Shown here: positions 1-64,000 of the stretch, piece after piece
How the letters are laid out: each line of letters starts with the position of its first letter
Numbering within the stretch: the stretch's first letter is position 1
Origin: Clostridia bacterium
GTDB taxonomy: Bacteria; Bacillota; Clostridia; Christensenellales; CAG-138
DNA length: 64,000 bases
Direction of reading: 5' to 3'
NCBI GenBank assembly: GCA_017614315.1
Contig: JAGACA010000006.1
Span: forward strand, 224,288-288,287
Program-made: the position numbers and the translations under genes
The notes under the pieces: model-generated
Seen by the model: the letters and a program-made list of their open reading frames with translations, nothing else
Told to the model about the DNA's origin: nothing
The model's database searches: none

Positions 1-1131
1 CGGATTGATATGCTTGCCGGCGCCGGTGTATTCGGTCTCCTGAACGACTATGCACTGTTCGCGATCCATATCCTGCGCGAGGCGGAAGGCCGCGGCGAGA
101 GAAGTGTTGCCCGCAGGGCCTTTCTCAAGACCTTCGAGCGATGCGAGACATTCGGTGATATAGAACACGCTGCCCTGCGTAACGGTGACGTATCTGTCCA
201 TATACCTTAACGGCCTTGCCGCGCTCCTCGGAACGTCGGAGTGGTCGGGGTTCACGGAATAGGGTACGCCGAAACCGGTATGACCCGTCGTAAAGCTCTT
301 CTTATTGAACTGGCTGTCGCTCGCCATATGGAGACCGGAGAGGTTTACGGAAGCGGCGACGACCTTTGCTTTGCATCCGGCTTTTCTCAAGCCGCGCGCG
401 GTACCGGTAAGGTTTCCTCCGCCTGCGTTCGTGCAGACGACGACGTCGGGATCCTTACTGAACCTCGCGCGGAACTGTTCCGCTATCTCGTAACCGAGGG
501 TCTCCACGCCGGCGATGCCGAACGGAGTATAGAGGGAAGCGTTGAAATAGCCGGTCTCCTCAAGGAGCTGAAGGACGGTGGAGAAGAGCTCGGGCCCGAC
601 TGAGAGCTGAACGACTTCAGCGCCGAGGGCTTCGCATTTCCTTGCCTTTTCGATTATCTCGGGCTGACCGATGCCCTTGGAGTCGTAGCACTCCTGAACG
701 ACGATGCACTTAAGACCCGCCATCGCGGCGCAGCATGCGACCGCGGCGCCGTAGTTGCCGCTCGTTGCGGTGACCACGCCCTTATAGCCGAGCTTCTTTG
801 CCTGATAGACGCTCGTGCAGGCGCGGCGGGCTTTGAAGCTGCCGGAGGGATTGGACGCTTCGTCCTTGATGAATATTCGGGCGCCTTTTCCCTCGGGTGC
901 GCATTTCCTCGCGAGCTCGGTAAGGTTTTTGAGCTCAATGAGCGGGGTGTTTCCGATAGAGAACATTGACTGAACACGCCTTATCTCGTCAAGAGTATAG
1001 CCGGTCGCAGCCATCATCGCTTCGTAATCGAAGCCTATGCCGGGCTTCTCGAACCTGTCGAAATCCATACCGACGGCGCTTTTTATGATCTCGTTCTTGC
1101 GTGCCATTATGGCGTCATAGCTGTTATCCAT
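1..1131 (-). CDS. ortB: 2-amino-4-oxopentanoate thiolase, beta subunit OrtB (3' end cut by window edge)
   Basis: PLP-dependent subunit of the thiolase that splits 2-amino-4-oxopentanoate with CoA into alanine and acetyl-CoA, the last step of oxidative ornithine breakdown. Translated backwards from 1131 the frame stays open for 377 codons to base 1, so the C-terminus is missing. The PLP lysine sits in NPSGSFKARRA (about K100), followed by ATSGNYGAA, the phosphate-binding loop style of fold-type II (threonine synthase-like) enzymes. The ATG overlaps the ortA stop (ATGA), so the two subunits are translationally coupled. The partner subunit and ord lie just upstream, which makes the assignment firm. 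The mutase genes oraS/oraE would be expected beyond the left edge. Confidence 0.9.
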   Translation of the reverse strand, partial: MDNSYDAIMARKNEIIKSAVGMDFDRFEKPGIGFDYEAMMAATGYTLDEIRRVQSMFSIGNTPLIELKNLTELARKCAPEGKGARIFIKDEASNPSGSFKARRACTSVYQAKKLGYKGVVTATSGNYGAAVACCAAMAGLKCIVVQECYDSKGIGQPEIIEKARKCEALGAEVVQLSVGPELFSTVLQLLEETGYFNASLYTPFGIAGVETLGYEIAEQFRARFSKDPDVVVCTNAGGGNLTGTARGLRKAGCKAKVVAASVNLSGLHMASDSQFNKKSFTTGHTGFGVPYSVNPDHSDVPRSAARPLRYMDRYVTVTQGSVFYITECLASLEGLEKGPAGNTSLAAAFRLAQDMDREQCIVVQETEYTGAGKHINP

Positions 1132-1430
1132 CAGTCTTCACCTCCGAACGTGATCTTGCGGACGGTATTGCCGATCTCGAGGACTTCGGGGATAAAGAAG
1201 CCGAAGTTATGCTCGAAATACGGATCGACCTTAACGACGACGCCCTTTGCGTGACGGCCGGTCCTTGTAATGACCTCGGCTTCCTCGCCGATCTCGGCGT
1301 CATTGACAAGGTAGCCCTTTACCCACATCTCGAGAGGATTTGCCTTGGTATCCTCGGGAAGCGAGCCGGAACGCTCCTCGGGCGGAAGAACGATGTTGTG
1401 TATCTGTACCCAATCGCCTTTTTTAGCCAT
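1131..1430 (-). CDS. ortA: 2-amino-4-oxopentanoate thiolase, alpha subunit OrtA
   Basis: Small non-PLP subunit (99 aa) of the OrtAB thiolase of ornithine fermentation. It starts MAKKGDWVQIHNIVL and contains RTGRHAKGVVVKVDPYFEHNFG, the features by which I recognise the family. It lies between ord and ortB, 54 bases after ord, and its stop overlaps the ortB start. Its length is normal for the family and nothing looks broken. The function is assigned from family and gene order. Confidence 0.9.
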   Translation of the reverse strand: MAKKGDWVQIHNIVLPPEERSGSLPEDTKANPLEMWVKGYLVNDAEIGEEAEVITRTGRHAKGVVVKVDPYFEHNFGFFIPEVLEIGNTVRKITFGGED

Positions 1431-1484
1431 TTTTATGCCTCCGAATTAAATGACGGGAAACGGAAGGCTCCGTTTCCCATTTGT

Positions 1485-2531
1485 TTATTTTTCGATATAG
1501 TCGCGGAAGTCGCCCATTATCGCATGGGGGACGGGAAGATCAATCATCGTCTTAAGACCGGGCTTCGCGTTGATTACGTGCGGGATCATGTTGACGCACA
1601 TCGCTATCGTGCCGAGGCCGCCTTCGACTTCGGGCGTATTGGCGACGTGGATCGCGGGAGCACCCTCTATAACGACATAATCGCCGGTATGCGTGCCCTC
1701 CATCTCGGGCTCGATCTGCTGGGGGTGGATGAGATTGATCCTCATCTTGCCGTCAACGTATGCCTGAGCCGTCATGTTGACGCCGGCTACGTTACCTGCG
1801 GCAGCGAAGCCGTAAGGCGCCTTGCGGTCGACCTTCGTAACGATGGGAGCCATCTGCTTTTCGAACTTGTCGATTTTCCAGCCGAGAGCCTCGGCGATCA
1901 TGCCCGCCGACTCTTCGAATCCGACGTGACCGGCAAGAGTGCCGTCCTCAACGCCCTTGTTGAACTCGTCTACGGTGATGCCGATGCCCTGCTCCTTCAT
2001 AACAGCCGGGCCGAAGGGGGAGAGGGAGTTGACGCGCTTGCACATGACGCTTTCCACGTCGATCATGCAGCCGGAGAGACAGATCGCGAGGAGATCCATC
2101 ATAAGGCCGGGATTGATGCCCGTACCGAGAACGGTTACGCCGTTCTCCTTGGCGATGCGGTCGAGCTCCGCGGCGAGATCGGGATGTTGAGCCTTCGGAT
2201 AGCTCATCTCCTCGGCGGTGGTGACGACATTGATGCCGTTTTCGAGAACGAACTTGATCTTGGGGAATACGGCGGGAACGAAGGAATCCGTAGCGACGAT
2301 GGCGACGTCGGCCGCGCCTTTGTAGATGACGGTATTGACGTCGTTGGAAATGAGGACGTCCCTGCGGCCTGCCCTGTCAATGCCGAGACGATCGAAAATG
2401 CTGACGCCGTTCAGCTTGTCCCAAAGATCGCATACGCCGGTGATCTCTACGCCTTTTTTGCCGAGGAGCATTTTTGCAATGCCCGAACCCATGGCGCCGA
2501 AGCCCCATATCGCAACTCTGACATTCTCCAT
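1485..2531 (-). CDS. ord: 2,4-diaminopentanoate dehydrogenase
   Basis: NAD(P)-dependent enzyme that oxidatively deaminates 2,4-diaminopentanoate to 2-amino-4-oxopentanoate in the ornithine Stickland pathway. The 348-aa protein opens with MENVRVAIWGFGAMGSGIAK, a Rossmann GxGxxG loop of the dihydrodipicolinate reductase type. I place the start at 2531 because CCGGAGG lies 8 bases upstream; an upstream ATG at 2624 would add 31 unconserved residues and cover the promoter. It is the first gene of ord-ortA-ortB, with its own promoter at 2580-2608. No ornithine racemase gene is adjacent. Confidence 0.92.
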   Translation of the reverse strand: MENVRVAIWGFGAMGSGIAKMLLGKKGVEITGVCDLWDKLNGVSIFDRLGIDRAGRRDVLISNDVNTVIYKGAADVAIVATDSFVPAVFPKIKFVLENGINVVTTAEEMSYPKAQHPDLAAELDRIAKENGVTVLGTGINPGLMMDLLAICLSGCMIDVESVMCKRVNSLSPFGPAVMKEQGIGITVDEFNKGVEDGTLAGHVGFEESAGMIAEALGWKIDKFEKQMAPIVTKVDRKAPYGFAAAGNVAGVNMTAQAYVDGKMRINLIHPQQIEPEMEGTHTGDYVVIEGAPAIHVANTPEVEGGLGTIAMCVNMIPHVINAKPGLKTMIDLPVPHAIMGDFRDYIEK

Positions 2532-2579
2532 GATAAACCTCCGGAAGTGATTTGTATTTGATGTAAATACCAATAACAA

Positions 2580-2608
2580 ATTATACCATATATTTGATGA
2601 TACTGCAA
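2580..2608 (-). promoter_or_regulatory. Sigma-A-type promoter of the ord-ortAB operon
   Basis: On the minus strand TTGCAG (2603-2608) and a perfect TATAAT (2580-2585) are separated by 17 bases. The leader to the ord start is about 45 bases and ends in a strong ribosome binding site. No operator was recognised. Confidence 0.6.
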
Positions 2609-2640
2609 ACGAATAACGGCTCAATAAAGATTATATTTTC

Positions 2641-2669
2641 GAAAAAAACAGCCGCTTCGGAAGCGGCTG
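2641..2669 (-). terminator. Rho-independent terminator after the uncharacterised gene at 2691
   Basis: A nine-base stem (CAGCCGCTT paired with AAGCGGCTG, 2649-2669) with a 3-base loop is followed on the minus strand by seven T. It separates the gene at 2691-3203 from the ord operon. Confidence 0.85.
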
Positions 2670-2690
2670 AACAGTATTGGGAATACCTGA

Positions 2691-3203
2691 TCATGCCCAG
2701 GGATCGGAGGACTCTGGCGGTCTTATACCGACGAGCAGACCCTCGAACTGCCATACGAACCATTGATCCGTCGAAGGCTTATGCCGGAGCACGATATACC
2801 TGTCGGAATCCGCGCCTGAGGATTTCATGAATATTTTGATATAGCCTTCGCCGATCTGATCTCGGCTGTGAACGCCTTCGAACACGGTGATCGCATAAGG
2901 AACCGAAGGAGTATAGCCGTTATCAGGAGAAGACCCCGCGAAGTAAGAACGGGGAACATAATCGACGCCGTCCATGAATCTGTCTTTGATGAACGATATG
3001 TCGAAGTTCGTGAGGGGACGGGGTCCTTTAAGATAATTCAGCATTTCAAAGCAGGCGTCCCTGTCTTTGGGGTAAGCGTTGAATGCAAGCGCGCAAAGAG
3101 CCGCGGCAGCGCAGGGGTCGTTAAGCCCGGCTCCGGGAAGCTTTTTGAGCTCTTCAAGCGATGCGGGGATGGAATCGAAAACAAATGTCTTTCTGATGTC
3201 CAT
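2691..3203 (-). CDS. Uncharacterised protein, 170 aa
   Basis: A soluble protein without signal peptide or membrane segment. It has an N-terminal helical part (SLEELKKLPGAGLNDP..AALCALAFNAYP) and a C-terminal beta-rich part (YIVLRHKPSTDQWFVWQFEG). I know similar uncharacterised proteins from Clostridia (probably the DUF6935 family, from memory), with no established function. AAAGGA lies about 11 bases before the start. It ends in a strong terminator and stands alone between the solute-binding-like gene and ord. No catalytic motif is visible. Confidence 0.6.
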   Translation of the reverse strand: MDIRKTFVFDSIPASLEELKKLPGAGLNDPCAAAALCALAFNAYPKDRDACFEMLNYLKGPRPLTNFDISFIKDRFMDGVDYVPRSYFAGSSPDNGYTPSVPYAITVFEGVHSRDQIGEGYIKIFMKSSGADSDRYIVLRHKPSTDQWFVWQFEGLLVGIRPPESSDPWA

Positions 3204-3242
3204 AATAAACCGTTCCTTTCGTTTGACTGCTATTATATATTA

Positions 3243-4133
3243 TCACATACCGCGCTTCTTTTCAATATCCCGGTAAAGGGGCGAAGGAGAATATTTTTTT
3301 ACGATCGTATAAAGAGCTTCGAGCCAGTCCTGTTCGTATTCCGCGCCGACCTTGTCTGATATGGGGATCAGGCCGATCGAGGGAAGCGTTTTCTGCGACG
3401 CTTTTCCCGTAACATGATCGATGAAAGCTTTCGCGTAAGGGAGCTTCTTTTCATCGATCGAACCTGCAATACCGATGTACTGCACGAGCTCCGGATCCGA
3501 ACCCAGGGGTTTTATCTCGAAATACGGGCATTTATCCATAAGCTGAGCTCTTATAAGATCGCCGGCGCCGCGGATATCCGTTATGCACGAAACGGCCTTC
3601 CCGGACTTGAGATCGGAAACGGAGCCGGCTTTCTCCGCTATCTCTTCATCGGTCATTCGATCTGTCTTTGACGGATCGAATAGGATCACCCTGCCTGATG
3701 CGCAGTACGGATACGCGCACGGCTCGGTACCGTCGCCGGAGTACAAATCGCATGGATCTGCCGATCCGTAAGCGAAGCTCAAAATATCGGGCGCGCTGCC
3801 GCGTCTGAGCTCCGCGTCAGCATCTTCTTTTGAGTACGATCTGATTTCGAAATACAGATTGTTGTAAGATGACAGATATTCTTTCGCGCGAGCTTCGAGC
3901 CAGGATCCGAGGCTGCCGACGTATGGCTTGAACGATACGATATGCCATACGGTCACCACGCCCACGTAAGGCTCGCGCTTCTGGGCGAAGAAATCGCCGA
4001 ACGGATCGTTTCCTGCTCCTGCTCTGAAAGCAAAAGGAAGAAAAGGTATCGCGGCTGCGGATAAAACAAGCAGGATCACCGAAATGATCCTGCGTTTCAA
4101 AACTCTTTTTTCGGTACTGTCGTTTCTGATCAT
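3243..4133 (-). CDS. Membrane-anchored solute-binding-like protein
   Basis: About 296 aa. After a basic start (MIRNDSTEKRVLKRR) there is one hydrophobic segment (IISVILLVLSAAAIPFLPF) and then an extracytoplasmic domain with traits of ABC-type solute-binding proteins: GVVTVWHIVSFKPY, a region RRGSAPDILSFAYG, and a C-terminal AKAFIDHVTGKASQKTLPSIGLIP. No permease or ATPase is nearby, so transport is not supported by context. There is no lipobox cysteine. The start is uncertain: an ATG at 4220 would overlap the recombinase gene by 59 bases and add a proline-arginine stretch, so I prefer 4133 although its ribosome binding site is weak. Confidence 0.6.
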   Translation of the reverse strand: MIRNDSTEKRVLKRRIISVILLVLSAAAIPFLPFAFRAGAGNDPFGDFFAQKREPYVGVVTVWHIVSFKPYVGSLGSWLEARAKEYLSSYNNLYFEIRSYSKEDADAELRRGSAPDILSFAYGSADPCDLYSGDGTEPCAYPYCASGRVILFDPSKTDRMTDEEIAEKAGSVSDLKSGKAVSCITDIRGAGDLIRAQLMDKCPYFEIKPLGSDPELVQYIGIAGSIDEKKLPYAKAFIDHVTGKASQKTLPSIGLIPISDKVGAEYEQDWLEALYTIVKKYSPSPLYRDIEKKRGM

Positions 4134-4161
4134 GTTTGATAATACTGCGCAAATCAAAGAA

Positions 4162-5271
4162 TTATTCGCTTTCCTTCGGCTTCTCGGACGCGGCGGCGGG
4201 GGAGGGCAGCGTTTTTTCATCGTCGTCCGGGCGAAGCTTGATCACCTCGGCTGCGAACCTGCGCCTGTCCTCGCTCATCGCGGCATAGTGCTTCCTCGTA
4301 GTATTGACGTCCTTATGGCCGAGGACGTCGGCGACAAGATAGATATCGCCCGTTTCCCGGTAAAGCATAGTGCCGTATGTGCTTCTTAATTTATGAGGCG
4401 AGATCTTCTTTAATGGCGCCGCGATCTGCGCGTATTTCTTGACAAGAAGCTCGACCGAACGGACGGTCATACGCTTTTTCTGCATCGACAGGAACAGAGC
4501 CTTTTCATGACCCTCCGCGGGGATTATCGCATCGCGGTAAACCATGTATTCTAAAAGCGCCTTTCGTACGTCAGAGCCGAACACGAGCTGTTCCTCATTC
4601 CCGCCCTTGCGCGTGACTCGCACCTCGTTGGACATGAAATTGAGGTCGTCTACGTCGATGCCGACAAGCTCGCTGATACGCATGCCTGTTCCCAGAAACA
4701 ATGTAATAATTGCAGTATCTCGGACGGCGTTTTGCTGATGGAATTCTTTTTGCTTTTTCGAGAGCCCGTCGCCGCTTGCGACCGTGGAGAGGAGCCTGTC
4801 CATCTCGTCGGGCTCGAGCCTGATAATGGGCTTTTCGTGGAGCTTGGGCGTATCGACGAGGGCGGGGGCGTTGTTTTTGATCTTTTCTTTTTTGTAAAGA
4901 TATTTGAACAGCGCGCGAATCGCGGAAAGCTTTCGGGCTTTTGCGCGTTCGCAGTTGACCTTGAGCTCGGAATCGTCGTCCGTCTGATAAAGCGATACGT
5001 ATTCGAGATAACATTCGATGAGAACGGAATCGATCTTTTCAAGAACGGAATAATCGATACCGCGCATGGTGTCGATCCCGTCGCAGATATCGGTATCGAG
5101 CAGATACGTGAAAAAAGTCTTAAGATCGACCGCGTATCCGTAACGCGTCATGATCCCGGTAGTCAGCTCCATGCCGCGGAAGAAATCCGCGCAGCACGGC
5201 GGAAGCACCTTGATGAGCTCACGAAGCTTTAGGGTGTATTTTTTTGCCTTTTCAACAGAATATTCGCTCAT
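4162..5271 (-). CDS. Tyrosine recombinase, XerC/XerD-like
   Basis: Site-specific recombinase of 369 aa, somewhat longer than the roughly 300 aa of housekeeping Xer proteins. All catalytic residues can be read: R198 (GTGMRISELVG), K222 (TRKGGNEE), H293 and R296 (SPHKLRSTYG), H319 (VLGHKDVNTT) and the nucleophile Y329 (TRKHYA). An N-terminal SAM-like core-binding domain covers about residues 10-130, and a charged tail ends the protein. AAGGAGG precedes the ATG. The promoter lies in a perfect palindrome (5308-5341), which suggests repression. Chromosome dimer resolution or a lineage-specific DNA rearrangement are both possible; no attachment site or mobile element surrounds it. Confidence 0.85.
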   Translation of the reverse strand: MSEYSVEKAKKYTLKLRELIKVLPPCCADFFRGMELTTGIMTRYGYAVDLKTFFTYLLDTDICDGIDTMRGIDYSVLEKIDSVLIECYLEYVSLYQTDDDSELKVNCERAKARKLSAIRALFKYLYKKEKIKNNAPALVDTPKLHEKPIIRLEPDEMDRLLSTVASGDGLSKKQKEFHQQNAVRDTAIITLFLGTGMRISELVGIDVDDLNFMSNEVRVTRKGGNEEQLVFGSDVRKALLEYMVYRDAIIPAEGHEKALFLSMQKKRMTVRSVELLVKKYAQIAAPLKKISPHKLRSTYGTMLYRETGDIYLVADVLGHKDVNTTRKHYAAMSEDRRRFAAEVIKLRPDDDEKTLPSPAAASEKPKESE

Positions 5272-5297
5272 GGGGAATAAGCCCTCCTTACGGGACC

Positions 5298-5341
5298 ATT
5301 ATAACACAACATTTCGTTAAAGACAAGTTTAACGAAATGTT
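5298..5341 (-). promoter_or_regulatory. Promoter of the Xer-like recombinase embedded in a perfect palindrome
   Basis: Arms of 14 bases (AACATTTCGTTAAA at 5308-5321 and its exact complement at 5328-5341) flank a 6-base centre. On the minus strand the -35 TTGTCT (5321-5326) lies in the centre and the -10 TATAAT (5298-5303) follows after 17 bases. A dimeric repressor on the palindrome would cover the promoter. The arms are AT-rich and not followed by a T run, so it is not a terminator. Confidence 0.65.
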
Positions 5342-5364
5342 ATTAAGGGAAAAACCGAAATATA

Positions 5365-5835
5365 TTATCGGAGGTCCTCCGGAGCCGGATCCGGAGCCTT
5401 TATCAGCTTTTTAATTTCTTGCCTGGCAAGCGCGTCGCAGCGGTTGTTCATCTCGTTATCGGAATGTCCTTTGACCTTGTTCCATTTGATGACGTGCGAT
5501 CTTGAAACCGATAAAAGCTTTTCCCACAGATCCTGATTCTCGACGGGTTTTTTATCGGCTTTTCTCCAATTGTTTTTCGACCATGTAAAAAGCCATCCCT
5601 TGTCGAACGCGTTGAACAGATATGAACTGTCAGTATAGATGTTCACCCTGCACGGCTGATTGAGCGCTTCAAGACCTTTTATCGCAGCGGTGACCTCCAT
5701 GCGGTTGTTCGTGGTCTCGGCCTCGCCGCCGGAGATCTCCTTTTTGACGTCCTTATAGATCAGTACGGCCGCCCAGCCGCCGGGTCCGGGATTTCCGGAA
5801 CAAGCGCCGTCCGTATACAGTGAAACAGTCTTCAT
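5365..5835 (-). CDS. rnhA: Ribonuclease HI
   Basis: Cuts RNA in RNA-DNA hybrids, removing primers and R-loops. The 156 aa match the usual length. The four acidic metal ligands can be read: D in YTDGACSGNPGPGGWA, E in NNRMEVTAA, D in IYTDSSYL and the late D in NNRCDALA, with the conserved H in KVKGHSDNEMN. It ends the uvrB-uvrA-nitroreductase-rnhA series, and its ATG overlaps the stop of the nitroreductase gene. It is the E. coli-like type without an extra N-terminal hybrid-binding domain. Confidence 0.95.
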   Translation of the reverse strand: MKTVSLYTDGACSGNPGPGGWAAVLIYKDVKKEISGGEAETTNNRMEVTAAIKGLEALNQPCRVNIYTDSSYLFNAFDKGWLFTWSKNNWRKADKKPVENQDLWEKLLSVSRSHVIKWNKVKGHSDNEMNNRCDALARQEIKKLIKAPDPAPEDLR

Positions 5836-6575
5836 TTTTTGATCTCCGCTTTGAACACAGGCTGATGATCGCGCATTTTCCAGCTGCCGTAAACGCCCGA
5901 ATGCGCTGCTCCGAGCTCGATATGCAGCATAGCGATCCCGCAGTCGATCGCTCCGTAACCGAAATTCCTCGAGATGCAGGCGACGCGGATCAAATCTTTC
6001 AAAATGTCAAATTCCCATGGCTGGGCATTCCTTGCCGACGGAGCGAGCCTTCCGGCTTCTACGGCGCATCTCTGCCACTCCGGAAGGTTTTTATAAGCGT
6101 TCTCCTCTATCCCCGTAAGATTATATATTATTTTCCTCGACCTTTCTTTTGCGGGGATCTCGGAAAAATGGCCTATCGAAATGACACACCTGATCCTTTC
6201 GTCGTTGTTTTTTAACGCAACGCTCGAATTGACAACGCTGCGATTATAGGATAGTCCCAGCCAGCAGGTCCCGAGCCCCATTGCGGTACATTCGAGCACG
6301 AACGCTTCTCCGATGGTGCCGACGGAAAAATCATCGTCGTCGCCGCCGCTGCTGATCATAACGGCGAACGTGTTTGTACCGGAGATCGCTTTTCCGATCA
6401 ACGGATCAAATACGCCCTGCTTCCTTTTTACGACTATCCTTGCACGGTCGTTCCCGAGATAATCGGCGAGTTCTTTCAGCGCATCGAATTCCTCTTTTGT
6501 GGGATCGCTCGTATATCTGCGTACGGACGTCCGCTTTTTTATGGCGTTAAACCATCTTTCCATTGAAATATCCAC
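5832..6575 (-). CDS. Nitroreductase-family flavoprotein
   Basis: 247 aa of the FMN-dependent nitroreductase fold. Residues 8-25 (IKKRTSVRRYTSDPTKEE) are the family's N-terminal FMN-phosphate motif; the middle has GEAFVLECTAMGLGTCWLG, and APSARNAQPWEF near residue 185 is a second FMN contact. The order of these parts suits the 'putative TM nitroreductase' group with duplicated half-domains. The natural substrate is unknown. It lies 17 bases after uvrA and overlaps rnhA by four bases, so it is probably co-transcribed with the repair genes. Confidence 0.8.
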   Translation of the reverse strand: MDISMERWFNAIKKRTSVRRYTSDPTKEEFDALKELADYLGNDRARIVVKRKQGVFDPLIGKAISGTNTFAVMISSGGDDDDFSVGTIGEAFVLECTAMGLGTCWLGLSYNRSVVNSSVALKNNDERIRCVISIGHFSEIPAKERSRKIIYNLTGIEENAYKNLPEWQRCAVEAGRLAPSARNAQPWEFDILKDLIRVACISRNFGYGAIDCGIAMLHIELGAAHSGVYGSWKMRDHQPVFKAEIKK

Positions 6576-6592
6576 GGCTCTCCCCCGCCTCC

Positions 6593-9421
6593 TTAACGGT
6601 TTTTCAGTATCCTGTCAAGAAACTGACCTGTATAACTGTTTTTGCATTTTGCGACCTCCTCGGGCGTGCCGCACGCGACGAGAGTACCGCCTGCGTCGCC
6701 GCCTTCGGGACCGAGGTCGATTATGTAGTCGGCAGTCTTGACTACGTCGAGATTATGCTCGATGATGATAACGGAACTGCCGCCTTCGCATAGCCTCTGC
6801 AGTATTTCGAGGAGCTTCTTCACGTCCGCTGAATGCAGACCGGTAGTCGGCTCGTCGAGCACATACAGCGTCCTTCCGGTGTTTTTCCTTGCGAGCTCCG
6901 TCGCAAGCTTGACGCGCTGAGCTTCGCCGCCCGAAAGCGTCGTCGAGGGCTGGCCGAGCTTGATGTATCCGAGCCCGACGTCGCATAACGTCTCGAGCTT
7001 CTTTGCAATCTTGGGCAGCGGCTTGAAGAAATGATACGCCTCCTCGGCGGTCATATCGAGCACGTCGGCTATCGTCTTGCCCTTATAGCGTACCTCGAGC
7101 GTCTCGCGGTTATAGCGCTTGCCCTTGCAGACCTCGCAGGGAACGTAAACATCCGACAGGAAATGCATCTCGATCTTCAGTATGCCGTCGCCCGAACAGG
7201 CCTCGCAGCGTCCGCCCTTTACATTGAAGCTGAACCTGCCGGAGCTGTAACCGCGCAGCTTTGCGTCAGGGGTCTGGGCGAAAACATCCCTTATCAGATC
7301 GAATACGCCAGTGTACGTAGCGGGATTGCTCCTCGGAGTCCTGCCGATCGGCGACTGGTCGATATCGATTATCTTGTCGAGGTTCTCAATACCCTCGATG
7401 CAGTCATGATCTCCCGGACGGATCCTCGCGCGGTTAAGATCGCGAAGCAGCGATTTTTTGATTATCTCGTTTACGAGGCTCGATTTTCCCGAGCCCGAAA
7501 CGCCCGTAACGCACACGAATACACCAAGAGGGATGCTGACGTCGATGTTCTTGAGGTTGTTGACGCGCGCGCCGCGTACGGTGAGCCATTTGCCGCCGAT
7601 GCTTCTTCTCTCAGCGGGGATCTCGATCTTCTGTTTGCCCGAAAGGAACTGTCCGGTAACGGAATCCTTTGCCGCGGTGATCTCGTCGATCGTGCCTGCC
7701 GCTATGACGCTGCCGCCGTGCTCGCCTGCGCCTACGCCGATATCGACTATATAGTCCGCGCAGCGTATCGTCTCTTCGTCATGTTCTACGACGATAAGAG
7801 TATTTCCGAGGTCTCTCAACCCGCACAGAGCCGAGAGCAGTTTTTTATTGTCCCTTTGATGAAGGCCGATGCTCGGCTCGTCGAGAATGTATAAAACGCC
7901 GACAAGCCCGGAGCCGATCTGCGTAGCGAGCCTGATCCTTTGGGCTTCGCCGCCGGACAGCGACGAAGACGCCCTCGACAGCGTAAGATAATCGAGACCG
8001 ACGTTTATCAGGAAACCGAGCCTCGAATCGAGCTCCTTTACGATCTGCGATGCTATCATGGCTTCGGAGCTGGAAAGCTCAAGGCCGTTGATGAATTCCC
8101 TTGCCTTGCTGATGGACATATCGCTGAGTTCCGCTATAGACAGTCCGCCGACGGTAACGGCAAGCGATTCGGGCTTAAGCCTTTTGCCGCCGCAGACGGG
8201 ACAGGGAGTCATGTGCATATATGCCTCGATCTCCTGCTTTGACCAGTCCGACTGCGTTTCGCGGTAGCGCCTGTTGAGATTCGGTATCACTCCCTCGAAC
8301 GGCGTGTCGAAGGTCCCGCTCCCGTATTCTTTCTGATATTGGACGTGAAGGCGTTTCTCGCCTGTGCCGTACAGCAGCGCTTCCCGGCCTTCGCGCGGGA
8401 TATCGCGCCACGGAGTATCGCCCGAGAAGCCGTATTCGTTCTCTATGGCGGTGAAATACATACTGGCGATCGTATTCTTCGAATTGCTCTGCCAGCCGGT
8501 TACGGAGATAGCTCCGTCATTGAGCGAAAGACTCGTATCCGGCACGACGAGCTGTTCGTCAATAGTGAGCATAAAGCCGAGGCCGGTGCATTCGGGACAG
8601 GCTCCGAAGGGACTGTTGAACGAAAACATCCTCGGAGTGAGCTCCTCGATGCTTATCCCGCAGTCCGGACAGGCGTAATTCTGCGAAAACAGCAGTTCTT
8701 CGCCGTCGACTATGGAGACCTTTGCGAGACCTTCCCCGAACGAGAATGCGGTCTCAAGCGATTCGCTCAGCCTCGATCCTATGCCGCTCCGGACGACGAG
8801 CCTGTCGACGACTGCGTCGATAGTATGCTTTTTCTTTTTATCGAGGTCGGGTACTTCGTTGATATCATAGACTGTGCCGTCGACCTTCACCCTTACATAT
8901 CCTTCTTTGCGGATGCGTTCGAGTATGTTCTTGTGTTCGCCCTTTCTCGCGCGGACGACCGGAGCGATCACGAGTATCCTCGTGCCTTCCTCGAGCTCCA
9001 TCACGCGGTCGACGACCTGGTCGATGCTTTGCTTTTCGATCGGCTTTCCGCAATTGGGACAGTGCGGATGACCTATCCTTGCGTATAAAAGTCGAAGGTA
9101 GTCGCTTATCTCCGTGACTGTCCCGACAGTCGAACGCGGGTTGTTGGACGTGCTTTTCTGGTCGATGGAGATGGCCGGAGAAAGTCCCTCGATGTGATCG
9201 ACGTCGGGTTTGTCCATCTGACCGAGGAACTGCCTGGCGTAAGCCGAAAGCGATTCGACGTACCTCCTCTGCCCCTCCGCGTAGATGGTATCGAACGCAA
9301 GAGAAGATTTTCCGGAGCCCGAAACGCCGGTAAACACGATGAACTTATTTCTTGGCAGTTCGAGCGAGATGTTTTTGAGGTTGTTCTCCCTCGCGCCCTT
9401 TATGTAGATCCTGTCCTTCAT
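6593..9421 (-). CDS. uvrA: Excinuclease ABC subunit A
   Basis: Damage-recognition ATPase of nucleotide excision repair; 942 aa is normal. Two ABC modules are visible: Walker [17 protein letters not shown] near residue 30 and [16 protein letters not shown] near 640, each with a signature ([26 protein letters not shown]) and a Walker B ([22 protein letters not shown]). Zinc-binding CPNCG, CPDCG and CEACSGDG motifs are intact. The ATG overlaps the uvrB stop, so UvrA and UvrB are coupled. Confidence 0.98.
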
Positions 9422-11442
9422 TTTCTGGTCCTTTGTCTTGCTTTCTTTTTGGAACCGACAGTGCCCGGAGCGGGCTTCGCCTCGCCGTATTCGTCCATGC
9501 CTTTGAGTCTGAACAGCTCGTCGCGAAGCTTCGCCGCTTCCTCGAACTCAAGCTCCATAGCGGCCTGCTTCATTTGCTCGGTGATGAGCATTATCTTCTG
9601 CTCGCGCTCTTCATCCGTCATTCCGCTGCGGTCGGCCTTTGCACGCGAGCTTATCTCGATAACGTCGCGCACCGCTTTTTTGATCGACTGAGGCGTTATA
9701 CCGTGCTCGAGATTGTACCTCATCTGGATCTCACGCCGACGGTTGGTCTCGTTGATCGCCCGCTCCATGGAATCTGTAACGGTATCGGCGTACATGATCA
9801 CCCTGCCGTCGACGTTCCTTGCAGCCCTGCCGACGGTCTGAACGAGCGACGTCGTCGAGCGGAGGAACCCTTCCTTGTCGGCGTCGAGTATCGCGACGAG
9901 GCCGACCTCGGGAAGATCGAGCCCTTCCCTTAAAAGATTTATGCCTACGAGCACGTCGAATTCTCCGAGACGCAGATCGCGGATTATCTCCATACGTTCG
10001 ATCGTCTGTATGTCGGAATGCATGTATCTGACCCTTACGCCCATGCCGTCGAGATATTCCGTAAGCATCTCCGCCATGCGTTTTGTGAGAGTCGTAACGA
10101 GCGTGCGGTAGCCTTTCTTGGCAGTCAGCCTGATTTCACCGAGGAGGTCGTCGATCTGCCCTGTAACGGGGCGTACCGCGATCTCGGGATCGACCAACCC
10201 GGTCGGCCTGATTATCTGTTCGGCGACTTGGGAAGCCTGCCCGAGTTCATATTCGCCGGGCGTCGCGCTGACGCATATCATCTGCCCGACGCGATCCTCG
10301 AACTCGTCGAACGTAAGAGGACGGTTGTCGTAGGCGCTCGGAATGCGGAAGCCATACTCGACGAGCTCGGTCTTTCTCGACAAATCGCCGCGGTACATCG
10401 CTCTGAGCTGCGGCAGAGTCACATGGGATTCGTCGATGATCGTAAGGAACCCCTTGGGGAAATAATCCATAAGCGTGAAGGGCGGCTCGCCGGGCTTTCT
10501 GCCGTCGAAATAGCGGGAGTAATTCTCGATGCCCTGGCAGTAGCCTATCTCGCGGATCATCTCCATATCATATGTCGTGCGCTGCTCGATCCTCTGCGCC
10601 TCGATGAGCTTGTTTTCGGCCTTGAACTCTTCGACGCGCTTTATCATGTCGCGCTTTATCTCTGAGAGAACCTGCTCCGTCTTCTCCTTATCGACGGCGT
10701 AGTGCGTCGCGGGGAAAACTATAACGTGCGCGAGTGAACGGACCGGCACGCCGGTCACGACGGTGATCTCCGATATGTTTTCTATCTCGTCACCGAAGAG
10801 CTCGACGCGGATGGCTTTCTCGTTTTCGCTCATCGGGAATATCTCGATCACGTCGCCCTTGACACGGAACGTCCCGCGGGAAAAATCAAGATCGTTCCTC
10901 TGATACTGCATATCCACGAGTTTGTGAAGCAGAGCGTCCCTTTCGGTCTTCATACCGATCCGCAGAGATATGCTCATTCGCTCGTATTCCTCGGGACTGC
11001 CGAGGCCGTATATGCACGAGACGGACGCGACGATGATGACGTCCCTGCGTTCGTTCAGCGCGCATGTGGCGCTGTGGCGGAGCCGATCGATCTCTTCGTT
11101 GACCGAGGCGTCCTTCTCGATATATGTGTCGGATGAAGCTATATAGGCTTCGGGCTGGTAATAATCGTAATATGATACGAAATACTCCACAGCGCTGTCG
11201 GGGAAAAACTCCTTCAGTTCGGAACAGAGCTGCGCGGCGAGAGTCTTGTTGTGTGCGATTACGAGCGTGGGCATCTGGACCTTCTCGATGACCTTTGCCA
11301 TAGTAAAGGTTTTTCCCGAGCCGGTCACGCCCAAAAGAACCTGCAGTCGATCGCCTCTTTTTACGCCGTCGGCAAGCTTATCTATTGCCTGGGGCTGATC
11401 GCCCGTCGGCTCGAAATTCGAAACGGCTTTGAAAACGTTCAT
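9418..11442 (-). CDS. uvrB: Excinuclease ABC subunit B
   Basis: Helicase-like subunit that receives damaged DNA from UvrA and loads UvrC. About 674 aa. Walker A is [16 protein letters not shown], the beta-hairpin region [11 protein letters not shown] is present, motif VI is [17 protein letters not shown], and a C-terminal UVR domain ([22 protein letters not shown]) is followed by a basic tail. I choose the ATG at 11442 because GGAGA lies 9 bases upstream; the ATG at 11451 would have only one base of spacing. Its own promoter is at 11477-11510. Confidence 0.98.
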
Positions 11443-11476
11443 CGAATGCATTCTCCGATAAAAAGCATTATTCTGT

Positions 11477-11510
11477 ATTATATCACTAACGATCGGTCAT
11501 GAAAAGACCG
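11477..11510 (-). promoter_or_regulatory. uvrB promoter with inverted repeat over the -35
   Basis: On the minus strand an extended -10 (TGATATAAT, with TATAAT at 11477-11482) follows a weak -35 TTTTCA (11500-11505) after 17 bases. An inverted repeat CGGTC-N7-GACCG (11494-11510) covers the -35. It is not the canonical Gram-positive LexA box (GAAC-N4-GTTC). Confidence 0.5.
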
Positions 11511-11603
11511 GAGCGGGCTTTTCAATATTATGCCCGATTTTCCAGACTTCTACGATTGATGAGAGTTAAATGTGAATGTTATCATATTTCCCGAGGTGAT
11601 CTT

Positions 11604-11780
11604 ATGCTGAAAACACTGCTCTTTGTCGTCTATACCGCGCTTATACCCGCCGTGCCTCTTTACGGCGTATTCCATTACTCGGGGGTCGGCGACGGGTTAA
11701 GAAAGACCGTATGCTGGGGACTTTTCGCCGTGCAGTGCCTCATATCGCTCGGAGCGATAGTCGGCTGGCTCGGAAGCTGA
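11604..11780 (+). CDS. Small two-helix membrane protein, 58 aa
   Basis: Starts MLKTLLFVVYTALIPAVPLYGVF and ends LFAVQCLISLGAIVGWLGS: two hydrophobic helices joined by a short charged loop (HYSGVGDGLRKTV). GAGGTGAT lies directly upstream at good spacing and supports the start at 11604; the frame upstream of it looks non-coding. It ends six bases before the convergent Cys-rich gene. I do not recognise a family and no function can be given. Confidence 0.6.
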   Translation: MLKTLLFVVYTALIPAVPLYGVFHYSGVGDGLRKTVCWGLFAVQCLISLGAIVGWLGS

Positions 11781-11785
11781 CGGGA

Positions 11786-12211
11786 TCAATCCTTCCCGTG
11801 CCTTTTCCTTGCCGGCCTTTTTCCGTAAACGGGATTCTTTATTTCGACGGCTATCTCGCCGAACCCGTCGTCAGCGGGCGCTTCGCCGTATTCGATGAGC
11901 TTCTTTTCCCAATAATCCACGAGCTCGGGCGTAAGCTCCGACGGCTCGTCGGCAAGCTTCGAAGGCCCGTCTTCCTCAACGGGCTTTTTTGCCGCGGAGG
12001 CCTGTTTGATCTTGTTCGCCGACGGACGAACAAGACCCGATCCGTCCGACGGGATTATCCTGGAGCGAAACTCATTCCCCTCGTCCTCCATAGCTATACA
12101 TCTGCAGCAGTTGTCGCAGATCTTATCGGGATCGAGATCGCAGCGATTGCACTCGCCGCAGTCGTCGCAGACCTTCTTATCGTCAAGAACACACACTTTC
12201 ATATTTTTCAT
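11786..12211 (-). CDS. Uncharacterised protein with N-terminal cysteine cluster
   Basis: 141 aa. The first 40 residues carry nine cysteines, mostly in CxxC spacing: C7, then C15, C18, C21, C24 (VCDDCGECNRCDL) and C32, C35, C36, C38 (ICDNCCRCI). This looks like a zinc or iron-sulfur site. The rest is hydrophilic with a predicted helix (LTPELVDYWEKKLIEYG) and a basic end (YGKRPARKRHGKD). It is transcribed divergently from lexA across 133 bases that hold lexA's regulatory site, so shared control is possible. I know similar uncharacterised proteins in Clostridia but no function. An ATG at 12202 is an alternative start. Confidence 0.7.
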   Translation of the reverse strand: MKNMKVCVLDDKKVCDDCGECNRCDLDPDKICDNCCRCIAMEDEGNEFRSRIIPSDGSGLVRPSANKIKQASAAKKPVEEDGPSKLADEPSELTPELVDYWEKKLIEYGEAPADDGFGEIAVEIKNPVYGKRPARKRHGKD

Positions 12212-12235
12212 AAAAAAACGCCCTCTCTTACAGTA

Positions 12236-12271
12236 CAAACGTTTGCAATTTCGAAATATATATGCTATAAT
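12236..12271 (+). promoter_or_regulatory. lexA promoter with a 10-base palindrome over the -35
   Basis: TTGCAA (12243-12248) and TATAAT (12266-12271) are 17 bases apart. The palindrome CAAACGTTTG (12236-12245) overlaps the -35 and is the obvious candidate for an autoregulatory operator. It is not the canonical GAAC-N4-GTTC box. A second copy of GTTTGCA lies at 12303-12309. Confidence 0.55.
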
Positions 12272-12344
12272 GCACCAGTAAATCGATTATACCACATTTT
12301 TTGTTTGCATAAAAGCCGTCAAAATCGTTTTTTCGGAGGAAAGC

Positions 12345-13019
12345 ATGAGTAAAAAAGGCGAAACGAGAATGGAAGTTTACGACTTTATCTACGACAGGAT
12401 AAAGAGCGGTTATCCCGCGCCGACAGTCCGAGAGATCTGCGCAGAGCTCAAGCTCAAGTCGACTTCGACCGCGCATCTGCATCTTTTGAACCTGCAGAAA
12501 GAGGGCTATATCGATTTCGATAAGAACCTCCAGCGCACGGTAAGGCTGACCTCCCTTATACCAGAAAAGACCAAAGCGTTCAGGAAAAACGCCGCTGCGG
12601 AAAGGGAGCTCAAAAAGACCGCGGGAACTAACGTAAGGGTACCCGTCGTCGGCACCGTAGCCGCCGGCACCCCCATCCTCGCGTTCGACGACTACCGCCA
12701 AAGCTATAATCTGCCCAAGGAAATGATCAGGAGCGCGGATCCTTCCGAGACGTTCATACTTACTGTCGACGGCGAAAGCATGATAGACGCCGGCATTTAT
12801 ACCGGCGATATGCTCATCGTGACCAAGTCGTTTGAGATACGCGACGGCGAGATAGTCGTTGCGAGGATCGGCGGAGAAACCGCGACGGTAAAGCGCTTCT
12901 TCCGCGAGAACGGGCACGTCCGCCTGCAGCCCGAGAACTCCTCCATGGAGCCCATCATTGTCGGCTATTCCGATGTGGAGATGATCGGCAAGGTCATCGG
13001 CCTTATACGGTCGTATTGA
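12345..13019 (+). CDS. lexA: SOS repressor LexA
   Basis: Repressor of the DNA damage response that cleaves itself when RecA filaments form. 224 aa. The N-terminal winged helix covers about 1-70 (recognition region APTVREICAELKLKSTSTAH). The cleavage bond is A107-G108 in GTVAAGTPIL; the serine-lysine dyad is S145 (VDGESMIDAG) and K183 (ATVKRFF). GGAGG lies 7 bases before the ATG. It faces the Cys-rich gene divergently and ends at a bidirectional terminator. Confidence 0.97.
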   Translation: MSKKGETRMEVYDFIYDRIKSGYPAPTVREICAELKLKSTSTAHLHLLNLQKEGYIDFDKNLQRTVRLTSLIPEKTKAFRKNAAAERELKKTAGTNVRVPVVGTVAAGTPILAFDDYRQSYNLPKEMIRSADPSETFILTVDGESMIDAGIYTGDMLIVTKSFEIRDGEIVVARIGGETATVKRFFRENGHVRLQPENSSMEPIIVGYSDVEMIGKVIGLIRSY

Positions 13020-13030
13020 AAATGCATATC

Positions 13031-13056
13031 AAAAGACGCTCCAAGGAGCGTCTTTT
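13031..13056. terminator. Bidirectional terminator between lexA and ynbB
   Basis: A 12-base stem (AAAAGACGCTCC with GGAGCGTCTTTT) around a 2-base centre, with T runs on both strands, lies between the convergent ends of lexA and the methionine gamma-lyase-like gene. Confidence 0.9.
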
Positions 13057-13061
13057 TCGTT

Positions 13062-14294
13062 TTATTTCATCATCATTTCAAGCACCGATCCTGCGGCGAT
13101 CCGTCCGTGCGAGTATGTGAGCGCGCCCTGGATATAAGCCGTATACGGAACGCGTATCGGAGCGTCTGCGGTAAGCTCGACAGACGCGCCCTGTATAAAC
13201 GTTCCCGCCGCCATAATAACTTCGTCGATGTATCCGGGCATTGCCCAGGGCTCTGGTGCTACGAAGCTGTCTATGGGAGAAACGGACTGTATCACCCGGC
13301 AGAAATCGATCAGACGTTCCTTCGTGTCGAACCTAAGCGCCTGAACTATATCCGACCTTTCCGCATCAGAGGAAGGCATGGTCTCAAGCCCAAGTTTCTC
13401 GAAAACACCCGCAAAGAGAGCGGCGGTCTTCAACGCCTGGCAGACCGTGTGCGGAGCCATAAAAACGCCCTGGTAATACGGCAGATATCCTCCGGGATAC
13501 GAACCCGCCTCGCGGCCTATTCCGGGAACGGTGATCCTGTTCGCGACAAGGTCGATTACGTCCTTTCTGCCTGCGGCGTATCCGCCTGTATGTGCGAGCC
13601 CTCCCCCGGGATTTTTGATGAGAGAGCCCATTATAACGTCGGCTCCGTAGAACGTCGGCTCGTTTTCCTGAGTGAACTCGCCGTAGCAGTTGTCTACAAC
13701 TATCAGGCTGTCGGGAGAAAGCTCCTTGACAAGATCGAACGAAGGCTTCAGCTCCGAAGGAAGGAGCGAATTTCGCCACGCATAGCCCCTCGATCTTTGG
13801 AAATAGACTATCCTCGGCTTATCATCAAGCGCATCTCTCAACGCCTCCGAGTCGATACTTCCGTTTTCGCATAACCCTATCTCCTTATACCGTATCCCGA
13901 AATCCTTGAGGGAGCCGGGAGTATAACCCTCGATACCTATGGCTTCTACGAGCGTATCATAAGGACGCCCGGTAGCGGACAGCATCGTATCGCCGGGACG
14001 AAGAATGGCCGAGAGGACCGTGAATATCGTATGAGTACCCGAAGAAAGCTGAGGCACGACAAGCGCGGCGTCCGCCTGCATGACTTCGGCGAAGACCCTG
14101 TCGAGCGCGTCGCGGCCCTCGTCGTCATAGCCGTAACCGGTCGAGAAATTAAAATGCCTTGCGGCGATCCTGTTGTTATTAAAAGCGGAAAGCACGCGCT
14201 TCATGCACGTGTTTTCAACGCTTTCCATCCGTCTGAAAACGGGAACGAGCTCATTCTCGACGTTCAGGATAAGCTCATCGGTACGTTTACTCAT
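13062..14294 (-). CDS. ynbB: PLP-dependent methionine gamma-lyase-family protein (YnbB/aluminium-resistance family)
   Basis: 410 aa, fold-type I PLP enzyme of the Cys/Met metabolism superfamily. The cofactor lysine is about K227 in GSLIKNPGGGLAHTGG; the pyridine-contacting D is D201 in IVVDNCYGEF; SSGTHTIF near residue 85 binds the phosphate. Its actual substrate is not settled, and the old name 'aluminium resistance protein' reflects a phenotype. The start overlaps the hfq stop (ATGA) and it closes the miaB-mutS-mutL-miaA-hfq-ynbB order seen in other Firmicutes. Confidence 0.88.
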   Translation of the reverse strand: MSKRTDELILNVENELVPVFRRMESVENTCMKRVLSAFNNNRIAARHFNFSTGYGYDDEGRDALDRVFAEVMQADAALVVPQLSSGTHTIFTVLSAILRPGDTMLSATGRPYDTLVEAIGIEGYTPGSLKDFGIRYKEIGLCENGSIDSEALRDALDDKPRIVYFQRSRGYAWRNSLLPSELKPSFDLVKELSPDSLIVVDNCYGEFTQENEPTFYGADVIMGSLIKNPGGGLAHTGGYAAGRKDVIDLVANRITVPGIGREAGSYPGGYLPYYQGVFMAPHTVCQALKTAALFAGVFEKLGLETMPSSDAERSDIVQALRFDTKERLIDFCRVIQSVSPIDSFVAPEPWAMPGYIDEVIMAAGTFIQGASVELTADAPIRVPYTAYIQGALTYSHGRIAAGSVLEMMMK

Positions 14295-14530
14295 TTTTCC
14301 TCCTTGAATACGGCAAGCTCCTTTTCGGGAGTGATCGTGGAGATCGCGTGTTTATAGATCAGCATCTGCCTGCCGTCCGCTTCGACTATAACGGCGTAGT
14401 TATCGAACCCGAGTATCTTTGCCTTGCCGATCAGGTAGCCGTTCGTGACATATATGGAGACAGGACAATCTGATTTCTTTGCCGCGCTCAAAAAGCGGTC
14501 CTGTATGCTTTTAATACTGTTCTCTGACAT
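14291..14530 (-). CDS. hfq: RNA chaperone Hfq
   Basis: 79-aa Sm-like protein that forms hexamers and helps small RNAs pair with targets. The Sm1 part IKSIQDRFLSAAKKSDCPVSI, GFDNYAVIVEADG and the Sm2 signature IYKHAISTI are clear. The start at 14530 lies inside the last 20 bases of miaA, so translation is coupled. The C-terminal tail is very short, as in other Firmicutes. Confidence 0.95.
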   Translation of the reverse strand: MSENSIKSIQDRFLSAAKKSDCPVSIYVTNGYLIGKAKILGFDNYAVIVEADGRQMLIYKHAISTITPEKELAVFKEEK

Positions 14531-15482
14531 AAATATCTCTTTCTGCGATAAAGTATTCTGCGATCGCATCGTTCAGTCCGCCGGCGTCGGAATAATCGCC
14601 GCGGTCGAACCAACGGATCCTTTCATCCCTTTTGAACCAGGCTATCTGCCTCTTGGCATAACGCCTTGTATCGCGTTTTATCAGCTCGACTGCTTCGTCA
14701 TACGTTGTTTCGCCATCAATATAGCTTATTAGCTGCTTATATCCAATCCCCTGAAGCGAAAGCGCGCGCTTTCTTCCCGAACCGTCATAGAGACGCTTGA
14801 CCTCGTCAAAGAGCCCCTTCTCCATCATACTGTCGACGCGCTTATTTATACGGTCGTATAATTCGGAGCGATCCATGTTTATGCCGGCGATCACCGGGTA
14901 AAACGGTATCTCAGCCTGCTTCGTGTTGAGAAAGTCCCCTCCCTGCTCGGTCATCGTGCGGCCTGTGACCTCGAGGATCTCAAGCGCGCGTACGATGCGT
15001 TTGAGATCGCTGCGGCTGATCCTCTCCGCGGAACGCGGATCGGCCTCGGCAAGGCGCTTATACAGTACGCCGGGTTCTCTTTCTTCCTCCGCAGCCAGCC
15101 TGTCGCGGATAACGCTGTCGGGCTTAACGTTTGTAAAATCGAGCGGATACAGGAGTGAATTGACGTACAGCCCGGTGCCTCCCGCGACGATCGGCGCTTT
15201 CCCCCGCTCCGTTATGTCTTTGATGATCTCGGCAGCGTCCGATGCAAATCTCGCAGCGTTGTAAGTCTCGTCGAGATAGTCGACAATGTCTGTCAAATGG
15301 TGCGGGATACCGCCCTTCTCCGTTTCGTCGGGCTTGGCGGCGCCGATATTCAGACCGCGATATATCTGTATCGAATCGGCGGAAACGATCTCGCCGTCAA
15401 GCTTCCGAGCAGAATACACCGCGGCGTCGGTTTTACCGCTTGCAGTCGGACCGACTATGAAGAAAACGACGGGTTTTTTCAT
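14511..15482 (-). CDS. miaA: tRNA dimethylallyltransferase MiaA
   Basis: Transfers a dimethylallyl group to N6 of A37 in tRNAs that read U-starting codons; MiaB, encoded in the same operon, then methylthiolates the product. 323 aa with P-loop GPTASGKTDAA at the N-terminus, SADSIQIYRGLNIGAAKP and GGTGLYVNSLL, all family hallmarks. It overlaps mutL (ATGA) upstream and hfq (20 bases) downstream. Confidence 0.97.
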   Translation of the reverse strand: MKKPVVFFIVGPTASGKTDAAVYSARKLDGEIVSADSIQIYRGLNIGAAKPDETEKGGIPHHLTDIVDYLDETYNAARFASDAAEIIKDITERGKAPIVAGGTGLYVNSLLYPLDFTNVKPDSVIRDRLAAEEEREPGVLYKRLAEADPRSAERISRSDLKRIVRALEILEVTGRTMTEQGGDFLNTKQAEIPFYPVIAGINMDRSELYDRINKRVDSMMEKGLFDEVKRLYDGSGRKRALSLQGIGYKQLISYIDGETTYDEAVELIKRDTRRYAKRQIAWFKRDERIRWFDRGDYSDAGGLNDAIAEYFIAERDIYVREQY

Positions 15483-17359
15483 TGGATCCTCTTGAACATC
15501 TTTTCAAAATCGCGCTTCGATACGCGGATCATTACAGGCCTTCCGTGAGGGCATGTGAGCGGCGTAGAGCCGTCCGCATAATGGCTGAGTATTTCATCTA
15601 TTACGGCGGCGGAAAGCGCCTGACCGGCCTTTACGGCGTGTTTGCACGAATACTGGATGAGAGAGCTCCTGACGAGGTCGAGTTCTTCGATACCGCCCTT
15701 GTTTCTGATTATCCCGAGCATATCGGGAACGAGCCTTTCGATCGATTCGGGCTTGATTCCGCTCGGTATCGCGTGTATGCTGACGGAGAGCGCGCCGAAT
15801 TCCTCGATGTCGAAGCCGAGCTCGGTGAACCTTTCGAGATTATCCATCAGGCACGAGAGGTCCGTCGGCGACAGCGTAAGTATTTTTGCTGTAAGAAGTA
15901 TCTGCGATTCGAATCTGAGCTCGCCTTTTATGAGCTTTTCATAATTGATCCGCTCGTGCGCAGCGTGCTGATCGATATAGAATACGGAATCGCCCTGCTC
16001 GACGATAATGTATGTATCGAATACAGTTCCCACGACGGTATAAGGATCGACGCCGAACGTGACCGGCTCTGACTTTTCAGGGACGAACGCGGGTCTGTCG
16101 GAGAAAGAATAACGGATCACGCCGTTCGCATCCTGAGTGCTGACTGCGGGCTCGGAGGCTCCGACGTCGCGGACGAAGACGACGGGGTTCACGGGCTTGA
16201 CAGCTTCTTTCTCAACCGGAGCATCTTTTGCCTCTTTGATCGCCGCATCGGCAGAGGATGCAAGCGACGGATCGATATCGGCGTCCCTTTTCCGGAACGC
16301 GTCATATACGTCCTTGACCGTCAGGATCGGCGCCTCTGCTTCGGCAGAAGCTGTTTCTGCGTGCGAATTATCGTGAAGAGCGTCCCTCACCGCAAGCATC
16401 ACCGCGGAGGAAACTCTTTCCTCGTCGCGGAAACGCACCGTCAGCTTGTTTGGATGAACGTTTACGTCGACCTCGCGGGGAGAGATCCTGATGTTCAGGA
16501 CAAAGAACGGGAACCTGCCGACCATGAGGCGCGTTTCATATGCCCTTTGAGCGGCAAAGCTGAGCTGCTGGGAACGGACGTATCTGCCGTTTACGAACAG
16601 GCTTTGCTGGATACGGTTGTTCCTCGACAAAAACTCGTCGCCGCAGTATCCGTCGATAAGTATATAGCCGTCGTCATAACGCACCTTCTTCAAATGCTCG
16701 GTAACGTCAGGGCCGTAAACGCAGACGATCGAGTTTTCCAGAGAGCCGTCGCCGGAGCTGTGATAGACGGGCTTGCCGCCGCTTATGAACTTAAAGGACA
16801 CGTCGGTATTTCCGAGTATCAGCCTCTGCATATAATCGCCGACCGCCGCTGCTTCGGAACGCGGGTTTTTGAGGAACTTAAGCCTCGCGGGGACGTTGTA
16901 AAACAGCTCCCTTACCTCGAAATTTGTGCCGACCGGACAACCGCAGGGAAGAAAGTCATTAACAACTCCGCCTTCGATCTCGATATGGGTGCCTGCGTCC
17001 TCATTTCCCGTGCGGGTCCTTACCGAAACGCGGGAGACTGCCGCGATCGACGCCAAGGCCTCGCCGCGAAAGCCAAGAGTCTCGATGCTTTCAAGTCCTT
17101 CTATCGAATGAAGCTTGCTTGTCGCGTGTCTTAAAAAGGCGGTCTTGACGTCTTCGCCCGGGATCCCGCAGCCGTTGTCGGTAACGCGGATATACTCCGC
17201 CCCGCCCTCCTTGATCTCGACTGTCACTGAGGAGGCGCCGGCGTCGAGCGAGTTTTCGACGAGCTCCTTAACGACCGAAGCGGGCCTTTCGACAACTTCG
17301 CCCGCTGCGATCTTATTGGCAAGCTGAGGATCAAGAACCTCGATTTTTCTGATTATCAT
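15479..17359 (-). CDS. mutL: DNA mismatch repair protein MutL
   Basis: 626 aa. The N-terminal GHKL ATPase has ELVENSLDAGAS, VTDNGCGI and FRGEALASIAAVS. The C-terminal domain carries the metal-binding endonuclease motif DQHAAHERINYE and the late CPHGRPVMI, so this is a nicking MutL as expected in bacteria without MutH. A variable acidic linker (about 340-430) joins the halves. The start overlaps the mutS stop. Confidence 0.97.
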   Translation of the reverse strand: MIIRKIEVLDPQLANKIAAGEVVERPASVVKELVENSLDAGASSVTVEIKEGGAEYIRVTDNGCGIPGEDVKTAFLRHATSKLHSIEGLESIETLGFRGEALASIAAVSRVSVRTRTGNEDAGTHIEIEGGVVNDFLPCGCPVGTNFEVRELFYNVPARLKFLKNPRSEAAAVGDYMQRLILGNTDVSFKFISGGKPVYHSSGDGSLENSIVCVYGPDVTEHLKKVRYDDGYILIDGYCGDEFLSRNNRIQQSLFVNGRYVRSQQLSFAAQRAYETRLMVGRFPFFVLNIRISPREVDVNVHPNKLTVRFRDEERVSSAVMLAVRDALHDNSHAETASAEAEAPILTVKDVYDAFRKRDADIDPSLASSADAAIKEAKDAPVEKEAVKPVNPVVFVRDVGASEPAVSTQDANGVIRYSFSDRPAFVPEKSEPVTFGVDPYTVVGTVFDTYIIVEQGDSVFYIDQHAAHERINYEKLIKGELRFESQILLTAKILTLSPTDLSCLMDNLERFTELGFDIEEFGALSVSIHAIPSGIKPESIERLVPDMLGIIRNKGGIEELDLVRSSLIQYSCKHAVKAGQALSAAVIDEILSHYADGSTPLTCPHGRPVMIRVSKRDFEKMFKRIQ

Positions 17360-19956
17360 ATTTTTGCCCTCGTACTTAATTCATAAAGCTTGCTCAGCGC
17401 TTCCATGGGAGTAAGCCTGTTGACGTCAAGCTCACGAAGCTCTTTCAAAATGTCTTCGTCATCGGTCGAACCCAGAAGATTCATCTGCTCAGCAAGGCTG
17501 CTCCTCACGCGAGAGGCGTTGTTGATGTCGGATTCTTCAAGCTGCAGGAGTATTTCCTTCGACCGCTCGATAAGGCTGTACGGAAGTCCCGCGAGCTTTG
17601 CTACCTGTATGCCGAAGCTCTTATCCGCGCCGCCGCGCATGATCCTTCTTAAGAAGATGATGTCGTCGCCGTGCTCCTTAACGGTGATGCGGTAATTCTT
17701 TACTCCGTCAAGCTTACCCTCGAGCTCGGTCAGCTCGTGATAATGGGTGGCAAAAAGCGCCTTTGCTCCGCATTTTCGCTTGTCGGAAATGTGCTCAACG
17801 ACAGCCCACGCGATGCTCAGGCCGTCGAAGGTGCTCGTTCCGCGGCCGATCTCGTCGATGATAAGAAGGCTCCTGCTGGTGGCGTTATTGAGAATATTAG
17901 CCATCTCGCTCATCTCGACCATGAACGTGCTCTGACCGGTCGAAAGGCTGTCCGACGCGCCGACCCTCGTGAATATCTTGTCTATCAGCGGAATACTCGC
18001 GCTCGACGCGGGAACGAACGAACCCATATGCGCCATCAGCGATATAAGCGCTACCTGCCGCATGTAGGTGCTCTTGCCCGCCATGTTCGGACCGGTGAGT
18101 ATTATTATCCTGTCGTCCTTATCGTCAAGCTCGGTCGAATTGGGAACGAAGGAATCCTTTACGCTCTTTTCCACTATCGGATGACGGCCGTCGGTTATCT
18201 TGAGCTTGCCGCTTTTCGACAGTCTTGGATGGCAGTATCTGTTTGCCGCTGCGACCGAAGCGAGCGACTGCAGACAGTCGAGGTTTGACACGACGAAGGA
18301 ATCGTTTTTAAGCCGATCTATACAGCTTAAGAGCAGTTTCCTAATCTCGGCGAACAGCTCATACTCAAGCGTTATGATCCTGTCCTCTGCCCCGAGGATC
18401 TTCTCCTCAAGCTCCTTGAGCTCCTCCGTTACATACCTTTCGGCGTTTGCAAGCGTCTGCTTTCTTTGATAGTTGAGTGGTACGAGCTGTTTGTTCGCGT
18501 TGCTGACCTCGATATAATAGCCGAATACACGGTTGTAGCCTATCTTAAGATTCTTTATGCCCGTGCGCTCTTTTTCGCTGTTTTCAAGCTTGGCGAGCAT
18601 GGATCTTCCGCCGTGCGAAAGCTCGCGCAGCTCGTCGATCTCGGCGGAGTATCCGTCTCTGATGATCCCTCCGTCCTTGACGGAAACGGGAGGCTCGTCC
18701 ACGATCGCCTTTTCAAGCAGGAACCTTATATCCTCCATCGGATCGATCTTTAATGAAAAAGCGTTCAGGCTTTCGCAGCCGGAAAAGGCGTTCAGTATCG
18801 ACTGGATGCTCGGCAGCTTTGAAAGCGACTTCCTTAACGAATCGCAGTCTCTGGCGTTGACCGTTCCGTATGCGATCCTGCTGACGAGCCTTTCGATATC
18901 GTAAACGCCGTCAAGCGCGTCGCGGAGCTTTCCGCGCTCGGAAGGACGGTCGACGAGAGCCTGAACCGCGTCGAGCCTTGCGTTGATCGCGTCGATATCC
19001 TGAAGAGGCTGATCGATCCAGTTCCTTAAAAGCCTTGCGCCCATGGAGGTCTTGGTGCTGTCGAGCACGCCAAGGAGAGTGCTTTTTTTGCTGACGTCGC
19101 TGCGCAAGGGCGAGCAGAGCTCGAGGTTCCGCCTCGTTGCGGCGTCGATGCCCATGTATTCGCCGGACTGCTGAAGAACGATTCTTGTTATGTGGGAAAG
19201 CGCATTTTTCTGGGTGTCGTCAAGATATCTCAAAAGCGCGCCCGCTGCGGCGACGGCCATCGATCTGTCATTGAGCCCGAAGCCTGCGAGGCTCCTTACG
19301 TTGAAATGCTCGACGAGTATCCTCTGGCATTTTTCGATATCGAAGAAGCGGTCTTCTTTCTTTTCAAGATAGAAATGAGAAGAGATCCATTTGTGAACGA
19401 ATTCCCTTGTAAACAGATACTCGTTTGCGATTATCTCCCTCGGCTCGATCCTTGCGAGCTGATCGATGAGCTCGCTCTGCGCTTTTTCGCCTGCAAGCTC
19501 ATATGAATAGAAATCCCCGGTGGATACGTCGCAGTACGCGAGTTCGAACACTCCGTTCGCGGCGAATATCGAAAGGATATAATTGTTCGCGTTCTCGGGA
19601 AGCATCTGCTCCTCTATGACGGTGCCGGGAGTTATGACGCGGATAACGTCCCTTTCGACAAGACCTTTGGCAAGTGCGGGATCTTCGAGCTGCTCGCAGA
19701 TCGCGACCTTATAGCCTTTGTCGATCAGCTTGTTGATATAGCTGTTGACGGAATGATACGGCACTCCGCACATGGGCGCCTTTTCCTTAAGGCCGCAGTC
19801 CCTCCCGGTAAGCACAATCTCGAGCTCGCGCGAAGCCGTTAGGGCGTCGTCAAAGAACATCTCATAAAAATCCCCGAGCCTGAAGAAGAGCAAGCAGTCG
19901 TTGTACTTCTCTTTCAGCTCAAGATATTGCTGCATCATCGGAGTTAGCGAAGCCAT
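17356..19956 (-). CDS. mutS: DNA mismatch repair protein MutS
   Basis: Mismatch-binding ATPase, 866 aa. The mismatch-reading FYEMF motif is present in GDFYEMFFDDA (about residue 35). Walker A is ILTGPNMAGKSTYMRQ, followed by LLIIDEIGRGTSTFDG and FATHYHELTELE. I prefer the ATG at 19956 (MASLTPMMQQY) because GGGAG lies 7 bases upstream; a TTG at 19977 would overlap the miaB stop and add seven residues. It forms one operon with mutL. Confidence 0.97.
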   Translation of the reverse strand: MASLTPMMQQYLELKEKYNDCLLFFRLGDFYEMFFDDALTASRELEIVLTGRDCGLKEKAPMCGVPYHSVNSYINKLIDKGYKVAICEQLEDPALAKGLVERDVIRVITPGTVIEEQMLPENANNYILSIFAANGVFELAYCDVSTGDFYSYELAGEKAQSELIDQLARIEPREIIANEYLFTREFVHKWISSHFYLEKKEDRFFDIEKCQRILVEHFNVRSLAGFGLNDRSMAVAAAGALLRYLDDTQKNALSHITRIVLQQSGEYMGIDAATRRNLELCSPLRSDVSKKSTLLGVLDSTKTSMGARLLRNWIDQPLQDIDAINARLDAVQALVDRPSERGKLRDALDGVYDIERLVSRIAYGTVNARDCDSLRKSLSKLPSIQSILNAFSGCESLNAFSLKIDPMEDIRFLLEKAIVDEPPVSVKDGGIIRDGYSAEIDELRELSHGGRSMLAKLENSEKERTGIKNLKIGYNRVFGYYIEVSNANKQLVPLNYQRKQTLANAERYVTEELKELEEKILGAEDRIITLEYELFAEIRKLLLSCIDRLKNDSFVVSNLDCLQSLASVAAANRYCHPRLSKSGKLKITDGRHPIVEKSVKDSFVPNSTELDDKDDRIIILTGPNMAGKSTYMRQVALISLMAHMGSFVPASSASIPLIDKIFTRVGASDSLSTGQSTFMVEMSEMANILNNATSRSLLIIDEIGRGTSTFDGLSIAWAVVEHISDKRKCGAKALFATHYHELTELEGKLDGVKNYRITVKEHGDDIIFLRRIMRGGADKSFGIQVAKLAGLPYSLIERSKEILLQLEESDINNASRVRSSLAEQMNLLGSTDDEDILKELRELDVNRLTPMEALSKLYELSTRAKI

Positions 19957-19973
19957 TTTGTTTCTCCCGAAGT

Positions 19974-21368
19974 TCAATCGATTATCTCGCCAGCAAGAGA
20001 ATTGAAGCGAGTTCCCGTAATCATTGCGTTATAATACTTTCCGATCATCGACTCGTCGCCCTTGACATAGACCATTTTAAGGCTTCCGAGCTTGCCGAAC
20101 ATCATCGGCTCTCCGCGCGTGTCCTTTCCTTCGATCAGTATTTCGCCGACGGTGCCCAAGTATTTGTCGTTGGCTTTGACTATGGTTTCGGCGATAACGT
20201 CGTTCAGCCTTTTCAGCCTTTCTTTCTTGACCGCTTCGGGTATCTGCCCGTCCATGACCGCGGCCTTCGTGCCGGGACGGATGGAATATGCAAAAGTATA
20301 AGCAGACGAGTAGCCGACCCTTCTGACAAGATCGAGCGTATCCTCAAGGTCCTCGTCGGTTTCGGTCGGGAAGCCGACAATGATATCGGTCGTCAGCTCT
20401 ATCCCCTTAACGTTTTCACGAAGATCGTCGACCAGATCGAAATAATGCTCGCGCGTATAACGTCTGTTCATCAGCTCGAGGATACGGTTGCTACCGGACT
20501 GTACGGGCAGATGGATGTGCTCGCAGACCTTGTCGCATTCCTTCATAGCCATAACGAGCTCGTGAGAAAGATCCTTTGGATGCGACGTCATGAAGCGGAG
20601 TCTCTTAAGCCCGTCGACTTCGTTGACCATGCGCAAAAGCTCCGGGAATTTCAGCCCGTTATCGTTATAGGAATTGACGTTCTGGCCGAGGAGCGTGACC
20701 TCGGTAAAACCTTCGTCTCGGACGACGCGCCGGACCTCCTCGACGATATCGCCGGCTCGCCTGGATCTTTCACGTCCGCGAACGTACGGAACGATGCAGT
20801 AAGAACAGAAATTATTGCACCCGTACATAATGTTGACAAACGTGGAAAAACCGGCGTTTCTCTTTATCGGGAGACCCTCGGCGATCTCTTCATTGGGCTT
20901 GCCGACCCTGATGATGCGCTCGCCGTTCATTACCGATTCGAGCATCTGCGGGAAAAGATGAAGCTCGTTCGTTCCGAAGATCATATCGACGAAAGGGAAA
21001 CGCGCGGCCAATGCTTCGGCTGCGCCGGGCTGCTGCATCATACAGCCGCATACGGCGGTGATCAGCGAAGGGTTGTTTTCCTTTATTTCCTTGACAAAAC
21101 CGACGTTGCCGAAAGTCCTCTTCTCGGCGTGGTCGCGTATGCAGCAGGTATTGAAAAGTATGAGATCGGCAGAGGCTTTTTCAGAGGCTTTCCTGTACCC
21201 CGCCGCCTCGAGCATGCCGGCGATCTTTTCCGAGTCGTGCTCGTTCATCTGACAGCCGTAGGTCTCGATATAATAACCGGGGCAAACGTCTCCGAGCATT
21301 TCCTTTATCCTGCGTATCGCGGAAAAACTATTGTCGAGTACGTTTTTGTCGACGAATGACTGATCCAT
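19974..21368 (-). CDS. miaB: tRNA-2-methylthio-N6-dimethylallyladenosine synthase MiaB
   Basis: Radical SAM methylthiotransferase acting on the product of MiaA. 464 aa. The N-terminal UPF0004 domain holds three cysteines for the auxiliary cluster (ETYGCQMNEHDSE, NTCCIRDHAE, AVCGCMM). The radical SAM motif is CNNFCSYCIVPYVRGRERSR, and a C-terminal TRAM domain follows. CGGAGG precedes the ATG. It is the first gene of the miaB-mutSL-miaA-hfq-ynbB operon, with a promoter at 21400-21428. Confidence 0.96.
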   Translation of the reverse strand: MDQSFVDKNVLDNSFSAIRRIKEMLGDVCPGYYIETYGCQMNEHDSEKIAGMLEAAGYRKASEKASADLILFNTCCIRDHAEKRTFGNVGFVKEIKENNPSLITAVCGCMMQQPGAAEALAARFPFVDMIFGTNELHLFPQMLESVMNGERIIRVGKPNEEIAEGLPIKRNAGFSTFVNIMYGCNNFCSYCIVPYVRGRERSRRAGDIVEEVRRVVRDEGFTEVTLLGQNVNSYNDNGLKFPELLRMVNEVDGLKRLRFMTSHPKDLSHELVMAMKECDKVCEHIHLPVQSGSNRILELMNRRYTREHYFDLVDDLRENVKGIELTTDIIVGFPTETDEDLEDTLDLVRRVGYSSAYTFAYSIRPGTKAAVMDGQIPEAVKKERLKRLNDVIAETIVKANDKYLGTVGEILIEGKDTRGEPMMFGKLGSLKMVYVKGDESMIGKYYNAMITGTRFNSLAGEIID

Positions 21369-21399
21369 CCCATCCTCCGTACATAATTATACATCCTCA

Positions 21400-21428
21400 A
21401 TTATACATCAAAAAGGCCTTATATTCAA
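21400..21428 (-). promoter_or_regulatory. Promoter of the miaB-mutSL operon
   Basis: On the minus strand TTGAAT (21423-21428) and TATAAT (21400-21405) are 17 bases apart. The decamer GATGTATAAT recurs 14 bases further downstream (TATAAT at 21386-21391), giving a possible second -10. Confidence 0.55.
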
Positions 21429-21448
21429 GCATCGGGCATAAAAACTGC

Positions 21449-21476
21449 TTGATTTAAGGCTGTGAATCGGTATAAT
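21449..21476 (+). promoter_or_regulatory. Promoter of the foldase-like lipoprotein gene
   Basis: TTGATT (21449-21454) and TATAAT (21471-21476) are separated by 16 bases, about 30 bases before the start codon, with AAAGGAG between. Confidence 0.55.
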
Positions 21477-21505
21477 AAAACTATGCCATGAAAAGGAGCA
21501 TGATA

Positions 21506-22816
21506 ATGAATAACAAAACCGTAAAGCTTATTGCCATTATAATGTGCGCGGTATTGATCCCGACTGCGTTTTCCGCATGCAAACTGACCGATCCGTCAAA
21601 AGAAAACCTCTCCGAAGAACTCTTCGGCCTCAAGATAGCGATGAGCTCCAAAAACGCAGATATTACCATGTATGATATCCTGCAGTCTTATTACAACAAC
21701 GATTATTATCAGTATTATATTTACGGGTTCATTTCCCAGGACGATTATATCAACCTGATCGTAAACGATATGACCACTTTTATGTATATCGTCAACGCCG
21801 CGTATGACGAAGGCTTTGAACCGACCGGCGAGGAATACGAAGAGATCGTCAAAAACGCCACGGATCAGTTCGAACAGCTCCTGACAAGGTACGAATCGCA
21901 GGTCTCCGCCGACGCCGCGGACAAGCGTTCGGAGGCGATCAAGCTTTTTGAAGCCGACGTTGCCCTTTACGGAGTGGATTTCGATTCGGCGTTCGAACTT
22001 ACCGTCAAGAGCATGTGCATGTATAAGGCGGCGGAAAAATACTATAACTCGATCACGACCGGCGTAGAGGTGGCCGACGCGGACGTAGAAAGATACTACA
22101 GGGATCAGTTCGACGACCAGATAAACAACACGGCGGCGGATTTTGCCGAGCTCATGACGGAGTACTGCTATGGCGGCGGATACCCCTACCCCGTTTATAT
22201 CCCCGAAGACTGTTTCTCCGTAAACCATATCTACCTTGAGCTTAAGGACGTGTCGGCGACAGGCCAGACTCCCGTTTATGACAAGGAAAGCCGCAGGAAC
22301 GACGAACAGGAGATCGAAGCGAAGCTTCCAGAGACAGACGGTTTCGAGGGATTCATGGCGCTTGTCGACGAGTACGGCGAGGATCCCGGGATGGAGCATG
22401 ACGAATATCGCGAAAACGGATATGTGATCCATCCTTCCGTCGACGGCAATTATTTCCCCGGCTTCGTATATGCCGCGATGAACCTGCACGACGGCGATTG
22501 GACGCCTGCGGAGGACGCGGGATACGAGACACCCGAGCTTACGTTCTTTGAGCTTAAGGACGGCACGAGGGTCGTAAAGGTATATACCGAATCCGGCGTA
22601 CATTATCTGATCGTCAACAAGGAATACAAAAAAGGAATGGTCAAATACGAAAAGGGCGACGCGAAATGGGAATCTTGGAAAAGCGCCGTTTCAAACAGTG
22701 CATCGGAAGCAAAGTTCGAGGAGCTGTATTATTCATGGCAGTCAAAGTATAATATCGACGTCGATCTTGATTCCATAAAAGCGATCGTATCCAAGAACAA
22801 GGGAAGCCAGTCCTGA
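21506..22816 (+). CDS. Lipoprotein resembling SurA/PrsA-type foldases
   Basis: 436 aa from 21506, chosen because AAAGGAG lies 9 bases upstream. The signal peptide KLIAIIMCAVLIPTAFSAC ends in a lipobox-like FSAC. The middle looks like a SurA N-terminal chaperone domain (DDYINLIVNDMTTFMYIVNAA; EEYEEIVKNATDQFEQLL; VEVADADVERYYRDQF). A PPIase-like segment with FSVNHIYLEL and DGTRVVKVYTESGVHYLIV follows. It probably helps exported proteins fold at the outer face of the membrane. The peptidyl-prolyl isomerase part is diverged, so activity is uncertain. It ends at a strong terminator. Confidence 0.7.
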   Translation: MNNKTVKLIAIIMCAVLIPTAFSACKLTDPSKENLSEELFGLKIAMSSKNADITMYDILQSYYNNDYYQYYIYGFISQDDYINLIVNDMTTFMYIVNAAYDEGFEPTGEEYEEIVKNATDQFEQLLTRYESQVSADAADKRSEAIKLFEADVALYGVDFDSAFELTVKSMCMYKAAEKYYNSITTGVEVADADVERYYRDQFDDQINNTAADFAELMTEYCYGGGYPYPVYIPEDCFSVNHIYLELKDVSATGQTPVYDKESRRNDEQEIEAKLPETDGFEGFMALVDEYGEDPGMEHDEYRENGYVIHPSVDGNYFPGFVYAAMNLHDGDWTPAEDAGYETPELTFFELKDGTRVVKVYTESGVHYLIVNKEYKKGMVKYEKGDAKWESWKSAVSNSASEAKFEELYYSWQSKYNIDVDLDSIKAIVSKNKGSQS

Positions 22817-22832
22817 GAACGGATTTGATAAC

Positions 22833-22867
22833 AAAAAGACCGGATCCTTTAAGGGATCCGGTCTTTT
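22833..22867. terminator. Bidirectional terminator between foldase gene and ispH-rpsA
   Basis: The stem AAGACCGGATCC / GGATCCGGTCTT with a short AT-rich loop has A runs before and T runs after it, so it can stop transcripts from both convergent genes. Confidence 0.88.
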
Positions 22868-22875
22868 ATGTGTGA

Positions 22876-25188
22876 TCAGTTGTTCTCTTCCTCTTTGGCG
22901 TCTACGTTGATAGCGCCGAACAGGTTGGCGAGAGACGTGGTGGAAGCCTGCACGGGAGGAAGCTCGTAATCGGCATCCTCGCGGCGGCGCCTCTCGGGAC
23001 GGGGCTCGCCGGTGCGCTCGGTGCGCTCGCGATGTTTCTCATCGCGCTGCTGCGCCTGCTGCTGACGGTTCTGCTCTTCCTGAGCGCGCTTCTCGGCACG
23101 CTCAGCGCGCTCACGCTCGCGCTCTTGCTTTTCCTTCGCGATCTCCTCGGCGATCTCGGGGTTCTCCTCAAGGATGACTTCCTTGCGGCTCAGGCTGATA
23201 CGGCGCTGTTCGGGATTAACCTCGAGCACCTTGCAGCGAACGATATCGCCGACCTTGAGCTCGTCCTCGACCTTGGAAATACGCCTGGGACCGACCTGAG
23301 AAATGTGGATCAGACCGTCGATCGTGGGCTCGAGAGCGACGAACGCGCCGAAGGTCACGATACGGACGACCTTGCCCTCTACGACGGAACCGACGGGATA
23401 CTTCTCGGCGGCCATGGTCCAGGGCTTGGGCTGGAGCTGCTTATAACCGAGGGAGATCCTCTGCTTTTCGGCGTCGACGTTGAGGATGACGACTTCGATG
23501 TTCTGACCGACTTTGAAGACCTCGTTGATGTTCTTGACGCGGCCCCAAGCGGCGTCGGTGATGTGAACAAGACCGTCAATGCCGCCGATATCAACAAACG
23601 CGCCGAAATCGGTGAGGCGGCGAACAATGCCGTTGACCTTGGAACCGACCTCAAGCTCGGCCCACTTCTGACGCTTGGCTTCCTCGGCCTCGGCGAGAAG
23701 AACGGCCTTGCGGGAAGCGACGACGCGCTTCCTCTGCTTGTCGACCTCGATGATCTTGACGTTCATCGGCTGACCGACGAACTCGTCAAGCTTTTCAATG
23801 TACTTGGTAGCGATCTGGGAAGCGGGTATGAAAGCCCTGATGCCGTTGATCGTCGCGATAAGGCCGCCCTTTACGACTTCCTTACCGATGGCCTCAACGA
23901 CCTTGCCTTCGGACTCGGCTTCGGTAGAGAACTGCTCCCAAACCTTCTTGCTCTCGACATTCTTGCGGGAGAGAAGTACATTGCCTTCACCGTCGTTGAC
24001 CTTGAGAACCTCGACCTCGATGGTATCGCCAACAGAAACTACGGCTGCGGGATCAACATCGGGATCATCGGAAAACTCGTCGCGGGGAATAAAGCCGTCG
24101 GACTTATATCCAATGTTGACACAAACTTCGCCATCGACAATCTGAACGACGGAACCGGTAAGTATCTGACCGTTATGGATGCGTCTCAGCGTCTTTTCTA
24201 TGGCCTCCTCAAAGGTGGTCTCGCCCTCTTCAACGACGGGCTCTTCCTTCACAGCTTCCTCAACGGGAGCTGCGGTTTCTTCTGTGACCTCGTTGGTCAC
24301 GGTCTCAGTGTTTTCGGCTACAGTTTCCACATTAGCCTTATCCATTTCGCTCATTCTTGTAATAACCTCCCTAATCAGCGAATCCGGTGTTGAAGCACCG
24401 GCAACAACTCCGATTATTATATCATTTATCTCATAAATATCAATAGGTAAATCGTTAATATTTGCAATTCTTTTGACATTTTTGCACTGTTTTTCGCATA
24501 TTGAGGCAAGTTTTTGCGTGTTTGAACTGTGCATATCGCCCAAAACGAGAACGACATCGCACTTTGCGCTGATCTTTGCCGCCTCGGTCTGACGCTGCTC
24601 TGTGGTGACGCAGACGGTGTTGAAGACTTTTCCGTCGGGGAACAGATCTGCGAAAAGCTCCTTTATTTTCAGGAATTCATTGAGGTCGAAAGTGGTCTGG
24701 GAAACGAGACAGAGCTTTGCTCCGGCACCGTTTTTTTCGGATATTTCGTAAAGCTCTTCGGCCTTCGAGATGAATATCGCGCTGCTGCCGCAGCATCCGT
24801 TTATCCCGATCGACTCGGGATGCGCCGGATCGCCCGAAATGATTATCTTATAACCCATGCCGAAATGATCCTTGACGATGTCGTGGATCTTTTTCACAAA
24901 CGGACAGGTGCAGTCGATGATCTCTATCCCGCGCGCGGAGCATTCTTCGATAATACTGGGCGGTACTCCGTGCGAGCGTATGACGAGAGCACATCCGTCC
25001 GGGAGCTCGTCTAAGGAGGCGATGGGGATGACGCCCTTCGACTCAAGCTCGCACACTGCGCTCTTGTTGTGGATGAGCTCGCCAAGCGAATAGACCTTGC
25101 CCTTCTCCCCCGCCTTTTCCAAAGCAAGGTCGACCGCTCGTCTCACGCCGAAGCAGAAGCCCATGTTTTCCGCGGCGATTATCTGCAT
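22876..25188 (-). CDS. ispH-rpsA: IspH-ribosomal protein S1 fusion
   Basis: 770 aa. Residues 1-278 are 4-hydroxy-3-methylbut-2-enyl diphosphate reductase, last enzyme of the MEP isoprenoid route; its [4Fe-4S] cysteines lie in GFCFGVRRAV, DCTCPFVKKI and NTVCVTTEQRQ, with HPESIGINGC in the active site. After an acidic linker come four S1 RNA-binding domains (roughly 345-415, 430-500, 515-585, 600-673) and a charged, Gln/Arg-rich tail. This fusion is known in Clostridia. A ribosome binding site and ATG at the junction (24352-24372) could yield S1 alone. dxs and ispA of the same pathway lie 20 kb away. Confidence 0.95.
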   Translation of the reverse strand: MQIIAAENMGFCFGVRRAVDLALEKAGEKGKVYSLGELIHNKSAVCELESKGVIPIASLDELPDGCALVIRSHGVPPSIIEECSARGIEIIDCTCPFVKKIHDIVKDHFGMGYKIIISGDPAHPESIGINGCCGSSAIFISKAEELYEISEKNGAGAKLCLVSQTTFDLNEFLKIKELFADLFPDGKVFNTVCVTTEQRQTEAAKISAKCDVVLVLGDMHSSNTQKLASICEKQCKNVKRIANINDLPIDIYEINDIIIGVVAGASTPDSLIREVITRMSEMDKANVETVAENTETVTNEVTEETAAPVEEAVKEEPVVEEGETTFEEAIEKTLRRIHNGQILTGSVVQIVDGEVCVNIGYKSDGFIPRDEFSDDPDVDPAAVVSVGDTIEVEVLKVNDGEGNVLLSRKNVESKKVWEQFSTEAESEGKVVEAIGKEVVKGGLIATINGIRAFIPASQIATKYIEKLDEFVGQPMNVKIIEVDKQRKRVVASRKAVLLAEAEEAKRQKWAELEVGSKVNGIVRRLTDFGAFVDIGGIDGLVHITDAAWGRVKNINEVFKVGQNIEVVILNVDAEKQRISLGYKQLQPKPWTMAAEKYPVGSVVEGKVVRIVTFGAFVALEPTIDGLIHISQVGPRRISKVEDELKVGDIVRCKVLEVNPEQRRISLSRKEVILEENPEIAEEIAKEKQERERERAERAEKRAQEEQNRQQQAQQRDEKHRERTERTGEPRPERRRREDADYELPPVQASTTSLANLFGAINVDAKEEENN
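24352..24372 (-). promoter_or_regulatory. Candidate internal ribosome binding site and start for S1
   Basis: Inside the fused gene, AGGGAGG (24366-24372) stands 11 bases before an ATG at 24354 that opens MSEMDKANVETV, exactly where the IspH domain ends and the S1 linker begins. Initiation here would give a 492-aa S1 protein. The spacing is slightly long. Confidence 0.4.
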
Positions 25189-25784
25189 TTCTTTTCCAGT
25201 TCCTTTTTAAGCGATTCGAGGGAGTTGCGAAGCCTCTGCATGAATATGACTTCGTTCTCGCGCCTTGAAACGTTCATCTTCGTTTCGCTCGCATAGATTG
25301 GATCGCCGACGATTATCTTCGGTCTCGTGTACCACTTCTTGTAAGAATCGTTGTCGAGATACATCGGAACAACTGGCGCGTCGGAACGCATCGCGATAAA
25401 CGCCGTGCCGAGCTCGAACTCGTCCATCCTGTACGCGACCATTCTCCTGCCTTCGGGGAAGATCCCGAAAACCTTTCCCTTATCGAGCAGAGCGAGAGCG
25501 TTCCTGAGGGATTTGAGATCCGCTGTGCCCCTGTCGACGGGGAAAACGAACATGGAACGGAAGAAGATCTTGCCGAGCTTGGTATCGAAGACCTCTTTCT
25601 TTGCCATGAAGTGGATGATCCTCGGAGAGATGATGGCGAGCATAAGCGGATCTCTCATCGAAACGTGGTTGCAGATGAATATCGCTTTCCCCTTTACTCC
25701 CAAAGCCTTTCTGTTCCCGTAAACCTTTGGCCTGAACAGAATCCAGAGAATCGGTTTGAAAAAATACAGGATCAAATAAAGCAT
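25179..25784 (-). CDS. plsC: 1-acyl-sn-glycerol-3-phosphate acyltransferase
   Basis: Makes phosphatidic acid from lysophosphatidic acid at the membrane. 201 aa with an N-terminal hydrophobic segment (MLYLILYFFKPILWILF). The catalytic HX4D is H40-D45 (CNHVSMRDPL), the glycerol-phosphate motif is FPEGRR (about 107-112), and VPMYLDN follows. The 3' end overlaps the ispH start by ten bases. The order cmk-plsC-ispH-rpsA is frequent in Clostridia. Confidence 0.92.
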   Translation of the reverse strand: MLYLILYFFKPILWILFRPKVYGNRKALGVKGKAIFICNHVSMRDPLMLAIISPRIIHFMAKKEVFDTKLGKIFFRSMFVFPVDRGTADLKSLRNALALLDKGKVFGIFPEGRRMVAYRMDEFELGTAFIAMRSDAPVVPMYLDNDSYKKWYTRPKIIVGDPIYASETKMNVSRRENEVIFMQRLRNSLESLKKELEKKCR

Positions 25785-25793
25785 AGATCGCGG

Positions 25794-26474
25794 TCAACCT
25801 CCGACTTTTATGTATTTCATAACGGCGTCTATCGATTCCTCGACGCTTAAATAGGTCGTGTCGATGAGTATTGCGTCGGGAGCTTTTTTGAGGGGCATGC
25901 AGTCTCTGCCGGAATCACGCTTGTCGCGCTCGGCCATTTCGAGCAGGAGCTCGTTGAACGTCATCCCGAAGAGCCTCCCCTTTCCTTCAAGCTCTCTGTA
26001 CCGGCGTATGGTTCTTGCGTCGGGAGAAGCGGTGACAAAGAATTTGTATTTCGAGCCGGGAAGGACGTAGGTCCCTATATCCCTGCCGTCCATTGTGACG
26101 GAAGTATCCTCCGCAAGCTTTTTTTGAAGCTCGACGAGCTTGTATCTTACCTCGGGGACAGCGCTGACCTTCGACGCGGCGTTAGAGACCTCCTGCGTAC
26201 GGATAAGGCCGCTTACGTCCTCGCCGTCAAGAAAAACGTGCTGTATGCCGTCGACGAACCCGAGCGAAACGGAAGTCGACGGAAGTATGCCGATAACGAA
26301 AGGACTGTCGTCAGGAGAGCCGCCCATCCGCATCACCTTAAGACCGATCGCACGGTACATGGCTCCCGTATCCACGTATACGATACCGAGCCTTTTTGCG
26401 AGCCCTTTTGCGATGGTGCTCTTACCGGCTCCGGAGGGGCCGTCGATGGCGATAGAATAGATACTTTCGTTCAT
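25794..26474 (-). CDS. cmk: Cytidylate kinase
   Basis: Phosphorylates CMP and dCMP. About 226 aa starting MNESIYSIAIDGPSGAGKST with the P-loop; VYVDTGAMYRAIGL and VTMDGRDIGTYVLP are typical of Cmk. The ATG at 26474 has GAGGTG upstream and begins one base after the flavoprotein gene ends; the longer frame to 26603 runs into that gene and is not real. Confidence 0.95.
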   Translation of the reverse strand: MNESIYSIAIDGPSGAGKSTIAKGLAKRLGIVYVDTGAMYRAIGLKVMRMGGSPDDSPFVIGILPSTSVSLGFVDGIQHVFLDGEDVSGLIRTQEVSNAASKVSAVPEVRYKLVELQKKLAEDTSVTMDGRDIGTYVLPGSKYKFFVTASPDARTIRRYRELEGKGRLFGMTFNELLLEMAERDKRDSGRDCMPLKKAPDAILIDTTYLSVEESIDAVMKYIKVGG

Positions 26475-26475
26475 G

Positions 26476-27714
26476 TTACACCTCTTCGTATTTTTTTGCA
26501 GCCGCTTTTCCCGCGGCGACTCCTGTTGAATATGCGATCTGCAGATTGAACCCGCCGGTATAAGCGTCGACGTCGATGATCTCGCCCGCAAAAAACAATC
26601 CATTGACGAGCTTCGACTCCATAGTCTTCGGGTCGATCTCCTTTACGCTGACGCCGCCGCGGGTTATGATCGCTTCGTCGATCGGCGATGTTCCCGATAC
26701 GGTAAGCGGCATTGCTTTCATAAAGCTTATAAGACTTCTGCGCTCGGCTTTTGAGAAATTGTCGGTCGTTTTCTCGGGATCGACGCCGGAAAAATGCAAT
26801 ACAACGGGCAAAAGCCTCGACGGCATAAGGCCGATGAGAGCATTCTTGAGCTGCTTATGGGCGTTTGCCGCAAGATCGCGCAGTATCCTCGCATCGAGCG
26901 TTTGCTGATCGAGCGCGGGCTTTAGATCGATATAAAGCCTCGTTCCGACGGGATCGTCGGCTATCCTCGCGCTCGCGCTCAATACGAGAGGCCCCGAAAC
27001 GCCCGAATGAGTAAACAGCATCTCGCCGAGTTCGGAATAGACAGTTTTATTGTCCTTGACGGCTTTCAAAGTCACGTTTTTCAGCGACAGCCCGGCAAGC
27101 TCTCCGGGCCATTTCTCCTCGGCGATCAGTGAGATGAGCGAAGGCGAGATCTTCGTGACCGTATGCCCGAAAGCCTCTGCGAAAGCGTAACCGTCGCCCG
27201 TGGAACCTGTCGAAGGATAACTCCTGCCGCCGGTAGCCAATATGACGGAATCGTAATGCTTTTCTTCTCCGCCGAATGAAACGATAACGAATCCGCTTTC
27301 ATCTGCCGCAACGGATCTGATCCTCGTATTCAGTATCAGCCTGACTCCTCGCTTTTGAAGAAACGACAAAAGAGCTTTTATGACGTCGCTCGACTTATCG
27401 CTTTCCGGGAAAACGCGTCCGCCGCGTTCGACTTTTGTTTTTACGCCCTGCGATTCGATAAGCTCGACGATATCGTCGTTGAAAAAACTGTCGAAGGCGC
27501 TGTATAAGAACCGGGGGTTTCGGGGAATGTTCCTGAAAAAGTCTTCCTTGTCGGCGGTATTCGTAATATTGCAGCGACCTTTTCCGGTGAGATAGAGCTT
27601 CTTCCCCGCCTTTTCGTTCCTGTCGAATAGATCTACGCTCGTTTTATCGGTTTTGGCATACGCCGCCGCAAGCATCCCCGCGGGGCCGGCGCCGATGACC
27701 GCAATGCGTTTCAT
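26476..27714 (-). CDS. NAD(P)/FAD-dependent oxidoreductase, HI0933/BaiN family
   Basis: 412 aa. The N-terminal FAD-binding Rossmann motif is AVIGAGPAGMLAAAYA, followed by the family's LTGKGRCNITN; ATGGRSYPSTGSTGDGY lies in the middle and the C-terminal FAD loop ends FAGEIIDVDAYTGGFNLQIA. BaiN of Clostridium has been linked to bile acid 7-dehydroxylation, but the family is widespread and no other bai gene is here, so the substrate stays open. The ATG overlaps the surE stop. Confidence 0.85.
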   Translation of the reverse strand: MKRIAVIGAGPAGMLAAAYAKTDKTSVDLFDRNEKAGKKLYLTGKGRCNITNTADKEDFFRNIPRNPRFLYSAFDSFFNDDIVELIESQGVKTKVERGGRVFPESDKSSDVIKALLSFLQKRGVRLILNTRIRSVAADESGFVIVSFGGEEKHYDSVILATGGRSYPSTGSTGDGYAFAEAFGHTVTKISPSLISLIAEEKWPGELAGLSLKNVTLKAVKDNKTVYSELGEMLFTHSGVSGPLVLSASARIADDPVGTRLYIDLKPALDQQTLDARILRDLAANAHKQLKNALIGLMPSRLLPVVLHFSGVDPEKTTDNFSKAERRSLISFMKAMPLTVSGTSPIDEAIITRGGVSVKEIDPKTMESKLVNGLFFAGEIIDVDAYTGGFNLQIAYSTGVAAGKAAAKKYEEV

Positions 27715-28496
27715 GACTTCGCCTCGCTTTCTTCTGTCTCGAAAAGCGTTTTCGCGCGACCGATCGAAGAATAGTCCGTAAGATCGTATGTCAACGGCGT
27801 GATAACGGCGTACCCCTTTCTCATGTAAAGCTCGTCCGTTTCGTCGTGATCGAAACACTCCGTAAGCTTTACGGAGCTTACACGGTAAGCGATCCTTCCG
27901 GAATCCTCGGTTTCTTCATCGAACGGCAAGGCGTATTCCTGAAGGCCGATCTTCGCGACCTTGATTCCCTTGTATTCTTCTTCGGGACAGGAAGGAACGT
28001 TTACGTTCAGCACGCCGGGACGGCCATTGAAAAAGCTTATAAGCTTCGGAAGCATCCTTGCGAAGAACCTCGCGGCGTCACCCATAAAATCGGCGTCAAA
28101 TGTGTCCTTTGAAACCGCGATGGAAGGGATGCCTATCATGCAGCCCTCTATTGCTGCGGATACGGTCCCGGAATAGAGCGTATCGGTGCCGAGATTGGGA
28201 GCGTGATTGATACCGGAAACGATCACGTCGGGGGCGGCGCCGAGATTGCCGACCGCAAGACGTACACAGTCGGAGGGCGTACCCGTAACATAATAAGCCG
28301 GTATGTCCTCAAGACCTGCGATATGGTGCTTCCCGGCGTAAAGAGGTCTCCTCAGCGTCAGGCTGTGACTTATGCAGCTTTGGTTATCGCTCGGCGCGGC
28401 AATGAAAATTTCATACCCTGCGCCGTACAGCGCATGAGCAAGCTCGAAAAGCCCTTCCGAGTCGATGCCGTCGTCGTTTGTGATAAGTATCCGCAT
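27711..28496 (-). CDS. surE: 5'/3'-nucleotidase SurE
   Basis: Metal-dependent phosphatase for nucleoside monophosphates. 261 aa; the metal site is read in ITNDDGIDSEG and VSGINHAPNLG, with APSDNQSCISHSLT between. The start has a GGAGCGGA ribosome binding site. It is the first of the surE-flavoprotein-cmk-plsC-ispH series. Confidence 0.93.
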   Translation of the reverse strand: MRILITNDDGIDSEGLFELAHALYGAGYEIFIAAPSDNQSCISHSLTLRRPLYAGKHHIAGLEDIPAYYVTGTPSDCVRLAVGNLGAAPDVIVSGINHAPNLGTDTLYSGTVSAAIEGCMIGIPSIAVSKDTFDADFMGDAARFFARMLPKLISFFNGRPGVLNVNVPSCPEEEYKGIKVAKIGLQEYALPFDEETEDSGRIAYRVSSVKLTECFDHDETDELYMRKGYAVITPLTYDLTDYSSIGRAKTLFETEESEAKS

Positions 28497-28557
28497 ATTC
28501 CGCTCCGCTCCTGATCATTATCTTTTATTATATCAAATCCGACGCGCTTCTTCAATA

Positions 28558-28589
28558 ATAAAAAAAGGCTCCGCTCATAGGGCGGAGCC
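28558..28589 (-). terminator. Terminator of the decarboxylase operon
   Basis: The stem GGCTCCGC / GCGGAGCC (28567-28589) with a 7-base loop is followed on the minus strand by seven T, just after the oadA stop. Confidence 0.88.
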
Positions 28590-28599
28590 GTCGGGGAGA

Positions 28600-30069
28600 T
28601 CATAACTGTTCCGTAAGATCTTCAACGTACAAGGTTCGTACGCCGTTATCGGATACGGCGGGAACGGTCGCGGACTTTGCCTCCACGGAGGGAGCCTCGG
28701 GAGCCTTCTCCTCCGCCTTCTCCTCTTCCTTGTTCCTGGCTTCAAAGAACTTCATGGCGACCTGAGGGAACAGAGCGTAGCTCAACACGTCCTCCTCGCT
28801 CTTCGCGATGCCCTTGAGCTCTTCCGTGTACTTGTGAAGCTCGGGTTCAAGAAGATCGGCAGGTCTGCAGGTGATGACCTTGCCGTATTCGCCGAGCGCC
28901 TTGCGGCGAACTTCCTCGTTGACGGTGCCGGGAAGGCGTCCGTATTCGCCGGCAAGAAGGCCCTTGGATTCCTTGGTGAACATCTTGTAACGCTCGCCGC
29001 TAAGAATGTTGAGCACGGCCTGCGAGCCGACGATCTGGCTCGTGGGGGTGACAAGAGGCGGATAGCCGAAATCCTCGCGCACGCGGGGGACCTCTGCGAG
29101 GACATCATAATACTTGTCTTCGGCGTTGGCCTGCTTAAGCTGGGAAATGAGGTTCGAAAGCATTCCGCCGGGCACCTGATACATTAGTGTATTGGTATCG
29201 ACGGAAAGGACCTTCGGGTCGAGTATGCCCTCTTTTTTGAGCTTTGCGGCTACGGTCCTGAAATGCTTGGCGGCTTCGGCCATCTTATTCAGATCGAGGC
29301 CGGGATCCCTTTCCGTGCCCTTGAGCGCAGCCACAAGAGGCTCCGTAGCGGGCTGGCTCGTGCCGTTGCCGAGAGGCGAAAGCGCAGTGTCGACGATATC
29401 TACGCCCGCTTCGACGGCCTTGAGTATGGTCATATCGCCGGTGCCCGTCGTGTTGTGCGTATGCAGATGTATGGGCACGTCGACCTCGGCTTTGAGCTTT
29501 TTCACGAGCGAATATGCCGAATACGGCAAAAGAAGGTTCGCCATATCTTTGATGCAGATGGAGTCGGCTCCCATTTGTACGAGCTCCTTGGCGAGCTTGA
29601 CGAAATAATCTTCGGAATGAACGGGGCTTATTGTATAGCTTAACGCCGGTTCGCACCAGCCGCCGTATTTTTTTGTGAATTTGATCGCGGCTTCAAGGTT
29701 CCTTACGTCGTTCAGCGCGTCGAAGATCCTGATCACGTCTATGCCGTTTTCGATCGCTTTGCGGCAGAACTGCTCCACGACGTCGTCGGCATAGTGCTTG
29801 TAACCGAGTATGTTCTGACCTCTGAAGAGCATCTGGAGCCTGGTATTGGGAAGCGCTTTTCTCAATGTGCGGAGCCTCTCCCACGGATCCTCGTTGAGGA
29901 AACGGAGGCAGGCGTCGAAAGTCGCTCCGCCCCAGCACTCGAGGGACCAATAGCCGATGGAATCGAGCAGCTCGCACGCAGGGAGCATATCCTCCGTACG
30001 CATGCGGGTGGCTGCCTGCGACTGATGCGCGTCACGGAGTATGGTGTCTGTTATCAAGAGTTTGGACAT
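28600..30069 (-). CDS. oadA: Oxaloacetate decarboxylase subunit alpha (carboxyltransferase)
   Basis: 489 aa. Moves the carboxyl group of oxaloacetate to the biotin carrier. The DRE-TIM barrel start ITDTILRDAHQSQAATRMRTEDM and the metal site HLHTHNTTGTGD are intact, followed by the conserved C-terminal carboxylase domain. The biotin domain often fused to OadA is absent; an Ala/Glu/Lys-rich tail replaces it and a separate carrier gene lies two genes upstream. Pyruvate carboxylase subunit B is the alternative, but the sodium-pump subunit next door favours the decarboxylase. Confidence 0.92.
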   Translation of the reverse strand: MSKLLITDTILRDAHQSQAATRMRTEDMLPACELLDSIGYWSLECWGGATFDACLRFLNEDPWERLRTLRKALPNTRLQMLFRGQNILGYKHYADDVVEQFCRKAIENGIDVIRIFDALNDVRNLEAAIKFTKKYGGWCEPALSYTISPVHSEDYFVKLAKELVQMGADSICIKDMANLLLPYSAYSLVKKLKAEVDVPIHLHTHNTTGTGDMTILKAVEAGVDIVDTALSPLGNGTSQPATEPLVAALKGTERDPGLDLNKMAEAAKHFRTVAAKLKKEGILDPKVLSVDTNTLMYQVPGGMLSNLISQLKQANAEDKYYDVLAEVPRVREDFGYPPLVTPTSQIVGSQAVLNILSGERYKMFTKESKGLLAGEYGRLPGTVNEEVRRKALGEYGKVITCRPADLLEPELHKYTEELKGIAKSEEDVLSYALFPQVAMKFFEARNKEEEKAEEKAPEAPSVEAKSATVPAVSDNGVRTLYVEDLTEQL

Positions 30070-30084
30070 AGTATCGTTCTCCTT

Positions 30085-31260
30085 TTACTGGAACAATGCG
30101 AGGAATACGCCTGCGGCGATCGCGGAACCTATGACGCCGGCGACGTTGGGACCCATTGCATGCATGAGAAGGAAGTTCGAAGGATTCTCCTTCTGGCCGA
30201 CGACCTGTGAAACGCGAGCCGCCATGGGAACGGCGGAAACGCCGGCGGAACCGATCAGAGGATTGATCTTACCGCGCGTGATGAGGCACATTAGCTTGCC
30301 TAGCAGTATGCCGCCCGCTGTGCCGAATATGAACGCCGCGACGCCCATGGCGACGATGCCGAGGGTATCCCACCTTATCAGCATCTGCGCTGTCGCAGTC
30401 GCGCCGACGGATATCCCGAGGAATATTGTGACGATGTTCATAAGCTCGTTCTGTGCGGCCTTGGAGAGCCTGTCGACAACGCCGGTTTCACGTAGGAGAT
30501 TGCCGAGCATGAGCATACCTACGAGGCTCGCTGCGGAAGGAACGATGAACGAGGTGAATATGGTGACTATTATCGGGAATATGATCTTTTCTGTTTTTGA
30601 GACCGGACGGAGCTGCTGCATGACTATCATGCGCTCTTTCCTGGTCGTCAGGAGCTTCATCACCGGAGGCTGGATCAGGGGTACGAGAGCCATATAGCAA
30701 TATGCCGCGATGGCGATCGGTCCAAGGTAATCCGGCGCGAGCTTTGACGTGACGAAGATAGCTGTCGGGCCGTCTGCGCCGCCTATGATGGCGATCGAGG
30801 CAGCTACGTTGTCGGTGAAGTTAAGAAGCTTCGCTCCTATGAATGCGATGAATATGCCCGCCTGCGCAGCAGCGCCGAGGAGGAGGCTCTTCGGATTGGC
30901 GATCAGGGGACCGAAATCGGTCATCGCTCCCACGCCGAGGAAAATAAGGCAGGGATAGATGCCGAGCTTGACTCCGAGATAAAGGTAATCGATGAGCCCC
31001 GCCTCGCTTGAGAAGGCTTCCCAGTGAACATGCCCGCCTTCAAAGAGCGCGGAATGATACATGTTCGCTCCGGGAAGATTGCTCATGAGCATTCCGAAAG
31101 CGATCGGCAGAAGCAGCATTGGTTCGAATTTCCAGACGATCGCGAGATACAAAAGACCGCAGGCCAGGACGATCATCGCCAGAGTTGCCCACCACTCAGT
31201 ATCCGAATTGAACAGCTGGAAAAAACCCGACTGCTGTAAAAACTTGATAATGGAATCCAT
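30085..31260 (-). CDS. oadB: Sodium-translocating decarboxylase, beta subunit
   Basis: 391-aa integral membrane subunit that decarboxylates carboxybiotin and exports Na+. It has about nine to eleven hydrophobic helices; SIAIIGGADGPTAIFV and GNLLRETGVVDRL are family signatures, and the N-terminal region contains AFGMLMSNLPGANMY. It lies 15 bases from both neighbours in a tight operon. The subunit is shared by oxaloacetate, methylmalonyl-CoA and glutaconyl-CoA decarboxylases, so only the alpha subunit decides the substrate. Confidence 0.95.
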   Translation of the reverse strand: MDSIIKFLQQSGFFQLFNSDTEWWATLAMIVLACGLLYLAIVWKFEPMLLLPIAFGMLMSNLPGANMYHSALFEGGHVHWEAFSSEAGLIDYLYLGVKLGIYPCLIFLGVGAMTDFGPLIANPKSLLLGAAAQAGIFIAFIGAKLLNFTDNVAASIAIIGGADGPTAIFVTSKLAPDYLGPIAIAAYCYMALVPLIQPPVMKLLTTRKERMIVMQQLRPVSKTEKIIFPIIVTIFTSFIVPSAASLVGMLMLGNLLRETGVVDRLSKAAQNELMNIVTIFLGISVGATATAQMLIRWDTLGIVAMGVAAFIFGTAGGILLGKLMCLITRGKINPLIGSAGVSAVPMAARVSQVVGQKENPSNFLLMHAMGPNVAGVIGSAIAAGVFLALFQ

Positions 31261-31275
31261 GCTGTAAAGTATCCC

Positions 31276-31635
31276 TTACTTAAAAGCAATAAGAACGTCG
31301 CCGGAGTTAACGTTTGCACCCTTCTGAGTATTGATGTTGAGAACGACGCCGTCGCGCGGAGCGAGGATCTCGTTTTCCATCTTCATGGCTTCGAGAACGA
31401 GAAGCACCTGTCCGCGATGGAAACTGTCGCCTACCTTGACGTTGACGGCTACGATGGTTCCGGGCATGGGAGCGGAAATGGTCTCCGCGGCGCCGGAGAC
31501 GGGAGCGGGCGCAGGCGCGGCAGCGGGAGCCGCGGGAGCGGGAATCGCGGGCTGAGACTTTGCGGCGGAACCGCTGATCTCCTCGACCTCGACCTCATAG
31601 GACGTTCCGTTGACATTGACTAAAAACTTGCGCAT
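31276..31635 (-). CDS. Biotin carrier subunit of the decarboxylase
   Basis: 119 aa: a short N-terminal strand region, an Ala/Pro hinge (residues 29-47, alternating AP) and a biotinyl domain with K85 in LEAMKMENEI as the biotinylation site. It shuttles the carboxyl group between OadA and OadB. It corresponds to the carrier subunits called MmdC or GcdC in other sodium pumps. Confidence 0.93.
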   Translation of the reverse strand: MRKFLVNVNGTSYEVEVEEISGSAAKSQPAIPAPAAPAAAPAPAPVSGAAETISAPMPGTIVAVNVKVGDSFHRGQVLLVLEAMKMENEILAPRDGVVLNINTQKGANVNSGDVLIAFK

Positions 31636-31678
31636 AATGACCTCCGAAAACGGCTGTTTGCCGATAAATAAACTTTAA

Positions 31679-32116
31679 TCAGACCCTTTTGATACTGTGT
31701 ATGCGGATGCCGGAAACGTCGGTCCCCATCTCGGCGGCGATCGACGCAGAAATAACGGCCATGAGCTCTCGCCTCTGATCCGCAGCGGGAGCCTGTCCGA
31801 TCATCTTTATGGAATTGATCCTTATACCCTCGACGGGTTTGCCCAAGTATTCGGCTATGGCAGCCGAAACCGCAGCAACGGCGGCGCGCCTGTTTGAAGA
31901 ACCGGGAGCCAAAAGTGACATCCTGCTTGCGGGAATGGACGGCGCGCTGTGCTCCGGAAGCACATCCGGAGCGTTTCTTTTCCTTCTTGAAGAATACTCG
32001 TGCCTGGAGATCCTGACGAACATGCTCATCAGATAGATAATGCCTATCAGGCAGATTAGACCGACGAAGACAACTCCGAAGCCTATCAATATTACGGTAA
32101 GCGTACCCTGATCCAT
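31679..32116 (-). CDS. oadG: OadG-family small subunit of the decarboxylase
   Basis: 145 aa with one N-terminal membrane helix (LTVILIGFGVVFVGLICLIGIIYLMSMF, given in part) typical of gamma/delta subunits that hold the complex together. The rest contains two similar segments that resemble each other: IRINSIKMIGQ and IRIHSIKRV, each preceded by an Ala-rich helix (AAVSAAIAEYLG; AVISASIAAEMG), suggesting an internal duplication. GAGGTGA precedes the ATG. First gene of the operon. Confidence 0.85.
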   Translation of the reverse strand: MDQGTLTVILIGFGVVFVGLICLIGIIYLMSMFVRISRHEYSSRRKRNAPDVLPEHSAPSIPASRMSLLAPGSSNRRAAVAAVSAAIAEYLGKPVEGIRINSIKMIGQAPAADQRRELMAVISASIAAEMGTDVSGIRIHSIKRV

Positions 32117-32181
32117 CAGTTCACCTCAAACGCATAATACGGCATAATATGCTTATGCCTTAATTTACCCTATTTTACTAT

Positions 32182-32188
32182 TTCGACA
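32182..32188 (-). promoter_or_regulatory. Possible Spo0A box upstream of the decarboxylase operon
   Basis: The minus strand carries TGTCGAA, the consensus 0A box, about 65 bases before oadG, with TAAAAT eight bases downstream as a possible -10. A 7-base match is expected by chance about once per 16 kb per strand, so this is weak. Confidence 0.2.
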
Positions 32189-32233
32189 CAGATTCCCTTT
32201 TTTCCTGCACCTAACAAAGAAAAGAATAATATA

Positions 32234-32932
32234 TTATCCGAGCAGCCCATCGATCTCCGGCGCGCTTAATATGCGTCTCTCACCCGGCTTGAGGCCTCCG
32301 AGCTTTACGTTTCCTATCGATATGCGGCAAAGTCTTAACGTCGTATGTCCGACTTTCTCGAGCATACGCCTGACCTGCCTGTTCCTTCCCTCTCGGATCG
32401 TGATCTCGATAAGGCTTTTTGACGGATAGCTTTTTACGATCTTAACTTCTGCCGGAGCCGTAATGCCGTCGTCGAGCTCGACGCCGTTCCTCAAAGCCTC
32501 AGTCTCCTCTTTCGTTACTTCACCGGAACAGAACACGCGGTAAGTCTTTGTTTTCATGTACCGCGGATGGGTGAGCTTGTCCGCAAAATCGCCGTCGTTA
32601 GTGACGAAGATCAGGCCCTCCGAATCGTAATCAAGACGTCCGACCGTATAAAGCCTCAAAGGAATGTCCTTGAAATAATCGGTGACTTTTATCCTGTCTT
32701 CGTTTTCGGCAGAGCTGCAGATCACGTTTTTCGGCTTATAAAACGCATAAACGACCTTAAGGGAAGCGGGCATGACCCGTTTCCCGTCAAGCTCAACAAT
32801 ATCATTTTCGTTAACGGAAGCGCCGAGTTCGGCTTTAACGCCGTTTACGGCGACCCTTCCTTCCCCAATCAAGGATTCGCATTTTCTCCTGGACGCGACG
32901 CCCGCGTCCGCAAGATATTTCTGCAGTCTCAA
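32234..32932 (-). CDS. Pseudouridine synthase, RsuA/RluB family
   Basis: 232 aa. An N-terminal S4 RNA-binding domain (MRLQKYLADAGVASRRKCESLI) precedes the catalytic domain; the catalytic D is in VGRLDYDSEGLIFVTNDG and the C-terminal motif is EGRNRQVRRMLEKVGH. Members modify 16S position 516 (RsuA) or 23S positions near 2605 (RluB); the single gene downstream of dacF in Firmicutes is usually called rluB, but I cannot decide from sequence. It lies 21 bases from dacF. Confidence 0.92.
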   Translation of the reverse strand: MRLQKYLADAGVASRRKCESLIGEGRVAVNGVKAELGASVNENDIVELDGKRVMPASLKVVYAFYKPKNVICSSAENEDRIKVTDYFKDIPLRLYTVGRLDYDSEGLIFVTNDGDFADKLTHPRYMKTKTYRVFCSGEVTKEETEALRNGVELDDGITAPAEVKIVKSYPSKSLIEITIREGRNRQVRRMLEKVGHTTLRLCRISIGNVKLGGLKPGERRILSAPEIDGLLG

Positions 32933-32953
32933 ATCATATGCTCCCGGACTATA

Positions 32954-34078
32954 TTATGCGAACAGCCGAATGAGCGTTTCCCACCAATAGCGCAGATCCT
33001 TTTCTTTCATGTCGTGAGCGGCGATCAGCTCCGTTTCTCCTATGAGGCTGTCGGATCCATATACTTTAAGGATCCCGACAGTTTCCCCTTTCGAGACAGG
33101 AGCGCGAAGCGGCGCGTATATCTCGATCTCCGTTTTGAAAGAAGCGTCGGACGGCTTCTGCATCACAGCTATTATACTATCTTTTGTTAAAACTTCCAAT
33201 AGCTTTTCGGGACTGTTTTCAACAAATACTTTGCCTACGGATGTGTTTTCGGGTATTATCGTCTCGACTCCGTAATCCAGAAAAGCGCGGTCCAGAAGCT
33301 TTGCAGCCGTTTCGAACATGGGTCTGCAGTTTAACACGGCGCCGACGACCGTCATCCCGTCACGTTCGGCTCCGAAAACGAGGCATCTTCCGGCAGCGGA
33401 CGTATAGCCGGTTTTGACGCCGAAGGCTCCGTCGTATGACCATAACAGACTGTTCTTGTTTTTGAACGTCCTGATCTTATCGCCGCTTGACGCGGTATAG
33501 TATTTTGCCGAAACGATCTCGCGGAATTCGGGTAAGAGGAGCGCCTCGCGAGCGATAAGACAGAGCTCGTAAGCCGTTGTATAATGACCGTCGTCGTGAA
33601 GACCGTTGGGTGTAACGAAATGCGTTTTTTCAAGGCCGAGGTCTTCCGCTTTTCTGTTCATCATGGAGACGAAGCCCTCGACGCTCCCGCCGGCGTGAAC
33701 CGCGAGCGCGACCGCGGCGTCGTTTCCCGAAGCGAGCATCAAACCGTATAATAGATCCCTGACGGTCATATGCTCGCCGCGGCAAAGGTAAACCGAAGAG
33801 CCCTCCACGCCGACCGCTTCGTCAGGTATATCGACATCTTCGGTCACTTGACAGCTTTCGAGAACCACGAGTGCAGTCATTATTTTCGTGGTGCTTGCCA
33901 TGGGAAGCCTTTCATCCGCATTATCGGACATTAGAAGCTGTCCCGTCCCACATTCAATAACGGCCATAGCGGAGGCGTTCGTTAAGATCTGCGGCGCGCC
34001 CTTTGCCGCGATCGTCATATAGATCATGTAAAACGCGATCATAAAAGCGAGCGCCGCGCGGATCCATTTTCTGTTCAT
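32954..34078 (-). CDS. dacF: D-alanyl-D-alanine carboxypeptidase, DacF-type
   Basis: Low-molecular-weight penicillin-binding protein that trims stem pentapeptides. 374 aa: signal or anchor helix at 7-25, then SxxK S62-K65 (MASTTKIMTA), SGN at 117-119 (LASGNDAAV) and KTG at 222-224 (GVKTGYTSAAG), and a C-terminal beta domain. In spore formers DacF tunes spore peptidoglycan cross-linking. The ATG overlaps the ytfJ stop by one base, which links it to sporulation genes. Confidence 0.93.
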   Translation of the reverse strand: MNRKWIRAALAFMIAFYMIYMTIAAKGAPQILTNASAMAVIECGTGQLLMSDNADERLPMASTTKIMTALVVLESCQVTEDVDIPDEAVGVEGSSVYLCRGEHMTVRDLLYGLMLASGNDAAVALAVHAGGSVEGFVSMMNRKAEDLGLEKTHFVTPNGLHDDGHYTTAYELCLIAREALLLPEFREIVSAKYYTASSGDKIRTFKNKNSLLWSYDGAFGVKTGYTSAAGRCLVFGAERDGMTVVGAVLNCRPMFETAAKLLDRAFLDYGVETIIPENTSVGKVFVENSPEKLLEVLTKDSIIAVMQKPSDASFKTEIEIYAPLRAPVSKGETVGILKVYGSDSLIGETELIAAHDMKEKDLRYWWETLIRLFA

Positions 34079-34599
34079 CAGTCGAATTCTCCGTAAGGTT
34101 CGTACACGTTCTTTGCGCTTCCGCCGTTTTGCACATTACGCGCTTGATCCCGGCTGCCTTCTTTATTTCCTGCTTCGTCGTGCTTTTCGCATCTGCACCC
34201 GCATGCGAGTTCCTTTATCAGCCTCTCGGCTGTATCGATCATCTGCGGTATGAGGTCGACGAGCCTGTCGGAGGCGCAGTCCTGTTTCGCCGGAAGCACG
34301 CGCACCGTGCCGTTATGAACGGCAAGGAACGCGAGCGGAGTAAGACTCATTCCGACGGCGGACGCACCGACGAAAGGATAGTTCCCGTCATGATCGAACT
34401 CCATCGAACTCCTGCGGATCGGCGCAGAAGCGGCGTACTCTCCCCCGCCAACCAGCATGCCGAGGCTGACCTTGGATACCGGAAGTATCATCGTGCTGTC
34501 GTCCGAAATGATCGGATCGCCGATCACGGTGTTTACGTCTGCGAGCCTTTTTACGTGCTCCATCGACGACTGCATTATGTTTTCTATTGGATGACTCAT
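34078..34599 (-). CDS. ytfJ: Spore protein YtfJ/GerW family
   Basis: 173 aa, starting with HPIENIMQSSMEHVKRLADVNTVIGDPI and continuing VSKVSLGMLVGGGEYA, GASAVGMSLTPLAFL and LIPQMIDTAERL: clear family features. In Bacillus the protein is needed for germination with certain germinants. The C-terminal tail beyond residue 130 has CGCRCEKH and a polar stretch not typical of the family. AAAGGAG precedes the ATG. The upstream DUF2953 frame runs 212 bases into this gene out of phase. Confidence 0.9.
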   Translation of the reverse strand: MSHPIENIMQSSMEHVKRLADVNTVIGDPIISDDSTMILPVSKVSLGMLVGGGEYAASAPIRRSSMEFDHDGNYPFVGASAVGMSLTPLAFLAVHNGTVRVLPAKQDCASDRLVDLIPQMIDTAERLIKELACGCRCEKHDEAGNKEGSRDQARNVQNGGSAKNVYEPYGEFD

Positions 34600-35110
34600 C
34601 GTTGTTGCTCCTTTGCTTTGTTAGCATATCTAAGAATACTTTTCCCGGAAAGACGTTTGCTATTCCTTTAAGATTCAAAGCAAAAGAAGTATCGGAAAAA
34701 TCAGGGAAAATGCTCACGTTCGGCCTTGTCCCGAAAAGCGCCAAAGCCGCCTGTATGACGGCTGTGCCGAGCGCTCCCGCTAAAACGGCTGACTTGTCGG
34801 AAGCGCCGGCGATCCCTATTCTTCCGGTCACGCCGAGCCTTTTTATCCTGACTGCCTTAAAAAACCGGAAGCCGGTTTTAGGCTTCCTTTCGCCTATGAC
34901 GACTTGCTTAGACAAGTTCGAAAACAAAACAAAGCCTTTGGGATAAACATAAACCGCTTTAAGCCGTATCGGGACGGGTATAAGTCCGAACAGTATCCGA
35001 GGCTCGACAAGCAGATAAACACCCGTCTTTCTTATCCTCAGATCGAAGTCGGTCCGTTTAGGCAGAAACAGGAACAGCAATAAGGCGGCTGCGGCAAATA
35101 CAATTATCAT
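34388..35110 (-). CDS. DUF2953-type membrane-associated protein, 3' end overlapping ytfJ
   Basis: The frame encodes 240 aa. The first about 170 fit DUF2953: an N-terminal helix (MIIVFAAAALLLFLFLP), a beta-rich part and KRLGVTGRIGIAGASDKSAVLAG. The last 70 or so residues are read out of frame from ytfJ and are Arg/His/Asp-rich, unlike the family. A TAA in another frame lies about 20 bases before the ytfJ start, so the natural end may have been lost to a small indel near 34620-34660, or the read has an error. Function unknown; the DUF2953-ytfJ pairing is common in Clostridia. Confidence 0.65.
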   Translation of the reverse strand: MIIVFAAAALLLFLFLPKRTDFDLRIRKTGVYLLVEPRILFGLIPVPIRLKAVYVYPKGFVLFSNLSKQVVIGERKPKTGFRFFKAVRIKRLGVTGRIGIAGASDKSAVLAGALGTAVIQAALALFGTRPNVSIFPDFSDTSFALNLKGIANVFPGKVFLDMLTKQRSNNDESSNRKHNAVVDGARKKARRRKHRDRRSDHFGRQHDDTSGIQGQPRHAGWRGRVRRFCADPQEFDGVRS

Positions 35111-35158
35111 GTTTCTTCGATCCTTATCTTGAGATCGGTTTTAGTTTTCTCAAAACGC

Positions 35159-35187
35159 TTGTAAATTATTTGTTGTCATGTTAAAAT
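35159..35187 (+). promoter_or_regulatory. Promoter of the ruvCAB operon
   Basis: TTGTAA (35159-35164) and TAAAAT (35182-35187) are 17 bases apart, about 33 bases before ruvC. The sequence AAAACGC directly before the -35 resembles the lexA operator region, giving AAACGCTTGTAA here and AAACGTTTGCAA at lexA. Confidence 0.5.
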
Positions 35188-35220
35188 AATAGATAAGAGT
35201 TTAGTTTTGGAAAGGCGCTT

Positions 35221-35718
35221 ATGATCATTCTCGGAATCGACCCCGGATATGCAATTTTGGGATACGGTCTTATCTCGTATGACCGCGGTAAAATATCCGT
35301 TATCGATTACGGCGTGATCGAAACAAAGGCCGACAAGACTTTCCCGGAGCGCCTGGAGATACTTCATCGCGGCATGATGCTTCTGATCGAAAAGTTCAGA
35401 CCGGATCATATCGCGTTCGAGGAGCTGTTCTTCAATCATAACGCAAAGACCGCAATACAGGTCGCCGCAGGCCGCGGCGTCGCTCTCCTTGCCGCGCAGC
35501 AGGCAGGCCTCCCCCTTTATGAGTACACCCCCATGCAGATTAAACTCAGCGTTACGGGAGACGGCCATGCAGATAAGCAGCAGGTACAGACGATGGTCAA
35601 GCTCCTGCTCAAGCTGAAGAGTATTCCCAAGCCCGACGATGCAGCGGACGCGCTCGGCGCTGCCATCTGTCACGCAAGCTCGATAGGACCGGCGCAGGAG
35701 GAGTTCAGGATCAAATAA
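35221..35718 (+). CDS. ruvC: Crossover junction endodeoxyribonuclease RuvC
   Basis: Resolves Holliday junctions. 165 aa; catalytic acidic residues are read in LGIDPGYAILGYG, AFEELFF and late KPDDAADALGAAICH. GGAAAGG lies before the ATG. The stop shares a base with the ruvA start (TAATG). The presence of the full ruvCAB set in one operon is usual for Clostridia, whereas Bacillus uses RecU. Confidence 0.97.
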   Translation: MIILGIDPGYAILGYGLISYDRGKISVIDYGVIETKADKTFPERLEILHRGMMLLIEKFRPDHIAFEELFFNHNAKTAIQVAAGRGVALLAAQQAGLPLYEYTPMQIKLSVTGDGHADKQQVQTMVKLLLKLKSIPKPDDAADALGAAICHASSIGPAQEEFRIK

Positions 35719-36299
35719 TGTACGCGCATATCAAAGGTATCGTCGATTCGGTTTATGCCGATAAGGCAGTCATAGATGCATCCGGCGTCGGATACGAGCT
35801 CAACTGCAGCTCGCAGACGCTCAACAAGCTGATCGAGGGCAAACCGGCAAAGCTTTTCACTCATTTGAACATCTCGCAGGACGCCGTCGCGCTTTACGGA
35901 TTCTATACCGAATCCGAAAGGGCGATGTTCAGGAAGCTCATCGGAGTATCGAGGATCGGGCCGAAGGTAGCCTTGAGCGTTCTTTCCGTGCTTACTCCCG
36001 AGGACGTTTCGCTTGCCGTTCTCACGGATAACGCCGCGGCGTTCGACAGGGTGCCCGGTATGGGCAGAAAGACCGCTGCGAGGGTCATACTCGAGCTTAA
36101 AGAAAAGGTAGAGTCCGTATCTCCCGCTGACGGCGGAAGCGCGGAAAGCGGCTCTTCCGTTAAATCCGAGGCGATCGCCGCGCTCGTCTCCCTCGGATAC
36201 GACGGCGCTGAAGCAGGCCGCGTGGTGTCCGAACTCCCCGACCTTCCGACTGTCGAAGAAACGATCAAATCCGCATTAAGGAAGTTCTCAAAAAGGTAA
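35718..36299 (+). CDS. ruvA: Holliday junction branch migration protein RuvA
   Basis: 193-aa tetrameric junction-binding partner of RuvB. Domain I with VIDASGVGYELN, the helix-hairpin-helix part GVSRIGPKVALSVLS and VPGMGRKTAARVILELK, and the flexible C-terminal domain III (ALVSLGYDGAEAGRVV) are all present. Confidence 0.97.
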   Translation: MYAHIKGIVDSVYADKAVIDASGVGYELNCSSQTLNKLIEGKPAKLFTHLNISQDAVALYGFYTESERAMFRKLIGVSRIGPKVALSVLSVLTPEDVSLAVLTDNAAAFDRVPGMGRKTAARVILELKEKVESVSPADGGSAESGSSVKSEAIAALVSLGYDGAEAGRVVSELPDLPTVEETIKSALRKFSKR

Positions 36300-36302
36300 C
36301 TT

Positions 36303-37334
36303 ATGGATCATGATGAAAGAATAATATCCTCCTCCCTGCAGGAAGAGGACGAAAAGATCGAATACAGCTTAAGGCCGCGTTTCCTGAACGAATACATCGG
36401 CCAGAGCAGCGTCAAAGAGCACATCGGCGTTTATATGCGCGCCGCGAAGCTCAGAGGAGAAGCGCTCGACCACGTTCTGCTCTACGGTCCTCCCGGCCTC
36501 GGCAAAACGACGCTCGCGTCCATCATTTCAAATGAGATGGGCGGCAAGCTGAACGTCACCAGCGGTCCTGCCATCACGCACAGCAGGGATCTTGCCGCCA
36601 TTCTTTCTAATATCAACGAGGGCGACATACTGTTTATTGACGAGATACACCGCCTGAACGCCAGCGTCGAGGAGATACTCTACCCCGCTATGGAGGACTT
36701 CGCGTACGATATCGTGATTGGCAAGGGTCCCTCGGCAAGATCTTTGAGGATGGAGCTTCCGAGATTCACGCTCGTCGGAGCGACGACAAGGCTCGGCCTT
36801 CTGACGTCCCCTCTCCGCGACAGGTTCGGCATTAAGGAACAGCTCGATCTTTATTCGCCTGAGGATCTTAAAGAGATCATCGTCAGGAGCGCCGGTATAC
36901 TCGGCGTCGAGATCACCGAAGACGGCGCGCTCGAGATCGCTTCCAGATCGCGCGGGACACCCCGCGTTGCGAACAGGCTGTTAAAGCGCGTCCGCGACTT
37001 CGCGCAGGTAAAGGGCTCCGGCGTCATAGACTGCGAAACGGCAATGCGTGCGCTCGAGATGCTCGGCGTCGACGAGCTCGGGCTCGATTCTGTCGACAGA
37101 CGCATGATCGAAGCCATGATTGTCAAGTTCAGGGGCAGACCCGTTGGGCTCGATACGATTGCCGCTTCCACCGGCGAAGACGCGACGACCATAGAAGACG
37201 TATATGAACCGTATCTTATCCAGCTCGGTTTTATAGCAAGGACTCCCCGCGGAAGGATACTGCTCCCCGCGGCGTATGAACACATGGGATATCCCGCGCC
37301 GAATGACGACGGCAGCCAACTGAAACTATATTAA
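36303..37334 (+). CDS. ruvB: Holliday junction branch migration helicase RuvB
   Basis: AAA+ motor, 343 aa. The N-terminal [11 protein letters not shown], Walker [15 protein letters not shown], Walker [12 protein letters not shown], sensor [20 protein letters not shown] and the C-terminal winged helix ([19 protein letters not shown]) are intact. Three bases separate it from ruvA. Confidence 0.98.
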
Positions 37335-37349
37335 TATCATCCGGAGGGT

Positions 37350-38327
37350 ATGAAAATGTTCGGAAAGAAAGCCAAGGAATTACTTAAGGAGATCGAATTG
37401 AAAAACAGCGAGATCGCCTCTCTTAAATCCCGCGTCGAAGGACTTGAAGAAGAGATCTCAAAGCTCAAAGAGCAGGAAGCTTCCGTTGCCCGCGCTATAA
37501 AGGAAGCCGGCGACGCCGCGGCGAGGATCGAAGCCGAAGCCGAGAACAAGCGCGGAGAAATGCTCGAAGAGGCTGAAAGGGTCGTTGCTCTTGCGCACGA
37601 GAATGCCGACGAAGCCGTTAAGAAGGCCGAAGAAAACGCCGAGGAGATCAAGACTAAGGCCGAAGAGTACTGCAATATCCAGCGCAAAGAAGCCGAAAGC
37701 TATGCCGAGGAGACCCGCAGGGACGCCGAGAGCTATGCCGAGAATACCCGCACGGACGTGAATATCTACGTCGAGCGCACTATCGTCGCTTCGCAGCTCG
37801 AGGTTAAGAAACGCAAGGATATTTCCGCGAAGCTCAACGAGCTCCTTCAGGAGACCGTCGCGTATCTGACCGAGAAGAACAACGCCTATATGGAGCTTCT
37901 CGATTCAATAGCGAACGAGAAGGCCGAAGAAGTCGGCGAGCTTTGCGCCGAGGTCGAAAAATGCAGCTGTTCCTGTAAGGAATGTGACAACGATTGCTCT
38001 ATAAAGGAAAACGCTGCCGAGGAGAGCGCTCCGGAGCAGGACGGCCCCTCGGCCGATCAGAAAGAGCCTTTAGAGGAGCTCCCCGAGGACTATCAGTCTC
38101 CGTCCCAACTCATGCAGAGCATCTACCACATATTAAAGCGTCAGCTTCCCGAGCAGCCCGAAGAAACAGAAGCGGATGCTTCCGCAGAGGAATCCGCCGA
38201 AGAAACAGCGAATGAAGGACCAGCCGAGAACGAGCCATCCGAAGCTCCTGCCGAAGAGCAGCCTGTCGAATCGAGCCTACCCCACGACGATTCGCTCGCC
38301 GGGCTCGTTTCAGACTTGGTCGACTGA
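37350..38327 (+). CDS. Coiled-coil protein with cysteine cluster, downstream of ruvB
   Basis: 325 aa, no membrane segment. Residues 5-135 are Ala/Glu/Lys-rich coiled coil with repeats such as KEAESYAEETRRDAESYAENTR; 136-190 is a conserved-looking helix region (VERTIVASQLEVKKRKDISA). A cluster C205, C207, C209, C212, C216 (KCSCSCKECDNDC) follows, then an acidic, Pro/Glu-rich tail from about 220. The coiled coil recalls DivIVA- or ATPase b-like proteins, but I see no DivIVA N-terminal motif. It starts 16 bases after ruvB and is probably in the operon. Function unknown. Confidence 0.7.
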   Translation: MKMFGKKAKELLKEIELKNSEIASLKSRVEGLEEEISKLKEQEASVARAIKEAGDAAARIEAEAENKRGEMLEEAERVVALAHENADEAVKKAEENAEEIKTKAEEYCNIQRKEAESYAEETRRDAESYAENTRTDVNIYVERTIVASQLEVKKRKDISAKLNELLQETVAYLTEKNNAYMELLDSIANEKAEEVGELCAEVEKCSCSCKECDNDCSIKENAAEESAPEQDGPSADQKEPLEELPEDYQSPSQLMQSIYHILKRQLPEQPEETEADASAEESAEETANEGPAENEPSEAPAEEQPVESSLPHDDSLAGLVSDLVD

Positions 38328-38332
38328 TATCC

Positions 38333-38361
38333 TTGTATAATGCGCGGAAAGGTGATATAAT
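38333..38361 (+). promoter_or_regulatory. tRNA-Arg promoter
   Basis: TTGTAT (38333-38338), 17 bases, TATAAT (38356-38361), ending 14 bases before the tRNA. Confidence 0.55.
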
Positions 38362-38375
38362 CCTTTCTGCGATCC

Positions 38376-38452
38376 GCACCCGTAGCTCACCCGGATAGAG
38401 CGTATGCCTCCGGAGCATAAGGCAGTGAGTTCGAGTCTCGCCGGGTGCGCCA
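38376..38452 (+). tRNA. tRNA-Arg (anticodon CCG)
   Basis: Acceptor GCACCCG (38376-38382) pairs with CGGGTGC (38442-38448). The anticodon stem TATGC/GCATA holds the loop CTCCGGA with anticodon CCG at 38410-38412, reading CGG. The T loop is TTCGAGT. The CCA end is encoded at 38450-38452. Confidence 0.95.
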
Positions 38453-38459
38453 ATTATCG

Positions 38460-38496
38460 GCCCGATCCGCATTAAACCGCAGGTCGGGCTCTGTTT
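38460..38496 (+). terminator. Probable terminator after tRNA-Arg
   Basis: GCCCGA (38460-38465) pairs with TCGGGC (38484-38489) around an 18-base loop that contains further short complementarity; the following tract TCTGTTTAT is only moderately T-rich. Confidence 0.5.
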
Positions 38497-38517
38497 ATAA
38501 GAACTGAGGATTTAACA

Positions 38518-38985
38518 ATGAAAATACGTTTCGCTGAATATGAAGACCTCGAAATGGTGAACGATCTGAGACGTCAGGTCAACGATCTGCACGTGTACGG
38601 AAGGCCGGAGACCTTCAAACCCGGCTTTTCCGACGAGCTCAGGGATCGAATCTATGATCTTTTCAACGATCCGGACATAAGGATAGTCGTTTGCGAGTCG
38701 GACGGCATTATCTGCGGTTTCGCCGTGCTGAATCATATCGTGAGACCCGAGACTCCGTACATGTTTGTAAGGGATCTTCTCGATATCGACGAGTTCTGCG
38801 TCGACGAGGGTCACAGGCGTTCGGGCGTCGGAACGGAGATGATCCGGTTTATCGCCGAATTCGCAAAGAGCGAGGGCTTTGACTCCGTTGAGCTCAATAT
38901 GTGGGAGTTCAATAAAGGGGCGCTTGATTTTTATGAATCCGTCGGATTCAAGACGTATCGCAGATATATGGAGCTTAAGCTTTGA
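38518..38985 (+). CDS. GNAT-family N-acetyltransferase
   Basis: 155 aa covering a single GNAT domain. It begins MKIRFAEYEDLEMVNDLRRQVNDLH; the acetyl-CoA loop is DEGHRRSGVGTEMIRFIAEFAK (key R-x-x-G-x-G at about 101-106), and ALDFYESVGFKTYRRYMEL closes the fold. The substrate is unknown. GAGG lies before the ATG. It overlaps the broken nucleotidyltransferase frame by one base. Confidence 0.88.
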   Translation: MKIRFAEYEDLEMVNDLRRQVNDLHVYGRPETFKPGFSDELRDRIYDLFNDPDIRIVVCESDGIICGFAVLNHIVRPETPYMFVRDLLDIDEFCVDEGHRRSGVGTEMIRFIAEFAKSEGFDSVELNMWEFNKGALDFYESVGFKTYRRYMELKL

Positions 38986-39340
38986 TGAACGACAGCATAT
39001 CTTTAATCAAAGGGTCGGCAGATATCCTCGCGCCGCGGATCGCGGAGATACTCGAAGGCGCCATTTACGGCGTCTGGCTTTTTCGGCAGCGCCGTGCTCG
39101 AAAATCTTCGCCTGGGCTGTAGCGATATCGATTTTGCCGCCCTGTCCTTATCACCTATTTGCCGGTTTGAACTGACGAAGGCATATTCCCAAAAAAGAAG
39201 CGCTCGAGAAGACGCTCGAAATAAGGATGGAGCCGCTGAAATACAAGGATTCGGATCGAGTGAAAAAATGGCTCGGTTCTATGGGCCAGATCGTAATGGA
39301 ATATGCCGACGTGCTTGAAAACGAATTGAAGATCGCCTAA
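38985..39340 (+). pseudogene. Small nucleotidyltransferase gene broken by two +1 frameshifts
   Basis: The frame from ATG 38985 (MNDSISLIKGSADILAPRI) stops early. Removing one T from the five-T run at 39079-39083 continues as GVWLFGSAVLENLRLGCSDIDFAAL, the GSx10DxD metal motif of minimal nucleotidyltransferases. Removing one A from the A run near 39189-39194 restores a helical end (EALEKTLEIRMEPLKYKD) to the stop at 39338. The repaired product is 117 aa. Both lesions are extra bases in homopolymers, so a sequencing error is as likely as decay. Such proteins are often antitoxins or modifiers; no partner gene is seen. Confidence 0.65.
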
Positions 39341-39375
39341 AAAATTCCCCTTCCGAATCCACGGAAGGGGAATTT
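39341..39375. terminator. Bidirectional terminator between the nucleotidyltransferase and deoB
   Basis: The stem AATTCCCCTTCCG / CGGAAGGGGAATT (13 pairs) with a 6-base loop is flanked by A on one side and T on the other, between convergent genes. Confidence 0.88.
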
Positions 39376-39381
39376 GATCGG

Positions 39382-40542
39382 TCATATAAGTTTATTGAGG
39401 AACGATCTGCCGCAGGTCCAGCTTTCGCCGGTCAGATATTCATACACCGTCGCGCCGATATCGGCGAAAGAATCGAGAATGCCGAGAGAACAGGGCTTCC
39501 CCCTCCCTATCAAAGCGATCACGGGGATGTATTCCCTTGTGTGATCGGTGCCGGGATATGCGGGATCGCAGCCGTGATCCGCGGTGATTATCAGAAGATC
39601 GTCGTCGGTCATTGCGCTTATGATCTCCGGAAGCTTGCGGTCGAAATACTCGAGCGCCGCGCCGTAACCTTCGACGTCATTTCGGTGACCGTAGAGCATA
39701 TCGAAATCTACGAGATTGGTGAATATGAGATCTCCCCTGCCCTCCTTAAGGAACCGGATAGTCGATTCTATTCCGTCGTGATTGTTTTTCGTGTGATCGA
39801 CAGTAGTTATTCCTCTGTGAGCGAATATGTCTTCGATCTTTCCTATTCCCACGACGTCCATGCCCTTTTCGGTAAGGCCGTCGAGTATCGTATCGCTCAT
39901 CGGAGCGAGCGCGTAGTCCCTCCTGTTCTCGGTGCGGTAATACTCGCCGTTCCTGTCAGAGAAAGGCCTTGCGATGACCCTTCCGACGAGGTTGTCTCCA
40001 ATGAGCATAGCCCTCGCGATCTCGCAGATCGAATAGAGCTCCTCAAGCGGAATGACGCTTTCGTGCGCTGCGATCTGGAATACGCTGTCTGCGGAAGTGT
40101 AGACAATGGGCTTGCCGGTTTTCACGTGCTCGTCGCCGAGACGCTTGATTATCTCGGTACCGGAGGCGACTTCGTTTCCGAGAGTACCGCGTCCGATCTT
40201 TCTTTCAAACTCGCTTATAAGATCCTCGGGAAACCCGTTGGGATATGTTCGGAAGGGAACACTCATGGGGAACCCGGCCATTTCCCAATGTCCGCTCGTC
40301 GTATCCTTTGCCTTGGTTATCTCCTTCGCTTTGCCGTACGCTGCCCTGGGGAATCTTACGCTCGGGAGCAAAGAATTCTTAATGTTGCCGAGGCCGAGAA
40401 GAATGAGATTCGGTATCTTCATTCCTCTTTGGGCGTATATGTGCCCGAGGGTGTGTGCTCCGTTATCGCCGAATTCAGCGGCGTCCGGAAGGCAGCCTAT
40501 GCCGACGCTGTCAAGAACGATTATCGCGGCTCTTTTTTTCAT
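39382..40542 (-). CDS. deoB: Phosphopentomutase
   Basis: Interconverts ribose or deoxyribose 1- and 5-phosphate in nucleoside salvage. 386 aa of the alkaline phosphatase superfamily: metal ligands in [45 protein letters not shown] and [19 protein letters not shown]. It follows spo0A by 12 bases, an unusual neighbour, and ends at a strong terminator, so it appears to close the long minus-strand operon. Confidence 0.96.
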
Positions 40543-40554
40543 GGTGTTCCTCCG

Positions 40555-41352
40555 TTAATACTCTATGGAAAGTCTTGAGATGAATTCGGCGTTGGTAGGC
40601 TTGCCCTTGTTTTCGTCGACACTCATGCCGAAAATCTCGTGCTGATATTCTATGTCGCCTACTATCCATGCCGTTTCAATGGCGTACCTTATCGCCTTTT
40701 CCACTGCAAGCGGCGTGGTGTCGTAGTATTCCGCAATATTGCCGTACAGCTTCTTGGGCTCGGGCGCGTCCTTTATAGCTGACTGCATGGCGATCGCAGC
40801 TATGAGGTATTTGTGCCCGGCAAGCTCTTTTCTGACGCCCAGTCTGTCGAGCTTGTCCGAGATGCTGTCTCTCAAAAAACGCTCGTCGTATGAAATATCA
40901 TGCCACATCAGCTCGTTCACTATCGGCATCTGTTTTGCGATCGCGTTAAGATTGATGCCGTATTTGACGCTGATCTTATACAGCCTTAAAACGTTGAGCG
41001 AATCGGTGCGGGTGTTGCCCGTTTTGACAGTGTAATTGGTAATGATGTTTTCGTTTACGAGCCGGTCAAAGCTTTCGTTCTCACCGCACGTCAGACCTAT
41101 AGTGACCGATTGACGGTATTTGGCGAGCAAGGAGGCGTTTATCGCGATAGAAAGATTCTTGGGGTCGAGCTCCATAACGATAAGCATGGGCTCATATTCA
41201 TAGCATTTTTCGATGAGCTGCTTCTCGGTCGAAACGTATATGAACTTCATCCTGGCAAGAGCGTTGAGCTCATGATCGAAACTCCTGTAATACTCGTTTT
41301 CCTCGCCGAGGATCAGTCCGCGCTGTTCGACAATAAGCCTTGATCTTTCCAT
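40555..41352 (-). CDS. spo0A: Spo0A-type sporulation regulator with glutamate-substituted receiver
   Basis: Master regulator of sporulation, 265 aa. The C-terminal DNA-binding domain (about 145-265) is unmistakable: GNIAEYYDTTPLAVEKAIRYAIETAW and KPTNAEFISRLS. The N-terminal receiver (1-125) is recognisable but altered: the acidic pair reads EEN (E17, E18) where Spo0A has DDN, and E61 in LIVMELDP sits where the phosphorylated Asp is expected. The switch residues T88 and K110 are kept. Glutamates at these places may mimic the phosphorylated state. The ATG is one base after the spoIVB stop, with GGAGG inside spoIVB. Confidence 0.88.
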   Translation of the reverse strand: MERSRLIVEQRGLILGEENEYYRSFDHELNALARMKFIYVSTEKQLIEKCYEYEPMLIVMELDPKNLSIAINASLLAKYRQSVTIGLTCGENESFDRLVNENIITNYTVKTGNTRTDSLNVLRLYKISVKYGINLNAIAKQMPIVNELMWHDISYDERFLRDSISDKLDRLGVRKELAGHKYLIAAIAMQSAIKDAPEPKKLYGNIAEYYDTTPLAVEKAIRYAIETAWIVGDIEYQHEIFGMSVDENKGKPTNAEFISRLSIEY

Positions 41353-41353
41353 A

Positions 41354-42616
41354 CTATGATCCTCCGATCATTTTATAGATCCAATATGCGTATGCGCCGT
41401 ACCCGCGCTTGGGGTCGTTAACAAAAACGTGAGTTACAACGCCGACGAGCCTGCCGTCCTGTATTATCGGACTGCCGCTCATGCCCTGTACGATGCCTCC
41501 CGTAAGCTCGAGGAGCGCTTCATCGGTGATCTCGATCACGAGCCCCTTCGGAGCGGGTCCATACTGTTTGCCCGTCTTTACGATACGGCAGGAGTATTCC
41601 CTTATCGTCCCGTCGACGGAAGAAAGTACCGTCGCGTCGCCGACCCTGACTTCGTCGGGGAAAGCGGTCTCGATCGGATCGGCTTTAATGAGTTCGGCGG
41701 CTTCCGATGTCAATTTCCCGAATATCCCGAGCAAAGTATTCGCCTCAATGGTGCCGAGTACGAAGCTCGATCCGTCGAAGGTGCCGTGAAGCTCGCCGGG
41801 AAATCCCTGCCTGCCCCGCGTAACGCCGATCACTTGCGCAAGCACGAGCTTTCCGTCCTTGACCTTTAGGAGCGAACCCGTATCGGAATCGACGACCGCA
41901 TGACCGAGCGAAGCCGAATCACTTAAAGATGGGTCGTAGAACGAAAGCGTACCGATGCCGACCGTGCTGTCCCGCACCCAGGCGCCTATCCGGTATTCGC
42001 CGTTTTCGGCCTCGGCGGGACTGATGGCGACGGTCATCCTTTCGCCATTCCGCTCAACGGTAAGCACAGCGCGGCCGCCGCATCCGGAAAGGGCTCCTGA
42101 AAGCTCGGACGATGACGAGATCGGAACGCCGTTGACCGACAGGATGATATCCCCCGCTTCTATACCGGCTTCGGCGGCGGGAGATACCGTTTTACCGCTT
42201 AAGGAAAGGAAGCTTCCCATACCCACAACGAGTACGCCGTCCGTATATATGCTTATCCCCACCGCCTGCCCGCCGGGAACGAGCACCGCTCTGTCGGAAA
42301 CATGGGCGCGAACCCGTTTCAGCGTGATAAGTCCGAAAAGACGATAGGATACCGAAGTATCGCCGACGGACTCGTCAAACGAACTGTCGGCGGAAACGAC
42401 GGCTTTTCCGAACGAGAAACGGCCTTCGAGCTTTTCGATCAGGCTTGACTTATCCTCCGCAAATACCTCGTCGGGAATGTTTCTCAATTCGGAAAAGAAG
42501 CTTCCGAAGTTTAACGAGAGCACGGCGAAAGACAATAAGACCGCCAGCGTCTTTACAACGACCGGACGGGAACCCGCCCGCTTTAAGAAAATGTTTGCTT
42601 TCATATCCACCCGCAT
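41354..42616 (-). CDS. spoIVB: SpoIVB serine peptidase
   Basis: Forespore-secreted S55 peptidase that triggers pro-sigma-K processing. 420 aa: N-terminal membrane helix (about 22-38), PDZ domain (about 115-200, AGIEAGDIILSVNGVPI), and catalytic domain with H239 (LGHAVVD) and nucleophile S380 (VQGMSGSPIIQDG), followed by GVVTHVFVND. The recN-spoIVB-spo0A order is conserved in spore formers. ATGs at 42616 and 42604 are both possible starts. Confidence 0.93.
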   Translation of the reverse strand: MRVDMKANIFLKRAGSRPVVVKTLAVLLSFAVLSLNFGSFFSELRNIPDEVFAEDKSSLIEKLEGRFSFGKAVVSADSSFDESVGDTSVSYRLFGLITLKRVRAHVSDRAVLVPGGQAVGISIYTDGVLVVGMGSFLSLSGKTVSPAAEAGIEAGDIILSVNGVPISSSSELSGALSGCGGRAVLTVERNGERMTVAISPAEAENGEYRIGAWVRDSTVGIGTLSFYDPSLSDSASLGHAVVDSDTGSLLKVKDGKLVLAQVIGVTRGRQGFPGELHGTFDGSSFVLGTIEANTLLGIFGKLTSEAAELIKADPIETAFPDEVRVGDATVLSSVDGTIREYSCRIVKTGKQYGPAPKGLVIEITDEALLELTGGIVQGMSGSPIIQDGRLVGVVTHVFVNDPKRGYGAYAYWIYKMIGGS

Positions 42617-42663
42617 GTAAGGAATTCGGTTTTATTCTTACACGAGGAGCGGATAGTATTCGA

Positions 42664-44346
42664 TCAAAAGCTTTCCTTTGACGCTTTTTCGATAAGCTCT
42701 TTCGCGTGATCGACGGCAGCGCAGCTTTCGGAGCCCGCTCCCATGATACGCGCCAGCTCATAAGGCCTTTCTTCATCATTGAGCTTACGGATGCCGGTCA
42801 ATGTTTTTCCGCCCGTTTCCTGCTTGGAAACGACGAAATGCGAGTCCGCATAAGCCGCGATCTGCGGAAGATGCGTCACGCAGAGCACCTGATGCTTTGA
42901 AGCGATATGCTTCATGCGTATACCGACAGTGTATGCCGTTGTGCCGCTGATACCCGAATCGATCTCGTCGAAAACGAGCGTCGGGATGCCGTCAGCGTCG
43001 TTGATAACCGTCTTAAGCGCGAGCATTATACGCGAAAGCTCGCCGCCGGATGCGACCTTTGAAAGCGGCTTTAACGGCTCGCCCTCGTTTGCCGAAAGGA
43101 GGAGCCTCAATTCGTCGCGCCCGTTTTCGCGGGGATCGCCCGAATAATGGCCGAACTCTGCCTCGAGCTTCGCCTTTTTCATGCCGAGCGATCGGAGCTG
43201 TTCCTCGGCAAGCGAGCAGAGCTCTTTCGCGGAAGCTCTGCGGGCCGAAGTCAGCCTCGCTGACGCTTCATCGTATTTATTGGTCAGCTCATCGCGCTTT
43301 TCGATCAGCTTCCTGCGGTGATCCGCGTCGCCTGTAAGCGAATCGAGCTCGTTCTCTGCGTTTTTTTTGAATGCGAGTATCTCGGGGATGCTGCTTCCGT
43401 ATTTATGCTTCAAAGTGTCGATGACGTCAAGCCGCGATTCGAGCTCGTCGACCCTTCTTTGATCGAATTCGAGATCGAATGACATATCGCGGACGGAATA
43501 CGCCGCGTCTTCGATCTCATAATATAGATCCGAAAGCCTTGAATGGACCTCGCCGTAGTGCGATGAAAGATCGGCGATCCTGCCTATATCGTCGACGGCC
43601 TTTTTGAGCTTTGTTACGGCTCCGCCCTCGTTGTTGAGAAGACTTGAAGCGTCGGTCAGATTCTCCGCGATCTTTTCGGCGTTGGTGAGCACGTTGAGTT
43701 CTTCCTTGATCCTGTCTTCTTCGTCTTCAGCAAGGCCGGCCTTTTCGATCTCTCCGACCTGGTATTTGAGTATGTCGATCCTCCGCTCGCGTTCGGCTTC
43801 CGATAGAAAACCGGAATTGAGCTTTTTCATGACTTCGGAATATTCGGAATAGATCGAATTTACTTCGGAAAGGATCGGACAGACCGTTTCCTCGCGGTAC
43901 CTGTCGACTACGGGAAGATGATTGGATTCGTCAAGGAGGGACTGATGCTCGTGCTGTCCGTGGATATCGCAGAGCTTATCCGTGATTCTTTTGATTGACG
44001 AAAGAGGAACGACTGTGCCGTTGACCCGCGATATGCTTTTCCCGCTTATATTGAGCTCGCGCGAAACGACCAATTCACCGCCGTCGTGATCGATCTCCAT
44101 ATCGTCGAGTGTTTCAATGATCTCGGGCAGGTCCGAAATATCGAAAAAGCCCTCGGCAAGGCATTTCTGTTTGCCGAACGAGATAAGCTCGCGGTTTCCC
44201 CTGCCGCCGAGAACTAGGTTCAGCCCATCGATTATGATCGATTTGCCCGCGCCTGTTTCGCCCGTGAGGATCGTCAAACCGCGGCCGAGCTCGATGTCGA
44301 GCCGGTCGATCAATGCGACGTTTTCGATTATCAGTCTGAAAAGCAT
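42664..44346 (-). CDS. recN: DNA repair protein RecN
   Basis: SMC-like ATPase acting early in double-strand break repair. 560 aa. Walker A ILTGETGAGKSIIIDGL, a long central coiled coil (about 160-380), signature VASGGELSRIMLALK and Walker B TLVFDEIDSGISG. One base separates it from nadK. Confidence 0.96.
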   Translation of the reverse strand: MLFRLIIENVALIDRLDIELGRGLTILTGETGAGKSIIIDGLNLVLGGRGNRELISFGKQKCLAEGFFDISDLPEIIETLDDMEIDHDGGELVVSRELNISGKSISRVNGTVVPLSSIKRITDKLCDIHGQHEHQSLLDESNHLPVVDRYREETVCPILSEVNSIYSEYSEVMKKLNSGFLSEAERERRIDILKYQVGEIEKAGLAEDEEDRIKEELNVLTNAEKIAENLTDASSLLNNEGGAVTKLKKAVDDIGRIADLSSHYGEVHSRLSDLYYEIEDAAYSVRDMSFDLEFDQRRVDELESRLDVIDTLKHKYGSSIPEILAFKKNAENELDSLTGDADHRRKLIEKRDELTNKYDEASARLTSARRASAKELCSLAEEQLRSLGMKKAKLEAEFGHYSGDPRENGRDELRLLLSANEGEPLKPLSKVASGGELSRIMLALKTVINDADGIPTLVFDEIDSGISGTTAYTVGIRMKHIASKHQVLCVTHLPQIAAYADSHFVVSKQETGGKTLTGIRKLNDEERPYELARIMGAGSESCAAVDHAKELIEKASKESF

Positions 44347-44347
44347 A

Positions 44348-45151
44348 TTATCTCAGTTTCTCTCTTATCAGTCTGAACACGTTTCTGTTGTCGAAACGAA
44401 TGAAACGTGCGGTCTTTTCGGAATGAGAGAATCTCAATTCATCGCCGGGTACGAGCACCCTTATGTCCTGCCCGTCCATACTCAGACGGCAGGTGCACTT
44501 GATGCGCACGATGATCTCGGACATGACAGATGCGACGATCGGCCTTACGGTAAGGGAGTGCGGACAGATCGGGGTCGCGAGTATACAGTCGAGTTTCGGC
44601 GCAACGACCGGACCGCCGGCCGACATGGTATAGGCGGTGGATCCGGCGGGGGTGCCGACTATAAGACCGTCTGCCATTACATTGCCGACCGTATCGCCGT
44701 CGATCTCGAGATCAAAATGCGTGATCGAAGACAGCTCCTGCCTGTGTATGACGAAATCGTTCAGACATGCGCCCATCAACTTGCCGTTCAGACGGCAGTT
44801 GAGCATGGATGCGTTTTCGACAGAGTATTCCCCGCGGGAAAGCTTGAGGAGCGCCGATTCGAAATCGTCGGATCCGATCTCGCTGAAAAAACCTATCCTG
44901 CCCATGTTTATGCCCAAAACGGGCTTATCGTACGCGGCGGCGGCGGAAGCGGCGCGGAGGATGGTCCCGTCTCCGCCGACTGAAACGATAAGGAACACGT
45001 CCTCCCAAGCCTCGTCGGATAATCCGAAAAGATCCTCGCCGCTTTTTATACAGACGCATTCAACGCCGTGCTTTGCGGCTATACCGCCCAGCTTCAGCAT
45101 GCGCTCGACGTTATCGGGCTTATTGTTGTTTGCATACAGAATGATCTTCAT
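44348..45151 (-). CDS. nadK: NAD kinase
   Basis: Makes NADP from NAD. 267 aa with the GGDGT motif (IVSVGGDGTILRAA), the NMGRIGFFSE segment, and DGLIVGTPAGSTAYTMSAGGPVV. The ATG overlaps the tlyA stop. In Bacillus and many Clostridia argR lies between this gene and recN; here it is absent. Confidence 0.96.
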   Translation of the reverse strand: MKIILYANNNKPDNVERMLKLGGIAAKHGVECVCIKSGEDLFGLSDEAWEDVFLIVSVGGDGTILRAASAAAAYDKPVLGINMGRIGFFSEIGSDDFESALLKLSRGEYSVENASMLNCRLNGKLMGACLNDFVIHRQELSSITHFDLEIDGDTVGNVMADGLIVGTPAGSTAYTMSAGGPVVAPKLDCILATPICPHSLTVRPIVASVMSEIIVRIKCTCRLSMDGQDIRVLVPGDELRFSHSEKTARFIRFDNRNVFRLIREKLR

Positions 45152-45954
45152 TTGGTCAGCTCCGTGTGCGACAGCTCGACGACTTCTTTCGCTGAGGAAG
45201 GAATATCGGCGGGCTCCGCTGCAGCGTCCTTGGATAAATACATCAGATATTCGATATTGCCCTTAGGCCCCGTAATGGGTGAGTAATCGAGCGCGATGAC
45301 CGAGAAACCGCATTCGGCTGCAAATTCGGCGGCGCTCGTCAATACTTCGCAATGCGTCCCGGCGTCCCTGACCACTCCGTTTTTGCCGACTTTGTTCTTT
45401 CCCGCCTCGAACTGCGGCTTGACAAGTATCACGCAGGTACCGGTATCGGAAAGACAGGAATGGATCCTCGGGAGGATGAGCCTTATGGAAATAAACGACA
45501 CGTCGCATGTCGCGAAAGACGGCGTTTCTTCAAACCACGACGCTTCCATGAATCGGGCGTTATGACGCTCCATGCACGTCACGCGAGGGTTGTTCCTCAG
45601 CTTCCAGTCCAATTGTCCGTACCCGACGTCGACGGCATATACGCGCTTTGCGCCGTTTTTGAGCATACAGTCTGTAAAGCCTCCCGTCGACGCGCCGACG
45701 TCGAGACAAACGCGCCCATTCAGATCGATACCGTACTTCCTTACGGCCTTATCGAGCTTCAGCCCTCCGCGTGAAACGAACGGGACAGGATCCTCTTTAA
45801 TGCTCAGTTCGGCGTCGTCGGGGTAAACGTCAGAGGGCTTCATGACCTTATTTTCACCGCAGAAAACAACGCCCTCCATTATAAGGATCTTCGCCCTCTC
45901 GCGGCTTGGAGCGAGCGCCTGCTCGGTCAAAAGGATGTCGGCGCGTTTAGGCAT
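45148..45954 (-). CDS. tlyA: TlyA-family rRNA 2'-O-methyltransferase
   Basis: 268 aa: N-terminal S4 domain (RADILLTEQALAPSRERAKILI) and an FtsJ-like methyltransferase with SAM loop CLDVGASTGGFTDCMLK. Characterised members methylate 16S and 23S rRNA and affect capreomycin sensitivity; the haemolysin label is historical. It overlaps dxs by eight bases and nadK by four. Confidence 0.93.
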   Translation of the reverse strand: MPKRADILLTEQALAPSRERAKILIMEGVVFCGENKVMKPSDVYPDDAELSIKEDPVPFVSRGGLKLDKAVRKYGIDLNGRVCLDVGASTGGFTDCMLKNGAKRVYAVDVGYGQLDWKLRNNPRVTCMERHNARFMEASWFEETPSFATCDVSFISIRLILPRIHSCLSDTGTCVILVKPQFEAGKNKVGKNGVVRDAGTHCEVLTSAAEFAAECGFSVIALDYSPITGPKGNIEYLMYLSKDAAAEPADIPSSAKEVVELSHTELTK

Positions 45955-47806
45955 AGATCCCTCCCATGCACGCTTTTATCGTCTCGGAGAGCATCTCAGC
46001 GCTCAAGCCGCATTCGTCATCCTGCTCTTTGATCGAGCCGTGCTCTATCACCCTGTTCGGGACGCCTACGGGGATCACCTTTGCGCCCGAACCGTGCATG
46101 CTCATATACGCTGCGACCTGCGTGCCGAAGCCGTCGTTCACTATCCCGTCCTCAACGGTGATTATATAATGCGCTCGCGCCGCGTCGTTAAGCACGTCCT
46201 CATCCATAGGGCGTATGGAACGCGCGTTGTACAGCCCTACGTTTAGATCGCGGCATACGTCGACCGCGGTTCCGACGGTCCTGCCGGTCGCAATCACACA
46301 TACGCTTCGGAAGGGCTTGATGCACTCCCACGAGAGGATGCTCCCTTCGGACATCGGCCTGTCGCCGAGAACGCCGCGGTTGTACCTGATAGCGCATGGA
46401 GAATCGTTTTCGAATATTGCCCATCTTAATGACGCGCGAAGCTCGTCCTTTGAAGACGGAGACAGTATCGACATATTGGGCAGCGACATTAGATACGAAA
46501 TATCATAGATACCGTGATGCGTCTCGCCGTCGGCGCCGACGAGACCTGCTCTGTCAAGGCCGAATATGACCTTGAGATCCTGAAGACAAACGTCGTGAAG
46601 CACCTGATCGTAAGCCCTTTGAAGGAACGATGAATAGACGCAGAACACAGGAACGGAACCGGATAAAGCCATTCCGGCCGCCATGGTCACGGCATGCTGT
46701 TCGGCTATGCCGACGTCGAAAAATCTGTCGGGGAATGCTTCTTTGAATGAATTCAGTCCCGTGCCGGAGGCCATGGCCGCAGTAATTGCGACGACGTCCG
46801 GAGCTTCTCCTGCGATCTTTACAAGCTCATCGGCTACGATGAAAGAGTTTCCGAGAGACGGAGCGCTCTCCCCTGTCGCCTCGTCGAAGCTGCCAATGCC
46901 GTGGAACCTTTCGGGATCCTTCTCTGCAGGCTCGTAGCCTTTGCCCTTTTTAGTGATCGCATGGATGACCACCGGCTTGTCCATCTGCTTCGCGAACTCG
47001 AGGACCTGGGTCATAGCGCGCAGATCGTGACCGTTGATCGGCCCGAGGTACGTAAAGCCGAGCTCTTCGAACAGAACGTTCGGAAGCACGAAATATTTGA
47101 TCCTGTTTTTAAGCCTCTCAAGCCTGCTGCTGAGCCATTTGCCAATAAGGGGTATATGGTTCAATACGCTCGCGAAACCCCTCTTAAAGCTTCTGTAGCC
47201 CCTTGCAGAGCGCATCTTCGCAAGGTGACGGCTCATGCCGCCGACATTGCCGGATATAGACATCTCGTTATCGTTAAGAACGACGATCAGCGGAAGCTTC
47301 TGCTGACCGACGTCGTCCAATGCTTCATAAGCCATGCCGCCTGTGAGTGCGCCGTCGCCTATTACTGCGACGACAGAGCGCTTGACGCCTTTTAAGGCGT
47401 CGGAACGCATTATACCGATCGCTGCGGAGATGGAAGTGCTCGAATGACCTGTATTGAAAGCGTCGTATTCGCTCTCCGTCGTCTTCGGGAAGCCCGCGAT
47501 ACCGCCGCGCTGACGGAGCGAGGAAAACTTTTCTGCCCTTCCGGTAAGGAGCTTATGTACATAGCTTTGATGTCCGACGTCGAATATAAGCCTGTCAGTG
47601 CTGAAATCGAAAACGCGGTGGAGCGCGATCGACATCTCAACGACGCCGAGGTTCGACGCAAGATGTCCGCCGGTCCTTGAAACGGTGGAGACCATATACC
47701 TTCGTATCTCGTCGGCAAGGCTGTTTAATTCTTTTTCATTGAGCTTTTTCAGGTCTGCAGGAGTTTTTATGCCCCGTAAAAGATCGAGCTCTTCGTAATC
47801 GGTCAT
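45947..47806 (-). CDS. dxs: 1-deoxy-D-xylulose-5-phosphate synthase
   Basis: Thiamine-dependent first enzyme of the MEP pathway (pyruvate plus glyceraldehyde 3-phosphate). 619 aa: GGHLASNLGVVE, FDVGHQSYVHKLLTGR, thiamine motif GDGALTGGMAYEALD, transketolase middle domain with AEQHAVTMAAGMA. I choose ATG 47806 since GGAGA lies 10 bases upstream; the ATG at 47839 overlaps the ispA stop and would add 11 residues but lacks a ribosome binding site. Confidence 0.96.
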   Translation of the reverse strand: MTDYEELDLLRGIKTPADLKKLNEKELNSLADEIRRYMVSTVSRTGGHLASNLGVVEMSIALHRVFDFSTDRLIFDVGHQSYVHKLLTGRAEKFSSLRQRGGIAGFPKTTESEYDAFNTGHSSTSISAAIGIMRSDALKGVKRSVVAVIGDGALTGGMAYEALDDVGQQKLPLIVVLNDNEMSISGNVGGMSRHLAKMRSARGYRSFKRGFASVLNHIPLIGKWLSSRLERLKNRIKYFVLPNVLFEELGFTYLGPINGHDLRAMTQVLEFAKQMDKPVVIHAITKKGKGYEPAEKDPERFHGIGSFDEATGESAPSLGNSFIVADELVKIAGEAPDVVAITAAMASGTGLNSFKEAFPDRFFDVGIAEQHAVTMAAGMALSGSVPVFCVYSSFLQRAYDQVLHDVCLQDLKVIFGLDRAGLVGADGETHHGIYDISYLMSLPNMSILSPSSKDELRASLRWAIFENDSPCAIRYNRGVLGDRPMSEGSILSWECIKPFRSVCVIATGRTVGTAVDVCRDLNVGLYNARSIRPMDEDVLNDAARAHYIITVEDGIVNDGFGTQVAAYMSMHGSGAKVIPVGVPNRVIEHGSIKEQDDECGLSAEMLSETIKACMGGIYA

Positions 47807-47835
47807 CTTATCTTCTCCGTCAAATGATAAGTCGG

Positions 47836-48732
47836 TCATTTTTTACGGTCGAGTATCTCGTCGACAAATATCGAAAGAACGTCTGAACCGCCGATCCCCG
47901 AAAGCAGATACTTTGCTTCTTCGGCGGTCTTTTCGGCATATGCCCTTGCTCCGTCAAGACCATAGAGCCTGACGAAGGTCAGCTTTCCTTCGGCGCTGTC
48001 TTTGCCGAGCGTTTTGCCGACGGTCTTTTCATCGCCCGCAACATCAAGGATATCGTCCGTGATCTGGAACAGGAGCCCCATTTTTTCGGAGAACGTCCTT
48101 AAGGTATCGATAACGTCTTCCTCGGCGTGAGCGGAATATGCGCCGGCAACGACTGCGGCTTCAAGCATGTCGGCGGTCTTATGCTTGTGGACATAATTCA
48201 AAACGGGCTCGCTCAATTCGACCGCATTCTCGTTGATCTTATCGGAGGCCTGTCCGGACAGCATGCCGGACGCTCCGGAAAGTCTGACTATCTCCCTCGC
48301 GCCTTCAAGGATGTATCTGTCGTCCGAATCGAGCGCGGCTCCGAGCATTACCTCAATGGCAAAGGACAGGAGCGCGTCGCCGGACAGAAGAGCTATCCCC
48401 TCGCCGAAAACCTTATGATTCGAAGGCTTGCCGCGGCGCAGATCGTCGTTGTCCATACCGGGCATATCGTCATGTATGAGCGAATAGGTGTGGATCATTT
48501 CGATACCGCACGCGAGCGGCAAAGCCGAGGCGGCGTCGCCTCCGAGCATTTCGCATACCGCGAGCGCAAGACAGGGACGGATCCTCTTCCCGCCCGCTTC
48601 GAGGCTGTAATACATCGCCTCTCTGAGCTTTGGGTAGACGGACTGCCCCTCAACGGCGAAGAGCCTTACGAGCTCTATTTCCGTACGGCGGCGGTAACCG
48701 TCGAACAGCGCGCGGAATCGTTCTTTGTCCAT
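47836..48732 (-). CDS. ispA: Farnesyl (polyprenyl) diphosphate synthase
   Basis: 298 aa. Condenses IPP with allylic diphosphates. First aspartate-rich motif DDMPGMDNDDLRRGKPSNH and second DDILDVAGDEKTVGKT are intact, with EAGGKRIRPCLALA at the N-terminal side. The ATG at 48732 has AAAGGA upstream and lies 4 bases after xseB. Product chain length cannot be fixed by eye. Confidence 0.94.
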   Translation of the reverse strand: MDKERFRALFDGYRRRTEIELVRLFAVEGQSVYPKLREAMYYSLEAGGKRIRPCLALAVCEMLGGDAASALPLACGIEMIHTYSLIHDDMPGMDNDDLRRGKPSNHKVFGEGIALLSGDALLSFAIEVMLGAALDSDDRYILEGAREIVRLSGASGMLSGQASDKINENAVELSEPVLNYVHKHKTADMLEAAVVAGAYSAHAEEDVIDTLRTFSEKMGLLFQITDDILDVAGDEKTVGKTLGKDSAEGKLTFVRLYGLDGARAYAEKTAEEAKYLLSGIGGSDVLSIFVDEILDRKK

Positions 48733-48736
48733 TTCG

Positions 48737-48946
48737 TTATTCCTTTGAAGGGATCTGGGCGCGTCTCGATATCTGCTCGAGCTTTGCTTCATAGCCGTTC
48801 AAAAGCTTCTCGCAGTGAGCTGTGAGCTCCATTCCCCTTTCATAAAGTTTCATAAGATCGTCGAGAAGTATAGACGCGGAACTCATCTTTTCGACAATTT
48901 CTGAAAGCTCCTCCATCGCCTGCTCGTATGAAAGATCGATTTCCAT
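48737..48946 (-). CDS. xseB: Exodeoxyribonuclease VII small subunit
   Basis: 69 aa helical hairpin: LSYEQAMEELSEIVEKM and LDDLMKLYERGMELTAHCEKLL are the family pattern. It binds XseA to form the single-strand exonuclease. Two bases separate it from xseA. Confidence 0.95.
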   Translation of the reverse strand: MEIDLSYEQAMEELSEIVEKMSSASILLDDLMKLYERGMELTAHCEKLLNGYEAKLEQISRRAQIPSKE

Positions 48947-48948
48947 GA

Positions 48949-50157
48949 TTACTGCTCCGTTAAATTGATATTATTTACGACTGCGGTGGCCTCGCCTCCG
49001 GCCATCCTTATCCCGATCTCCATGCCAGCCCGCAAACGTCCTGCGTTCTCAAGAGGCCTGCCGTTTTGATCCGTAACGATCGAATAACCCCTTTTGATGA
49101 CCTTGTCGGGATCCATCTCGTCGAGCCTGCTTTCAAGCCTCTTTAGGGAGTTGTCGGCCAAAGTGAAACCCGAACGCGCCGATCCCTCAATAAGAAGGCG
49201 GTATCTTTCGGTCTTTTCGCGGAAGAAGTTTATCGCATGCGCCGGGTTTGCCATAGCCGAAGATTTACGTATCCTGCCGATCGAGCTCCTTGCTTCGAAA
49301 ACGGCGTCGGAAACGATCATATTAAGCGTATCCCTCTTTGCGTATACGGCGGATAAAAGCGCCGAATATTCGGGACAGCATAATTCAGCCGCGGCGGAGG
49401 GCGTGTTTGCCCTCAGGTCGGCGGCAAGGTCGGCGACGGAATAATCTATTTCATGCCCTACGGCGCTTACGACGGGCACGGCGGAAGCCGCGATCTCCCG
49501 AGCAACGGCTTCGTCATTGAAAGCGCTGAGATCCTCACTGCTGCCGCCTCCTCGGCCGACGATAATGACGTCGCATTTTCCGGACAGACTTAAAGTCTTG
49601 ACGGACGAGACTATCTCAGAAGGAGCGTTGACGCCCTGAACGGAGCAAGGAGCGAACAGGATGTTCATCGTCGGAAAACGTCTTTTAACGACTTTGACTA
49701 TATCCTGTATAGTCGCGCCTGTCGCGCTCGTCGCGACGCCGATCGTCTTTGGCAGAAGCGGGAGCGGACGAGCGTTACCGAATATGCCCTCGTCCTTTAA
49801 CTTCTTCTTTAATCGCTCGAGACGGAGATACTCTTCGCCAATACCCTCTTTGCTGATCACTTCGACGCAGAGCTGATACTTGCCGTCCTTGGGGTAAACA
49901 GTCGCGTAGCCTTTAACGACGACCTTCATTCCGTCTTCGGGAAGAAATTCGAGAGCCGACGCAGATTTCCTGAACATCACACAGCTTACCGAAGACTCGG
50001 GATCCTTTAGAGTAAAATAGAGATGTCCGGATGAGTGACGTTTAAAGCCGCTGATCTCACCGGACACCTTTACATTTCTTAATCGGGGATCGCTTCCGAG
50101 CACTCCGTCAACGTATCTGTTGAGCTCTGATACTGTGATGACGATCTTCTCTGCCAT
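48949..50157 (-). CDS. xseA: Exodeoxyribonuclease VII large subunit
   Basis: 402 aa: N-terminal OB fold (VKVSGEISGFKRHSSGHLYFTLKD), catalytic domain with GVATSATGATIQDIV, IIVGRGGGSSEDLSAFND and VSAVGHEIDYSVADLAADLRANTPSAAAEL, then coiled coil and a short C-terminal strand region. Three bases separate it from nusB. Confidence 0.96.
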   Translation of the reverse strand: MAEKIVITVSELNRYVDGVLGSDPRLRNVKVSGEISGFKRHSSGHLYFTLKDPESSVSCVMFRKSASALEFLPEDGMKVVVKGYATVYPKDGKYQLCVEVISKEGIGEEYLRLERLKKKLKDEGIFGNARPLPLLPKTIGVATSATGATIQDIVKVVKRRFPTMNILFAPCSVQGVNAPSEIVSSVKTLSLSGKCDVIIVGRGGGSSEDLSAFNDEAVAREIAASAVPVVSAVGHEIDYSVADLAADLRANTPSAAAELCCPEYSALLSAVYAKRDTLNMIVSDAVFEARSSIGRIRKSSAMANPAHAINFFREKTERYRLLIEGSARSGFTLADNSLKRLESRLDEMDPDKVIKRGYSIVTDQNGRPLENAGRLRAGMEIGIRMAGGEATAVVNNINLTEQ

Positions 50158-50160
50158 GAT

Positions 50161-50568
50161 TTAGCCTTTTAACGAATCAAGGACGCTGCTCAATATCCCG
50201 TTGATGAACTTTGGGGATTCGTCGCCGCCGTACTTGGTCGCGATACGAACGGCTTCGTTGACGATGACTTTGCGCGGAGCCTTTTTTCCATACAAAAGCT
50301 CGTACACGGCAACGCGAAGAATGGACGCATCCACTCTGGGCATGCGTTCGACGGACCAATCCTTCGATAACGAACCGATCAAGCCGTCTATCTCTTCCCT
50401 GTGCTCGCTTACGCCGTCTACGATGCTGTTTGCGAATTCGACGTCTTCGGCTGCGGGTTCCGTTTCGATCCCGGAGATCTCGGACACGGTCGCATATGTA
50501 TCGTCGCATCCGAAGAGCTTTTCGAACGACATCTTTACCGCGATCTCTCTCGCTGCTTTCCTGCTCAT
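50161..50568 (-). CDS. nusB: Transcription antitermination factor NusB
   Basis: 135 aa, all-helical. MSRKAAREIAVKMSFEKLF and KVIVNEAVRIATKYGGDESPKFINGIL are the family's two ends. It binds boxA RNA with S10 for rRNA antitermination. It lies between amaP and xseA. Confidence 0.95.
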   Translation of the reverse strand: MSRKAAREIAVKMSFEKLFGCDDTYATVSEISGIETEPAAEDVEFANSIVDGVSEHREEIDGLIGSLSKDWSVERMPRVDASILRVAVYELLYGKKAPRKVIVNEAVRIATKYGGDESPKFINGILSSVLDSLKG

Positions 50569-50583
50569 ACGCCAGAGATCCGA

Positions 50584-51165
50584 TCAGCTGATCCTTGCAG
50601 CCGTATTGGGAGAATAGGTATTGACGACCATGAAAGCGATCTGCGTGACGGTAACGCCGGCATAGGTCTCTATGTACTCCTTAAGCTCCTTGCGGACCTT
50701 TTCGCTGAGCTCGGGGATATTCGTGTCTGCAAGCACAATCGCCTTGAGAGAGATAGCGACTGAGCTGTCAGGCGCAACTGTGACCTTGCTCGAGCACTCG
50801 CGGATGCGGTTGCAGCCCTTGATATACTTCTGAGCCATGCTGTCGATGCACGCGGCGCTGATATATGCGGAGCCGTTCTCATCGGACATCAGGAGCGAAG
50901 CGTTGTTGGTCTCTTCCTTTACCTTGGGCTTGCCGCTGGTAAAGAGGAGCTTTATGGCGATTATCCCGAGTATTGCGCATACGGCGATAATACCGATACG
51001 GATGTACAAGAAGATACCGTCGCCCGTCAATATCTGATCGACGGTGTACGAGGTGTTCTCATAAGGAACGACGCCCACGAGACAAAGGATAATGCCCGTG
51101 AATACGGCGATGAATACGAGAAGCAGAAAGCCGAGGAGCAGTCTGTCTATCAAACGAGGTTTCAT
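50584..51165 (-). CDS. amaP: AmaP, membrane anchor for Asp23/Gls24
   Basis: 193 aa. Two N-terminal membrane helices (about 8-32 and 50-74) and a cytoplasmic domain of the Asp23 type (NGSAYISAACIDSMAQKYIK; VAISLKAIVLADTNIPELSEKVRKELKEYIE). It anchors the alkaline shock protein to the membrane. Located 32 bases after the Gls24 gene, which supports the role. Confidence 0.85.
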   Translation of the reverse strand: MKPRLIDRLLLGFLLLVFIAVFTGIILCLVGVVPYENTSYTVDQILTGDGIFLYIRIGIIAVCAILGIIAIKLLFTSGKPKVKEETNNASLLMSDENGSAYISAACIDSMAQKYIKGCNRIRECSSKVTVAPDSSVAISLKAIVLADTNIPELSEKVRKELKEYIETYAGVTVTQIAFMVVNTYSPNTAARIS

Positions 51166-51197
51166 TTGTGACCCCTTTCCGATGTGATATCTGAATG

Positions 51198-51626
51198 TTA
51201 TTTAACCCTTGCTTCGATCTCGGGCTTGTCTTTTTTCCTGTCGTTTTTTTCGTTATCCTCAAAAGTAACGCTCTGAACGACAACATTCACCTCGACGACG
51301 CGCAGAGAAGTCATCGTCTCGATGGCATTTTTAACTTCTTTCTGAATATTGGCACATACATCCTGGATGCGGTAACCGTATTTGACGTTGACGCTGAGAT
51401 CGACGGCAGTCTCCTCCGTCCCCACTTCCACGTGAACGCCTTTGGTAAGATTCTTTTTTGTGAAAATACCGGAAATTCCCTCGATGACCGTACCGGACAG
51501 ACCGGATACGCCGTCGACCTCAGAAGCGGCCAAGCCGGCAATGGTGGCGATCACATCGGGAGCGAAAACGACCTTGCCGTTCTCTGCAACGCTGATATCG
51601 GTTACAACTTCATTATTCATCTCCAT
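51198..51626 (-). CDS. Asp23/Gls24 family envelope stress protein
   Basis: 142 aa, MEMNNEVVTDISVAENGKVVFAPDVIATIAGLAASEVDGVSGL at its start (shown here in outline: GKVVFAPDVIATIAGLAA), then GYRIQDVCANIQKEVKNAIE and VVEVNVVVQSV. Forms a membrane-bound network through AmaP in Gram-positives. A 101-base gap separates it from spoIIIAH, so it may have its own promoter. Confidence 0.9.
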   Translation of the reverse strand: MEMNNEVVTDISVAENGKVVFAPDVIATIAGLAASEVDGVSGLSGTVIEGISGIFTKKNLTKGVHVEVGTEETAVDLSVNVKYGYRIQDVCANIQKEVKNAIETMTSLRVVEVNVVVQSVTFEDNEKNDRKKDKPEIEARVK

Positions 51627-51727
51627 GGGTGAAGACCTCCTGAACGTATTGATAATAAATTATAACAAATATTCAGCTGTTTGTAAAGTGCCGCGAGCCG
51701 GCTTGTTGAAATATTATGTTATGTCTT

Positions 51728-52255
51728 TTATGATCCCAAAGAGATCCTGATCGACGAGGCGGGAAGGCCTGTTTCCGTCATTATTATATCGAGTATCCTT
51801 GCCACTTCTTCATCGGATAACGATTCGCTGTCTATAATAACGGTCATGGAATTGCCCTGATATGTTGCCGCTGCGTCCAGGAAGCCCTTTCCTCTTATCT
51901 GGCTCTCGACCGCGAATTCCTTTTCCATTTTGCTGACTAGCTCAAACAGTCTTGCCTGAGCGTCCTTCATCGCCTCGGCATCGGTCAGTTCGGAGTTGAT
52001 TATCGAACGAAGATAATCGATCTCCTGTGCCCTGACTTCGCTCCTTTCGGATCTGAAAGCGTTGAAGTAGTCGTTGAAAACGTTGGCGGAGGTCTCTTCG
52101 GAATCGTTTTCCGGGGTTGGCGAAGGCTCTGCTCCGAGCACGTCGGATACGTTCCCGCGGTTGAGCTTTAAGTTCAGCCAAACCGCCCCGGCGAGGAGCA
52201 GAAGCGCGGCGGACAGCACGATTATGAATTTCCTGTTCTTTTTGAGTTTGCCCAT
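51728..52255 (-). CDS. spoIIIAH: Stage III sporulation protein AH
   Basis: 175 aa mother-cell partner of SpoIIQ in the channel between mother cell and forespore. A single N-terminal helix (KFIIVLSAALLLLAGAVWLNL) is followed by a linker and a ring-building domain (QARLFELVSKMEKEFAVESQIRGKGF; IDSESLSDEEVARILDIIMTETGL). Last gene of the spoIIIA locus. Confidence 0.93.
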   Translation of the reverse strand: MGKLKKNRKFIIVLSAALLLLAGAVWLNLKLNRGNVSDVLGAEPSPTPENDSEETSANVFNDYFNAFRSERSEVRAQEIDYLRSIINSELTDAEAMKDAQARLFELVSKMEKEFAVESQIRGKGFLDAAATYQGNSMTVIIDSESLSDEEVARILDIIMTETGLPASSIRISLGS

Positions 52256-52274
52256 GATTCTTTTCTCCTTTAAC

Positions 52275-52724
52275 TTAATGAAATACGTTTATGATCGATG
52301 GCTCTACCGACAGCACCGTTTTCACGGCGTCTATCAGCTCCGCCTTGACCTTAAGATTATCCGCTCCCTCGGCAACGACGATCACGCCCTTTATCACCGT
52401 CTGTTCGTAAAACGTCCCGTCAGACCCCGTTGTCCTTTCCGTTGTGATCATAACGGATACTTTGCCTGCTCCTTCGATCTCGGAGAGGATCTTCTCGAGC
52501 CTTGCTTCGAGTTCCCGCTCGTGATCTGTATCCGCTTTCTGAGTTTCGGCAGGCGTTACTATTTCGGACGTTCTGTCTTTCCCCTCGCATGATATGCCGC
52601 CTGTCAACAGAAATATGATTACCGCGGCGAGTATCATTGCGGCATAGACAATAGTCTCGAGTTTTTTATTGTCGCGCAGCTTATTGAGCGCGTTCCGTAT
52701 CATCGAAGGCGTTTTCATGGTCAT
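52275..52724 (-). CDS. spoIIIAG: Stage III sporulation protein AG
   Basis: 149 aa. One membrane helix (about 25-43), then a ring-forming domain with LEARLEKILSEIEGAGKVSVMI, and the end KAELIDAVKTVLSVEPSIINVF. SpoIIIAG forms a large ring in the feeding channel. One base separates it from spoIIIAF. Confidence 0.93.
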   Translation of the reverse strand: MTMKTPSMIRNALNKLRDNKKLETIVYAAMILAAVIIFLLTGGISCEGKDRTSEIVTPAETQKADTDHERELEARLEKILSEIEGAGKVSVMITTERTTGSDGTFYEQTVIKGVIVVAEGADNLKVKAELIDAVKTVLSVEPSIINVFH

Positions 52725-52725
52725 T

Positions 52726-52887
52726 TTAAGAAAGAAAGTCTATAAGCGGTTCTATCAGCACGGCGGTCTCCAAAAGGTACAGCAATGTTTTTACCCCGCG
52801 GTATACGTTTTTATCGGGGAGCACTATATCGGCGGTGAACACGATAAAAGATATACCTATCAGCTTTACTGCAAATCCGCGCATCAT
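52726..52887 (-). CDS. spoIIIAF: Stage III sporulation protein AF, reduced to its membrane part
   Basis: About 53 aa (60 if the ATG at 52908 is used). It consists only of two membrane helices (FAVKLIGISFIVFTADIVLP and VKTLLYLLETAVLIEPLIDFL) with the LP-x-K and EPLIDFL features of the SpoIIIAF N-terminus. Known SpoIIIAF proteins are about 170-200 aa and add a soluble ring-building domain, which is absent here: the stop is immediate and spoIIIAG begins one base later. The gene position between AE and AG supports the identity. Confidence 0.75.
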   Translation of the reverse strand: MMRGFAVKLIGISFIVFTADIVLPDKNVYRGVKTLLYLLETAVLIEPLIDFLS

Positions 52888-52888
52888 T

Positions 52889-54058
52889 TCACCACAGCCC
52901 TGCCGCATATCCTCCTGAAGCGATGACGGCCAAGATAGTCAAAAGAAACATCGAGCCCGATACGGCAACGCACGCGAACAGGTTCGTCGCCGTTTCGGCA
53001 CAGCCCTTATACAGCTTGACGACTCTTTTATCCGATACCGCTCCGCAAACTGCCGCCGAAACGCGGAATATGAAAGAGCCCGCGGCGAGTACGATCATCG
53101 GTCTTACGATCAGAAAAACGAGCAGGAGTATCGCGCATGTGCCTATCCCGTTTTTGATCAAAAGCGCACAGCCCATCACGCTGTCTACGGTTCCGCCTAT
53201 CATTCCCCCGACGACGGGGACCATTTTGTCGAGAGCGTATTTAGACGTCCGTATCATTACCCCGTCTCTTGCTGCGGAAGTCAGACCGTTAACTGCAACG
53301 ACGCCGAAATAGACGGTCGAGACAAGTCCGAGTATCCATTTGATTGCCTTCCTCAGAAAAGACACGGCGTTGTCGAGCCTTTCGCCTTCGGTGATGACCG
53401 AGACGGCGGATAAAATTCCGCACAGAATGACGATAGGCATCACGATACGCTCAGAAACCATAATCACGCCGTCGGACAACAGCGTAAGAATCGGGCTGAA
53501 AACGCTGAGCGAAGCCGCCGATCCCACAGCGGTAAGTGAGGCGCATATGATAGGCGCGGTCTTCTCCGCGAGCGAACCTGTTTCGGCCAATGCGGTCTCA
53601 GCAGTTGAAACAAGCGACAAGAGCATCCCCACAGCGGCGGCAACGGCCGAGGCGCTCAATACTGCCGACACCGTTCTTTTTATCCCGTCATCGGGAACGA
53701 TTACGGATAATGCGGTAAGAAAACCGTATGCGCAGAGCAATGCTATCGCTCCAGACGCCTTTTTGAGCTCGGCCTTGAAAAGTAAAAGCACGGAGTCGAA
53801 GAAGGATGCGGGATCCCCTGCGCCGCCTTCATCCGCGACTGTGAAAACGAGCTCTTTGACCGATCCCGCGTCAAAGATTCCGAACGACGACAGATCATAA
53901 AAATACTCATCCCATGACGAAAAGTCTATACCCTCGATCTGCCTCAAAAGCTCATCCTCCAGATCATCCCCGTCCGATCCTTCCGAAAAAGCCGAGCAAG
54001 GCAGCAAAATAACGATCAAGGAAAGAATGACGGCAAGGACGGACCTTTGTTTTTTCAC
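52889..54058 (-). CDS. spoIIIAE: Stage III sporulation protein AE
   Basis: 389-aa multi-pass protein. I place the start at a GTG (54058), whose bases overlap the spoIIIAD stop (GTGA) and which has CGGAGAG upstream; this gives KKQRSVLAVILSLIVILLP as signal peptide. An ATG at 54190 lies inside spoIIIAD. The middle has VYFGVVAVNGLTSAARDGVMIRTSKYALDKMVP (in outline: NGLTSAARDGVMIRTSKYA), the best-conserved part of the family. Likely forms the membrane core of the channel with AA-AD. Confidence 0.92.
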   Translation of the reverse strand: MKKQRSVLAVILSLIVILLPCSAFSEGSDGDDLEDELLRQIEGIDFSSWDEYFYDLSSFGIFDAGSVKELVFTVADEGGAGDPASFFDSVLLLFKAELKKASGAIALLCAYGFLTALSVIVPDDGIKRTVSAVLSASAVAAAVGMLLSLVSTAETALAETGSLAEKTAPIICASLTAVGSAASLSVFSPILTLLSDGVIMVSERIVMPIVILCGILSAVSVITEGERLDNAVSFLRKAIKWILGLVSTVYFGVVAVNGLTSAARDGVMIRTSKYALDKMVPVVGGMIGGTVDSVMGCALLIKNGIGTCAILLLVFLIVRPMIVLAAGSFIFRVSAAVCGAVSDKRVVKLYKGCAETATNLFACVAVSGSMFLLTILAVIASGGYAAGLW

Positions 54059-54450
54059 AGATACTCTCCGAGTAAATCGATAATTTGTCCGAAAACCTTT
54101 ATAAAAACCGGGAGGATCTCCGACGCGATAATAAGCCTTCCGCAGATCTCGACCTTTGACGACAGCGACTGCTCTCTCGCGTCCCTGCAAAGGTCTGACG
54201 AGATCTGCGTCACATAAGCCGTTCCGGCTGCTTTCAAGACAGTCGACAAAAGACCCCTGTCAATACCGGCTTTTTCTGCGATACCGCAGATTGCGTCTGC
54301 GATACCGGTAAACTCCGTAACGGCATAGATAGTAAGGATTATACCGCCGGCAACAGCTGTTTCCAAGCTCAACTCCGGTCTGTAGTTCTTTAGCGTCAGC
54401 GCAAGTATGGCGGTTATTATCGCTATTCCGGCGATTTTGAAGACGTCCAT
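54055..54450 (-). CDS. spoIIIAD: Stage III sporulation protein AD
   Basis: 131 aa, four membrane helices. MDVFKIAGIAIITAILALTLKNYRPE and the end ASEILPVFIKVFGQIIDLL match the family, with GTAYVTQISSDLCRDA in between. Four bases separate it from spoIIIAC. Confidence 0.94.
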   Translation of the reverse strand: MDVFKIAGIAIITAILALTLKNYRPELSLETAVAGGIILTIYAVTEFTGIADAICGIAEKAGIDRGLLSTVLKAAGTAYVTQISSDLCRDAREQSLSSKVEICGRLIIASEILPVFIKVFGQIIDLLGEYL

Positions 54451-54454
54451 GCGG

Positions 54455-54652
54455 TCAGTAAAGGTCGAACAATTTTCTTAAGTTGTCGAAAAGCGATCCT
54501 GTCAGGCTCAAAACGATAGTGATGACTATTATCAGTCCTGCGAGCGCAGTAAGCATGGCGATGTCGTCCCTCCCCGCCTGCTTGAGAAGCTGACATGCGA
54601 CCGCTACGGCAATTCCTATTCCTGCGATCTTAAAAACGACCTCTATTCCCAT
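54455..54652 (-). CDS. spoIIIAC: Stage III sporulation protein AC
   Basis: 65 aa with two membrane helices: MGIEVVFKIAGIGIAVAV and LTALAGLIIVITIVLSL, around LLKQAGRDDIAML. I choose the ATG at 54652 (CGGAG 7 bases upstream) over 54670. Confidence 0.94.
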   Translation of the reverse strand: MGIEVVFKIAGIGIAVAVACQLLKQAGRDDIAMLTALAGLIIVITIVLSLTGSLFDNLRKLFDLY

Positions 54653-54666
54653 ATAACAACTCCGAA

Positions 54667-55164
54667 TCACAGCACTGTTATCGCCGCGGCGGCGCCGGCA
54701 AGGATCGAAAGCGAAAGCGTAAGTTTGTTTTTTTCATCGCTTTTTGCCTTTCTGATCGAGAAATACTCGTTGAGATAATCTGCGGCGGAACGGATCCTTT
54801 CGGCTTCGGCACAGCTATCAGATGAGCAGACTTCCGGGAGATGTTTTCCCAAAAGCTCCGATACAGACGGATCGATCAGCTTTTCGACGGCGTCCATGAG
54901 CGACCGGCGGAACGATCCGCCTTTTTCGGACTTACGGACTGCTTCCCGCCAGATATCCTTTTCCATTCCGGACGAAACAAGCCGTGAAAGGATCACCGCA
55001 GTATCCCATCTTCCGAACCTTACTTCGTGCTCCATTTCTTTAAGATCGGTTATAAGCCCTTTTATCGTGCCGAGCTTTTTCTTTTCCCTCTCTGTACGGA
55101 TAAATCCGAATGACGCACATGATACGAACAGAAGACCTGCAGAAACGAAACGTAAAAAACTCAT
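54667..55164 (-). CDS. spoIIIAB: Stage III sporulation protein AB
   Basis: 165 aa, helical, anchored by hydrophobic ends (FVSAGLLFVSCASFGFI; LTLSLSILAGAAAAITVL). ITDLKEMEHEVRFGRWDTAVIL is the family feature. The domain resembles type II secretion GspF. The ATG overlaps the spoIIIAA stop. Confidence 0.92.
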   Translation of the reverse strand: MSFLRFVSAGLLFVSCASFGFIRTEREKKKLGTIKGLITDLKEMEHEVRFGRWDTAVILSRLVSSGMEKDIWREAVRKSEKGGSFRRSLMDAVEKLIDPSVSELLGKHLPEVCSSDSCAEAERIRSAADYLNEYFSIRKAKSDEKNKLTLSLSILAGAAAAITVL

Positions 55165-56060
55165 ACTTTCAAAGGAATTATCCTTAGCGAGCTGCCGTTT
55201 CGCTTAAGGAGGAGAATTCTTTTGAAGACTCCCGATTCGATCAGGCCGCGCACGGGTTCCCGAAGGGTCAGCTCGTCGCGGTTCCTTGCGTGAGAACTCG
55301 CGATAACGCATACGCCGCAGGCCGCGGCTTCCATGACAGCAGCGGCGTCCTTATCCGATCCGATCTCGTCGGTGACGATCACATCGGGGTTCATCGTCCT
55401 TATGAACATCATTATCGAATCGGCTTTCGGAGCGAGCTCGATCACGTCGGTCCTGATGCCCACGTCGTATGTCGGTATGCCGCCCGCGCATCCGGCTAGC
55501 TCGCCCCTTTCGTCGGCGATGCAAACCTTGAAAGGCGGCGAACTCACGCCGTCAGAAAGACAACGCGCGATATCGCGGAGAATGGTGGTCTTTCCGCCGC
55601 CGGGTTTGGCAACGATAAGCGTAGACAAGGGGGTTCCGTTTTCGAGGATGAAACCCACGGCGTCCTTTGAGCAGCCTATGACCTCGTTTGCCGCGCGGAT
55701 ATTGAACGAGCTGATATCCGACAGCCTTAAAAGCTTTCCACCTTCGGATACGGCTTTCCCGCATACGCCTATTCGGTACCCGCCCTCATATGCGATAAAG
55801 CCCTGCTTTAATTCATCCTCGTGAGCATAAACGCAATGAGCACAAAGCCTTTCAAGCAATTCAGCCGAATCTTTCTTTGTGAAACGGATGTCGTATAAAA
55901 CCATCTCGGAATCTGAAAAAACGATCTGAGGAGGTCTGCCTGAACGCAAACGGATCTCTTCGACCGATCTTCCGGAACATGCATTGAAAACCGCTTCGGA
56001 GATAGCCTTCGGCAAAAGCGCTATTATCGATTTAAGATGATTGCTTAAGAACGCTTCCAA
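55161..56060 (-). CDS. spoIIIAA: Stage III sporulation ATPase AA
   Basis: 299-aa cytosolic ATPase of the secretion ATPase family, powering the feeding channel. Walker A AKPGGGKTTILRDIAR (K157), Walker B-like PDVIVTDEIGSDKDAAAV, and an N-terminal domain with VEEIRLRSGRPPQ. First gene of spoIIIAA-AH. Confidence 0.95.
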   Translation of the reverse strand: MEAFLSNHLKSIIALLPKAISEAVFNACSGRSVEEIRLRSGRPPQIVFSDSEMVLYDIRFTKKDSAELLERLCAHCVYAHEDELKQGFIAYEGGYRIGVCGKAVSEGGKLLRLSDISSFNIRAANEVIGCSKDAVGFILENGTPLSTLIVAKPGGGKTTILRDIARCLSDGVSSPPFKVCIADERGELAGCAGGIPTYDVGIRTDVIELAPKADSIMMFIRTMNPDVIVTDEIGSDKDAAAVMEAAACGVCVIASSHARNRDELTLREPVRGLIESGVFKRILLLKRNGSSLRIIPLKV

Positions 56061-56154
56061 GGGTGCATCTCCTCTCGTCTGTTTACAATTGATGATATGA
56101 ACGAGAGGGATGTTATATGATGAGCACCTGTTATTTGTTTTCGATGCAAACCAT

Positions 56155-56748
56155 TTATACGGCCGTATCGGATTTACTGTACGGACGTATTGACTTTATA
56201 TGCATTATATGTGATTTAATCAATGCCGCGAAAACTGTAAGCATTATCTCGGATAGCTGCATCGCAAGGCATGTTTCATTGAATTCGAACGTTCCGAAAC
56301 CGTATTGAAACAAATCGTACATGTACCTCGCCAGGAGAAACACTGGCGGAACAACACCGGCGATACCTAGAGCGAGATCGAGTCCGAAAAGTATTCCGAA
56401 GGCGACGGGCACAGCCGCAGCAGCCGACACGGAAATAATAATATCAATACCCGACACGGGCAGAAGGATAAGGCTTACGAATACCGATAAAGGAATGATT
56501 AACTGCGATCCAAAGCTTTTTTCGCGCCGGAAAGCGTTCCCGAAAAGCCATACGGAGATGAGTATGCTCGACGCGGAAACCGACACGTCGTCTCCGACAG
56601 CGACGGGAAAACTCTTCAGCGCGATCAAGGAAATGAGAAAGAACAGGATGCTTTTCTTGTTGATACCGACAGCCTTTAATGTATCCGATCCTATACCGGA
56701 AGCGGATAGTATAAGGGCTGTCAGTATAATCATGCTGCTTATTGACAT
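56155..56748 (-). CDS. Uncharacterised membrane protein upstream of spoIIIAA
   Basis: 197 aa with about six hydrophobic helices (SMIILTALILSASGIG, SILFFLISLIALKSF, IIPLSVFVSLILLPV, IISVSAAAAVPVAFGILFG, LGIAGVVPPVFLLARYMY, LSEIMLTVFAALI). I recognise no family. It reads in the same direction as spoIIIAA, 94 bases ahead of it, so a sporulation role is possible but unsupported. No catalytic motif is seen. Confidence 0.65.
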   Translation of the reverse strand: MSISSMIILTALILSASGIGSDTLKAVGINKKSILFFLISLIALKSFPVAVGDDVSVSASSILISVWLFGNAFRREKSFGSQLIIPLSVFVSLILLPVSGIDIIISVSAAAAVPVAFGILFGLDLALGIAGVVPPVFLLARYMYDLFQYGFGTFEFNETCLAMQLSEIMLTVFAALIKSHIMHIKSIRPYSKSDTAV

Positions 56749-56801
56749 AGAATACCCCGCAAAAACTTTTTTTAAGTATCTGCGGGTTTACGGATGATTA
56801 T

Positions 56802-57659
56802 TTATCGATTCAGTTTTAAGTATGCGGCCATCGAGCCCGTATCTTTTCCGTCGCGGCGATAGGAATAAAACAGATCTTTTTCCTCCATGGTACAATGATC
56901 CATTATCGAGATGCTGCTTTCGCTCATACCGGCGTCAAGAAGCTGGATCAATGCTGCCGCGCGAAGCGAAACGTAAGCCTTGTCGGACTTTTTCCCCGTT
57001 CCGGCGGCAAGTATGTCCGGACAGTCGAATTCCTTCTCAAACGCCTCACCGAGATTGAGGTCGACCTCAAAACACTTTTCGCAGATACACGGTCCGATAA
57101 CGGCGGAAAGATCGGAAGGATCGGTGCCGAATTCGTCATGCATGCGCAAAACCATTTTTTGTCCGATCCTCGCATACATTCCTTTCCATCCGGCATGGGC
57201 GAGACCTATCGCGCCGTGCTTTTTATCATAGAAAAAGAACGCGCTGCAGTCGGCATGACAGGTTACGAGCGTTACTGAAGGGTCGTTTGTCACGAGCCCG
57301 TCGGAATACTCGAGCGGCTCACGGTCAAGACCTCTTCCCCTGTCTTCGCCCGTAAGACGAAGGATATTTGAGCCGTGCTCATGCCTTACGAGCGCGAGGT
57401 CGTCATAGTCCAAACCGTAAGCGGAACAGAGAATCCGATAATTCGTCAGTATGTTCGACATCGGCTCGTTCCGGCTGGTTCCGAGATTGAGCGTATCGAA
57501 AGGAGGCTCGCTGATCCCGCCTATCCTCGTTGAGAAGCCGTGATCGATCCCGCGCTCAAGAAAAAGGCGTTCGGATCGGATCAATCCGACGCCCTTGGAT
57601 CCAACGTAAAAATCGTCGAAAACGGCTTTTGAAAGAAGTTCTTTTGCGCTATTGGACAT
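56802..57659 (-). CDS. pgeF: Laccase-domain protein, YfiH/PgeF family
   Basis: About 285 aa. The zinc/copper-like site is read in RHEHGSNIL, VTCHADCSAFFF and GLAHAGWKGMYARIG, with CICEKCFEVD and SYRRDGKDTGSMAAYL near the end. Members act as purine nucleoside phosphorylase/deaminase or as peptidoglycan-editing enzyme. The ATG at 57659 overlaps nrdR by 11 bases; a longer frame to 57758 lies within nrdR. Confidence 0.9.
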   Translation of the reverse strand: MSNSAKELLSKAVFDDFYVGSKGVGLIRSERLFLERGIDHGFSTRIGGISEPPFDTLNLGTSRNEPMSNILTNYRILCSAYGLDYDDLALVRHEHGSNILRLTGEDRGRGLDREPLEYSDGLVTNDPSVTLVTCHADCSAFFFYDKKHGAIGLAHAGWKGMYARIGQKMVLRMHDEFGTDPSDLSAVIGPCICEKCFEVDLNLGEAFEKEFDCPDILAAGTGKKSDKAYVSLRAAALIQLLDAGMSESSISIMDHCTMEEKDLFYSYRRDGKDTGSMAAYLKLNR

Positions 57660-58113
57660 CCTGCTCACCGAGAAGCAGCTTGAGCTCTTCCATGAAAGTG
57701 TTGATATCCTTGAAAGATCTGTATACCGAAGCAAAACGGACGTAAGCGACCTCGTCAAGATCCTTCAGCTTGCTCATAACGAGCTCGCCGATCCTGATCG
57801 TGGTGACTTCCTGTTCGAGCGAGTTATTGATCTCCCTCTCCACGTCCTCGACGAGCGCATCCATCTCGGCGGCCGAAACGGGACGCTTTTCGCACGATTT
57901 GCGGATGCCCTTGAGTATCTTGCTGCTGTCGAAGGGCTCGCGCGTGCCGTCCCTTTTAACGACGATTATGGGCATTTCCTCGACCTTTTCATAGGTAGTG
58001 AACCTGCGGCCGCAGTTTATGCATTCGCGCCTGCGCCTTATCGCCGTTCCGTCCTCCGTCGGCCTTGAATCGACGACTTTACTGTCGGTGCATTGGCAGA
58101 ATCTGCATTTCAT
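57649..58113 (-). CDS. nrdR: Transcriptional repressor NrdR
   Basis: 154 aa regulator of ribonucleotide reductase genes. A zinc ribbon (MKCRFCQCTDSKVVDSRP; CINCGRRFTTYEK) is followed by an ATP-cone that senses ATP/dATP (VVKRDGTREPFDSSKILKGI). Start at 58113, since the family begins at MKCRFC. No ribonucleotide reductase gene lies in the window. Confidence 0.96.
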   Translation of the reverse strand: MKCRFCQCTDSKVVDSRPTEDGTAIRRRRECINCGRRFTTYEKVEEMPIIVVKRDGTREPFDSSKILKGIRKSCEKRPVSAAEMDALVEDVEREINNSLEQEVTTIRIGELVMSKLKDLDEVAYVRFASVYRSFKDINTFMEELKLLLGEQDVQ

Positions 58114-58200
58114 ATGTGAATACCCCGTCCTTTCATTTGTTAAGACATATTGTATCACATATTTTACGGAAACGCCATATCAAAAATCAAATTATATCTA

Positions 58201-58449
58201 TCAGGCGACTGTCTCCGCCTGAACGAGTATCACATCACCTCCGATCTTTTGTATCTTACAGTATGGGATCACTATCTCGTCGCCGCTCCTTATCAGGCCG
58301 AAAAGCTTCAACGGGCCAGGAACGATTATTGCCGTGATCTCTCCGGTACAGTCGTCGAGCTCAAGATCCGAGATACATCCGAGCCTTGCTCCGTCGCATA
58401 CGTTTATGACCTCTTTTCGCCTTAATTCAGAAAAAGTCGTTTCCGCCAT
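58201..58449 (-). CDS. ylmC: YlmC/YmxH-family PRC-barrel protein
   Basis: 82 aa: FSELRRKEVINVCDGARLG, CISDLELD and GDEIVIPYCKIQKIGGDVILV are the family pattern. Found in sporulating Firmicutes; molecular role unknown. AAAGGAGG stands 7 bases before the ATG at 58449. Confidence 0.9.
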   Translation of the reverse strand: MAETTFSELRRKEVINVCDGARLGCISDLELDDCTGEITAIIVPGPLKLFGLIRSGDEIVIPYCKIQKIGGDVILVQAETVA

Positions 58450-58555
58450 AATACGCCTCCTTTTGATATTTATGATTCTATGCTGTGAGATGAGAAAAAT
58501 TGACTGAATCTCATCCCGGAATATGCCCATAATTATCAAAAAGGAGAACAGGTAA

Positions 58556-59155
58556 ATGAAAGATTCTTTTTCCAGATGTCTTATAACGGCTCTTTTGACT
58601 GCGCTTATATGCGCGATGCTTTTTTCGGCCGCGTTTTATATTTCATTAAAGGTATTAAGGAGCTGGACCGGCGGCGAAGAAACGCGTGAAACAAAAAACG
58701 AGACGACCGAAACCCCCGAAGCGGCCGATGTATACGATCCGATCGACAGCGACGAACTGAGACCGATAAGATCGATGATACGTTTTATCGAAACGGGCGA
58801 AGCGAAGTACTTCCTTGAGGCTGTTGACCCCGAGCAGAGGATCGGTCTTTCCGCAAGCTTGGATCCTTCCGCGGTGGATATGATAATGAAAAAAGCCGCC
58901 GGATTGTTCAGGGATAAAACGCTTTCGATCATAACCTCCGAAAGGCTTATCGGAATCGATTATGAGCTTATCGATTCGAAAGACGCGCAGAGCCCCGGAA
59001 ACGTCGAAAAAGTACTCGAAATAAGAGTTTCGATAAGGACAAATAAAGAAACGCACGTGTTCATATTGAACCCATGCGTGAGATCCGTAAACGGAAAATG
59101 GTATTTGAAGATACCCGATCTGAACGATCTTCTGTCGCTCAAACAAGAAGCTTGA
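58556..59155 (+). CDS. Uncharacterised membrane-anchored protein
   Basis: 199 aa. One N-terminal helix (LITALLTALICAMLFSAAFYISL) anchors an outside domain of about 165 aa that starts with a Thr/Glu-rich stalk (ETRETKNETTETPEAAD) and continues with a mixed alpha/beta part (IRSMIRFIETGEAKYFLEAV; THVFILNPCVRSVNGKWYLKI) like small accessory domains of the NTF2/DUF4878 type, which I cannot confirm. AAAGGAGAACAG precedes the ATG. The last 17 bases overlap the convergent radA. Confidence 0.65.
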   Translation: MKDSFSRCLITALLTALICAMLFSAAFYISLKVLRSWTGGEETRETKNETTETPEAADVYDPIDSDELRPIRSMIRFIETGEAKYFLEAVDPEQRIGLSASLDPSAVDMIMKKAAGLFRDKTLSIITSERLIGIDYELIDSKDAQSPGNVEKVLEIRVSIRTNKETHVFILNPCVRSVNGKWYLKIPDLNDLLSLKQEA

Positions 59156-60473
59156 CGGCGTCGCGGATGTTCTTGACCGCGATAAGATCGACGCCTTCTG
59201 CCTTTTTTGCGCTCGGCGACTCGGGAGCGATGACCTTAACATATCCGCGTCTTACACATTCGTTGATTCGGTTGAGCATCCTGTCGACGGAGCGGATCTC
59301 GCCGGTTAGGCTCACTTCGCCAATAACGGCAGTCCTTTCGGGTAGACGCTTGTCGAAAACGGAACCGGCGACCGCGAGCAGTACCGCAAGATCTGCGGCT
59401 CTGTCGTCGACCCTGATCCCGCCGACGGCGTTGGTGTATACGTCCTTGTCTCCTGTCTTGATTCCCGCTCGCCTCTCAAGCACCGCGAGAAGAAGCGTAA
59501 GGCGGTTATTGTCCATGCCCGCAGCCATACGCCTGGGATTTGCGAAGACGGTGGAAGAAAGCAGCGACTGGACCTCGACGAGTATGGGACGGTTGCCCTC
59601 CATAATGCACGAAACCGCACAGCCCGAATCGTTCGTGCCGGAAAGGAACATCTCGGAAGGATCGGAAACCTCTGTCATGCCGTCCCCCCTCATTTCGAAA
59701 ATGCCTATTTCGTTCGTGGAACCGAAACGGTTCTTGACAGCGCGCAGAAGCCTGAACGAATCATGCCTGTCGCCCTCGAAATAGAGCACAGTGTCGACCA
59801 TGTGCTCGAGCATCCTCGGCCCGGCGATCGCGCCTTCCTTCGTTACATGTCCGACGATGAAAACGGCGCAGCCGCTGACCTTGGCTATCCTTATCAGGGA
59901 CGCAGTGACTTCTCTGATCTGGGTAACGGAACCGGCAGCCGAAGCGACGTCGGTGCTGACCATTGTCTGAATGCTGTCGATTATAAGGAACGCAGGCTTC
60001 GTGCGTTCGACTTCGTTTTCGATGGATGTGATGCCCGTTTCGGTCATAACGAGGAGCTCGTCTGAAACGCCGCACCGTTCGGCTCTAAGCTTAAGCTGAG
60101 CCTTTGATTCCTCGCCGGAAACGTATAATACCGGGGCTGTTTTTATCAGATTGCTCGCCGCCTGCATCAGAAGCGTGCTTTTGCCTATGCCCGGATCACC
60201 GCCCAATAGAACGACCGATCCCGCTACGATACCTCCGCCGAGAACGCGGTCGAACTCGCCTATACCTGTCTTGACGCGGGAAGCCTCTTTACAGTCGACG
60301 TTCTTAAGACGAACGGCGCCGGAACCGGTCGATATCGCCGCGCGCTTCGGAGCGTCCTCGACGCTCATTTCCAAAAGCGTGTTCCAGCTGCCGCAGGCCG
60401 GACAGCGGCCGAACCATTTTCCGGTCTCGTGGCCGCATTCTCCGCAGACAAATTTGGTCTTTTCTTTGCTCAT
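59139..60473 (-). CDS. radA: DNA repair protein RadA
   Basis: 444 aa RecA-like branch migration factor. N-terminal zinc finger CGECGHETGKWFGRCPACG, Walker A GGDPGIGKSTLLMQA, the RadA-specific KNRFGSTNEIGIFEM and a C-terminal Lon-like domain (TNAVGGIRVDDRAADLAVLLA). Its stop overlaps the convergent gene. Fifteen bases separate it from the beta-propeller gene upstream. Confidence 0.97.
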   Translation of the reverse strand: MSKEKTKFVCGECGHETGKWFGRCPACGSWNTLLEMSVEDAPKRAAISTGSGAVRLKNVDCKEASRVKTGIGEFDRVLGGGIVAGSVVLLGGDPGIGKSTLLMQAASNLIKTAPVLYVSGEESKAQLKLRAERCGVSDELLVMTETGITSIENEVERTKPAFLIIDSIQTMVSTDVASAAGSVTQIREVTASLIRIAKVSGCAVFIVGHVTKEGAIAGPRMLEHMVDTVLYFEGDRHDSFRLLRAVKNRFGSTNEIGIFEMRGDGMTEVSDPSEMFLSGTNDSGCAVSCIMEGNRPILVEVQSLLSSTVFANPRRMAAGMDNNRLTLLLAVLERRAGIKTGDKDVYTNAVGGIRVDDRAADLAVLLAVAGSVFDKRLPERTAVIGEVSLTGEIRSVDRMLNRINECVRRGYVKVIAPESPSAKKAEGVDLIAVKNIRDAVKLLV

Positions 60474-60487
60474 AGATAGGATCCTTT

Positions 60488-61753
60488 TCAGTCCATGGGT
60501 ATCCTGACGTATTTAAGAACGTCGCGTTCCCTTGTTGTAACATCCATCCATATGACGAAGCCTTCGCCCGCTCCGAGAAGCTGTACGAGCTCTCTTTCAG
60601 GCGAAATGCGGAAGGTCTCTTGCGATTTGAAGAAATAGACGTAAACGGCTTCGTCGATGCTGTATGCGACGTAGTAATCGTCTATTGCGAAATCAACGAC
60701 CTCGTTTGCGATCTGCTTGATATCGGCAAGACCGTCGCCTTCGATCCTGCCGACGAATAAAGTGGAATTCGTGCTGTGGTGAGCGTCTATCCACGCGACG
60801 TATCTTCCGTTGAATTCCGGATCGTGCACATACCCGTCGACATTGTAATCCTTTATGACCGAGCTTGTAAAATCGATATGACGGATGACGCTCGACATCC
60901 TTCCGTCCTCATAGCTCTGCGTGCCCTCCGCAGCCCAGATAAGCATGCCGTTTTTAATGTACGGAGCGCTCGTGCCGTATGAAGACGAGGTGAACATCGC
61001 AATGACCGTCGTTTCCTCGGTCTCGAGATCGCACACGAAAAGCTTGTCGCGGCTCGTTCCGGTCCTCTCGATCCATGACAGATAATGTCCGTCGAGCCTG
61101 AGCTCGGGCTGGCCGGTATAGACCTTTTTGATAATAACGGGATCGACGTCGAACTTACCGAAGCGGTACGCGCAGATCTCTCCTCCACCCTTTGAATTGG
61201 CGTCGAGGAATACGAGCCATTCGTCGTTGAAGACCGGATAGATGAAATGAACGTTTTTGGGCTTAACGGGAAGCTCCGTGACTGATCGCGTCTGGGTATC
61301 ATATAACAGAAGCGCGCACATACGGACGTTGTCGCCTACTATCTTCCCCGCCGAGAAGAGCATTTTGCCCCCGCAGAACGAAGGATCGCCGAACCAGTAA
61401 TACTGCAGATCGACCGGAAGGACGACCTCGGTCTCTTCATCCTCGGGATCAAAATAAGTCATGGGATGCGGAGTCGCCGTAGGCTCGGGAGTATAGTAAG
61501 GAGTAGGCGTGACGACAAGGACGTCATTATCAGTGAATCTTTTTGTGATTTTTGCGATTATTCCGTCGGGCGGAAGAGGCGTATCGATATGGAAAACTGT
61601 CTCGAGCACGATCATTACGCCAAGTGTCAGGAAGGCAAGCGCTGCGAGCGCCGCGAAAATGAAAAGGACGAGCTTAATGAACGGCCACCAGTTGCTCGCG
61701 TTCAATGACCTGCGTCGACGGCTGTATCTTTTTCTGCGGTAACGCTTTTTCAA
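60488..61753 (-). CDS. Membrane-anchored beta-propeller (TolB-like) protein
   Basis: 421 aa from a TTG start (AGGAG 9 bases upstream). A very basic N-terminus (KKRYRRKRYSRRRR) precedes one membrane helix (about 25-50), a Thr/Pro stalk (VVTPTPYYTPEPTATPHP) and then repeated WD/TolB-like blades: LVFLDANSKGG, LSWIERTGTSRD, LIWAAEGTQSY, VAWIDAHHSTNS, VAYSIDEAVYV, VIWMDVTTRERD. Probably an extracytoplasmic binding or scaffold protein. It shares an operon position with radA but no functional link is known. Confidence 0.75.
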   Translation of the reverse strand: MKKRYRRKRYSRRRRSLNASNWWPFIKLVLFIFAALAALAFLTLGVMIVLETVFHIDTPLPPDGIIAKITKRFTDNDVLVVTPTPYYTPEPTATPHPMTYFDPEDEETEVVLPVDLQYYWFGDPSFCGGKMLFSAGKIVGDNVRMCALLLYDTQTRSVTELPVKPKNVHFIYPVFNDEWLVFLDANSKGGGEICAYRFGKFDVDPVIIKKVYTGQPELRLDGHYLSWIERTGTSRDKLFVCDLETEETTVIAMFTSSSYGTSAPYIKNGMLIWAAEGTQSYEDGRMSSVIRHIDFTSSVIKDYNVDGYVHDPEFNGRYVAWIDAHHSTNSTLFVGRIEGDGLADIKQIANEVVDFAIDDYYVAYSIDEAVYVYFFKSQETFRISPERELVQLLGAGEGFVIWMDVTTRERDVLKYVRIPMD

Positions 61754-61810
61754 TCGAAAAGGCTCCTGTTTTTTGCTTTTTTATATTATATCACTTTTTT
61801 CGCAAAATAA

Positions 61811-61832
61811 AAAGGGGCTTAAAGCCCCTTTA
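61811..61832 (-). terminator. Terminator of the aquaporin gene
   Basis: Stem AAAGGGGCTT / AAGCCCCTTT with a very short loop, with T on the minus-strand side leading into TTATTTTG; symmetric enough to act both ways. Confidence 0.8.
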
Positions 61833-61848
61833 TTTCATCGATACGGAA

Positions 61849-62547
61849 TTACTCCTCTTTCTTGCATTTGCAGCAGCACTTGTTGAGCAGCTTATAGATC
61901 AAAGCCGCGAGCACGCCGCCCACGAGGGGAGCAACGAGGAATACCCAGTACTGCGAGATCGCAAGATTGTCGCCCTGGAGCATCTTTATGAAGGCAGGCC
62001 CGAAAGTCCTTGCGGGGTTAACGGAAGTGCCGGTAAAGGAGATGCCGAGGATATGGACGAGCGTGAGCGCGAAGCCATTAACGATACCTGCGCCGTGGAA
62101 ATCGGCCTTTGCGGTCGTGCAGAGGACGGTATAGACGAACAGGCAGGTAAGAACGACCTCAATGAGGATCGCTTTGCCGTAGCTCAATACGGCGGGATCG
62201 AAGGTGTTTGTGCCGAGCGGAGTTGCGGGTACGAATACCGCGAGGAGAGCAGCGCCGGCAATGGCTCCGAGGAACTGTGCGCAGATGTAGCCGAAGAACT
62301 CTCCGACCTTCATGCGGCCGTCGATGAGCATCGCGATCGAAACGGCGGGATTGATATGGGAGCCGGACACGTTGCCGATCGTGTAGATGCTGGCGATCAG
62401 CGCGAGACCGAAGCCGAGAGCAACGACTACGTTAAAAAGGGCGTTATTGCCTTCGGAAGCGGAAACGACGCACGCGATGCCGCAGGCAAAGAATACGAGA
62501 AAGAAAGTGCCGAGGAATTCGGCGATCATCTTTTTGACGATTTTCAT
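61849..62547 (-). CDS. MIP-family channel, aquaporin type
   Basis: 232 aa, six helices plus the two half-helices carrying NPA: SGSHINPAVS and TSVNPARTFGPAF. The spacing and the TSVNPAR segment favour a water channel (AqpZ-like) over a glycerol facilitator, which usually has NPARD. The C-terminus is Cys/Lys-rich (NKCCCKCKKEE). GGAGG stands before the ATG at 62547. No glycerol kinase is nearby. Confidence 0.92.
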   Translation of the reverse strand: MKIVKKMIAEFLGTFFLVFFACGIACVVSASEGNNALFNVVVALGFGLALIASIYTIGNVSGSHINPAVSIAMLIDGRMKVGEFFGYICAQFLGAIAGAALLAVFVPATPLGTNTFDPAVLSYGKAILIEVVLTCLFVYTVLCTTAKADFHGAGIVNGFALTLVHILGISFTGTSVNPARTFGPAFIKMLQGDNLAISQYWVFLVAPLVGGVLAALIYKLLNKCCCKCKKEE

Positions 62548-62633
62548 ATGATGCCTCCTATATTTGGTATAAATATGATATAGCAAAACATGCTGAAAAT
62601 CAATACCCGGGAGGATATAATATTTTAAACCGA

Positions 62634-62673
62634 AAAAAAGAACAGCCCCGGAAATCATGTGATCTCCGGGGCT
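62634..62673 (-). terminator. Terminator following the tRNA-Thr fragment
   Basis: Stem AGCCCCGGA (62644-62652) / TCCGGGGCT (62665-62673) with a 12-base loop and a T-rich tail on the minus strand, four bases after the fragment's CCA end: the arrangement of a native tRNA terminator. Confidence 0.85.
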
Positions 62674-62677
62674 TAAA

Positions 62678-62722
62678 TGGAGCTGGTGAGCAGATTCGGA
62701 CTGCCTACCTCTTCATTACCAA
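62678..62722 (-). pseudogene. 3' fragment of tRNA-Thr (GGT), likely attachment-site remnant
   Basis: On the minus strand the sequence runs from anticodon loop TTGGTAA through the 3' anticodon stem TGAAG, the T arm (GGCAG TCCGAAT CTGCT), the acceptor 3' strand CACCAGC and CCA. The 5' half is missing: GTGCG stands where CTTCA should be, and no D arm follows. The break is at the anticodon loop, a usual crossover point for tyrosine integrases. The T loop has C at position 55, so it may be decaying. Confidence 0.75.
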
Positions 62723-63002
62723 CGCACCCTTAAGGCATTTTTCTTGACGCGAATTATCGTGTTCTTTTGCAGTTTTATCAGTGTCTTGTTGGCTTTTTCA
62801 AAACTGCTTACTGTAGCTTGTCGCATCTTGTTGCAACATGTTTTTGCCTGTTTTTACCTGCATGTAGGGAAAATGTCTGCTGTCGTCAATGATCACCCTC
62901 GGTTCGACCTTGAGCGAGATTCCTGACATGATTTCCGGGAGATGCTCAGAACCGATATGCGGGCTCATTTGAACGATACGGATCCGCAATCTGCGTGCAA
63001 GC
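62723..63002. other. Non-coding stretch next to the tRNA-Thr fragment
   Basis: No gene is supported here. A 68-codon minus-strand frame (62798-63004) ends in KTGKNMLQQDATSYSKQF but shows no recognisable domain. Near-repeats lie at 62840-62859 (GTTTTTGCCT, GTTTTTACCT) and nearby on the minus strand (TGCAACAAG, TGCGACAAG), which could be recombinase arm sites or the worn 3' end of an integrase gene. That is a guess. Confidence 0.3.
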
Positions 63003-63029
63003 AAAACGCCCCCGAGAACCGGGGGCGTT
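63003..63029 (-). terminator. Terminator of the lipoprotein gene
   Basis: Perfect 9-base stem AACGCCCCC / GGGGGCGTT with a 7-base loop and TTTTGCTTG following on the minus strand. Confidence 0.88.
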
Positions 63030-63068
63030 CTGCTGTCTTAGCACTGTTCTCTTGTTAGGAGGATAGAA

Positions 63069-63674
63069 TCAGCCGATGAAATCGGGGGTGATGCCGTAGT
63101 GGGCGGCGAGGGCATTGATCGCCTCGATGATCGCGGTGATGTGCGCCTCGTCAAGGCTGTTGGAGTAGCTGAAGGTGAACGCGCCGAGCATGGCGTCCAT
63201 GGGAACGGAGGCCTCGCCTACTACGATTGCGTGCTGGCTGCGGACGGTCTCGAGCATGGCGGCGCCTGCCTCGTTGGCGGCGTCGAAGTGGATGATGGTG
63301 TCGTTTACGGTGAAGCCGGTGGCGTCGATGTAGATGAAGCCTGCGTCGGCGCTCATCTGCTCGAGCTCGGCGCCCATGTCGACGAGCATAAAGTCGTCGT
63401 TGCCGATAACTTTCTTATTGGTGAGATAGGTCTTCATATCGCCGATGGTCCATGCGGAGAAGTCTTCAGGATAGGCGGTCCAGTCAAAGCCGTCGGTGGG
63501 AGCTTCGGTCTCGGCGGGGGCTTCGGTCTCGGCGGGAGCCTCGGTCTCGGCGGGAGCCTCGGTGGTCACAGGAGCTTCGGTGGGATCGGGTTCTGCGGGC
63601 TTGTTGCAGGCCATCAGGCTCATAGCGAGTACGCAGACGAGAGCAAGGGACAGGATGCGGATAAAGGTTTTCAT
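63069..63674 (-). CDS. Lipoprotein with ETEAPA repeat stalk
   Basis: 201 aa. Signal peptide MKTFIRILSLALVCVLAMS with lipobox LMAC; after the cysteine a Thr/Glu/Ala/Pro stalk with the hexapeptide ETEAPA repeated lifts a domain of about 150 aa off the membrane. The domain (DWTAYPEDFSAWTIGDMKTYL; GFIYIDATGFTVNDTIIHFD; DEAHITAIIEAINALAAHYG) is not known to me. TTTGGAGG precedes the ATG at 63674. It lies downstream of a thioredoxin gene, 68 bases apart. Confidence 0.75.
   Translation of the reverse strand: MKTFIRILSLALVCVLAMSLMACNKPAEPDPTEAPVTTEAPAETEAPAETEAPAETEAPTDGFDWTAYPEDFSAWTIGDMKTYLTNKKVIGNDDFMLVDMGAELEQMSADAGFIYIDATGFTVNDTIIHFDAANEAGAAMLETVRSQHAIVVGEASVPMDAMLGAFTFSYSNSLDEAHITAIIEAINALAAHYGITPDFIG
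63501..63590. repeat. 18-base tandem repeat coding for the ETEAPA stalk
   Basis: Three near-identical 18-base units (63501-63554, each ending CTTCGGTCTCGGCGGG or CCTCGGTCTCGGCGGG) and two degenerate ones (63555-63590) on the plus strand. Six-residue units keep the frame when copies are gained or lost. Confidence 0.85.
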
Positions 63675-63742
63675 TTTTGTTTCCTCCAAATAGATTTTTG
63701 TTTTATTATTCAGTACGGGGTTTTTCCGTAAGATAACCGGAT

Positions 63743-64000
63743 TCAGTTGTACATTGCCTCGGAGATGGCTTCCTCGAGCACGTCCCTGGGCTGCGCGCCC
63801 GTCAGGCGGGCTTTGATCTCGCCGTCCATCATGAGGAGCAGCGTGGGAGTCGCCTCGACCTCGAAGCGGTCGACGTAGGCGGGGCTCTTCTCGATATCGC
63901 ACTTGGCGAGGTTGATCTCGGGATTGTCGTAGATCAGCTCGGTCAGCACCATGTCGAGCATCTTGCAGGGGCCGCAGTGATCGGTAAGGAAATCGGCGAT
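63743..64000 (-). CDS. Thioredoxin-like protein (5' end cut by window edge)
   Basis: 85 codons are visible and the frame is open to base 64000. The redox site reads FLTDHCGPCKMLD, so the usual Trp before CGPC is His. The cis-proline is in VEATPTLLLMMDGEI, followed by the C-terminal helix RDVLEEAISEAMY. It could be a thioredoxin or a thioredoxin-like partner for the neighbouring lipoprotein; the missing N-terminus leaves location open. Confidence 0.85.
   Translation of the reverse strand: MADFLTDHCGPCKMLDMVLTELIYDNPEINLAKCDIEKSPAYVDRFEVEATPTLLLMMDGEIKARLTGAQPRDVLEEAISEAMYN

Follow-up and report, generated by a model that had tools for sequence, protein, structure and literature searches.

According to a 2024 review (PMC11210211), all endospore formers start the process via Spo0A, which is switched on when a conserved aspartate is phosphorylated. 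Receivers lacking this phospho-acceptor aspartate (aspartate-less receivers, ALR/PsR) have been described as a class, and a 2015 survey of them (PMC4395418) gives Glu as the commonest residue at the acceptor position (26%), with the first acidic residue of the pocket kept in 65%, the second position acidic in 29% and a basic residue at the Lys position in 70%. In this survey it is also stated that a D-to-E exchange alone is often insufficient for activity, CheY, PhoB and Spo0A being named, and the two occurrences of Spo0A found there are this mention of mutants and its reference. The survey and PMC12632262 indicate that an acceptor Glu is able to stand in for the phosphoryl group, possibly through contacts with the conserved Thr and Lys, and the second source adds that in some pseudo-receivers activity was shown not to come from the Glu. 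Among the literature matches listed, there is no report of a natural Spo0A with Glu at the acceptor.

The window analysed here is a stretch of 64,000 nucleotides from the genome of a Clostridia bacterium (G000). A sequence-only reading of it had pointed to a gene taken for a Spo0A whose receiver aspartates were replaced by glutamate, and which might therefore act without a phosphorelay. This gene lies on the minus strand in the order nadK-recN-spoIVB-[spo0A paralog]-deoB, nadK, recN and deoB being the names that we assume for these neighbours, and it starts one base downstream of spoIVB, directly adjoining it (Table 1). The association with spoIVB is found in 12/12 window-type copies read in the genus, the window's own included; these were drawn from 13 genomes, the copy of G082 being left out.

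Table 1. Position of the features described in the window
Feature	Position	Strand	Remarks
nadK	44348..45151	-	neighbour kept in those genus loci that extend to nadK
recN	42664..44346	-	neighbour kept in those genus loci that extend to recN
spoIVB, sporulation peptidase	41354..42616	-	TIGR02860, 374.8 bits (cut-off 305.25)
Spo0A-family paralog (window type), 265 aa, gene of the present finding	40555..41352	-	intact ORF with Spo0A_C match
Degenerate receiver-like N-terminal domain (residues 1-125)	40978..41352	-	not detectable as receiver
Glu61 codon (GAG), acceptor position of the sequence-only reading	41170..41172	-	column not conserved in genus
Spo0A_C DNA-binding domain (residues 164-261), recognition helix altered	40570..40863	-	86.5 bits (cut-off 25)
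deoB, downstream of paralog	39382..40542	-	neighbour kept in 12/12 genus loci
tRNA-Arg (CCG)	38376-38452		sole RNA gene found in window

The residues on which that reading was based (E17, E18, N19, E61, T88 and K110) are indeed present in the open reading frame. However, the assignment of E17/E18 to the acidic pair and of E61 to the acceptor position is not confirmed, as neither Pfam nor profile comparison detects a receiver in the protein; moreover, in the multiple alignment the acidic pair lies one residue away from where it had been put by eye. PF00072 (Response_reg) gives no match in the window protein at a Pfam threshold of E = 1. In a profile-profile comparison, its N-terminal domain (the boundary of which, at residues 1-125, was set by us) scores 14.7 against canonical Spo0A receivers, a value within the spread given by 20 shuffles (maximum 19.0); the controls of this comparison reached the canonical receivers at 99.8% in the case of the main copies defined below, and at 99.7 and 99.8% for two sets of spoIVB-linked copies from other genera. 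With a profile made of four diverged copies, namely the spoIVB-linked L231 of genus g4 and three copies of genus g13 situated in short loci without spoIVB, the domain does give a match, at 98.2%, where shuffles do not exceed 0.5%. Since the link of this intermediate profile to the canonical receivers is weak in turn (score 18.4 at 1.4%, with up to 16.4 among 20 shuffles of the profile), it is from gene position and domain order that we infer the descent of the domain from a receiver. Considered as an aspartate-less receiver (ALR/PsR), the window protein is not one that computation identifies as a receiver.

When the 12 window-type copies of the genus were brought into one multiple alignment, in which this domain is very divergent, the column aligned with the acceptor contained E6 D2 V2 I1 P1, that of the Thr T2 V4 A3 F1 I1 L1 and that of the Lys K7 I2 M1 Q1 R1. 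T88 and K110, said to be kept, are there as letters in the window protein; across the genus, T stands in its column in 2/12 copies and K in 7/12. Mean identity among these copies is 43% in the receiver region vs 72% in the DNA-binding domain. Given the drift of the column and the undetectable receiver, the view that Glu61 is a conserved phosphomimic in the window protein was rejected.

The description of the DNA-binding domain as well conserved stands as far as Spo0A_C is recognised well above its cut-off, which places the protein in the Spo0A family by domain, but it fails at the recognition helix. This reads AVEKAIRYAIE in the window protein, vs the canonical SRVERAIRHAIE, and xAVEKAIRYAIET in most window-type copies; the changes affect residues that are invariant in 29/29 canonical Spo0As, all of which carry SRVERAIRHAIEV, one A/S difference aside (canonical set n = 29, after L092 was dropped from it). 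With the spore_0_A equivalog TIGR02875 the window protein obtains 77 bits, over residues 154-259 only and below the cut-off of 200. A sequence error behind its Glu residues, which would have undone the observation, is unlikely because a protein 84% identical to it, encoded in the MAG RUI291 (L001, G086:C22), has the same three Glu; the two genes differ by a dN of 0.10 and a dS of 2.4, the latter near saturation. On sequence grounds, the window gene is under purifying selection and is to be regarded as a decayed, spoIVB-linked Spo0A paralog, constrained but degenerate, rather than as the main Spo0A of its genome; the paralog is probably functional, with a changed DNA specificity.

Other forms of Spo0A-related genes occur in the group. 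In genera g20 (L156, L157, L160) and g26 (L161), tandem Spo0A_C genes follow spoIVB, the N-terminal domain of the second gene being very divergent. The spoIVB-region copies of g22 (L147-L149, L152), g15 (L154, L155) and g14 (L162, L163) keep the acceptor Asp, but their switch Lys is replaced by Met or Leu, another way of losing the switch; those of g22 conserve both acidic residues and the Asp, with Met for Lys. In addition, ten short ORFs (L238-L247; 119-134 aa, one of 187 aa) consist essentially of Spo0A_C without receiver, and appear in genomes (G005, G016, G023, G024, G034, G036, G080, G086 and G088) in which full-length copies are also present.

The working Spo0A of the genome is most likely a second protein, L002, encoded on another contig (C5) beside a gene that we take for rimP. 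It reaches 247.5 bits with TIGR02875, over the equivalog cut-off of 200, and contains both domains (Response_reg, 69.7 bits; Spo0A_C, 136.3 bits). From the acidic pair to past the acceptor, its receiver aligns without gaps with the solved Spo0A receivers 9phz and 1dz3, presumably those of B. subtilis and G. stearothermophilus, and Glu56 (codon GAG) falls over their acceptor Asp. The acidic pair is D10-G11, the second residue being Gly, while Ser86, the Tyr and Lys108 are kept. L002 thus has neither the acceptor Asp nor an intact acidic pair and, being identified as a receiver without acceptor Asp, it qualifies as an ALR/PsR. The comparison with related genomes, which for the window gene gave a drifting column, gave for the L002 type Glu at the acceptor in 12/12 main copies of the genus, together with Ser-Tyr-Lys in 12/12, residue 11 being G8 S2 N1 A1; the thirteenth genus genome, G089, which is 61% complete, yielded no main copy. 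Between G000 and G086, the receiver of the main copy shows a dN of 0.024 with a dS of about 1.2. Consensus 0A boxes (7-mers) are present upstream of the main spo0A in 4/12 genus copies, at differing positions.

Compared with canonical Spo0A (B. subtilis, G. stearothermophilus, C. difficile), L002 has the same receiver and Spo0A_C domains, aligned ungapped through the acceptor, a recognition helix almost identical (in the L002 type, R-to-K and A-to-S are the only changes) and an equivalog score, whereas it differs in the replacement of the acceptor Asp by Glu and of the second Asp of the acidic pair by Gly. With ALR/PsR proteins such as ChxR, RitR and FrzS it shares, following PMC4395418 and PMC12632262, the acceptor Glu, the conservation of the first acidic residue, the Lys and the Y-T coupling residues, and the loss of the second acidic residue; unlike them, L002 is the master regulator of sporulation, has arisen several times and has close relatives in which the intermediate state persists. 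Aspartate-less receivers with an acceptor Glu were, then, already a described class, which the Spo0A substitutions match in their pattern. In NtrC-type phosphomimetic mutants, represented here by a title cited in PMC4395418, Glu likewise replaces the phospho-acceptor; these are, however, engineered single changes, whereas L002 is natural and its Glu is seen only where the acidic residue 11 has been lost.

The extent of this replacement was established in a survey of 178 main Spo0As (the best-scoring copy read in each genome) from 43 families and 101 genera. A main copy was read in 69/103 genomes of f1, the family of the window, in 26/29 of the f15 genomes searched, and in 87/127 genomes of a class sample besides G000 (83 of the class and 4 of the order; 4 belong to f15). 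Part of the class rows came from the head of a score list, so that they do not form a random sample. Rows were dropped for four ORFs without an upstream receiver, for G173 (masked), for L001 (a duplicate of L047) and for six f1 genomes in which the only copy read was of the window/spoIVB type. The acceptor is Glu in 42/178 main Spo0As, distributed over 12 genera and three families (f1, f2 and f15). All 42 conserve D10, Ser/Thr, Tyr and Lys, and in all of them residue 11 is non-acidic (G29 S6 H3 K2 N1 A1). The Response_reg scores of Glu copies are 57.0 bits in f2 and 41.7 bits in f15.

Where residue 11 is acidic (100 genomes), Glu at the acceptor was found in none (0/100); in the 78 genomes without an acidic residue 11, the acceptor is Glu in 42, Asp in 34, Val in one and Asn in one. 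Since 34 such genomes keep the Asp, the absence of an acidic residue 11 does not necessarily imply that phosphorylation has been lost. A Fisher test on the 2x2 table of residue 11 and Glu gives p = 1.8e-19, a value that ignores relatedness, and independent pairs on the tree are too few for significance (median p 0.5); the claim therefore rests on tree placement and invariance. The Val case is L061 (G014, genus g11), the close relative of which in G013 (L060) has Asp, both proteins lacking the second acidic residue. In f2, L104 and L105 (G106 and G140, genomes of 0.8-0.9 Mb) combine Lys11 with a Glu acceptor, and both genomes contain SpoIVA and three Spo0A_C matches each, with no SASP match.

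In a tree of 57 main copies, calculated with the three pocket columns left out, the starred branches require the Glu label to have changed at least three times, f1, f2 and f15 standing apart, albeit on an f1 backbone without resolution and with long branches meeting at f2. The f15 tree (26 rows, with a long-branch warning on those of g129) places Glu twice, in three genomes of g41 and in G244 of g130, and both origins are nested in clades that have no acidic residue 11 but do have Asp; the f15 genera g86 and g118 keep an acidic residue 11 and Asp. With both trees combined, and with Asp assumed to be ancestral since almost every outgroup carries it, the count suggests that the Glu acceptor arose at least four times. 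Judged by these trees, residue 11 was lost first in f15 and the acceptor changed second; the order in f1 is compatible with an initial loss of residue 11.

Taking into account these data, we consider it likely that the L002-type protein is an aspartate-less, phosphorylation-independent Spo0A that has evolved repeatedly, activity without phosphorylation being the deduced part of this reading. The second Asp of the acidic pair is a metal ligand needed for phosphotransfer, and the D13K exchange activates CheY without phosphate. L002-type Spo0A would not be phosphorylatable in the normal way; instead, the longer side chain of Glu may contact the conserved Ser and Lys, and this contact may hold the receiver at least partly active and competent for dimerisation. 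The likely route would be the loss of the acidic residue 11, followed by the Asp-to-Glu exchange, and the former could be the second change that Glu often needs for activity. Entry into sporulation would then be set by the amount of Spo0A, by a partner protein or by some other input, replacing His-Asp phosphotransfer. The control without a phosphorelay that had been proposed for the window gene is not supported there, where the Glu61 column drifts and no receiver is detected, but it is plausible for L002, because Glu56 lies over the acceptor and is kept in 12/12 copies with Ser, Tyr and Lys. The original observation is partly confirmed; its interpretation is partly supported, through a different gene.

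It could be argued that the main receiver is merely decaying, phosphorylation having been lost and Glu representing a neutral, conservative step towards the state of the window paralog. Such decay is visible in that paralog, residue 11 of the main copy varies within the genus, and Val and Asn have reached the acceptor in one f1 and one class genome, respectively. However, in the 36 Glu copies of f1, where 16/116 receiver columns are invariant, these include D10, Glu56, Ser, Tyr and Lys, with the Pro that follows it, and the same pair of changes arose repeatedly; the low dN of the main receiver at a dS of about 1.2 also speaks against relaxed change, and we regard decay as unlikely. The aligned acceptor column that drifts in the window paralog offers, as far as the alignments go, a natural contrast to the invariant Glu of the main copies.

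The genomes with a Glu acceptor presumably form spores. SASP genes were found in all those tested outside f2 (27/27; f1 24/24, f15 3/3), and in none of the three f2 genomes (genus g27), in two of which the main copy was read. SpoIVA was found in 22/24, 2/3 and 3/3 of the Glu genomes of f1, f15 and f2, respectively; it gave no match in G000, an assembly 90.7% complete. Over the 50 genomes tested, Glu and Asp together, SpoIVA is present in 43 and SASP in 44, both being common in Asp genomes too. In G000, SigE is above both cut-offs, SigG and SigK-type factors are each above one of two, and a divergent SigF-like factor is below its cut-off.

No copy with D10, D11, D56 and Lys exists among the Spo0A_C matches listed, every one of which was read, in 14 Glu genomes of f1 (G000, G003, G005, G023, G024, G034, G036, G079, G080, G081, G083, G086, G088 and G090; completeness 53-96%); in G016, 3/4 Spo0A copies were read. 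In f15, G115, G146, G194 and G244 have a single Spo0A_C match each. These data bear on another explanation, by which the Glu-type Spo0A would be inactive or would block DNA, sporulation being run by another copy, for instance the window paralog or a Spo0A_C protein that has no receiver. Receiver-less proteins and further paralogs do coexist with the Glu copy, but in G115, G146 and G194 the latter is the sole Spo0A_C match found, with SASP present, and its recognition helix is nearly canonical, which that of the window type is not, so this explanation appears very unlikely. Finally, it is scarcely credible that Glu61 makes the window protein itself an active, phosphomimetic Spo0A: this residue does fall at the acceptor, both by eye and in the multiple alignment, E is found there in 6/12 genus copies and the gene is under purifying selection, but the column also accepts D, V, I and P, the Thr and Lys columns drift too, no receiver is detectable, the recognition helix is altered and the same genome encodes a far better-scoring Spo0A.

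Two genomic correlates of the Glu acceptor were considered and rejected. Spo0E gave no match in 46 genomes of f1, f2 and f15, and was found only in the four genomes of other families tested alongside; its loss does not discriminate, because it is absent from Glu and Asp genomes of the family alike. HisKA kinases occur in 103/103 f1 genomes, and their range in the window's genus (3-8 per genome) overlaps that of other genera, which led to the rejection of kinase number. The five HisKA kinases that G000 still has, a point against the reading of L002 as independent of phosphorylation, include, as named by inspection, at least one hybrid and a KdpD-like protein with a response regulator next to it.

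Returning to a Spo0A that acts without phosphorylation, we lean slightly towards the broader view that several Clostridia lineages with spore genes have uncoupled Spo0A from His-Asp phosphorylation by one convergent and ordered route that leaves the remainder of the switch in place, leading to a constitutively primed Spo0A that would be set by dosage or partners. SASP-encoding genomes with Glu in their only or best Spo0A would break the rule of Asp phosphorylation as it is given in PMC11210211, and they make sporulation timing without phosphotransfer directly testable. In addition, proteins with an acidic residue 11 and Asp, with residue 11 lost and Asp, and with residue 11 lost and Glu form a natural series along which a response regulator may become independent of its kinases.
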